Assembly (NCBI GenBank): GCA_012520195.1 | Contig: JAAYOS010000028.1 | Location: 1-34,682, forward strand | Reading direction: 5' to 3' | DNA: 34,682 nucleotides | Source of the DNA: Clostridiales bacterium | GTDB lineage: Bacteria; Bacillota; Clostridia; Oscillospirales; JAAYOS01 | Shown here: in pieces, positions 1 to 34,682 of the stretch | Numbering within the stretch: position 1 is the stretch's first letter | Layout of the letters: the number at the start of each line of letters is the position of its first letter | Made by a program: the position numbers and the translations under genes | The notes under the pieces: generated by a model | Told to the model about the DNA's origin: nothing | The model's input: only the letters and a program-made list of their open reading frames with translations | The model's database searches: none

Positions 1-1617
1 GAGGGCATCCTGTTGTATTTGCAGGCACTCCTCGAGACCCATCCCGTAAATCTCTGCAACAAATGAATCAAACTCGTCTATAGACAGGCTACCCATTATA
101 AACTGTGGAATCTTCTCGGTTACAAAACCTTGAATATCGGCATAAATAGCATTATGTCTATCCCCTTCTTCAGCTGTCATTGTTATAACCGGCATTAAAT
201 ACTCGTTAGAATCTTGATTCCAAACTTCGTAAGCGCCAAGTGCACCTTCGTTTGGTTTCCCTTGATAGTACTGCCACAGCCGCCTAAAGTCGCTCATCCC
301 GATTCCGTCGTCCCATGTGAAGTTCATGGCAACATCGCGCCCTGAGAACCCATCAGGGTTTTCAAGTATAAAATCTACATACCTGGGTTGACCATCGACC
401 ATTGTGAAGCTTTCGCCCTCTCTACCGAAGTTTATAAGCATTGCTCCCTCATCTGTGAAGAAGTAGTCGAGGAACTTCACCACAAGTTCAGGGTTATCAC
501 AAGCTGTAGTGATAGCGTTCGGCATCTTCGCCTCCCAAGAGGTGTAGCGCAGCTTGATAGTGTCTCCTTCATTCAAGACAGGATTTGAGACAGCACCAAG
601 ACGGAAGCCCTCAATAAGTGTTTGTTGGTTTACCTCAAAAGTGTTATCGGTATATCCCCACGGGAACAGACCCGCACCGGCTTCTCCGTTAAGGGTCATT
701 GAGAGGGCATCGCCTCCAAAGATTGCAAAGTTTACGCCCCGCGACACAAATTCGCTATCGATAAGTCCCTTATTATACCAATCATTCATCATAATGAGGT
801 AGTCTTTGAATTCAGGCTGGACATAACCATACTGTACTTGTCCGCCCTTATTAAAGAACTCTTTTCCTATCTGGTAAGCAGAGAGGAACTCCGAGTTAAG
901 GAATACACCGGATATGTCTAGGAGGAGAGGAGCTTTGATCCCCTCATCTTTGAATGTCTGCAGTGCAAGCTCCCAGTCCGCCAGTGTGACGGGGTGCCTG
1001 ATGCTATGTTTGTCAAGGATATCTGTCCTTAGAGCAAGCCCCATCCAGGGATACTCTGCCGGATCGTTCAACGTGTACATAGACCAAATGTAGCCGTTAT
1101 CTGTGATTGTCTGTCGGGCAACGTCTACAGAAGCTGTACGCCTTGCCGCATAATTAGGTGCAAAGTTTTCGATATAATCATTCAGCTTTAAGAATACGCC
1201 ATCCTCTACAGCCCTGTCAGGCCCGCCAGGATAGACGGTTCCAGCGGGACGTACAACGTCGGTGTAGTCGCCTGAAGTCAGCATTAGGTTATACGCAGTT
1301 TCCGCGTCGGAAGAAGACGCTTCCTTAAATACCATTCTGATGTTGGTAAGTTCCTCAACGTACTTCACAAAATCGGAATCGTTCATTGAAGCTATGTAAT
1401 TTGCCGTAAATGTCTGCCAAACAGAAATCTCAGTGGTCTCTTCTGTAAGCATTGGGTATACTAAGCCCGGTTCATCATTGCCAGGTTCCTGAGTCTGTTC
1501 CGAAGAGGGGGTGGCGGTCGGCACACTAGTAGGAGTGGGTTCAGGCTTTTTCGAGCATCCCACAAACAGCGCGATGACCAACAGGAGAGCGAGAAGTAAT
1601 GATACCGTCTTTTTCAT
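1..1617 (-). CDS. extracellular solute-binding lipoprotein, ABC sugar transporter (3' end cut by window)
   Basis: The minus-strand frame is open from the ATG at 1617 to the window edge (539 codons, no stop reached). It starts with a lipoprotein signal: a MKK basic start, a Leu/Val-rich core and a lipobox ending VGC with the lipid-anchored Cys at residue 21, then a Pro/Thr/Ser-rich linker to about residue 50. The remainder reads like a family 1 (LplA-like) oligosaccharide-binding protein, with the C-terminal EIYGMGLEECLQIQ pattern typical of the last helix, so only a few residues should be missing. A perfect AGGAGG lies 6 bases before the ATG. Role inferred: capture of an oligosaccharide at the outer membrane face for an ABC importer. 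The permease genes are not in the window and could lie beyond the left edge. The substrate cannot be read from sequence. A LysR gene is divergent from it. Confidence 0.9.
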   Translation of the reverse strand, partial: MKKTVSLLLALLLVIALFVGCSKKPEPTPTSVPTATPSSEQTQEPGNDEPGLVYPMLTEETTEISVWQTFTANYIASMNDSDFVKYVEELTNIRMVFKEASSSDAETAYNLMLTSGDYTDVVRPAGTVYPGGPDRAVEDGVFLKLNDYIENFAPNYAARRTASVDVARQTITDNGYIWSMYTLNDPAEYPWMGLALRTDILDKHSIRHPVTLADWELALQTFKDEGIKAPLLLDISGVFLNSEFLSAYQIGKEFFNKGGQVQYGYVQPEFKDYLIMMNDWYNKGLIDSEFVSRGVNFAIFGGDALSMTLNGEAGAGLFPWGYTDNTFEVNQQTLIEGFRLGAVSNPVLNEGDTIKLRYTSWEAKMPNAITTACDNPELVVKFLDYFFTDEGAMLINFGREGESFTMVDGQPRYVDFILENPDGFSGRDVAMNFTWDDGIGMSDFRRLWQYYQGKPNEGALGAYEVWNQDSNEYLMPVITMTAEEGDRHNAIYADIQGFVTEKIPQFIMGSLSIDEFDSFVAEIYGMGLEECLQIQQDAL

Positions 1618-1762
1618 ATGGTTTCCTCCTTATGTGTTGTGCCACGTTGTACTATAATAATTTTTCGGCGATTTAACTTCATCTGCCGCTTCAAACCATG
1701 GTCACCTTGGGCAAATTACATCATACTCGCCAACTCCATAATAATGAATAAGTTGTTTTCAA

Positions 1763-1784
1763 ACAATTCAAATTGTGATACAAT
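1763..1784 (+). promoter_or_regulatory. inverted repeat overlapping a possible -10 box before the LysR gene
   Basis: A perfect inverted repeat, ACAATT-CA-AATTGT (1763-1776), abuts a good -10 box TACAAT (1779-1784). The -35 is poor (TTTCAA or TTGTTT upstream, with awkward spacing). The repeat lies between the divergent solute-binding protein and LysR genes, so it is a candidate site for the LysR protein acting on itself and perhaps on the transporter. The site assignment is inference. Confidence 0.4.
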
Positions 1785-1822
1785 TATTCCAAAACGGAAT
1801 ACTACTGTGGGAGGGCAGCTTA

Positions 1823-2707
1823 GTGGACCTAAATAAGCTAAACTTTTTGGTTACCTTATCGGAGTGCGGTAGCTTCACCGATGCTGCAGAACGATTGTTT
1901 ACAACACAGTCGAGTGTATCAAAAGTGATAAAGGCACTCGAGGATGAAGTTGGAATCCGGTTGGTGGACCGCTCTAAGAGGAAAATCGCCATCACAGAAC
2001 AGGGAAAGGTCGTAGTTCAACACGCCAAGAGTATTCTTGCTTCCTACAACTATATGATGAGGGATATTTCAGGTTATGTATCAGAACATGCCGGAGAAGT
2101 TAAGATAGCTGTAGTTCCAACTATGGCTCACTACAATTTCCCTACATTTCTGGCAGAGTTTCGCAAGCTCTATCCCACTGTTACTCTTACTATCGAGGAG
2201 TCAGAATCTATTTCTGCACTAGATAAACTTGATATGATGAGCTGTGACCTCTGCTTTATACAGAGCGAACACCTGGACCGACGGAAATTCAGAAAGATTG
2301 TCATATCTCAGGACCGTTTAGTTGCAGTTCTTCCAAAAAACCATCGGCTTGCGGAGAGACCGCAGATAGCACTCCGCGAGCTGGAAAAGGAATCTTTTCT
2401 CCAACAGAGCCTATCGACCCCACTAATAAACCCAATACTTGATATCTGCAAGAAGGCGGGATTTAACCCAAGTATCTCCTATATCGGCAAACATCATGAG
2501 AACATCGTCAGCATGGTAGAAATCAATATGGGCGTCTCTCTGATGATGCAGCGGGCCGCTGAGTTTTTCAAGACCGAAGAAGTTGTGATCGTTCCCTTGG
2601 AGGAGGAAGTTGTTAGTGAATTCTCTCTTGTGAGAAAGCAAAAAAGGGACTTGGTCCAAGCTGCAAATCTATTCTGGGAGTACATGCAGTCATCTTGCAT
2701 ATCGTAA
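1823..2707 (+). CDS. LysR family transcriptional regulator
   Basis: 294 residues from a GTG start. The N-terminal winged helix-turn-helix (about residues 1-65) has the LysR signature: LNFLVTLSECGSFTDAAERL, then a recognition helix with TTQSSVSKVIKALE and the GIRLVDRS wing. The remainder is a two-lobed LysR effector-binding domain (about 90-290). I chose GTG 1823 because GGGAGG sits 8 bases upstream; the longer frame from ATG 1775 would start inside the probable -10 box. It is divergent from the solute-binding lipoprotein gene, a usual arrangement for a LysR regulator and its target, so it may control that gene. Its effector is unknown. Confidence 0.9.
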   Translation: MDLNKLNFLVTLSECGSFTDAAERLFTTQSSVSKVIKALEDEVGIRLVDRSKRKIAITEQGKVVVQHAKSILASYNYMMRDISGYVSEHAGEVKIAVVPTMAHYNFPTFLAEFRKLYPTVTLTIEESESISALDKLDMMSCDLCFIQSEHLDRRKFRKIVISQDRLVAVLPKNHRLAERPQIALRELEKESFLQQSLSTPLINPILDICKKAGFNPSISYIGKHHENIVSMVEINMGVSLMMQRAAEFFKTEEVVIVPLEEEVVSEFSLVRKQKRDLVQAANLFWEYMQSSCIS

Positions 2708-2765
2708 ATATATGAATTGGCTCAAAATACTATTGATATACTGATATTTTTCAGCGGGAGGCATT

Positions 2766-3875
2766 ATGTTTAGATTTTCAGTACCATGCTTAATGGGCGT
2801 CGAAGGCCTTGTTGCCGACGAGCTTAAGTTCAACGGCTTCCAGGAGGTGGCCGCCGAAAACGGTCGCGTCCTGTTCTCCGGTGATGAGCGGGAGTGCGCA
2901 CGGGCAAACATTATTCTACGCGGCGGCGAACGCGTTTTATTACGGCTTCACGATTTTGAGGCACTAAGTTTTGATGTTCTATTTGAAAGTGTAAAAAAGA
3001 TACCCTGGGAGGACTATATCGGATCGAGTGACTCCTTTCCCGTTAAGGGGTACTCTCTTCGCTCCAAACTGCATTCTGTGCCTGACTGTCAGCGTATAGT
3101 AAAAAAAGCCGTTGTAGAACGGCTAAAATCTGTATATCACACAGACTGGTTTCAGGAGGAAGGTCCAAAGCATCAGATCCAGTTCAGCCTACTCAATAAT
3201 CGCTGCGAGGTATTTCTAGATACAACAGGGGCGCCGCTGTACAAGCGGGGTTACAAGCTTGAGCAGAACGAGGCCTCAATCCGTGAGACACTTGCTGCAT
3301 CCATCGTCAAAATTACCCGTTGGCGTGGCAGAGAGGATTTTATCGACCCCTTCTGCGGTAGCGGGACTATCGCAATTGAAGCGGCGCTGACCGCATTGAA
3401 CATTGCTCCCGGTGCCCGGCGTCTGTTTGATGCAGAAGAATGGGGTGGGTCCTTTTCTAGCGCTTTTGCTGAGCAGAAGAAGGCCTCTATTGCTACAGAA
3501 AAGCAGGAAAAGCTGCCGATCCTCGCATCCGATTTGGACCCCGGTTGCGTCGAGCTGACAAAGGAGAACGCAAAACGTGCCGGTGTCGATAAGTACATTG
3601 AGTTCGCGGTCCAGGACGCGTTAGATATCGATTGGGAATCCCGAACGGGTATTATGGTTGCCAATCCTCCCTATGGGGTCCGTATGCTAGAGGAGCAGGA
3701 AGCCCATAAACTTTACCGTGCCCTAGGCGATGCAATGCGTAGAAGTCCCGTAAAGAAGTACATCATTTCATCGGATGACAGGTTTGAGGAACACTTTGGT
3801 CAGCGGTCGGACAAGCGCCGCAAGCTATATAACGGAATGATAAAGTGCAACCTATACATGTATTTTAAGCGCTGA
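2766..3875 (+). CDS. THUMP domain class I SAM-dependent RNA methyltransferase (RlmL/YpsC-like)
   Basis: 369 residues. The N-terminal part (about 1-155) matches the ferredoxin-like plus THUMP region of RlmL-type enzymes, starting with FSVPCLMGVEGLVADEL. The C-terminal part is a Rossmann methyltransferase: SAM motif I DPFCGSGTIAIEAA around residue 195, an ASDLDPG acidic strand end around 258, and the catalytic NPPYG motif around 300, which is typical of N2-guanine or N6-adenine RNA methylation. Family members methylate 23S rRNA (E. coli RlmL makes m2G2445; B. subtilis YpsC is the relative), so the exact target base is inferred. GGGAGG is 6 bases before the ATG. The last 24 bases overlap the 3' end of the convergent MFS gene and no terminator lies between them. 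Confidence 0.9.
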   Translation: MFRFSVPCLMGVEGLVADELKFNGFQEVAAENGRVLFSGDERECARANIILRGGERVLLRLHDFEALSFDVLFESVKKIPWEDYIGSSDSFPVKGYSLRSKLHSVPDCQRIVKKAVVERLKSVYHTDWFQEEGPKHQIQFSLLNNRCEVFLDTTGAPLYKRGYKLEQNEASIRETLAASIVKITRWRGREDFIDPFCGSGTIAIEAALTALNIAPGARRLFDAEEWGGSFSSAFAEQKKASIATEKQEKLPILASDLDPGCVELTKENAKRAGVDKYIEFAVQDALDIDWESRTGIMVANPPYGVRMLEEQEAHKLYRALGDAMRRSPVKKYIISSDDRFEEHFGQRSDKRRKLYNGMIKCNLYMYFKR

Positions 3876-5135
3876 CCTTTTTTGCCGCTTTGCGTAAATT
3901 AGATACATGACCAGCCCTACTGCTAGGAGGCACGCGCAGCCTGCGTACATAGTGCCGTACCCAAAACTTGTCGAAACAGCACCACCGATGATTGGTCCCA
4001 GACCCTGACCAACATCAGCACCAATGTAGTATGTGCTTGTAGCTACACCGGTTCTGTCTCTGCCAAGCTTCTTAATGCATTCGGCCTGCAGCGCAGGCTG
4101 TCCACCGCCTTGACCTAGTGCCTTGAGAGCACCTGCAAGCGCTATCATCCACAATGCTGAAGCCCCCGCGAGCAAAGTCATTGCGGTAGCAGCAAGAATG
4201 TAGGCGGGTATCATTATGACGGATAAGCCCTTTCTATCATTAAGCTTGCCTGCAAACAAGCGTGCAATCAATAAGAATATTGCGTTGGTAGTAAAAAATA
4301 TTCCCACATTCTCAATGCCCCGGCTCTCTCCAAGCAATGCGATAAAGGTACTTACGAGACCGTTAGACAGTGAGAACAGTGCCGCAAACACAGCAAAGGG
4401 CAACAACTCAACTGCAATCAGATCACTAAAACGCAGCTTTTTTCTCTCGAGTTTCTGCTTCTTGGGACTACTATACTTGATTACCAGCATAAGACTTGCG
4501 GTTAGTAGGCTTAATATTGCCGCAATGGTGAAGCAATATTTATATCCGAAATTCTCATACACCCACAGTCCTGCATTAGGGCCAATTGCTGTTGCTGCAA
4601 TATGGCCGAGTCCAAGGTATCCAACACCCTCACCCATTCTATCCTCTGGGATGAATGAACTGGCAAAGGCGATATTTGTTGTCCCGCTGATGGCAAACGC
4701 AGTCCCATGTATTATCCTGATGATAAAAATAGCGGTTATATTGGACGTAACGGAGTAGGTGAAAACCGATAATCCAATTATCGCTGTTGATATAACCATA
4801 AGCCGCTTCTTGTTAAAGCGATCTACTGCTGCACCTGAAAATGGCCTAACTACCAGAGCTGTAATTGAGAATAGACCTGATATTATCCCTGCAACCACGA
4901 GATTTGAACCGATACCGACAATATACTTAGGAAGGATGGGGTTGACCATAAAGAAACCAATCGAGTTTAGTGCACTGAGACAGAGGAAATAGATATAGTT
5001 AAAATTCCATAACTTTTGGGGACCTGTCTGAGATCTGTATATGGCCTCCGATTCATCAGATACTGCTTTCTTTCTACTAGCTTCCAACTTAAACATCTCC
5101 TTAATGGCTACCTGCCGTTTTGCATAATAGGTCAA
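3852..5135 (-). CDS. major facilitator superfamily transporter
   Basis: 427 residues with about 12 hydrophobic segments starting near residue 45. The N-terminal half has MFS landmarks: FFMVNPILPKYIVGIG in helix 1, and the loop 2-3 motif A form RPFSGAAVDRFNKKRLM. This resembles drug/proton antiporters and other 12-TM exporters; the substrate is unknown. The start is uncertain. ATG 5135 has no visible Shine-Dalgarno and sits just after a TACAAT-like -10 box, so it could be leaderless. ATG 5096 has AAGGAG with no spacer, while TTG 5087 has the same AAGGAG 9 bases upstream. The protein core begins at about residue 40 in every case. The gene runs convergently into the methyltransferase gene with a 24-base overlap. 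Confidence 0.88.
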   Translation of the reverse strand: MTYYAKRQVAIKEMFKLEASRKKAVSDESEAIYRSQTGPQKLWNFNYIYFLCLSALNSIGFFMVNPILPKYIVGIGSNLVVAGIISGLFSITALVVRPFSGAAVDRFNKKRLMVISTAIIGLSVFTYSVTSNITAIFIIRIIHGTAFAISGTTNIAFASSFIPEDRMGEGVGYLGLGHIAATAIGPNAGLWVYENFGYKYCFTIAAILSLLTASLMLVIKYSSPKKQKLERKKLRFSDLIAVELLPFAVFAALFSLSNGLVSTFIALLGESRGIENVGIFFTTNAIFLLIARLFAGKLNDRKGLSVIMIPAYILAATAMTLLAGASALWMIALAGALKALGQGGGQPALQAECIKKLGRDRTGVATSTYYIGADVGQGLGPIIGGAVSTSFGYGTMYAGCACLLAVGLVMYLIYAKRQKRSALKIHV

Positions 5136-5186
5136 TTGTATATTAGTCTTCTAACAAAATAAAGAATAAAAGTCAGGAACTTGCTT

Positions 5187-5232
5187 AAAAAAGACCTGCT
5201 ATTACGAAATAAGCATCGTAACAGCAGGTCTT
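5187..5232 (-). terminator. intrinsic terminator downstream of hcp
   Basis: On the minus strand a 16-bp stem (arms 5217-5232 and 5191-5206, one internal mismatch, 10-base loop) is followed by a run of T. It lies after hcp and before the MFS gene, so it should separate the two. Confidence 0.85.
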
Positions 5233-5243
5233 AACACATATAT

Positions 5244-5300
5244 TTATGCTTTCGATTCAACCCGGACTAAACCGGGAGGGCAAGCATAAGCACTATGCTT
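5244..5300 (-). other. alternative-pairing hairpin element in the hcp 3' region
   Basis: In the minus (hcp mRNA) direction the order is AAGCATA (5294-5300), TATGCTT (5282-5288), a CCCGG/CCGGG hairpin (5261-5276), then AAGCATAA (5244-5251). The central TATGCTT can pair with either flanking copy, giving two mutually exclusive hairpins, one enclosing the GC stem. The element lies between the hcp stop and the terminator at 5187-5232. Its function is unknown. Confidence 0.5.
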
Positions 5301-5317
5301 TGGGAGAATTCAGGTCA

Positions 5318-6946
5318 TTAAGCCATAAAAAGCTCTATGTCTGAATCGACAGTGCCAATGCCGGCAATTCCGAAGTTGTTGACGAGAACATTTGCCACAT
5401 TCGGTGACAGGAAGCCTGGAAGTGTCGGTCCGAGGTGAATGTTCTTAAAGCCGAGATAGAGCAGTGCCAAAAGAACGATTACTGCCTTCTGCTCGTACCA
5501 TGCAATATTGAACGCAAGGGGCAGATCATTTACATCCTCAAGTTCAAATACCTCTTTGAGCTTGAGTGCAATTACTGCTAGCGAGTAGGAGTCATTGCAT
5601 TGCCCTGCATCAAGAACTCTTGGTATACCACCAATATCTCCTAGATTGAGTTTATTGTAGCGATATTTTGCGCATCCCGCTGTAAGAATGACTGTATCCT
5701 CAGGCAATTTCTCTGCAAACTCAGTATAGTAGTCGCGCGACTTCATGCGTCCGTCGCAACCCGCCATAACAAACATCTTCTTTATTGCACCTGATTTAAC
5801 AGCATCGACAACCTTGTCTGCCAACGCTAACACCTGATTGTGTGCAAATCCGCCGACGATATGACCAGTCTCAATCTCTTCCGGTGCTGGAAGAGTCTTT
5901 GCGAGCTCGATGATCTCGGAGAAGTCCTTAACACCGTTTTCGTCTGGTACTATATGTTTGCAACCTGGATATCCAGTGGAGCCGGTGGTAAATATTCTGT
6001 CTCTGACTTCTTCCTTCCTTGGCGGTACAATACAGTTAGTTGTAAAGAGTATTGGGCCGTTGAAAGTAACAAATTCTTCGGTCTGCTTCCACCAAGCATT
6101 TCCGTAGTTTCCTACGAAGTTGTCATATTTCTTGAAGAAAGGATAGTAGTGACTGGGGAGCATCTCACTGTGGGTGTATACATCTACGCCTGTGCCCTTT
6201 GTCTGCTCAAGCAGCTGCTCGAGATCGGTCAGGTCGTGACCTGAAATAAGGATTGCAGGGTTGTTACGTACTCCGATATTAACTTCGGTAATTTCAGGAT
6301 TGCCGTACTTTGAGGTGTTGGCTTTATCCAGAAGAGCCATCGCCTTAACACCATACTCACCTGTCTTAAGTGTTAGCGCTACTAGGTCATCAACTGTGAG
6401 CGAATCGTCAAGTGTTGCAGCCAGTGCCTCATACATGAATTTGTTTATGTCGAGGTCGACCTCTCCAATGTTGTATGCATGCTCAGTGTATGCGGCCATA
6501 CCCTTAAGACCGTATGTGATCATCTCACGTAGCGAGCGTACATCTTCATCTGTTGTTGCAAGCACACCGACCGAGTCAGCATTCCCTGCAAAGGAGTCTC
6601 CTGAGCCTAACTCAAATGTTGCTGCATTGTGTAAATCTTCAACATCAAATGTTTTTCTGAGCTCATCCCTGTAGGAGACCATTTTTCTGATCTGGTTCTC
6701 AAGTGAGCCGTCATCAAAGTTCGCGTTAGTGATTGTCATAAACAGGCTGTTAAGTACTTCATAGTTCAACTCGCCAAGGCTGTTAACGTCCACGTTGCCC
6801 TTGACAATAATGTCGGAAATGCCTTTCAACGTGTAAATCAACAGATCCTGAAGATCCGCAGTTGCTGCATTCTTTCCGCAGACTCCCCGAACCGTACAAC
6901 CTGTCCCTTTGGCAGTTTCCTGACACTGATAACAAAACATACTCAT
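5318..6946 (-). CDS. hcp: hydroxylamine reductase (hybrid cluster protein, class I)
   Basis: 542 residues, the usual length. The N-terminal cysteines C5-X2-C8-X8-C17-X5-C23 give the class I spacing of strict anaerobes, which binds a cubane 4Fe-4S cluster. Later Cys residues fit hybrid Fe-S-O cluster ligands: the [35 protein letters not shown] and [11 protein letters not shown] motifs. The enzyme is cytoplasmic, reduces hydroxylamine to ammonia in vitro, and in bacteria is linked to nitric oxide and nitrosative stress defence. GGGAGG stands 8 bases before ATG 6946; a second ATG two codons later is less well spaced. No Hcr-type reductase is adjacent. The 173-base upstream gap shows no clear NsrR or FNR site by eye. 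Confidence 0.97.
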
Positions 6947-7119
6947 GTGCTTTCCTCCCGATATTTTAATAATATCATACTCTCCCCTTCCTCAAACAGC
7001 CGTATAGCAAACCGGACATTGTTGATCAGGTTGAGTCTAATTCTGTAACAAATTGTAGCATGGAAACCTATGAAGCGTATGTTGCAAATGCAACGCATAG
7101 TGATTGGGGCGCCTTTATC

Positions 7120-8304
7120 CTAGATGTTTCTTGGCTTTCTTGCGATTTGCAACTCCTCGGCCACCTCTGCAACCTTTTCTGCGACCGTATCTGCGACACG
7201 CTTATCAAATGCTTTTGGTATTATGTAGTCCTCACTCAATTCCTCATCTGATACAAGCGATGCCAGTGCCACAGCCGCTGCAATTTTCATCTCCTCAACA
7301 ATCTGTTCTGCCTGTACCATCAGAGCTCCTTTGAAAACACCCGGGAACACAAGAACATTGTTGATCTGGTTTGGATAGTCGCTTCTACCGGTGGCAATTA
7401 CCCTTGCACCACCCGCTTTAGCGTCCTCGGGCAGGATTTCGGGAATGGGATTTGCCATAGCAAATACGACCGCATCCTCTGCCATAGAACTTATCATCTC
7501 AGAGGTCACTATACCCGGTGCCGATACACCGATAAATACGTGTTTACCCCTAATAATGTCTGTCAGTGGTCCGCGTTCGCCGTGCTTGTTAGTAATCTCT
7601 GCAATCTCAGCCTGAGCGGGATTCATCCACTCTTCTCCCACGCAGAGCGCACCCTGCTTGTCAACCATTACAATGTTGTTTGGCTCGAATTGTAGCAGCA
7701 GCTTACAGATCGAGATGCCTGCTGCACCGGCTCCGTTGATTACAACATCAACATCCTTCCAGCTCCTACCGACAACCTTCAGCGCATTGATAATGCCTGC
7801 TGCAACTACAATAGCAGTACCGTGCTGATCGTCATGGAAAACCGGAATATCGAGCTCCTGCTTCAACCTCTCCTCGATTTCAAAACATCTTGGAGCAGAA
7901 ATATCCTCCAGGTTGATACCGCCGAATGTCGGAGCGATGTATTTGACTGTCTTTATTATCTCCTCAGTGTCCTTCGTATCAAGACAGATCGGAACTGCAT
8001 CAACACCTCCGAACTCCTTAAATAGAACCGCCTTGCCTTCCATTACTGGCAATGCAGCCTCCGGGCCGATGTCTCCCAGACCGAGCACAGCAGATCCGTC
8101 GGTTACAACGGCGACCGTATTGCCTTTAGTGGTGTACTTGTACACATCCTGTTTATCTGCAGCAATTTTTCGACAGGGTTCAGCAACGCCCGGCGTGTAC
8201 GCTGTTGATAGTTCCTCCATCGTTGTTACAGGTACCTTGGAGACCATCTCAAGCTTACCCCTGTTTTTTTCACAAAGCTCCAGGCTTAACTTACCATAAT
8301 CCAA
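7120..8304 (-). CDS. NAD(P)-dependent malic enzyme (malate to pyruvate plus CO2)
   Basis: 394 residues, the short bacterial form without a phosphotransacetylase domain. It has the N-terminal STAYTPGVAEPCRKIA and VVTDGSAVLGLGDIGP motifs, the metal-site GGINLEDISAPRCFEIE and HDDQHGTAIV motifs, and a Rossmann NAD-binding GAGAAGISI motif near residue 195. It oxidatively decarboxylates malate in the cytoplasm; cofactor preference cannot be read safely. The start is TTG 8304: GGAGAGG lies 7 bases upstream and no ATG is available. A probable promoter lies at 8361-8389. The downstream gene hcp is 173 bases away with no strong terminator between, so some readthrough is possible. Confidence 0.95.
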   Translation of the reverse strand: MDYGKLSLELCEKNRGKLEMVSKVPVTTMEELSTAYTPGVAEPCRKIAADKQDVYKYTTKGNTVAVVTDGSAVLGLGDIGPEAALPVMEGKAVLFKEFGGVDAVPICLDTKDTEEIIKTVKYIAPTFGGINLEDISAPRCFEIEERLKQELDIPVFHDDQHGTAIVVAAGIINALKVVGRSWKDVDVVINGAGAAGISICKLLLQFEPNNIVMVDKQGALCVGEEWMNPAQAEIAEITNKHGERGPLTDIIRGKHVFIGVSAPGIVTSEMISSMAEDAVVFAMANPIPEILPEDAKAGGARVIATGRSDYPNQINNVLVFPGVFKGALMVQAEQIVEEMKIAAAVALASLVSDEELSEDYIIPKAFDKRVADTVAEKVAEVAEELQIARKPRNI

Positions 8305-8360
8305 ATTTACACCTCTCCTTCCATGTTGTTTGCTTTCTTGGTACTTACCCTTAGATTATA

Positions 8361-8389
8361 ATATAAATCTCTCTTTTTTTCACCATCAA
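8361..8389 (-). promoter_or_regulatory. probable promoter of the malic enzyme gene
   Basis: On the minus strand, -35 TTGATG (8384-8389), 17-base spacer, -10 TTATAT (8361-8366); a one-base shift gives TATATT. The predicted leader is about 50 bases. A 12-bp palindrome lies just upstream at 8404-8415. Confidence 0.5.
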
Positions 8390-8403
8390 TTTACAAATAG
8401 TAT

Positions 8404-8415
8404 CTGCAATTGCAG
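8404..8415. promoter_or_regulatory. 12-bp palindrome upstream of the malic enzyme promoter
   Basis: CTGCAATTGCAG is a perfect palindrome centred about 20 bases upstream of the proposed -35, a position suited to an activator dimer. No regulator is assigned. Confidence 0.3.
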
Positions 8416-8480
8416 TAAACCAATCTTTTGTGTCATCAACTGTGTGGTAACATTTTCACAGAATAGACGCTGGACCTGTG

Positions 8481-8516
8481 AAAAAAAGGCTTGTAGGAAT
8501 CACTCCTACAAACCTT
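8481..8516 (-). terminator. intrinsic terminator after the holin-like gene
   Basis: Minus strand: stem TTGTAGGA / TCCTACAA with a 5-base loop, lengthened by flanking AAGG/CCTT pairing, then seven T. It isolates the holin-like gene from the downstream malic enzyme gene. Confidence 0.9.
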
Positions 8517-8534
8517 CTTAATGCTTTTGTTATT

Positions 8535-8801
8535 CTAATCGGACTGTCGAGTCTGTTTATATACTTGATTGATACCCGTTGCCGCAAACCCACTGGCAAT
8601 GCCTACTGCAATTGCTGTCAAGTAGTCGGTCGCAGGAAAATCGGGCATTGTTTTAAGCGAAACAGCTCCCAGTATTCCACCTAAAAGGCCGCAAATTGAG
8701 GGTAGCCATTTGTTATTAATTGGTGTGCTCTTCAGAATTTCGGCTGCGAGATAGCATATAATAGTAATTGCTGCAACAGATGCTACTCCCATAAATTCCA
8801 T
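8535..8801 (-). CDS. phage holin-like small membrane protein
   Basis: 88 residues: a hydrophobic segment near residues 3-22, a polar stretch with NNKWLP, a Gly-rich hydrophobic segment (about 33-48), a third one with TAIAVGIASGFAATG (about 60-76), and a charged Lys/Arg tail. The pattern resembles the phage holin family PF16079 (Holin_5_2) of Firmicutes, which is often paired with an amidase. AAAGGA is 10 bases before ATG 8801. The gene stands alone, with its own terminator, between metabolic genes. No endolysin, portal, tail or integrase genes are visible nearby, so it is a prophage remnant or a domesticated holin. Family assignment is from pattern memory only. Confidence 0.7.
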   Translation of the reverse strand: MEFMGVASVAAITIICYLAAEILKSTPINNKWLPSICGLLGGILGAVSLKTMPDFPATDYLTAIAVGIASGFAATGINQVYKQTRQSD

Positions 8802-8853
8802 AGATATTCAATCCTTTCAGTGGAGCTCTAGCCCCGTAAAATACACTGTTTCT

Positions 8854-8863
8854 GAAGCGCTTC
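8854..8863. promoter_or_regulatory. palindrome resembling a LacI-family operator core
   Basis: GAAGCGCTTC is a perfect palindrome with a central CG, like LacI/CcpA family operators, about 110 bases upstream of the rhamnosidase promoter. The core fits AANCGNTT but the outer bases do not fit a full CcpA cre site. Confidence 0.3.
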
Positions 8864-8973
8864 TATGCAATTATATGCGTGTACATACTGTTAATGACAG
8901 CCTTCTGGTTGATCAGAGGCGGGCACAAATTCTCTATCATCCCTTTTCTTTAAGAACATATAAGAATTCGACA

Positions 8974-9002
8974 TTGTTTTACTTGAAAGGTTAATATATA
9001 AT
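8974..9002 (+). promoter_or_regulatory. promoter of the alpha-L-rhamnosidase gene
   Basis: -35 TTGTTT (8974-8979), exactly 17-base spacer, consensus -10 TATAAT (8997-9002). Transcription would start near 9009, leaving a leader of about 75 bases. Confidence 0.7.
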
Positions 9003-9083
9003 AATTTTCAGTATAGAAAAGTGTTAGGAGAGGGACATACCTTTAGGCCTTTCAACCATACTTAATAGAAAAGAGGTATCCAT

Positions 9084-11969
9084 ATGCGATTGACCAATCT
9101 AAAAACATGCCGTATCACAAATCCGCTTGGCTTCCATATTGATAAGCCCCTATTCACCTGGGTTGTCGAAGACACAACGTCCAAAAAGCAGGTATCTGCA
9201 AGAGTAGAAATCTCTACATCCCCCGTTTTCACAGATTTGTGCTACGATTCGGGCGAGCGCGAAGACATATCCGGTTCAGGGTTTACTGCTGAAATCGAGC
9301 TCTCTCCTCGGACTCGCTATTTCTGGCGAGTAACAGTTAAAGGGGATGCGGGAGACAGCGCAACTGAGAGCGCATGGTTTGAAACCTCAAAGATGGATGA
9401 GCTTTGGGAAGCCAAATGGATTACTCCAGACATGGAAGACACAAACATTCATCCCTATCTGCGAAAGTCTTTCATCATCGGCAATGAAGTTGAGTCAGCA
9501 CGTATCTATGCAACTGGTCTCGGCATATACACCATGGAGATAAACGGCAGACGTGTTGGCACCGAGTACCTCACCCCTGCATTCAATTCGTACGACATGT
9601 GGACTCAATATCAGACTTATGACGTAACAGAACTACTAACAGCTGGCGAAAACGTTGTTGGTGCTATGCTGGGTAATGGTTGGGCAAAAGGCCGCTTCGG
9701 ATTTGACTACGAGACATACTGCCTGTATATTGACCGCTTCTGCTTTATATGCGAACTCCGCATTATACTGAAGGACGGCAGCGAAATGGTTTTTGGAACC
9801 GACGATACCTGGAAATCCTTCGCATCCCCTGTTCTGAATAGCAATATCTACGACGGCGAGACATTTGATGCAAACAGAATAGAAGCCGGATGGTCGACAC
9901 CCGGTTATGATTGCTCAAATTGGCAGGGCACAGTTCTCTACGACTATGATCTTGGTAAGTTAATGGCGAGAAAAAGCCTCCCAGTCCTCGTGAAACAGGT
10001 GCTTCGCCCTAAGGAGATAATTACGACTCCGGCAGGTGAAACGGTAATCGATGTCGGGCAGAACATTGTCGGTTGGTTGCGCTTCCGTGTAGATGTGCCC
10101 AAGGGTACGAAAATCTCCCTGTATCACGGAGAGATCCTACAAAATGATAATTTCTATAGAGACAACTTGCGAACAGCGAAGGCGGAGTACCACTATATCT
10201 CATCGGGAGTCTCTGCTGAGGTTGAGCCTTACTTTACGTTTTACGGGTTCCGTTATGTGAAAGTTGAAGGCTGGATAGGAGATATTTCCTTGGATGACTT
10301 TGATGCCTGTGTGGTCTACTCCGACCTTGACGAGACGGGCAAGATAGAGACTTCCAACCCTCTCGTGAACAGATTATTCCTCAATGCTCTCTGGAGCCAA
10401 CGCGACAACTTCCTAGACGTTCCCACAGACTGTCCCCAGCGCGATGAGCGTATGGGATGGACAGGAGATGCGCAGGTATTTAGTGGTACCGCAAGCTTTA
10501 ATATGGACACATATGCCTTTTTCGACAAGTTCATGTACGATACTTACATGGAGCAGCTAAAGTATGACGGTCGTGTTCCAAATGTCGTTCCCGATGTAAT
10601 CTCAAGGCGACCACAACAGTATCCGAGCGGTGGAGCATGTGCATGGGCCGATGCTGCTACCGTTATCCCGTGGAATCTCTATCTCTTCTATGGTGATAAA
10701 TCGGCTCTCGAAAGACAGTTCGACTCGATGAAGGCATGGGTTGATTGGGTCACAAAACAGGGCGTGGACGTAAAGACTGGGGGCGGCTGGCTCTCTTCCT
10801 TCCATTTTGGTGACTGGCTTGCACTGGATGGACCGAGTCCACTAAGTCCCATGGGTGGAACCGAAGTAGCATTTCTTGCAGCTGCGTACTATGTTTACTC
10901 CTCAATGCTTGTCTCTAAAGCTGCTGAGGTTCTAGGAAAGGTTGAGCTCGCAAAGAATTATCGAGAAATATCAAACCGTGTACGCTCGGAGATGCGTGAC
11001 GAATACTTTACACCCAATGGCCGGGGCGCTTTGGACACACAGACATTCTACGTAGTCTCACTCTTTATGGATATTGTGCCGGATGAGCACCGTGAAAGAT
11101 TGTTTGAGGCCTTTAAGACCAGGCTAGCTAAGGACGACTATCACCTTAAAACAGGCTTTATAGGAACTCCTCTCCTATGTAGGGTCCTCTCCGACAATGG
11201 AGCCCCCGATTTGGCATACCGCCTACTCCTTAATGAAGACCTTCCAAGTTGGCTTTACGAGGTTAAGATGGGTGCCACCACTATCTGGGAGCGTTGGAAT
11301 TCAGTCAACCCTGACGGCAGCATCTCAGACACAGGCATGAACTCATTAAATCACTATGCATATGGCTCAGTGGTAGAGTGGATGTATCGCAACATGTGCG
11401 GACTTCAGCCCTGCGAGGATGCTCCCGGTTTCAGGCGTGTACTTATCAAGCCTGAACCTGACAAGAGATTTAGATATGCTAAAGCAGAGTATCTCTCCGC
11501 TTCCGGTCTATACAGGTCGGCATGGCAAATTTCGGACAGTGGCGAACTTATATTTGATGTAACAGTTCCCTTTAATGCCGAAGCAGAACTTATATTGCCA
11601 AACGCAATAGCCTCGAACATTAAGGGTGCAGAAGGACTTGTCGTTGAGCAGATCGTAGAGCAGGATGTGAACTACAGCGTCCGTATACACCTACTCGCAG
11701 GCAGCTATACCTTTAGCTACCTACCAGAAAAGAACTACCTTCAACGCCCCCTTGGCCTGAACTCAAAGTTGTCCGATCTGATCGATATCCCTCAGGCTAG
11801 AGATATCCTAAGAGAGATACCCAACTTCAGGATGATTGAACGTGCTGCTGGCGACTTGCTCAAGGATTCGACTTTATCAGATCTGATTGACAACCCCAGT
11901 GCAAAGCAGTACTTAGGCGATGTCGATTGGGTTAGCATTGAGGAGAAACTATCTCAGATTATAGCTTAA
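9084..11969 (+). CDS. GH78 alpha-L-rhamnosidase
   Basis: 961 residues, no signal peptide, so cytoplasmic. Domains in order: an N-terminal Ig-like module (about 5-105) including FTWVVEDTTSKKQVSARVEI; a rhamnosidase N domain (about 110-290) with ARIYATGLGIYTMEINGRRV; a beta-sandwich; then the (alpha/alpha)6 catalytic barrel (about 410-780) with the GH78 hallmark DCPQRDERMGWTGDAQ. E455 is the likely general acid and E736 in IWERWNS the likely general base. A C-terminal beta domain follows, then an extra helical tail (892-961) holding two similar units. It hydrolyses terminal alpha-L-rhamnose from plant glycosides or polysaccharides after import. GAGG is 7 bases before the ATG. It faces the GH3 gene across a shared terminator. 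The solute-binding protein at 1-1617 could feed the same pathway, but this is speculation. Confidence 0.96.
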   Translation: MRLTNLKTCRITNPLGFHIDKPLFTWVVEDTTSKKQVSARVEISTSPVFTDLCYDSGEREDISGSGFTAEIELSPRTRYFWRVTVKGDAGDSATESAWFETSKMDELWEAKWITPDMEDTNIHPYLRKSFIIGNEVESARIYATGLGIYTMEINGRRVGTEYLTPAFNSYDMWTQYQTYDVTELLTAGENVVGAMLGNGWAKGRFGFDYETYCLYIDRFCFICELRIILKDGSEMVFGTDDTWKSFASPVLNSNIYDGETFDANRIEAGWSTPGYDCSNWQGTVLYDYDLGKLMARKSLPVLVKQVLRPKEIITTPAGETVIDVGQNIVGWLRFRVDVPKGTKISLYHGEILQNDNFYRDNLRTAKAEYHYISSGVSAEVEPYFTFYGFRYVKVEGWIGDISLDDFDACVVYSDLDETGKIETSNPLVNRLFLNALWSQRDNFLDVPTDCPQRDERMGWTGDAQVFSGTASFNMDTYAFFDKFMYDTYMEQLKYDGRVPNVVPDVISRRPQQYPSGGACAWADAATVIPWNLYLFYGDKSALERQFDSMKAWVDWVTKQGVDVKTGGGWLSSFHFGDWLALDGPSPLSPMGGTEVAFLAAAYYVYSSMLVSKAAEVLGKVELAKNYREISNRVRSEMRDEYFTPNGRGALDTQTFYVVSLFMDIVPDEHRERLFEAFKTRLAKDDYHLKTGFIGTPLLCRVLSDNGAPDLAYRLLLNEDLPSWLYEVKMGATTIWERWNSVNPDGSISDTGMNSLNHYAYGSVVEWMYRNMCGLQPCEDAPGFRRVLIKPEPDKRFRYAKAEYLSASGLYRSAWQISDSGELIFDVTVPFNAEAELILPNAIASNIKGAEGLVVEQIVEQDVNYSVRIHLLAGSYTFSYLPEKNYLQRPLGLNSKLSDLIDIPQARDILREIPNFRMIERAAGDLLKDSTLSDLIDNPSAKQYLGDVDWVSIEEKLSQIIA

Positions 11970-12021
11970 CCACACAGTCTCAATTACCTCACAGTGACGT
12001 ACTGTGCGTAGCGCATTATCT

Positions 12022-12064
12022 AAAGCTCCCTGTGTTTCAGTTCTGTAAACACAGGGAGCTCTTT
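12022..12064. terminator. bidirectional terminator between the GH78 and GH3 genes
   Basis: Perfect inverted repeat, AAAGCTCCCTGTGTTT with its complement around a 9-base loop. The A-rich left end and T-rich right end make it functional on both strands, ending both convergent glycosidase genes. Confidence 0.93.
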
Positions 12065-12088
12065 GTACAGTTTATAAAGGATGATGAT

Positions 12089-14401
12089 TTACTCTCCAAG
12101 TAGTTTCTGGTTTAACATTTGTATTAGGCCTTCGAGCATTGTATTATCCATCTTTCCGCCCGAGAATGTCGCAAGTGTTCTTAGAGGCATACCGGCTAAT
12201 AACGCCTGCATATCCATCCCTCCGAAGGGAGACTCCGACTGATCTTCCGATTGAGTGGCCTGGTCTGATTCACTCGAATCCCCAACACCAAGCGTCTGTG
12301 AAACGTTCTGGAACATCTGCATGACTATCTCTGCACCGCCTGGTATTGCCATTATCTGTCCGACAGTGGTATCTCTCGTTATCGGCCTTATTGGCAGCTC
12401 TTTCGCCTTTACCTCAATCTCAACATCGAGCGGTAAGCATGCAGAGCTTGGCCCCACTTCTATGTTGAACTTACCTGACTCAACAACCCAGCCATGAGAC
12501 ACGGCATCCCAATATGCGAATGAACGCCTGTTTAGTGTGAAGCTCACTTTCTTAGTTTCACCGGCCTTCAGGAACACTTTTTCAAATCCCTTTAGTTCAC
12601 GAATCGGGCGTGTTACCTTACTCTTGACATCAGCAACGTACAACTGCACAATCTCGCTGCCGTCCATATCCCCCGAGTTCTTGATCTCTACTGTCACTTT
12701 CACAGGCTCATATTCATCTACACTGAATTTGTCTACGGTAATATCTAGATACTCGAAGTTTGAATAGGTGAGCCCATGTCCAAACGGGAACAGCGGCTTT
12801 ATGCCTTTCTTGTCGTAGTAGCGGTATCCCACAAAAATACCTTCGCTATATACTACCTCATCGTCACCCGGGAAACTCAGATAGGAGGGGTTGTGTTCAA
12901 TCCTTTCAGGCCATGTCTCTGCGAATTTCGCGGAGGGATTGACGGCTCCAGTTAGGATGTCAGCGACCGCACCACCCGCGGCTTGACCTCCCAAATAGGC
13001 GACAAGAATCACCTTCGCTTTGTCCACCCAGGGAAGTTCGACTGACGAACCGCAGACCAGCACAACAGCAGTATTTTGATTAGCATCTAGTACGGCTTCA
13101 ACAAGTTTGGTCTGATTATCATCCAGTTTCATGTGTGGGCGATCCATTCCCTCAGTATAGAACTCGGATCCCTGGCCTAAAACAATTACTACATTGTCTG
13201 CTTTTTCAGCGGCAGATACAGCGGATGAGAACAGGGCTTCATCCATCTGTCCGTTGCTATGGTAGCCCTTCTCATACGCAACTTTACTCCCAGTTATTTT
13301 CTCGAGCTCTTCCACCAGGTTATCCACTTTGGTTGAGTTTATGTGGCTCGAACCGCCCCCCTGGTATGGCATATTCATGGCATAGTCGCCAATTACCAGG
13401 TAGTCGCCTTTACCAAAGGGCAGCACATTCCCTTCGTTCTTAGCAAGCACCATTGTCTCGCCTGCAGCGCTGCGTGCGAGACAATGGTGTGCTTCTTTGT
13501 CGTATACGGTTCCGGGGCGTTTGTTCTCTTCCCATCGGAACAAAATGTTTAGGTATCTTGTTATTGCTCTGTCTAGTTTCTCTTCGTCGAGTGTTCCATT
13601 TTTGACTGCTTCCACGATTTCTTTGCCGTCCGACCCTTCAAATCCCGGCATCTCGAGCTCATTTCCGGCTGCTACTGCGTCGGGACGTCTGTCCATTCCG
13701 CCCCAGTCGGTAACAACAAAGCCTTCAAATCCCCACATCTCGCGGAGCACCGTAGTAAGCAGCCACTCGTTTTGGCAGGAAAACTCCCCATTTATTCTGT
13801 TGTACGAGGACATGACTGTCCACGGCTGCGATTTCCTAACTGGCGTCTCAAAAGCTGCAAGGTAGATCTCCATCAGTGTCCGCTCATCTACAACCGCGTT
13901 TACACCCATTCTATAGGTCTCCTGATTGTTGACGGCGAAGTGCTTTAACGAAGTCCCGACACCTTCCGATTGAACCCCTGCAATGAAATCCGCTGCCATC
14001 TCGCCTGCTAGATATGGGTCCTCCGAATAATACTCAAAGTTGCGTCCGCAGAGCGGGCTTCGCTTAATATTCACACCGGGTCCCAATAAGACACCCACTT
14101 GCTCTGCCTGACACTCTAGAGCTATTGCCTTTCCGACCTTTGCCGCAAGATCTCTGTTCCAAGAACTTGCCATGTTCGTCAAAGTAGGAAAGCATGTTGC
14201 GGGAACACTTGCACCAAGTCCCAGGTGGTCACCGCCTGATTCTCCCTGCTTTCGCAGTCCGTGAGGTCCGTCACTTACAAACATTGACGGAATACCCAGC
14301 CTCTCCAACGGCTTTGTGGTCCAGAAGGACTCCCCCGAACAGAGAGCGGCTTTCTCCTCCAAAGTCATCTTCGATACAAGTTGATTGATGTTTACAGTCA
14401 T
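12089..14401 (-). CDS. GH3 beta-glucosidase
   Basis: 770 residues, no signal peptide. The order is an N-terminal TIM barrel (KMTLEEKAALCSG near 11, SDGPHGLR near 43, KHFAVNNQET near 153, nucleophile Asp232 in GFVVTDWGG), the alpha/beta sandwich domain with NVVIVLGQGSEFYTEGMDR, and a fibronectin III-like domain (about 560-660) with GSEIVQLYVAD. A C-terminal helical tail (about 668-770) follows: a TTVGQIMAIPGGAEIVMQMF unit, an acidic Ser/Gln linker, then MPLRTLATFSGGKMDNTMLE. The probable role is hydrolysis of beta-linked glucosides in the cytoplasm, acting after the neighbouring rhamnosidase; exact specificity is unknown. ATG 14401 is preferred over an in-frame ATG at 14440 because AGGGG lies 8 bases upstream. 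Confidence 0.95.
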   Translation of the reverse strand: MTVNINQLVSKMTLEEKAALCSGESFWTTKPLERLGIPSMFVSDGPHGLRKQGESGGDHLGLGASVPATCFPTLTNMASSWNRDLAAKVGKAIALECQAEQVGVLLGPGVNIKRSPLCGRNFEYYSEDPYLAGEMAADFIAGVQSEGVGTSLKHFAVNNQETYRMGVNAVVDERTLMEIYLAAFETPVRKSQPWTVMSSYNRINGEFSCQNEWLLTTVLREMWGFEGFVVTDWGGMDRRPDAVAAGNELEMPGFEGSDGKEIVEAVKNGTLDEEKLDRAITRYLNILFRWEENKRPGTVYDKEAHHCLARSAAGETMVLAKNEGNVLPFGKGDYLVIGDYAMNMPYQGGGSSHINSTKVDNLVEELEKITGSKVAYEKGYHSNGQMDEALFSSAVSAAEKADNVVIVLGQGSEFYTEGMDRPHMKLDDNQTKLVEAVLDANQNTAVVLVCGSSVELPWVDKAKVILVAYLGGQAAGGAVADILTGAVNPSAKFAETWPERIEHNPSYLSFPGDDEVVYSEGIFVGYRYYDKKGIKPLFPFGHGLTYSNFEYLDITVDKFSVDEYEPVKVTVEIKNSGDMDGSEIVQLYVADVKSKVTRPIRELKGFEKVFLKAGETKKVSFTLNRRSFAYWDAVSHGWVVESGKFNIEVGPSSACLPLDVEIEVKAKELPIRPITRDTTVGQIMAIPGGAEIVMQMFQNVSQTLGVGDSSESDQATQSEDQSESPFGGMDMQALLAGMPLRTLATFSGGKMDNTMLEGLIQMLNQKLLGE

Positions 14402-14488
14402 AGCACATTCCCCTTTTCTACATATCTTAATGTCCTTCAATTACTCTATTTATTCGTTAATGTGTATTTCTGCTTCTGAGTGCTACCT

Positions 14489-14509
14489 TACGATAACTAT
14501 CGTACGATA
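14489..14509. repeat. overlapping inverted repeats at the stop of the S-layer-homology gene
   Basis: TACGATA-AC-TATCGTACGATA: the middle TATCGTA can pair with the left copy across a 2-base gap, or forms the palindrome TATCGTACGATA with the right one. It spans the stop codon (14497-14499) of the S-layer-homology gene and has no T run, so it is not an obvious terminator. Confidence 0.4.
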
Positions 14510-16341
14510 ATTACCGTCGCCTGGAATACCATATCGCTGTCGTACGCACCGTATATATCTAGTATGTCGTATATCTCAAGGGTACTAAAGTTGACATTTG
14601 CTCCGGTGTTAGCACTGAGTATTTTTGTAGATGTCTTTACTTTAACAGTGATATTACTCCTGGTTCCATTCTCGTGGGTGACCTCCAGCAGCAAGGACTG
14701 TTCAGTTTTGTTGACATATAGTACCGAGCCGGATATGCGGTTGCTTGTAGCTATCGCCGCAACTACATCAATTGAAGTTATCTCACCGTCAGAGATAACA
14801 AAGTCAGCTTTGCTTCCCACCAGATTATCCAGAGAAATACGGTTTTTACCCTGTGTTACCTGGACTCCCGATGCGATAGGGTATGTGTATTCAGTTCCGT
14901 TATCGTCAGCAAAAGTCAGACGGTTACCCTGGATATCCTTTACGATGCTCTTTACCGTACCCGTCAAATCGGCCTTTTTAACCTCGGCGTCAATTTGCTT
15001 GATTTCACTGTTTGTAACCGATATCTCTATAATGTCGCCAATGCGTATCTTATCGATTGAGCTCCGCTGTCCGCCCCTGGATATGGATGGCAGACTCTTG
15101 GGATTTAGTTGATACTCATACTCGGTGTTATCTTCTAATTTCACGACCAACGTGATTGGATCCCCATAGACAACCGTTCTAACGGAACCTTTCAGTTTGT
15201 ATGTCCCGTTAAATGCGATGATGTCGGAGACAACGTCGTTCTTTAGCAGGACTGTCGCAAAAGAACCGACCTTTAGCGATGAGAGGCCAACTGTCTCACC
15301 CTCATATGTGGCTTCTGAAGTATCCCCTAATGCGTATCCCTTCACTACTGCAGAGTAGATGTCAGTGATATATATTTCGGGAGTGGACGTCGCTGTACTC
15401 AAACCCTTTATAGCTCCCTGAACAGCCTTAATGGTGGTATTGATTTCAAGTCCCTTAAGAGAATCGTCTTCCTTTGACCACACGAGTGTTATTGGGTGCC
15501 CTTTATAATCGGAAGACAGCGTGCCATTAGCACCATTTACCTTTACATATGCTGCTCTAGGCACAATAATGCGGGTCGCAGCACCGTTGTAACCTTTGAT
15601 CAGAATGTCACCGCTGCCAATCTCAGATAGGATTCCCTCTGTCTTATACTCAGAGAACCGGGTAATCTTCAACTCCTTGTTCTCTTTCTCAAGGTATGTA
15701 AGGGATCGAGACAGCATTGTGGAAGATATTGCCCGGCTGACATCTGATTGGGGGTTGAATCTATTTGCTGTGTCTCCGGATACTATCTCGAGCTTGTATA
15801 GCATGTAGCAGTGTGGTCGGCGGGTATACGTAATGAAGAGATAGTCCTCAAACGGTAATGTGTACCCTGTCAAGGCTAGCGCCTCTTCCTCAAGCTGCAA
15901 GGCCCGTACGAGTAAGACGGCAAGGTGCTCCTTCTTTATTGGTTTACCAAGCTCTTTACCTGTTGCATAGCTTGTTAACTCGGTTTTGGTGACAATCCCA
16001 GCCTCCAAGCAAATTGCCAGTTCCGGTATTGCCCATCTCATATCTGTGTTATCTAGAAGGGGCTTAAGATAATTGTTGTACTCTTCTAGTATGAGTTGTT
16101 TGCTTTCTGCGTCGACTTTGTACATCCTAGATAGTATTGCGAGAGACTGGATGAGCGTGATGGAGTCGTTAGGACGAAATGTGCCGTCACTAAATCCGGT
16201 AAACAGGCCTCTTTCCGTCATGTCGTCGATATATGATTTTGCCCAGTGGTCGCTTGTGACATCGGTGAAATTTGCTGCCGTTACGGGAATAGCCCCAAGG
16301 GTTATCAGCATAACCATAACAAATACGATTACTTTCTTCAT
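14497..16341 (-). CDS. S-layer homology (SLH) domain surface protein
   Basis: 614 residues with a Sec signal peptide (MKK start, hydrophobic core, likely cleavage near VTA-A at residue 22). A clear SLH domain follows (about 24-75) with FTDVTSDHWAKSYI, GLFTGFSDGTFRPN and the family TITLxQ-type turn as SITLIQ; two weaker SLH copies run to about 205. These anchor proteins to secondary cell-wall polymers. Residues 220-614 are a beta-rich region of unknown function built from roughly 70-residue units that repeat phrases such as KVGSFATVLL, RIGDIIEISV and LVGSKADFVISDG. Good SD (GGAGG, 6 bases from ATG). A 38-bp inverted repeat lies upstream at 16438-16475. The partial protein at 33252-34682 has a similar style and ends almost identically. 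Confidence 0.88.
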   Translation of the reverse strand: MKKVIVFVMVMLITLGAIPVTAANFTDVTSDHWAKSYIDDMTERGLFTGFSDGTFRPNDSITLIQSLAILSRMYKVDAESKQLILEEYNNYLKPLLDNTDMRWAIPELAICLEAGIVTKTELTSYATGKELGKPIKKEHLAVLLVRALQLEEEALALTGYTLPFEDYLFITYTRRPHCYMLYKLEIVSGDTANRFNPQSDVSRAISSTMLSRSLTYLEKENKELKITRFSEYKTEGILSEIGSGDILIKGYNGAATRIIVPRAAYVKVNGANGTLSSDYKGHPITLVWSKEDDSLKGLEINTTIKAVQGAIKGLSTATSTPEIYITDIYSAVVKGYALGDTSEATYEGETVGLSSLKVGSFATVLLKNDVVSDIIAFNGTYKLKGSVRTVVYGDPITLVVKLEDNTEYEYQLNPKSLPSISRGGQRSSIDKIRIGDIIEISVTNSEIKQIDAEVKKADLTGTVKSIVKDIQGNRLTFADDNGTEYTYPIASGVQVTQGKNRISLDNLVGSKADFVISDGEITSIDVVAAIATSNRISGSVLYVNKTEQSLLLEVTHENGTRSNITVKVKTSTKILSANTGANVNFSTLEIYDILDIYGAYDSDMVFQATVIIVR

Positions 16342-16437
16342 GCCGAACCTCCGTTTCCTGCTGTTTTACCCAACATTTTTTTATGTCTACTTTAACTTGT
16401 TCTGCACTTTGCTAATTTGTACCTATCCTAGAATGTT

Positions 16438-16475
16438 CTATACCTTGCACAGAACATGTTCTGTGCAAGTTATAG
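16438..16475. repeat. 38-bp inverted repeat with a perfect 26-bp core
   Basis: Perfect palindrome 16444-16469 (half-site CTTGCACAGAACA), extended on both sides by CTATA/TATAG after one mismatched pair. It lies after the aspS stop and about 100 bases before the SLH gene start. There is no T run on either strand, so it is a poor intrinsic terminator; a dimeric regulator site or a cruciform is more likely. Related TGTTCT words also occur at 16398-16403 and 16434-16439. Confidence 0.65.
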
Positions 16476-16482
16476 TAGACTC

Positions 16483-18285
16483 TTACTCGTTATCTTCTGA
16501 TTTCTTTTTCTTGATTATCGCAATTCCTAGCTCCTCCAGCTGTGCCTCATCAACTGTGGCCGGACATTGAGTCATCAGCTCGGATGCATTTTGTACCTTC
16601 GGGAAGGGGATAACCTCTCTCAGGGAGTCGCTACCGCTCATAAGCATGACAATCCTGTCAAACCCGAAAGCCAATCCTCCGTGCGGGGGAGTCCCGTATT
16701 TGAAGGCGTCAAGCAGGTGTCCAAAGCGGGCCTGCGCCTCCTCCTGTGTAAAGCCGAGGATTTCAAACATTCTGTTCTGCATTTCCTTCTGGCAGATCCT
16801 TATGGAACCGCCCCCAAGCTCCGTCCCGTTGAGTACCATATCGTACGCCTTCGCACGGCACTTAGCGGGGTCATTGTAGAACAGTTCAATATCTTCGTCC
16901 ATTGGTGAAGTAAACGGGTGGTGGCGAGCAACCAGTCGGTTTTCCTCCTCACTCCACTCGAACAGAGGAAACTCTGTTACCCAAAGGAAACGAAAATCAT
17001 CTTTGCGGAGCATGTCCAGACGCTTTGCAATCTCAACACGCAGCTGGCCAAGCGAAATCAGCACAGCTTCGTCATCCGAATCTGCTACAACAAAGAGGAT
17101 ATCTCCATCCTTTGCACCAGCTCTCTCAATAATTGCATTCGTCTCCTCTTCAGACAGGAATTTACTGAAAGAGGACGTAATCTGCCCGTCTTGCAGCTTC
17201 AGCCATGCAAGTCCTTTTGCTCCGTATGTTTTTACAAACTCAGTGAGCGAGTCAATCTCTTTGCGTGTCATTGAAGCAGCGCCCTCTGCGTTTATAAGGC
17301 GCACCGAACCTCCTGCCTCTACAGCGGAGGAAAAGACTCTGAACCCGCATTTGCCTGCAATGTCCGATATGTTTTTGATTTCCATTCCGAACCGTATATC
17401 AGGCTTATCGCTTCCAAAGCGCTCCATCGCCTCTATGAAAGGCATACGGATAAACGGCACCTCAACTTCCACTCCGAGGAGTTCTCGGAAGAGCCGTTGA
17501 ATGTACCTCTCATTGATAGAGAGTATATCTTCGGTATCCACAAAGGACATTTCAAGGTCGATCTGCGTAAACTCAGGCTGTCTATCTGCACGCAAATCCT
17601 CGTCCCTAAAGCAGCGGACAATCTGCATGTATTTATCGAAGCCCGCAATCATCAGTATCTGCTTGTACTGCTGCGGAGACTGGGGTAACGCATAAAAGCT
17701 TCCGGGATGAACTCTCGAAGGGACAAGATAGTCCCTCGCTCCCTCAGGTGTCGACTTTGTAAGCATCGGAGTCTCTATCTCGTAAAAACCTTCGTCGGAA
17801 AAGAAATTGCGCGTAAGTTGGGCTGCCCGATGCCTCAGCTCAATGTTTCTCTGCATCTCAGGCCTGCGCAAATCCAAGTACCGGTATTTTAGCTTCAATG
17901 CATCGTTTGCTTTTGTGCCATCGACTATCTCAAACGGAGTGGTCTCCGATTCGGATAGTATTCTCAGCTCATCTGCGAGGATCTCAATCTCGCCTGTAGC
18001 CATCTCTTTGTTTATGGCATCACTGCCCCTTGAGCGAACAGTACCTCTAACGGCTACCACATACTCGCTCCTAAGCTTTGATGCCTTATCAAACAAATCT
18101 CTGTTGTAGGTCTGGTCAAATGTACACTGTACTATGCCACTCCGGTCACGAACCGTTATGAATATCAGACCGCCCAAATCTCGTCTCCGCTGTACCCATC
18201 CACATACTGAGACCTCTCGGTCTATATCTACTGCTGTAAACGTGCCGCAATAGTCGGTCCGCTTAAACCCCTGAAAAAGTTCCAC
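16483..18285 (-). CDS. aspS: aspartyl-tRNA synthetase
   Basis: 600 residues, typical of the bacterial form. An N-terminal OB-fold anticodon-binding domain (VCGWVQRRRDLGGLIFITVRD) is followed by the class II core with motif 2 (FRDEDLRADRQPEFTQIDLE), the bacterial GAD insertion (about 280-410), and motif 3 near the C-terminus (GLAFGFDRIVMLM). It charges tRNA-Asp; whether it also charges tRNA-Asn cannot be decided here. Start is GTG 18285 with GGGGG 7 bases upstream. It follows hisS by 53 bases, the common hisS-aspS pairing. No T-box leader is visible. Confidence 0.97.
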   Translation of the reverse strand: MELFQGFKRTDYCGTFTAVDIDREVSVCGWVQRRRDLGGLIFITVRDRSGIVQCTFDQTYNRDLFDKASKLRSEYVVAVRGTVRSRGSDAINKEMATGEIEILADELRILSESETTPFEIVDGTKANDALKLKYRYLDLRRPEMQRNIELRHRAAQLTRNFFSDEGFYEIETPMLTKSTPEGARDYLVPSRVHPGSFYALPQSPQQYKQILMIAGFDKYMQIVRCFRDEDLRADRQPEFTQIDLEMSFVDTEDILSINERYIQRLFRELLGVEVEVPFIRMPFIEAMERFGSDKPDIRFGMEIKNISDIAGKCGFRVFSSAVEAGGSVRLINAEGAASMTRKEIDSLTEFVKTYGAKGLAWLKLQDGQITSSFSKFLSEEETNAIIERAGAKDGDILFVVADSDDEAVLISLGQLRVEIAKRLDMLRKDDFRFLWVTEFPLFEWSEEENRLVARHHPFTSPMDEDIELFYNDPAKCRAKAYDMVLNGTELGGGSIRICQKEMQNRMFEILGFTQEEAQARFGHLLDAFKYGTPPHGGLAFGFDRIVMLMSGSDSLREVIPFPKVQNASELMTQCPATVDEAQLEELGIAIIKKKKSEDNE

Positions 18286-18338
18286 AATTAAACCCCCAAC
18301 TGTGTTCGAATTCGTCGGTGCATAACACCTTTATATTA

Positions 18339-19631
18339 TTATCTCTCATTTTCCTTTAATTTCAAGTGCTGTCTTAGTGTTTGAGCGATTTTTTCAGCAA
18401 CCAATGCACTACTGTGCTCAATACCCTTATCCATGTCGCGGAGCATAACCTCCCCTGCTGACACCTCGTTCGAGCCGATGACTGCTACGTAAGATGCATT
18501 GATCTTAGAGGCATACTTCATCTGGGCTTTGAGGCTCCGCCCCATTAAGTCGCGTTCGACTGCTACGCCAAGTTTACGCAGTCCTAACGAGAGCTCAGCG
18601 GCAACAGATTTGGTCTCTTCATCAACAGCTACTATAAAGAGATCAGGACCTTCTGATTTGTCAGGTAACGTCTGCGACTCCTCCATTGCAAGAATAAGAC
18701 GTTCAATACCAGAACCGAAACCGAGACCAGGTGTTGAGATGCCCCCAAGCTCACTGACTAGTTTGTCATAACGGCCCCCACCTAAAACAGTACCTTGAGT
18801 GCCCACTCCTGTGGATATAAACTCAAATACAGTTCGAGTGTAATAGTCCAATCCCCTAACAATACGCGGATTTATCGTGTATTCAATACCCGAGTCATTC
18901 AATCCCTGCTTTACACCCTCAAAGTGTTTCTCGCAATCGGGACAGAGGTAGTCAATAATATTGGGCGCCCCTTCAGCTATCTGGCCGCAAGATCTTTCCT
19001 TACAGTCAAGGATCCGCATTGGGTTTCGCTCATACCTACTGTTACATGTCTCGCACAGCTTATCTAGATTCTCTGCAAAGTAGTCCCTTAGCGCAGCATG
19101 GTATTCTGCTCTGCACTCGGGACAACCAATTGAGTTTATCTCAAGACTTACACTGCTTATGCCTAACTTCATTAACAGGGTATCTCCGAGGAGTATTACC
19201 TCAACATCAGCCTCAGGACCCTCAGGCCCAAAGCACTCCACCCCAAATTGGTGGTGCTCTCTGAGCCTACCCTTCTGGGGCTTCTCGTAACGAAAGTTAG
19301 GAACTATATAGTAAACCTTTATTGGCAAGCCTGCCTGAATAAGTGAGTTTTCAATAATCGACCGTACTACCGATGCAGTTCCCTCTGGGCGGAGTGTTAC
19401 CGAACGCCCTCCCTTATCGGTAAAGGTGTACATTTCCTTCTGTACTATATCGGTAGTATCCCCAACTCCGCGGGTAAAAAGTTCGGTATGCTCAAACGTC
19501 GGAAAACGTATCTCGCGAAATCCAAAAAGTCGGGAAACCTCTCTTGCAGTGTTCTCAATCAACTGCCAGGTTCCCACCTCCGAAGGTAGCACATCCTTTG
19601 TGCCCCTCGGTGCCGTTATCTTCTGTGCCAT
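18339..19631 (-). CDS. hisS: histidyl-tRNA synthetase
   Basis: 430 residues. The family start APRGTKDVLP is followed by class II motif 2 (FRYEKPQKGRLREHHQFG), the histidine-binding RGLDYYTRTVFEF and GGGRYDKL boxes, and a C-terminal anticodon-binding domain (about 330-425). It has a CPDC-type zinc-like cluster in the insertion (CxxC, CDLD replaced by ERSCGQ and LCPDCEKHFE). ATG 19631 is chosen over an upstream in-frame start at 19697 because AGGAGG sits 6 bases before it. It is co-oriented with mgsA upstream and aspS downstream. A hairpin with a short T run (19654-19685) in its leader could lower readthrough from mgsA. Confidence 0.97.
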   Translation of the reverse strand: MAQKITAPRGTKDVLPSEVGTWQLIENTAREVSRLFGFREIRFPTFEHTELFTRGVGDTTDIVQKEMYTFTDKGGRSVTLRPEGTASVVRSIIENSLIQAGLPIKVYYIVPNFRYEKPQKGRLREHHQFGVECFGPEGPEADVEVILLGDTLLMKLGISSVSLEINSIGCPECRAEYHAALRDYFAENLDKLCETCNSRYERNPMRILDCKERSCGQIAEGAPNIIDYLCPDCEKHFEGVKQGLNDSGIEYTINPRIVRGLDYYTRTVFEFISTGVGTQGTVLGGGRYDKLVSELGGISTPGLGFGSGIERLILAMEESQTLPDKSEGPDLFIVAVDEETKSVAAELSLGLRKLGVAVERDLMGRSLKAQMKYASKINASYVAVIGSNEVSAGEVMLRDMDKGIEHSSALVAEKIAQTLRQHLKLKENER

Positions 19632-19653
19632 AGAAATCCTCCTATGATATTCT

Positions 19654-19685
19654 AAAAGGAGTTGCCCTTCTGCGAGAACAACCCC
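19654..19685 (-). terminator. weak terminator or attenuator between mgsA and hisS
   Basis: Minus strand: GGGGTTGTTCT, a 3-base loop, AGAA, a GGG bulge, CAACTCC, then four T. The stem contains one G-T pair. The SD of hisS begins soon after. No T-box sequence is present. Confidence 0.5.
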
Positions 19686-19722
19686 TTCATCTAACAAAAA
19701 AGCATGTCAAACTGACTCGGTT

Positions 19723-20142
19723 TTACAGAGATAATGAGTTGCCCTGCCTGATGTTTTTCCTCCAGTCAAGGTCTCCGCGCTCCAGACCGAGAATAAGCAT
19801 CTCTGCGGTTGCCACGTTTGTGGCCATCGGAACATTGTTTAAATCACACAGACGCATCAGGGTCATTACATCTCCGTCCTGTGCCGATGACGAGGACAGA
19901 GGGTCACGGAAGTACAGAACCATATCAATCTCGTTATAGGTTATGCGTGCACCAATCTGCTGGTCTCCGCCCTGTTTGCCGGTCAGAAAACGCTGTACGT
20001 TCAGTCCGGTTGCTTCGGCAACCAGCTTACCAGTCGTTCCTGTTGCACAAAGTTCGTGCTTTGATAGAATTCCACAATATGCAATGCAAAACTGAACCAT
20101 CAGTTCCTTTTTGCTATCGTGTGCGATCAATGCGATCGTCAT
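19723..20142 (-). CDS. mgsA: methylglyoxal synthase
   Basis: 139 residues, near the usual length. Family landmarks are IALIAHDSKKELM at the start, the phosphate-binding ATGTTGKL loop near 33-40, the catalytic Asp60 in GKQGGDQQIGARI, and FRDPLSSSSAQDGDV. It turns dihydroxyacetone phosphate into methylglyoxal and phosphate, a bypass of lower glycolysis under phosphate limitation. A weak SD (GTGGGG, 7 bases) precedes ATG 20142. It lies 34 bases after the minD stop. A frameshifted reading of the minD tail would end in an ATGA overlap with this start. Confidence 0.97.
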   Translation of the reverse strand: MTIALIAHDSKKELMVQFCIAYCGILSKHELCATGTTGKLVAEATGLNVQRFLTGKQGGDQQIGARITYNEIDMVLYFRDPLSSSSAQDGDVMTLMRLCDLNNVPMATNVATAEMLILGLERGDLDWRKNIRQGNSLSL

Positions 20143-20176
20143 TTCAATACCCCACTTTCAGCGAAAAGCATTTCTG

Positions 20177-20917
20177 CTATTTTATCTTCATTAGAGGAAC
20201 CTGCTGGCCGATAATTCTACGCGCAATATTGTAGTAGACTAGCGCGGCGCCGTCGCTTGCCTGTGTAATTATCGGAATCTCACGGTTGGCGCTAATTATC
20301 ACCCTGTCATCCTCAGGAACAACTCCTATGAGCTGTGCCCTCACAATGTCAATTGCGTCGTCTACGTTTGGCGACTTAGCTTTCGCCGTTATGCGTGGAC
20401 GGACGCGGTTAACGATCATTTCAACCTTGGGTGCACCGAGGTTCACAGCCAACTCTACTGCGAGTGCAGAGTCTCTGAGACTTGTCTTATCCAGGGTCGT
20501 TACAATGAGTACCCGGTCTGCAGCTGAAGTAGCCATTCTAAGCGACCTTCCTAAACCTGCTGCACAGTCGATAATGCAGTAATCGAAAAGTTCCTTAGCG
20601 CTCTCTATCATCTTGCCAAACCCGGCATCATATGACTCTTCAAGGCTAAACGGTGCATTTAGCAGACAGAGATTCTCAGTAGTGTTGTTATACACAACTG
20701 CCCTTTCAAGGGTCGCGTTTCCCCGGAGCACATCTCCGAAGTCGAGAGCAGTCATATCTGACAATCCAAGAACAATGTCGAGGTTTCTCAAGCCGATGTC
20801 GGCATCAACTGCAAGTACTCTATATCCCATCGCTGCGAGACAGGTGGAAACGCCTGCAACAACGGAAGTTTTTCCTACGCCGCCTTTACCGGATCCGACA
20901 GCGATTGACTCGCTCAT
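20177..20917 (-). CDS. minD: septum site-determining ATPase MinD, lacking the usual C-terminal membrane helix
   Basis: 246 residues. The deviant Walker A motif GKGGVGKT (residues 10-17, signature K11 and catalytic K16) and the switch region AVDADIGLRNLDIVLGL are typical MinD, as are DYCIIDCAAGLG and the C-terminal RRIIGQQVPLM. MinD normally continues about 15-20 residues into an amphipathic membrane-targeting helix, but here the frame ends at MKIK-stop. One extra A in the AAAA at that point would extend it by about 13 residues, ending in an ATGA overlap with mgsA. No minC or minE lies in the window. It has its own promoter. It normally positions the division site through MinC at the membrane. 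Confidence 0.92.
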   Translation of the reverse strand: MSESIAVGSGKGGVGKTSVVAGVSTCLAAMGYRVLAVDADIGLRNLDIVLGLSDMTALDFGDVLRGNATLERAVVYNNTTENLCLLNAPFSLEESYDAGFGKMIESAKELFDYCIIDCAAGLGRSLRMATSAADRVLIVTTLDKTSLRDSALAVELAVNLGAPKVEMIVNRVRPRITAKAKSPNVDDAIDIVRAQLIGVVPEDDRVIISANREIPIITQASDGAALVYYNIARRIIGQQVPLMKIK

Positions 20918-20949
20918 CTGACATCCCCCATCGGTTCATATACATTTTG

Positions 20950-20978
20950 AGTATAGCAAATCCCCAACATGTTTTCAA
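20950..20978 (-). promoter_or_regulatory. promoter of the minD-mgsA-hisS-aspS group
   Basis: Minus strand: -35 TTGAAA (20973-20978), 17-base spacer, -10 TATACT (20950-20955). It lies in the 168-base gap after mrdA, about 30 bases before the minD start. Confidence 0.75.
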
Positions 20979-21085
20979 TGATTTATTGTGATTAATCCTT
21001 GATTTTACCCTATTATTTATAGAATCGATCCTAAAGTGGTTCCTAAACTTTTTCAGGGAGTTTGCTTCTCTCTACATCTCTCGTA

Positions 21086-23152
21086 TCAATTAATAAGTGA
21101 ATTTTCTTCAATTACCGCATCGAGAGAATCATTGATCCTAAAATACGCATCGAAGATATCTCGCGCGATAACTGCAATCCAGGAGCCCTTGCCTGCTTTC
21201 TCCACAACCACAGCAACCGCAATTTCGGGATTATCGTGCGGTGCATACGCTACAAAGATACCGTTAGCCGTTCCCCTGCCTGTTTGGGCTGTTCCGGTTT
21301 TGCTTCCGACCTTGATTGGATATCCTCTGAATGTTGCAATTGCAGATCCTCTCTCGGATACGGCAAGCATTCCTTCCATTATAGTATCCTCGGTTTCCTT
21401 GCTGATACCCGATTCTCCCAGAATTTCTACCTCCGGCTCATACAGTGTATAGCCATAGTCATAGCTCTTCACCGATTTTAGTATATGCGTCTTGTACCTG
21501 GTTCCCCCGTTGACGAGAGTTGCTACGTAATTTGCCAGTTGAAGAGGCGTGAAAAGATTATCCGACTGTCCGATTGACGACTGTATAGTATCTGCTGCAT
21601 ACCAGACTTCACCCTTCTCCTTGCGGTTTTCAGGGCCGGCCAAAGTACCAGCTTTCTCTCCTTCCAGTTCGATCCCCGTTCTCTCGCCAAGCCCCAGTCC
21701 CGCGGCATATTTGTTTATGTTACCAATACCGCTGAGGCGTCCGATCTCGTAGAAAAAGTAGTTACAGGATACCCTGATGGCATCAACAATATTTATGCTT
21801 CCATGTGTTCTTCTGGAAGTAAGATAAATTTCACACATAGGTTGATACGATGGAGCGTAATACGTATATATGCCTTTGTCAACGATCCTCGTCCTCTTCG
21901 TGATGATTCCTTCTTCTAGAGCAGCTGCTGCAGTCACCATTTTGTATACCGATCCGGGTTCATAAAGCCCGGCCAGCGCTCTGTTATGCATTGGAAGGAG
22001 CTCGTCCTCGAGTAAAGCGTTGTAGTCTCTGTTAAAGTTTGCGAGGTCAAAGGTCGGATACGAGGCCATGGCTAGCACATCTCCGTTTCTAACGTCCACA
22101 ACGACTGCTGCACCTCCGCCAACATCTGCCGACCCTAGGGAGGACCCCTCCTCACCTAACTGTTTTAGCTCATTTATCCTGTTTTCGAGAGCGCGCTCAG
22201 CAGCCTCCTGTAGGCGGATATCTATTGTGAGGAGAACATTGTCGCCAGCTTCAGGCTCTGTGGAATACATTACGTTTGTTACTTTCCCCAGAGTGTTGCG
22301 CTCTTCGATGCGGGTACCACTTCTACCCCGCAACCATGATTCAAACGCCTTTTCAGCGCCAGAGTTTCCCACATAGTCGTCCATCGCATAGCCCTGCTCT
22401 TTATACTCCTCATACTGGCCGTCGAATATTGGCCCGATCCGTCCGAGGATATGAGCTGCGTACGGCGTTTCGTAATTCCTAAGCGACACCGTATCTATCC
22501 TCACGCCGGGTAAGTCTCTCTCCTTAACCGTACCGATCATATCTATATCTATATCCTCACAAAAGACATAGCTCGGGATGTTCAGCCCTACCCTTGTACT
22601 TCTGATATCCTTCTCATAGTTTACAGCACAGAGATACAGAGCGGTTTGGGGATCAGTGTTTTTATCGATTTGGTACTCGATCATCTGGTTTTCGATAACC
22701 TTCCATGCTGGTATATCCTCTTCCCAACCCATAGCGTCAAGATATTTCACAAAACGATTCCACTGAGTAGTGCTTGGATTGGGATCATACCTATAACTGA
22801 TGCCGTTATATCTTATTGGAAGCGTTGTATTGAACTCAATTCCCTTTTCCTGACAGAGTTCTATCATGTGGAGGATTATCTCGTTCTGGCGGTCCGCAGG
22901 CAGTATATCCCACTCGAATGTTATATTATAGCTTAGTCTGTTTGACACAAGGACACGCCCATAGCGGTCCAGTATTTCTCCCCTGTTTGCGTCAACTTTG
23001 ACAGTACGCGTTATCTTCTTTTCTGACTGTCTATAATAGCTATCACCGTTTATGATCTGCAAATCGTAGAGTTTCGCAGTCACAGCAAGTGACATGGCAA
23101 CCACAAGCAGTGCCATTACTACTAATCTAACTTTCAGTTTATTTCCTTCCAT
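21086..23152 (-). CDS. mrdA: class B penicillin-binding protein 2 (elongasome transpeptidase)
   Basis: 688 residues. One N-terminal transmembrane anchor (about 8-28) is followed by the pedestal domain (NRGEILDRYGRVLVSN near 55) and a transpeptidase domain with the three active-site motifs: S401-x-x-K404 (GSVYKM), S462-C-N464 and K618-T-G. It cross-links peptidoglycan outside the membrane during side-wall growth, together with the Mre proteins. The SD GAGG stands 7 bases from ATG 23152. It follows mreD by 27 bases, the classic mreC-mreD-mrdA order, which favours mrdA over a sporulation PBP such as spoVD. Confidence 0.93.
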   Translation of the reverse strand: MEGNKLKVRLVVMALLVVAMSLAVTAKLYDLQIINGDSYYRQSEKKITRTVKVDANRGEILDRYGRVLVSNRLSYNITFEWDILPADRQNEIILHMIELCQEKGIEFNTTLPIRYNGISYRYDPNPSTTQWNRFVKYLDAMGWEEDIPAWKVIENQMIEYQIDKNTDPQTALYLCAVNYEKDIRSTRVGLNIPSYVFCEDIDIDMIGTVKERDLPGVRIDTVSLRNYETPYAAHILGRIGPIFDGQYEEYKEQGYAMDDYVGNSGAEKAFESWLRGRSGTRIEERNTLGKVTNVMYSTEPEAGDNVLLTIDIRLQEAAERALENRINELKQLGEEGSSLGSADVGGGAAVVVDVRNGDVLAMASYPTFDLANFNRDYNALLEDELLPMHNRALAGLYEPGSVYKMVTAAAALEEGIITKRTRIVDKGIYTYYAPSYQPMCEIYLTSRRTHGSINIVDAIRVSCNYFFYEIGRLSGIGNINKYAAGLGLGERTGIELEGEKAGTLAGPENRKEKGEVWYAADTIQSSIGQSDNLFTPLQLANYVATLVNGGTRYKTHILKSVKSYDYGYTLYEPEVEILGESGISKETEDTIMEGMLAVSERGSAIATFRGYPIKVGSKTGTAQTGRGTANGIFVAYAPHDNPEIAVAVVVEKAGKGSWIAVIARDIFDAYFRINDSLDAVIEENSLIN

Positions 23153-23179
23153 AGCTTTTCCTCTTCTTTTGACCGTCCT

Positions 23180-23683
23180 TCACTGCTCGATCCCGATTTG
23201 ACTTATGTACCTTACGGGAAAATAGATTATGGGCAAAAGAATCACCGAATAAATTATTTCCGGGACCGCTGTCCTCCAGAGCTCAGAAATCCCTGCTCTC
23301 CCGATCAATAGGAAAAATATTGTAAAATACAGAAGCGTTGTCAGAGCTGTTACGGCAAGCGACCACAGACAGGCCGTCAAAAAGTTTCTTCGAAACATAT
23401 AGTCGCAGATAAATCCTGCTGCAAGACCGGACCCCATATAGACGAGGGAGTAGTACCCCTCTGGCCCTATTAGCAGTGCATCCTGAACAATACCGACAAA
23501 CAGGCCGAAAGCACCGCCGCGAAGCCCTCCCTCGTACATGGCTATACAGGCGGTCAATACGCCGCCGAGCATCGGATGGACTCCTGCAATTTTCAATCTT
23601 GTAAGCAGGTACTCCTGCATGGTCATGACAATAAGGATAAATCCCACATACATCGACCATCTTTTAAGCTCTGTCCTGTTCAC
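23180..23683 (-). CDS. mreD: rod shape-determining protein MreD
   Basis: 167 residues with five or six hydrophobic segments and the family feature FGLFVGIVQDALLIGPEGYYSLVYMGSGL in the middle (about 60-88). It is an inner membrane component of the elongasome that works with MreC and PBP2. GTG 23683 is preferred because GGGG stands 6 bases upstream; an in-frame GTG at 23695 overlaps the mreC stop codon and lacks an SD. Translational coupling to mreC is likely. Confidence 0.92.
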   Translation of the reverse strand: MNRTELKRWSMYVGFILIVMTMQEYLLTRLKIAGVHPMLGGVLTACIAMYEGGLRGGAFGLFVGIVQDALLIGPEGYYSLVYMGSGLAAGFICDYMFRRNFLTACLWSLAVTALTTLLYFTIFFLLIGRAGISELWRTAVPEIIYSVILLPIIYFPVRYISQIGIEQ

Positions 23684-23694
23684 AATTAACCCCA

Positions 23695-24537
23695 CTATTC
23701 GGATATGTCAAAATCGGTTATTATGAATACCTGTGTCAGTCTGTTTAGATCGACCCTCGGCTCGATAATGGCGTAATCCCCCATCCCGCTAATGTCTTTC
23801 TTGACCTCAGTTACGGTACCGATAACAAGATCCTTGGGGTATACGCCGCCTACTCCTGAAGTTAGGATGATATCGCCGTTTAGCAGCACCGTGTCCTCAG
23901 GAAGGTATGTCAGTTTGAGAAGCCCCTCAGACATAAGCGAAAAATCGCCCTCTGCAACAGCGGGTTCCCTTGTTCTGTAGATGATCGCACCCAGCTCAAC
24001 GTCCGAGTCGATGATCGTAGTCACGATCGACCAGTTGGTCCCCACTTCGGATACATATCCCGCAAAAAAACCCTCCTCGTTTATGACGCAGTCAAAGGGC
24101 TCTATACCGTGAGCTGATCCCTTGCCAATCGTGAATGTGGATGCCCAGTTTGATGTATCCCTTGAGACGATCTCCGCCATCACAAAGGTAAGGTCCCTGC
24201 GCCGCTCACTTAGTCCGAGAAGCTCCCTAAGCCTCTCATTCTCTTCAAGAGCCTGTTTTGATTCGCGGATATCATGTTCCATCTCTGCAATGCGGATGCG
24301 GTACTCTCTGTTTTCTGATCTCAGCTCCTCAACCTCATAGATATATGAGTATGCGGACGAGAAGAGATTTGAGACGCCGTTAGTGACAGCCCGAATAGGT
24401 GTTAGAACGACCCTGATTGTGTCGGACAACGGATTCGCTTCACCTTTGAACATTGCAGTGCTAATCGCGAGCGTAAGTACAACCAACGCCACGAAAAAAA
24501 GTATCAGTGCAGTTCTGTTTCTAAAAAAATCCTTCAC
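23695..24537 (-). CDS. mreC: rod shape-determining protein MreC
   Basis: 280 residues from a GTG start with GAGGG upstream. One N-terminal membrane anchor (about 11-29), a coiled coil rich in Glu/Arg (about 65-108), then the two beta-barrel MreC domains (about 115-275) with GKGSAHGIEPFDCVINEEG and LTSGVGGVYPKDLVIGTV. The extracytoplasmic part scaffolds PBP2 and MreD. Its start overlaps the end of maf by 17 bases and its stop touches the mreD region, indicating one transcript. mreB itself is not in the window. Confidence 0.95.
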   Translation of the reverse strand: MKDFFRNRTALILFFVALVVLTLAISTAMFKGEANPLSDTIRVVLTPIRAVTNGVSNLFSSAYSYIYEVEELRSENREYRIRIAEMEHDIRESKQALEENERLRELLGLSERRRDLTFVMAEIVSRDTSNWASTFTIGKGSAHGIEPFDCVINEEGFFAGYVSEVGTNWSIVTTIIDSDVELGAIIYRTREPAVAEGDFSLMSEGLLKLTYLPEDTVLLNGDIILTSGVGGVYPKDLVIGTVTEVKKDISGMGDYAIIEPRVDLNRLTQVFIITDFDISE

Positions 24538-25111
24538 TTGATATTACCCTCAGCTCCCTCATCATCCTGAGTAAGCGGACAAGGGGCATCCCCACTACAT
24601 TATAGTAGTCACCGTTTATCTGCTCAACGAACAGAGCTCCCTTTCCCTGTATGCCATATGAGCCTGCCTTGTCGATTGGTTCTCCTGTTGCAATATAGGC
24701 ACTTATCTCAGTTTTGCTCAGGTCCCGGAACTTCACATCAGTTTTTTCAACCTCAGTTTTTACCTCATTTAGATTATGGACAGTTATTCCCGTATAAACC
24801 CGGTGCCATCTTCCCGACAGCATTTGAAGAGTTCTTGATGCGTCGTCTTCTCCCAGTGGCTTCCCGAGGATATTCCCGTCTATAGTTACTATTGTGTCTG
24901 CTGCCACAACAGGCAGCTCGGCTCCCCGTTTTACAATAGACATTGCTTTGTTGTAAGAGAGCAGCGAAACATACTCCTCCGGGTCGGTACAGGTAGTTTG
25001 TGGTTCCTCTTCGGCCGGAGCTTCAATCTGGAAATCTGCCCCGATAAGGTGTAGCAAATCCCTTCTACGCGGCGACGTCGATGCGAGTATAAACTTTGAT
25101 ATATAGACCAC
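24521..25111 (-). CDS. maf: Maf family nucleotide pyrophosphatase
   Basis: 196 residues. Diagnostic motifs are ILASTSPRRRDLL at the start, the catalytic VVAADTIVTIDGNILGKP near residue 70, and the GSYGIQGKGALFVEQINGDYYNVVGMPL stretch near the end, read here as GIQGKGA and NVVGMPL. Maf hydrolyses non-canonical nucleoside triphosphates (dTTP/UTP type) and is linked to septum formation. The start is the GTG at 25111, judged from length and family alignment; its SD is weak, so the first few residues are uncertain. It lies 33 bases after dut and overlaps mreC. Confidence 0.94.
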   Translation of the reverse strand: MVYISKFILASTSPRRRDLLHLIGADFQIEAPAEEEPQTTCTDPEEYVSLLSYNKAMSIVKRGAELPVVAADTIVTIDGNILGKPLGEDDASRTLQMLSGRWHRVYTGITVHNLNEVKTEVEKTDVKFRDLSKTEISAYIATGEPIDKAGSYGIQGKGALFVEQINGDYYNVVGMPLVRLLRMMRELRVISSEGFF

Positions 25112-25144
25112 TTCCCGTAATGTCTATTTATAGATGTTTGGATA

Positions 25145-25588
25145 TTATCTGCCGGTTGACCCAAAGCCTCCGGAACCTCTGGCTGTGTCTCCAATATCTC
25201 CTTCGATAAGAGTTGCAAGGACAACAGGCATAATTACGAGCTGTGCTACCCTATCTCCTTGTTGTACAGTATAGGGCAGATCGGAGAGATTGATAAGTCC
25301 GATCAAAATCTCTCCACGGTAGTCGGAGTCTATTACACCAACACTGTTAGCCAAAGTAATTCCGTGTTTAACCCCAAGTCCACTTCTTGCAAACACGAAT
25401 GCAGCGTAGTCTTCGGGAAGACTTAATGCAATGCCCGAAGGTATTCGGACTGTTTTCCCGGGCTGAATCACTACCGGTTCGTCTATGCATGCACGCAAGT
25501 CTATTCCCGCGGCGCCGGCTGTCGCCCTCACAGGTTCAGGCACAACATAGCCGTTATCACTCGGGATTCTCGTATAGGTTATGTTCAT
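25145..25588 (-). CDS. dut: deoxyuridine 5'-triphosphate nucleotidohydrolase (dUTPase)
   Basis: 147 residues with the five trimeric dUTPase motifs: AGIDLRA (motif 1, near 28), FARSGLG (motif 2, near 67), NSVGVIDSDYRGEI (motif 3, near 81), QGDRVAQLVI (motif 4, near 109), and the glycine-rich C-terminal arm RGSGGFGSTGR. It splits dUTP to dUMP and pyrophosphate, keeping uracil out of DNA. Placement between zapA and maf in one direction joins two nucleotide-sanitising enzymes inside a division and shape operon. SD is weak (AAGAG). Confidence 0.96.
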   Translation of the reverse strand: MNITYTRIPSDNGYVVPEPVRATAGAAGIDLRACIDEPVVIQPGKTVRIPSGIALSLPEDYAAFVFARSGLGVKHGITLANSVGVIDSDYRGEILIGLINLSDLPYTVQQGDRVAQLVIMPVVLATLIEGDIGDTARGSGGFGSTGR

Positions 25589-25641
25589 TATATCACTCTT
25601 TGTTTAAGTTTATTTCTGCTCTATAGTGCTACGACCGGTCT

Positions 25642-25956
25642 CTACCGGGTGTTACGCAGCTTGTTTAGCTCCCTCTTGAGCTCTGCATTCTCGTCCTTTA
25701 GCCGTGATAGCTCATCAAAGTAGTCTTTGAGCTGGCTTCTCATATTTTCAGCTGAATCCACTTGGCGGAAATAGTCGTCGGCGATGTTAATAGCCGTAAG
25801 TACCGCCGCATCCAGAGTGGAGATCCCGACAGAGGAGGACACCTCTCTCATTCGCTTGTCCACATGCTCAGCTACTTTTTTTGTGTATTCTTCATTCTCT
25901 TCACCAATCAGACTAAATTCCATATCGCATATTGTTACAACTGTTCTTTTCTTCAT
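25642..25956 (-). CDS. zapA: cell division protein ZapA
   Basis: 104 residues. The N-terminal ZapA fold begins TVVTICDMEFSLIGEENEEY; the helix AAVLTAINIADDYFR is characteristic, and the C-terminal part (about 58-102) is a Glu/Arg/Lys/Leu-rich coiled coil. It promotes FtsZ bundling at mid-cell. ATG 25956 is chosen over a longer frame to 26031 because AGGAGG stands 7 bases before it. It is the first gene of the zapA-dut-maf-mreC-mreD-mrdA run and is divergent from dnaD, with about 240 bases of intergenic DNA. Confidence 0.92.
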   Translation of the reverse strand: MKKRTVVTICDMEFSLIGEENEEYTKKVAEHVDKRMREVSSSVGISTLDAAVLTAINIADDYFRQVDSAENMRSQLKDYFDELSRLKDENAELKRELNKLRNTR

Positions 25957-26130
25957 ATTACCGCCTCCTACCCGCCATAGCGTTTTTTTGTCCCTAATCT
26001 GTCGTAATAATGCGTAAAAGTCATCTATCACACTATAACATATATTGTCGCAGTTTTAAATCCAAACCTCTTGACTTTTGAGTAGTATAGCGAGAATATG
26101 TACCTGAGATCTATTTTTCACTGTTTACCA

Positions 26131-26159
26131 TTTCCCTTTTCAAAGATTTAGACTATAAT
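26131..26159 (+). promoter_or_regulatory. possible promoter of the dnaD gene
   Basis: Consensus -10 TATAAT (26154-26159) with a poor -35 (TTTCCC, 26131-26136) at a 17-base spacing. It would give a leader of about 35 bases. Confidence 0.5.
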
Positions 26160-26199
26160 GGATGTACAGAACTGTTGTCTGCAAAACTGAAAGGAAGTA

Positions 26200-27228
26200 A
26201 TGATGCCCCAAACTATTAGTAGCTCGAAAGGTATTAACATAACTCTTGAGGATGCTGACAAATTGATCCGCAGCGGAAACGGCAATGCATGCCTGTACTA
26301 TCTCTGCGCGAATTTCTGCGGCCAGGATTCGGTTGCCGCCATCTCCAAGCAATTGGGTTGGACACAGGAGAAAGCTCTTGCAGCGCGCACGGCTCTGGAG
26401 GCTATAGGGCTATGCGACTCTTTGAGCAGCGAGCCACCTTTGAACGAAAATATGCCGTCCTACACGCCAAACGAAATTAATACAGTCGCTGAGGGGGATC
26501 CTGTTTTTAGCACCCTTATTGAATATACAAAGATCCGCTTGAACAGAATTCTGACCCCCACCGATCTCCGGACACTCCTAGGCCTGTACAATCACCTCGG
26601 GCTCCCTGCCGGAGTCATCATGCTTCTGGTCAGCTATACAGTTGAGAATGTCCGAAAGCGGCGTGGCGAGACAGCCCGTGTAGGTATGGCCGCAATCGAG
26701 AGGGAGGGTTTCTACTGGCACCGCCTAGGAATCGTTACCGAGGCTAGAGCTGAGGAATACATAAGGGAAAAAACCGAGGAAGACAACAAGATCCTTTCGA
26801 TGGCAAGTCTGTTGAACATTCGCGGCCGCACACCCACAGTCACCGAGGAGAAGTACCTCAAAAAGTGGTCAAGCTACGGTATGGATTCGGATGTACTCTA
26901 TACTGCGTACGACAGAACCGTCACAAACACCGGATCACTGAGGTGGAAGTACATGGACCGCATCCTAGAATCATGGCACACAAAGGGCATCCGTACCTCT
27001 GCCGACCTAATGCAGAAGGAGCGGCAAAAGGCAGTCTCTCCAATGGAGTACAGTACAAAGGATGATCCAAGAGCCGCAGGCAATGCGACAGATTCCACTT
27101 CAGGCGCAAGCAATGTCCAACACATTCAAACTAATAGCGATGCGATAGCCACAGAAAATGCCGCTGAGCGGCTTAAGCGAATACGAGCCTCCCGAGGCAA
27201 TCCACCCCGGGATTCCGAAAGCAGGTGA
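26200..27228 (+). CDS. DnaD domain replication initiation protein
   Basis: 342 residues. A weak winged-helix-like N-terminal part (about 12-75) is followed by two DnaD/DnaB-II (DDBH2) helical domains: one at about 100-190 (NRILTPTDLRTLLGLYNHLG) and one at about 205-275 that ends in the YMDRILESW form of the family YxxxIxxxW motif. The last 70 residues look disordered (Ser/Asn/Asp-rich). In Bacillota, DnaD-type proteins help load the replicative helicase at origins and restart sites. The SD AAAGGA stands 4 bases before the first of two adjacent ATG codons (26200, 26203) and 7 before the second, so MPQ may be the true start. The DnaC-like gene follows 6 bases later. Confidence 0.9.
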   Translation: MMPQTISSSKGINITLEDADKLIRSGNGNACLYYLCANFCGQDSVAAISKQLGWTQEKALAARTALEAIGLCDSLSSEPPLNENMPSYTPNEINTVAEGDPVFSTLIEYTKIRLNRILTPTDLRTLLGLYNHLGLPAGVIMLLVSYTVENVRKRRGETARVGMAAIEREGFYWHRLGIVTEARAEEYIREKTEEDNKILSMASLLNIRGRTPTVTEEKYLKKWSSYGMDSDVLYTAYDRTVTNTGSLRWKYMDRILESWHTKGIRTSADLMQKERQKAVSPMEYSTKDDPRAAGNATDSTSGASNVQHIQTNSDAIATENAAERLKRIRASRGNPPRDSESR

Positions 27229-27234
27229 CTCTAG

Positions 27235-28236
27235 ATGGCTTTTGATGAGAAAATATTGAGCAGAGTACTGGATGAGTTCAACAGAAAGCGACTCAAGCAG
27301 GAGCTGGATATGACCCGCCGCAGGGACGAAATCTACCGCCGCATCCCCCGTATATCCGAAATCGACGAGGAACTAAAGACATCCTCTATAAACATTATTA
27401 CCTCCTCACTTCGACAGGGCACAAATCCCGTTCCAGGGCTGCGTTCTATACGCGAGTTTACTAAGTCACTGAATGAGGAAAAGATATCCCTTCTCAAAGA
27501 GCACGAATATCCCACCGACTGGCTAGATGTAAAGTTTGACTGCCCCATCTGCAGTGATTCGGGATTTCTGCCCTCCGGGCCGTGCACCTGCCTTGTGACT
27601 GCATACGCAGAAGAGCAGACTAAGGAGCTCAGCAGAATGCTCCCCATTAAGAATGAGACCTTCGACACCTTTTCTCTCGACCTTTACTCAGATGCTATAG
27701 ACCCAAAGTGGGGTATGTCCCCCAAGGAGAACATGTCCATCGTATTTGACACATGCCGCGATTTCGCGGCCCGCTTTGGTCCCAAAACTCAGAACCTTCT
27801 AATGTGCGGAGGCACAGGACTGGGAAAGACCTTCCTCTCCTCCTGCATTGCGGGCGAGCTCTCAAAGAAAGGCGTCTCGGTAATATACGATACGGCCGTC
27901 AATGTATTCTCTGCCTACGAAAAGGAGAAGTTTTCACGTGACCCCGATGTTGCAGAGGAGGCAGCCACAGAAATCGACCGGTTCTATCGGTGTGATCTAC
28001 TGATTCTTGATGATCTTGGAACTGAAATGCAGTCCCCTCTCATAAACACTGCACTGTATACACTTGTAAATACGAGATTGATGCGCGGCAACAAGATGAT
28101 CATCAACACTAACCTGAGAGAGGACATCGATTTGCCCAAACGCTATTCTCCTCAGATCGTCTCCCGGCTCCGGGGTGAGTTTCTCGTTCTGCCTTTCTTC
28201 GGAGAAGATATCCGCATAAAGAAGAATATGTGGTAG
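27235..28236 (+). CDS. DnaC/DnaI-like replicative helicase loader (AAA+ ATPase)
   Basis: 333 residues. The N-terminal helical region is followed by a zinc-binding cluster C103-X2-C106-X10-C117-X-C119 and then the AAA+ core: Walker A GGTGLGKT (192-199), Walker B DLLILDDLGTE, a sensor region with MIINTNLR, and a C-terminal arginine finger area (VSRLRGEF). This layout matches the DnaI/DnaC loaders that place the ring helicase on DNA, rather than IstB transposition helpers, and the partner dnaD gene immediately upstream supports that. The stop-to-start gap is 6 bases, so the two are co-transcribed. The exact symbol (dnaC or dnaI) is not decided. Confidence 0.9.
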   Translation: MAFDEKILSRVLDEFNRKRLKQELDMTRRRDEIYRRIPRISEIDEELKTSSINIITSSLRQGTNPVPGLRSIREFTKSLNEEKISLLKEHEYPTDWLDVKFDCPICSDSGFLPSGPCTCLVTAYAEEQTKELSRMLPIKNETFDTFSLDLYSDAIDPKWGMSPKENMSIVFDTCRDFAARFGPKTQNLLMCGGTGLGKTFLSSCIAGELSKKGVSVIYDTAVNVFSAYEKEKFSRDPDVAEEAATEIDRFYRCDLLILDDLGTEMQSPLINTALYTLVNTRLMRGNKMIINTNLREDIDLPKRYSPQIVSRLRGEFLVLPFFGEDIRIKKNMW

Positions 28237-28308
28237 AAGCGTCCATAACCGACACTAAGCCGCCAACCTCTCTACAGAGCAAACTCATGCTACACGACTA
28301 AAATAACT

Positions 28309-28345
28309 ACACCCGAATATGCGACGCATATTCGGGTGTTATATT
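28309..28345. terminator. bidirectional terminator between the helicase loader and M23 genes
   Basis: A perfect 14-bp inverted repeat (ACACCCGAATATGC and its complement) around a 3-base loop, flanked by T/A-rich runs on both strands. It ends the plus-strand dnaD-loader operon and the convergent endopeptidase gene. Confidence 0.9.
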
Positions 28346-28426
28346 ATGCAATTCTATGATTGATTCATGGTTCGATACTCACCATAGGTCTATCGGCTTT
28401 TTCCGAAACCTTGTACCATCGGCCTT

Positions 28427-30133
28427 CTACCAGAGGTACTTTGACGGGTTTACAGCCTTCCCGTTTACACGGATTTCGAAGTGGACATGCGGTCCGGTAC
28501 TTCTTCCTGTGCTTCCGACACGGGCAATTGCCTCACCTTGGGCGACCTTCTGCCCCACCTTTACAAGGAGCTTAGAGCAATGTCCATAGAGGGTCTGAAC
28601 ACCTTTTCCGTGATTGATGATGACACAGTATCCGTATGCTCCGTACCACCCTGCTCTTGTGACAGTTCCTCCGTCAGACGCAACAATCAGCGATCCGCTT
28701 CTTCCTGCAAAGTCGATGCCAGTATGGTAATCGTATTTTCCTCTGAATACTCTCCACCCAAATCTTGAAGAAATGGTTCCGTTGAAAGGAACGATGTATG
28801 TTCCTGTGGGAGCTCTTTTTCTTGTACCAACTCTGATAACTTCGGTTACAGGTTCTACCAGAACTTCCTCGCTAACTACCGAGGTGCTCTCTACCATATT
28901 GTCCACGCTGACAATCTCGGTGGTGACCTTCTTAGTACCTTCTACACCCTTAACCTTAGTCTTGTTAACTCCAACAAACAGTGTCTTGTCGTCTACGTAC
29001 TCTGTGTCATAGGGTATCGGTTCCTCGGTCACCCTTGACTTGACCGTCCGAATGGACATTAGCGGGATTTCTTCTCTTACGACCAGAACTTGCCCTACCT
29101 GTAATTTGTCGGGGTTTACATCCGGGTTAAGCGAGGCTAATGCCTTTGTGGATAACCCGTGATTTTTCGCGATTGTCTCAAAAACGTCTCCGGCTTCTAC
29201 CGTATAGAACTCACTGTCGCGTACGTTCGAAGACAGGTTTTTTTTGATTTCGCTAATCGGTCGAATATTTTCAACGCTTGTGTATTTAAGTCTTACATCT
29301 ACATCTCGAACGAATGATACATCTGTGACTGTTTCGTTTTCCTCTGTTTTGCTCAATTCAGACTGTAGAAATGAGTTGAGCACAGTATCGATAGTTTCGC
29401 GATCCTTGTGGGCTCCTATAACCTCTCCGTCAACAGCAACGACATAAGCCTGTTCAATATCGGAGATTTGTGAAAACAGGACCCTCTCAGCTGTCCTCAG
29501 GTCCAACATCTCATTGCGGTTGAACATTTCAATCTTGTACGAAATGTCTGCATCAAGGGAGTAGGGGTACCCAAGTATTCTGCTGGCACTATCTTCTACA
29601 CGATCTACAACCTCAATAAAATCGTTGCGCTTCGCTACAAATCCAATAGGTTCTCCGTCAATGTAGACCTGTAGTCCGACTCCCACAATGGAGCTTGAGA
29701 CGACTGCAAACACTGAGACCGCTAAGAATAAAGTCCCGGCTGCTCGAGGTGCACAGTAGCGCACGATTTTTTGTGATACGGCGTGTCCTGCTAGCCGTAA
29801 AAATCTGCTAAGTCTAATGCGCTTGTCATCTGCGTACTCCAAAAATGCTGTCATAAAGCATACTACAAAAGCGACTGCGAGCAATATTGGGCGGGGCATG
29901 GATTTACGGATTGCGTTACGAGCTATAACAAAATTGCTGTAAATCCTATACAGCGCCTGCTTTGCAAGTGCTGTACGCCTAGCCGCAGAACGGGATTGAG
30001 TCAACCCGCTTATTATCTTTTTCTTATCTCTTGTGTAAGAGTCTAATTTATCTGTATATGCCGGAATGTCGATGATAGGTCTAACCGATAGCTTGCCAAC
30101 TAGCGAGCTATAGGTTATAATCTCTTCGGACAC
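28427..30133 (-). CDS. membrane-anchored LysM/G5/M23 peptidoglycan endopeptidase
   Basis: 568 residues. A basic N-terminal region (1-80) precedes two membrane segments (about 82-100 and 133-155) joined by an Arg/Lys-rich loop. Next come a YabE/YgiM-like region, one LysM domain (about 309-353) with YTVEAGDVFETIAK, a G5 domain (about 360-437), and a C-terminal M23 domain with zinc ligands H470-x3-D474 (HTGID), H518 and H549-x-H551 (HVHFE). It should cut cross-bridges in peptidoglycan outside the membrane. GTG 30133 is preferred: AAGGAGG is 8 bases upstream, whereas the in-frame ATG at 30184 has no SD. A strong promoter and WalR-like boxes precede it. The two-pass N-terminus is unusual. Confidence 0.92.
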   Translation of the reverse strand: MSEEIITYSSLVGKLSVRPIIDIPAYTDKLDSYTRDKKKIISGLTQSRSAARRTALAKQALYRIYSNFVIARNAIRKSMPRPILLAVAFVVCFMTAFLEYADDKRIRLSRFLRLAGHAVSQKIVRYCAPRAAGTLFLAVSVFAVVSSSIVGVGLQVYIDGEPIGFVAKRNDFIEVVDRVEDSASRILGYPYSLDADISYKIEMFNRNEMLDLRTAERVLFSQISDIEQAYVVAVDGEVIGAHKDRETIDTVLNSFLQSELSKTEENETVTDVSFVRDVDVRLKYTSVENIRPISEIKKNLSSNVRDSEFYTVEAGDVFETIAKNHGLSTKALASLNPDVNPDKLQVGQVLVVREEIPLMSIRTVKSRVTEEPIPYDTEYVDDKTLFVGVNKTKVKGVEGTKKVTTEIVSVDNMVESTSVVSEEVLVEPVTEVIRVGTRKRAPTGTYIVPFNGTISSRFGWRVFRGKYDYHTGIDFAGRSGSLIVASDGGTVTRAGWYGAYGYCVIINHGKGVQTLYGHCSKLLVKVGQKVAQGEAIARVGSTGRSTGPHVHFEIRVNGKAVNPSKYLW

Positions 30134-30188
30134 TGGTTTCGCCTCCTTAGAGCACCAATTCCGAGGTTGATCAATTGGTGTCAATTCG

Positions 30189-30205
30189 GTTACAATTCGG
30201 TAACA
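30189..30205 (-). promoter_or_regulatory. WalR (YycF)-type box just downstream of the M23 promoter
   Basis: Minus strand: TGTTAC-CGAAT-TGTAAC, two direct copies of TGTWAH separated by five bases, the published WalR recognition rule. It covers the predicted transcription start, the position expected for repression. The matching rule is known; the function is inferred. Confidence 0.6.
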
Positions 30206-30211
30206 ATGCTA

Positions 30212-30240
30212 ATACTACCTCAGTTTACTGCATTTGTCAA
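30212..30240 (-). promoter_or_regulatory. promoter of the M23 endopeptidase gene
   Basis: Minus strand: consensus -35 TTGACA (30235-30240), 17-base spacer, -10 TAGTAT (30212-30217). The transcription start would be near 30205, giving a leader of about 70 bases. Confidence 0.8.
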
Positions 30241-30405
30241 GAGATTTGAATCGGTCGATACCCTACCAAATATCGGTATATAATCCCGTCAGATACCTGT
30301 CCTGAAGCCCTGTCTCTATAGTCTTTCTTTATTTTTGCTATGGCTCCGGATGAGTCGTAAGTCTTCTTACACCTTACTAATTTGGGTCGACATTACACGT
30401 TTACT

Positions 30406-30422
30406 GTTACAATAATATTACA
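30406..30422 (-). promoter_or_regulatory. second WalR-type box, far upstream
   Basis: Minus strand: TGTAAT-ATTAT-TGTAAC, again TGTWAH-N5-TGTWAH. It lies about 170 bases upstream of the M23 promoter and near the 3' end of bioY, with extra half-sites around it. Whether it serves a second promoter is unclear. Confidence 0.4.
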
Positions 30423-30474
30423 AAGCTGAGCAAAAATAAGTAACATTCTGTTACACCTTAGTTGCCTCAGCCTA

Positions 30475-31023
30475 TCATGCTAAGATGTTCCCTACCCTTC
30501 TCCGTATTTTTGAGGACATTAAGGAGCAGACAGCGGTTTTTATCAAATCACCCGGCAGAAAAACCAACATGCCCGAGGTGATTGCGTTTTTTATTGAAAT
30601 ATCAGTTCCCGCAAAAACACGAAGAGCCATGTACATATAGGGCACTCCCACTGCATATAGAACACCTAGCCCCGCCAAACAGGAAACAATATGCCCAATC
30701 ACGTTCTCACTTTTATGTGAAATACGGCCGATTACGTATGCCGCAGGTATAAGGCCCACGAGAAACCCGAAGGAAGGTCTAAGAACATATGCAATACCTC
30801 CACCTTCTGTAAATACCGGAGCTCCCAAGAGCCCGATTAGGAGATATACCGCCTGGCTGGTTGCGCCGAGGCGGGCCCCCAACATGAGTCCTGCAAAGGC
30901 TGTAATCATGAATTGTAAGGAAAAGGCAACCGGCCACATGGGAATTCTTATAAATGCGCCCACAGCTGTAAGCGATGCAAAGAGCGCCGTAAGTATCAGA
31001 TTCTTTACGCTTTGAACTTTCAT
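30475..31023 (-). CDS. bioY: biotin transporter substrate-binding protein BioY
   Basis: 182 residues with six hydrophobic segments. BioY landmarks are LTAVGAFIRIPMWPVAFSLQ at the start, the GARLGATSQAVYLLIGLLGAPVF stretch (read here as LGATSQAVYLLIG), GGIAYVLRPSFGFLVG and LPGDLIKT near the end. It is the biotin-binding membrane component of an ECF-type importer. No EcfA/T genes are adjacent, so it would use shared ones elsewhere or act alone. GAGG stands 9 bases before ATG 31023. A BirA-type operator lies between it and birA, so the gene should be repressed when biotin is plentiful. Confidence 0.96.
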   Translation of the reverse strand: MKVQSVKNLILTALFASLTAVGAFIRIPMWPVAFSLQFMITAFAGLMLGARLGATSQAVYLLIGLLGAPVFTEGGGIAYVLRPSFGFLVGLIPAAYVIGRISHKSENVIGHIVSCLAGLGVLYAVGVPYMYMALRVFAGTDISIKNAITSGMLVFLPGDLIKTAVCSLMSSKIRRRVGNILA

Positions 31024-31074
31024 TCTTTACTTCCTCTCGAGTAAGACATTGGAAAAACTAAGATGCAGATTATA

Positions 31075-31108
31075 ATTGTCAACTGGTTATCCTTTGTCGG
31101 TTGACAAT
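31075..31108. promoter_or_regulatory. BirA operator shared by bioY and birA
   Basis: A perfect inverted repeat ATTGTCAAC-N16-GTTGACAAT, matching the known Firmicutes BirA motif (TTGTAAAC/TTGTCAAC-type arms with a 14-16 base gap). It sits in the divergent intergenic region, and each arm contains a TTGACA -35 box (plus strand 31101-31106; minus strand 31077-31082). Confidence 0.85.
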
Positions 31109-31128
31109 CCAGCGTCTACAATTATACT
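31101..31128 (+). promoter_or_regulatory. promoter of birA inside the BirA operator arm
   Basis: -35 TTGACA (31101-31106), 16-base spacer, -10 TATACT (31123-31128). The transcription start would be near 31135, giving a leader of about 130 bases before birA. Confidence 0.7.
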
Positions 31129-31262
31129 TACTTTAGAGAAAAAATCAACTATTAGAATCAATCATAAATCATTTATTATGCATATCTATTATGTCTATTA
31201 TGATATTAGAGAAAAGCAAATAATTGTACCGGTGTTATATTTCTATGTCCGAGGGCAGAATT

Positions 31263-32246
31263 ATGTTAAAGTCCAAAATAATCAAATCTCTTATTAATAG
31301 CAAGAATATAAACGGTTCACAACTGGCTGAGGAGCTTGGCGTCAGCAGAAGTGCAATCTGGAAGGTAATTGGCGAGCTGCGAAAAGACGGGTTCCAAATA
31401 AACTCTAGAACAAACAGGGGCTACTCCCTTGAGAGTCACCCCGATCTGCTTACGGTTGAACTTGTTGATGCATACTTGCAGACCCAATGGGACCTGCTTG
31501 TTTTCGGCAGCCTAGATTCCACAAACAACGAGGCTAAGCGCCGCGCTGATCTCGGACTTAAAGACAGAAGCTGTCTGATCTCCGACGAGCAAACGGGTGG
31601 GAAGGGCAGGCTTGGACGATCCTTCGTAAGCCGAAAGGGACTTGGTCTTTATATGAGCCTGTTTCTGCGTCCCGCGTCGCTAGCTAGTGAACTATCATTT
31701 GTGACATCCCTTGCCGCCGTAGCTGTCAACAGGTCACTATCCAAGGTTGCAGGGGTTTCTGGCAACATTAAGTGGCCAAACGATATTGTTCTCAACAACA
31801 AAAAGCTCTGCGGAATACTGACTGAGTTATCTGTCGAGGGCGAAAGCGGGGGCGTTCAGTATCTCGTTTGTGGAATAGGGATAAATATTAGCTACCAGGA
31901 CTCCGATTTTCCCCAAGAAATCCGCGAAATATCCACATCTCTAGCTATGGAGGGTGCTGATGCTGCAAGAGCGAAACTCGCTGCACACATACTTGATGAG
32001 TTTAGTAAGTTCTATTCTGGAGGCAGGTTTATAACTGATTTTGATGAGCTTCGTAAAGAGTATGCTCGTGAGTGCATTACGTTGGGACGTGAAGTCAAAG
32101 TGACAGGATCCTTCGGTTCGAATATCGGAAGAGCTGTCGGTCTTGATGATGACTTTGGTCTCATTGTTGAGTTGAAAAATGGCGAGCAGATTACTGTCCG
32201 TTCCGGAGAAGTCTCCGTCCGCGGCTTATATGGATATGTCGATTAG
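31263..32246 (+). CDS. birA: bifunctional biotin ligase and biotin operon repressor BirA
   Basis: 327 residues. The N-terminal winged helix (about 5-65: NGSQLAEELGVSRSAIWKVI) makes this the group II DNA-binding form. The central ligase domain has the substrate-binding STNNEAKRR, the biotinyl-AMP loop GGKGRLGRSF (112 onward), KWPNDIVLNNKKLCGIL, and a C-terminal SH3-like domain (about 280-325). It attaches biotin to acyl carrier domains such as those of acetyl-CoA carboxylase and, with biotinyl-AMP, represses its operator. ATG 31263 is preferred: GAGGG is 7 bases upstream, and the upstream in-frame ATGs at 31224 and 31245 lack such a site. The divergent bioY shares its operator. The stop codon is followed 15 bases later by the YitT gene start. 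Confidence 0.97.
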   Translation: MLKSKIIKSLINSKNINGSQLAEELGVSRSAIWKVIGELRKDGFQINSRTNRGYSLESHPDLLTVELVDAYLQTQWDLLVFGSLDSTNNEAKRRADLGLKDRSCLISDEQTGGKGRLGRSFVSRKGLGLYMSLFLRPASLASELSFVTSLAAVAVNRSLSKVAGVSGNIKWPNDIVLNNKKLCGILTELSVEGESGGVQYLVCGIGINISYQDSDFPQEIREISTSLAMEGADAARAKLAAHILDEFSKFYSGGRFITDFDELRKEYARECITLGREVKVTGSFGSNIGRAVGLDDDFGLIVELKNGEQITVRSGEVSVRGLYGYVD

Positions 32247-32261
32247 TTGGGGGTGGCTTTA

Positions 32262-33122
32262 GTGCTAAGAATAAAGCGCGAACAAGTTAAGGATTTCTTC
32301 ATTATAAATCTAGGTGTACTCCTCATGTCGACAGGCATCTACTTTTTCAAATTCCCGAATCACTTTTCCACCGGAGGAGTGAGCGGCCTGTCGGTAATAA
32401 TGGGTGGAATTATCCCCAACCTAAAGCCGGGGGCCTTCGTTTTTGTACTAAACATGATCCTTCTTATCATAGGATTCTTATTCTTCGGAAAAGGTTTCGG
32501 CGTCAAGACAGCATATGCAAGTATCGCTTTCTCGGCACAGATCTGGATCTTGGAGATAGTTTTTCCTCTGTCGGGACCATTAACAGATCAGCCACTTCTC
32601 GAACTTGTATACGCCGTGTTACTTCCTGCATTCGGGTCAGCGCTGTTGTTCAATAACGATGCCTCATCCGGTGGAACAGACATAGTAGCAATGATTCTAA
32701 AGAAATACTCAAGCCTCGACATTGGCAAAGCCCTTCTGATAAGTGACTCTATTATTACTGTTTCAGCTATTTTTGTGTTTGGAGTTAAGATTGGTTTGTT
32801 TTCTATCGCAGGCTTACTTTCAAAAGCTCTCATAGTTGACACCGTAATTGAAAGTATTAACCTAAACAAGTTCTTCACAATTATTACAACAAAGCCAGAT
32901 GAGATATGTGCTTTCATCAATAGGGACCTAAACAGGGGCGCCACCGTGCAAGATGCAAAAGGCGCTTTCACACATCAACCAAAGAAGATTGTTGTAGCTG
33001 TTGTAAACCGTCCGCAGGCAGTGCGTCTGCAGCGCCATATTCGTGAGGTAGATCCCGACGCGTTCATTCTCATAACCAACACCAGCGAGATCATAGGTAA
33101 GGGATTCCGCGGTGTACATTGA
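32262..33122 (+). CDS. YitT family membrane protein (DUF161 plus DUF2179)
   Basis: 286 residues. Five or six hydrophobic segments with the family motif FPNHFSTGGVSGLSVI near the N-terminus and the second NNDASSGGTDIVAMIL copy in the middle form the YitT membrane domain. A soluble C-terminal DUF2179 domain (about 205-285) ends NTSEIIGKGF. The function of the family is unknown. GTG 32262 is chosen because GGGGG stands about 8 bases upstream; a TTG at 32247, directly after the birA stop, has no SD. It probably shares the birA transcript. Confidence 0.9.
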   Translation: MLRIKREQVKDFFIINLGVLLMSTGIYFFKFPNHFSTGGVSGLSVIMGGIIPNLKPGAFVFVLNMILLIIGFLFFGKGFGVKTAYASIAFSAQIWILEIVFPLSGPLTDQPLLELVYAVLLPAFGSALLFNNDASSGGTDIVAMILKKYSSLDIGKALLISDSIITVSAIFVFGVKIGLFSIAGLLSKALIVDTVIESINLNKFFTIITTKPDEICAFINRDLNRGATVQDAKGAFTHQPKKIVVAVVNRPQAVRLQRHIREVDPDAFILITNTSEIIGKGFRGVH

Positions 33123-33159
33123 TGGCGTATATTAGTAATAGTCATTGATTCATCAACCA

Positions 33160-33200
33160 AAAAGAGTACACACTTCATTTCGAAGTGTGTACTCTCTTAA
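33160..33200. terminator. bidirectional terminator after the YitT gene and surface-protein gene
   Basis: A perfect 14-bp inverted repeat (AGAGTACACACTTC and its complement, 5-base loop) with A/T-rich flanks. On the minus strand it is followed by TTTT, and on the plus strand by a T-rich run. Confidence 0.9.
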
Positions 33201-33251
33201 TTTGTGTTTTGGATTTACTCAAAGTATTAGACCTAATCAAATATACCTAAT

Positions 33252-34682
33252 CTATTTGACTATTATTACTCTAACCTTTCCACCCTCGGAAGGGCTTCTG
33301 TCGGTATATGCCACGAAAGACTCTCCAAATGCTCTCGCATCTATTATCAGCTGTTCGAAGGAACTGGCGGACATATAGCTGCCTATTGCTTCAACGTAAA
33401 TATGAACATCCTCAGAGATAGGAGTGAGTACTCCTCCGATGTCAAGCTTGCTTCCATCTACGAAGCTCCGCCTTGTCAGCCCCTTATACTCCGTAAGTTC
33501 TACAACCTTTGTTGCTCTTCCGTTCAGGTTGTGGGCAATTCCCGCCCATGTACCTTCCTTTGGTAACGCAAGGGTACAGAGATAGTGTTCAGATTCACCG
33601 TTGGAGTTTACTACCCATGAATATGGGTTGTAAATCAAACCGAAACTAGTGGACTGCGGTTCGTCTTCAGAATATAGCTTACCATACTCGTAGAGGTCCC
33701 CGGTGACATCGTCCAGGACAAGTACATTTGCCCTACCACTCGAATCGTATCCGACGTAGCGTACCTTACTTGCCGGTATGGTTGCGGTAACGATGTCGCC
33801 ATGGTTTAGTCTCTCAACTGCTCCGTCACTGCCTACTTTTTCGTAGAATACAGCGTTTCCAGCTATCTCTTTATCGCCAACCATTCCCTTGTTCATATCA
33901 ACAGCTAGTCCTGGGTTTGTGTCACGTACTTCCCTTATGCTTATATAGTTCGGAATGGCCGAATATACCTGAACTAGCATACCGGGCTTTATACCTGAGT
34001 TAGATTCCGGAGCGACATTTAGCTCCGTCTTGTTCGAGAGTACTACACCTGCACCAGTGTAGATTCCTATGGCAGACTCTCTGAGAGCTGTCTGTGCCGC
34101 AGCTCCGACAACCTGCATTTCGTTGTCGAACATCAGTGTGATTGCGTCACCAATATAAAACCTTGAAAGACTCTCTATTGCACTCTCCCTGACATTGAAC
34201 TCTTTACCAAGGATGGTAATCTTCGAAGGCACAGAAGTATTCGGGTACGCATTCGTGTAGATACCGCTTAACTTAAAGTCGTTAACCGTAAATATGTTTG
34301 CCGACTTATTGTACATGACCACATCATATGGTCTCAAATCGGCTATAGATGCGACAGATCCATTTTTATATATGGTCGCCCCGGATGATGCACCAAACAT
34401 ATTTAACAGTCCGCTGTATGACGGAGTGTCTACCAGAACGACAGCATTTCCTGAGGATGTAGGTGAATTTGCAAATACGTAGTCTACGAGGCCCGCACTT
34501 GTGTAGTATATATCTATTGCGGTGCCGGGAGTAAGGTCATAGCTAATTTCCAAATAGGTTCTCTTCTCTCCGTCCACGAAGACGGGAGTGTCAGCTGATA
34601 GCCTGTGCTTTTCACCGGTAGATGCCTCCAAATAGGGATAGAGCGACTGCTTAAGAATAAAGGTTTTTTGCGTTGCATCCCC
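33252..34682 (-). CDS. large surface protein of unknown function (5' end cut by window)
   Basis: The minus-strand frame is open from the window edge (34682) to the TAG at 33252, 476 codons without a start in view. The protein is Ser/Thr/Asn/Gly-rich with alternating short beta strands and phrases such as LRPYDVVMYN, GDAITLMFDNE, LNHGDIVTATI and IKPGMLVQVYS. No SLH domain is in the visible part; the N-terminus, where a signal peptide and SLH repeats would be, is outside the window. It ends RVIIVK, close to ATVIIVR of the SLH protein at 14497-16341, so it may be a paralogue of that C-terminal architecture. An internal TTG at 34631 is not likely to be the start, because the upstream frame continues smoothly. 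Confidence 0.85.
   Translation of the reverse strand, partial: GDATQKTFILKQSLYPYLEASTGEKHRLSADTPVFVDGEKRTYLEISYDLTPGTAIDIYYTSAGLVDYVFANSPTSSGNAVVLVDTPSYSGLLNMFGASSGATIYKNGSVASIADLRPYDVVMYNKSANIFTVNDFKLSGIYTNAYPNTSVPSKITILGKEFNVRESAIESLSRFYIGDAITLMFDNEMQVVGAAAQTALRESAIGIYTGAGVVLSNKTELNVAPESNSGIKPGMLVQVYSAIPNYISIREVRDTNPGLAVDMNKGMVGDKEIAGNAVFYEKVGSDGAVERLNHGDIVTATIPASKVRYVGYDSSGRANVLVLDDVTGDLYEYGKLYSEDEPQSTSFGLIYNPYSWVVNSNGESEHYLCTLALPKEGTWAGIAHNLNGRATKVVELTEYKGLTRRSFVDGSKLDIGGVLTPISEDVHIYVEAIGSYMSASSFEQLIIDARAFGESFVAYTDRSPSEGGKVRVIIVK

Follow-up and report, generated by a model that had tools for sequence, protein, structure and literature searches.

The gene for a LysM-G5-M23 endopeptidase in the window (the whole stretch of DNA analysed, 34,682 nucleotides) is preceded by a box, WalR-like in sequence, which is real and conserved and which we predict to act as an operator of the repressor type where the hydrolase gene starts. 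Computation revealed two such boxes, a promoter, a conserved promoter–box geometry, an association with particular genes and a co-occurrence with one regulator. On this evidence, the M23 gene is probably repressed by a C39-type regulator, linked to a lipoprotein, that would bind the proximal box on the transcription start. Beyond this gene, we tentatively propose that two Wal-like systems coexist in the order, and that the box-marked hydrolase regulon may belong to the lipoprotein-linked one, acting mainly as a repressor on the transcription start.

Boxes, promoter and leader of the M23 gene

The two TGTWAH-N5-TGTWAH boxes and the TTGACA-17-TAGTAT promoter of the original prediction are present exactly as it described them (Table 1). 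The boxes are the only two exact matches in the 34.7-kb window, compared with a mean of 0.19 in shuffled sequences, none of which held two. Promoters in this work are consensus matches, and they were called mechanically, as were the open reading frames. The proximal box begins 6 nt past the −10 hexamer and is predicted to start at the transcription start, around 30205. Reading from 30205 to 30178, the sequence TGTTAC-CGAAT-TGTAAC-CGAAT-TGACAC forms three half-sites spaced 11 bp apart, and the position of the third, weaker one holds TGACAC or TGATAC in G001, G002 and genus g5.

Table 1. Features of the M23 endopeptidase gene and its upstream region (window coordinates).
Feature	Position	Strand	Remarks
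LysM-G5-M23 endopeptidase gene	28427-30133	-	LysM, G5 and Peptidase_M23 domains; likely GTG start at 30133
Ribosome-binding site AAGGAGG	30142-30148	-	
Perfect 8-bp inverted repeat CACCAATT-N12-AATTGGTG	30153-30180	-	Leader, immediately upstream of the ribosome-binding site
Third, weaker half-site TGACAC	30178-30183	-	11 bp after the second half-site
Proximal box TGTTACCGAATTGTAAC, TGTTAC-N5-TGTAAC	30189-30205	-	Exact TGTWAH-N5-TGTWAH match
−10 hexamer TAGTAT	30212-30217	-	17-nt spacer from TTGACA
−35 hexamer TTGACA	30235-30240	-	Consensus match; conserved in orthologues L056-L065
Distal box TGTAATATTATTGTAAC, TGTAAT-N5-TGTAAC	30406-30422	-	Exact TGTWAH-N5-TGTWAH match
Inverted repeat GTAACA-N3-TGTTAC	30440-30454	-	Adjoins the distal box, behind bioY

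Translation probably begins at the GTG behind AAGGAGG rather than at the TTG at 30184, because the orthologue from the same genus starts there; this places the proximal box in the 5′ leader, some 56 nt ahead of the GTG. In the encoded protein, the HxxxD and HxH metal-site positions of the M23 domain are invariant in 14 orthologues. The inverted repeat of the leader is partly kept in the sister genome G001. A leader hairpin was rejected as a structured element, folding no better than shuffled sequences (z −0.29), and an Rfam search of part of the window and seven related loci gave no match. The distal box lies just behind bioY, 217 bp from the proximal box centre to centre, and the palindrome next to it is limited to the genus, kept in G001 as GTAACAAAATGTTAC. 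At that spot in G001, bioY is missing.

Conservation and frequency of the box

We compared 30 M23 orthologues from the order, with protein identity down to about 30%. The upstream segment of 21 carries a box, compared with 0.13 expected from shuffles, showing that the box is kept at the M23 promoter in relatives, as the original prediction required. Sixteen of the 21 boxes are on the coding strand, and all of these follow a promoter with a 17-nt spacer, from −1 to 11 nt past the −10 hexamer. The placement on the transcription start is kept across families, and the same geometry recurs in genomes of the Oscillospiraceae and Lachnospiraceae. A composite pattern, consisting of a promoter and a box 4–11 nt after the −10, matched 26 times in 391 genomes of the class, compared with a single match of the reversed pattern. 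The original claim of a WalR-type direct-repeat operator on the predicted transcription start is supported.

Over the genome from which the window comes, the loose TGTWAH-N5-TGTWAH consensus gave 20 matches compared to 24 for the reversed pattern, and is not enriched. The genome scan proposed with the original prediction thus failed for the loose consensus and succeeded, in relatives, for the stricter TGTWAC-N5-TGTWAC. This motif had 151 matches against 40 for the reversed control in 59 genomes (own and relatives), a count that may be slightly inflated by sites that match on both strands (TGTTACA-N4-TGTTACA, as in G014, G033 and G055) and may belong to another regulator. It outnumbered the control in 35 genomes and fell below it in 7. 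Of its sites, 59/71 are outside long open reading frames (control 10/29) and 57/71 lie within 350 bp of a gene start (control 9/29). Allowing one mismatch in the strict motif proved too noisy (33 matches, 53 in the control). As the loose motif is unenriched in the own genome, the significance of the boxes rests on their position, the strict motif and conservation.

A lipoprotein-linked regulator co-occurs with the box

The own genome encodes at least 10 full-length OmpR-family regulators, with one further partial match. Four regulators were profiled over the same genomes at a cut-off of E 1e-70, and the C39-type regulator, encoded on contig C39 in the own genome, occurs in 21/21 genomes with the box and in 2/9 of those lacking an exact one (p=1.8e-5), or 10/10 versus 2/8 when counted by family (p=0.0015); this co-occurrence is a correlation over some 18 lineages and depends on the cut-off chosen. 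The exceptions, G031 and G044, have the C39 regulator and only degenerate boxes near the promoter. Within family f2, G010 and G052 hold both the box and the C39 regulator, and G034 holds neither. Two other candidate binders were set aside: the C63 regulator shows no correlation with the box (p=0.39) and the C29 regulator a weak one (p=0.05).

The C39 regulators form a monophyletic clade (support 1.0) separate from WalR. The recognition helix of the C39 regulator, KIVDVNIRRLRMK, differs from that of canonical WalR, which counts against C39 as the reader of the box. The operon is conserved across the order and consists of a beta-propeller lipoprotein, the regulator, a kinase, DUF1385 and prmC. 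The kinase has Cache, HAMP, HisKA and HATPase domains and no PAS, with Cache_WalK matching at 25 bits, just under the cut-off of 27; the lipoprotein has a Beta-prop match at 8.2e-12 and a lipobox assigned by eye. No box was found before the C39 operon, in keeping with the absence of autoregulation reported for walA-walR-walK of C. difficile (PMC9210968). In the own genome, the C39 operon (L423:7169-9890) immediately follows genes that resemble spoIIAB-sigF of sporulation.

Alternative readings of the boxes

Chance matches in AT-rich DNA would be in line with the unenriched loose consensus, a reading that the number of orthologue boxes and the conserved geometry, including the composite pattern, refute and leave with practically no probability. 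We also regard it as highly improbable that the proximal box activates another promoter further downstream, or loops with the distal site. The distal box and the palindrome are kept in G001, where the boxes are similarly spaced (211 bp), and boxes at 3D/G5 genes lie well upstream of the promoter, as such a mechanism would have it; however, the distal box is conserved only within the genus and absent beyond it, whereas the proximal box persists across families.

Canonical WalR, encoded on contig C45, has a stronger case as the protein that binds the boxes and represses the M23 gene. The walRK genes anticipated by the original prediction are in the own genome, in an operon of walR, walK, two membrane protein genes, murA and MBL, in which a membership test with the YycH and YycI Pfam models gave no match. 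The motif fits the WalR consensus, and the recognition helix of this WalR, RTVDVTIRRLREK, is that of S. aureus WalR. YycF is its best NCBIfam match, although its 308.7 bits fall short of the curated cut-off (340). The walR genes of family f42, from another order of the class, carry a box, and in genus g21, which has neither the C39 regulator nor the box, the M23 gene adjoins walR-walK (L336:6455-9997 in G046, and L335 in G025); the motif may therefore be shared by WalR. Against this, WalR is found in 8/21 box genomes and 4/9 without an exact box (p=1). No orthologue was found at E 1e-70 in the other 13 box genomes, including ones estimated complete, and the substitutes there, where inspected closely, are nearly all paralogues of 43–49%. 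The original choice of WalR as the regulator is consistent with the motif type, its position and the presence of walRK, but not with the distribution of the box, and we consider it unlikely. Less likely again is that WalR and the C39 regulator both read the boxes, in competition or under different signals. Both regulators are present in the own genome and in most of its family, WalR-like motifs also occur in families with WalR and without C39 (f6 and f7), and the motif alone cannot separate the two proteins; against such a dual reading, box presence follows one regulator only. The C39-type regulator is our preferred reader of the box.

Predicted sign of control and mechanism

For WalR of S. 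aureus, a site upstream of the −35 is associated with activation, and one between or downstream of the −35 and −10 with repression, in any orientation (PMC10746227). Overproduction of WalR in C. difficile lowers expression of an NlpC/P60 gene that has two boxes about 100 nt before its start codon (PMC9210968). From the S. aureus position rule and the C. difficile case together, we infer that the M23 box represses; the repressor-like position noted in the original prediction agrees with the former. In the mechanism that we infer, from binder and signal to phosphorylation dependence and repression, a phosphorylated OmpR-family response regulator would bind the direct repeats, three half-sites 11 bp apart, over the M23 start. 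The bound protein would block RNA polymerase and so repress the endopeptidase gene. Across the order, this reader would be the response regulator of the C39 lipoprotein–regulator–kinase system rather than canonical WalR, and the M23 gene would belong to a regulon that comprises peptidoglycan hydrolases along with other envelope genes. Mutating the box should thus raise M23 expression.

Relation to known systems

The WalR/YycF regulon of Bacilli (B. subtilis and S. aureus) has the same TGTWAH-N5-TGTWAH direct repeats and controls peptidoglycan hydrolases, and the S. aureus case, in which position decides between activation and repression (PMC10746227), resembles the box studied here. Two things set the present system apart: the box is placed where a hydrolase gene is predicted to start, and in this order its presence does not track canonical WalR. 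The main elongation hydrolases of B. subtilis are under positive control (PMC7299342). In layout and domains, the C39 operon resembles walA-walR-walK of C. difficile, with a beta-propeller lipoprotein, an OmpR-type regulator and a Cache/HAMP/HisKA kinase without PAS (PMC9210968). The C. difficile operon ends in truA2, whereas the C39 operon has DUF1385 and prmC in its place; the presence of truA2 may be happenstance according to the authors, who call the lipoprotein unique to C. difficile (PMC9210968). To date, C. difficile is the only species for which the lipoprotein-linked layout has been described, and none of the papers that we read describes the arrangement reported here. Against the model for MtrA, of the MtrA-MtrB-LpqB system of Actinomycetota, the C39 regulator reaches 212 of the 300 bits that the cut-off requires. 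That system differs from the C39 operon in gene order and lipoprotein domains. It likewise has a regulator, a kinase without PAS and a lipoprotein, and controls the cell wall (PMC9210968, together with general background).

Control of hydrolases by WalR is often described as general to the Bacillota, and in motif searches a match to the box is taken to mean WalR. If, across much of Clostridia, the box is recognised by a different regulator, linked to a lipoprotein, and frequently serves repression, then motif-based regulons would have been credited to the wrong protein. The lipoprotein system would in that case be a wall sensor open to testing far outside C. difficile.

Genes beside the boxes

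The expected clustering at hydrolase genes was confirmed for strict-motif boxes in relatives. The neighbours are mostly envelope genes, with G5, NlpC/P60, SH3, LysM, 3D, Hydrolase_2, M23, CAP, SLH and CdaA among them, and the composite pattern matched at M23/G5, NlpC/P60, Hydrolase_2, S11 (D-Ala-D-Ala carboxypeptidase), MreB and walR genes. Strict boxes in the own genome are also found at mscL and at a SleB-like hydrolase gene, the latter conserved in the sister genome. At many genes the box is in reverse orientation and the −10 hexamer TACAAT falls within it (GTTACAAT). At others, including the 3D/G5 and CdaA genes, it lies upstream of the promoter, and both signs of control are therefore likely.

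In genus g5 (L130, L135 and L137), the box is about 100 bp upstream of cdaA, the gene for a diadenylate cyclase; this could connect wall sensing with c-di-AMP. In family f42 (L440, L441 and L456), the promoter ahead of walR has a box at its start, which suggests autoregulation, contrary to what has been reported for Firmicutes (PMC9210968), and mreB genes in L445, L446 and L457 have the same arrangement. A family of proteins of 96–99 aa has a box at the promoter in at least six genomes (L115:1570-1866, L118, L121, L127, L133, L138 and L158); one member gave no match in a Pfam search, and the family is likely an unstudied member of the regulon. Finally, an identical site, TGTTACAGTTATGTTACA, is shared by L116 (G002) and L113 (G033), which belong to two families, and in G002 it precedes the gene for an exported-looking protein of 466 aa; such shared sites probably reflect another regulator or horizontal transfer.
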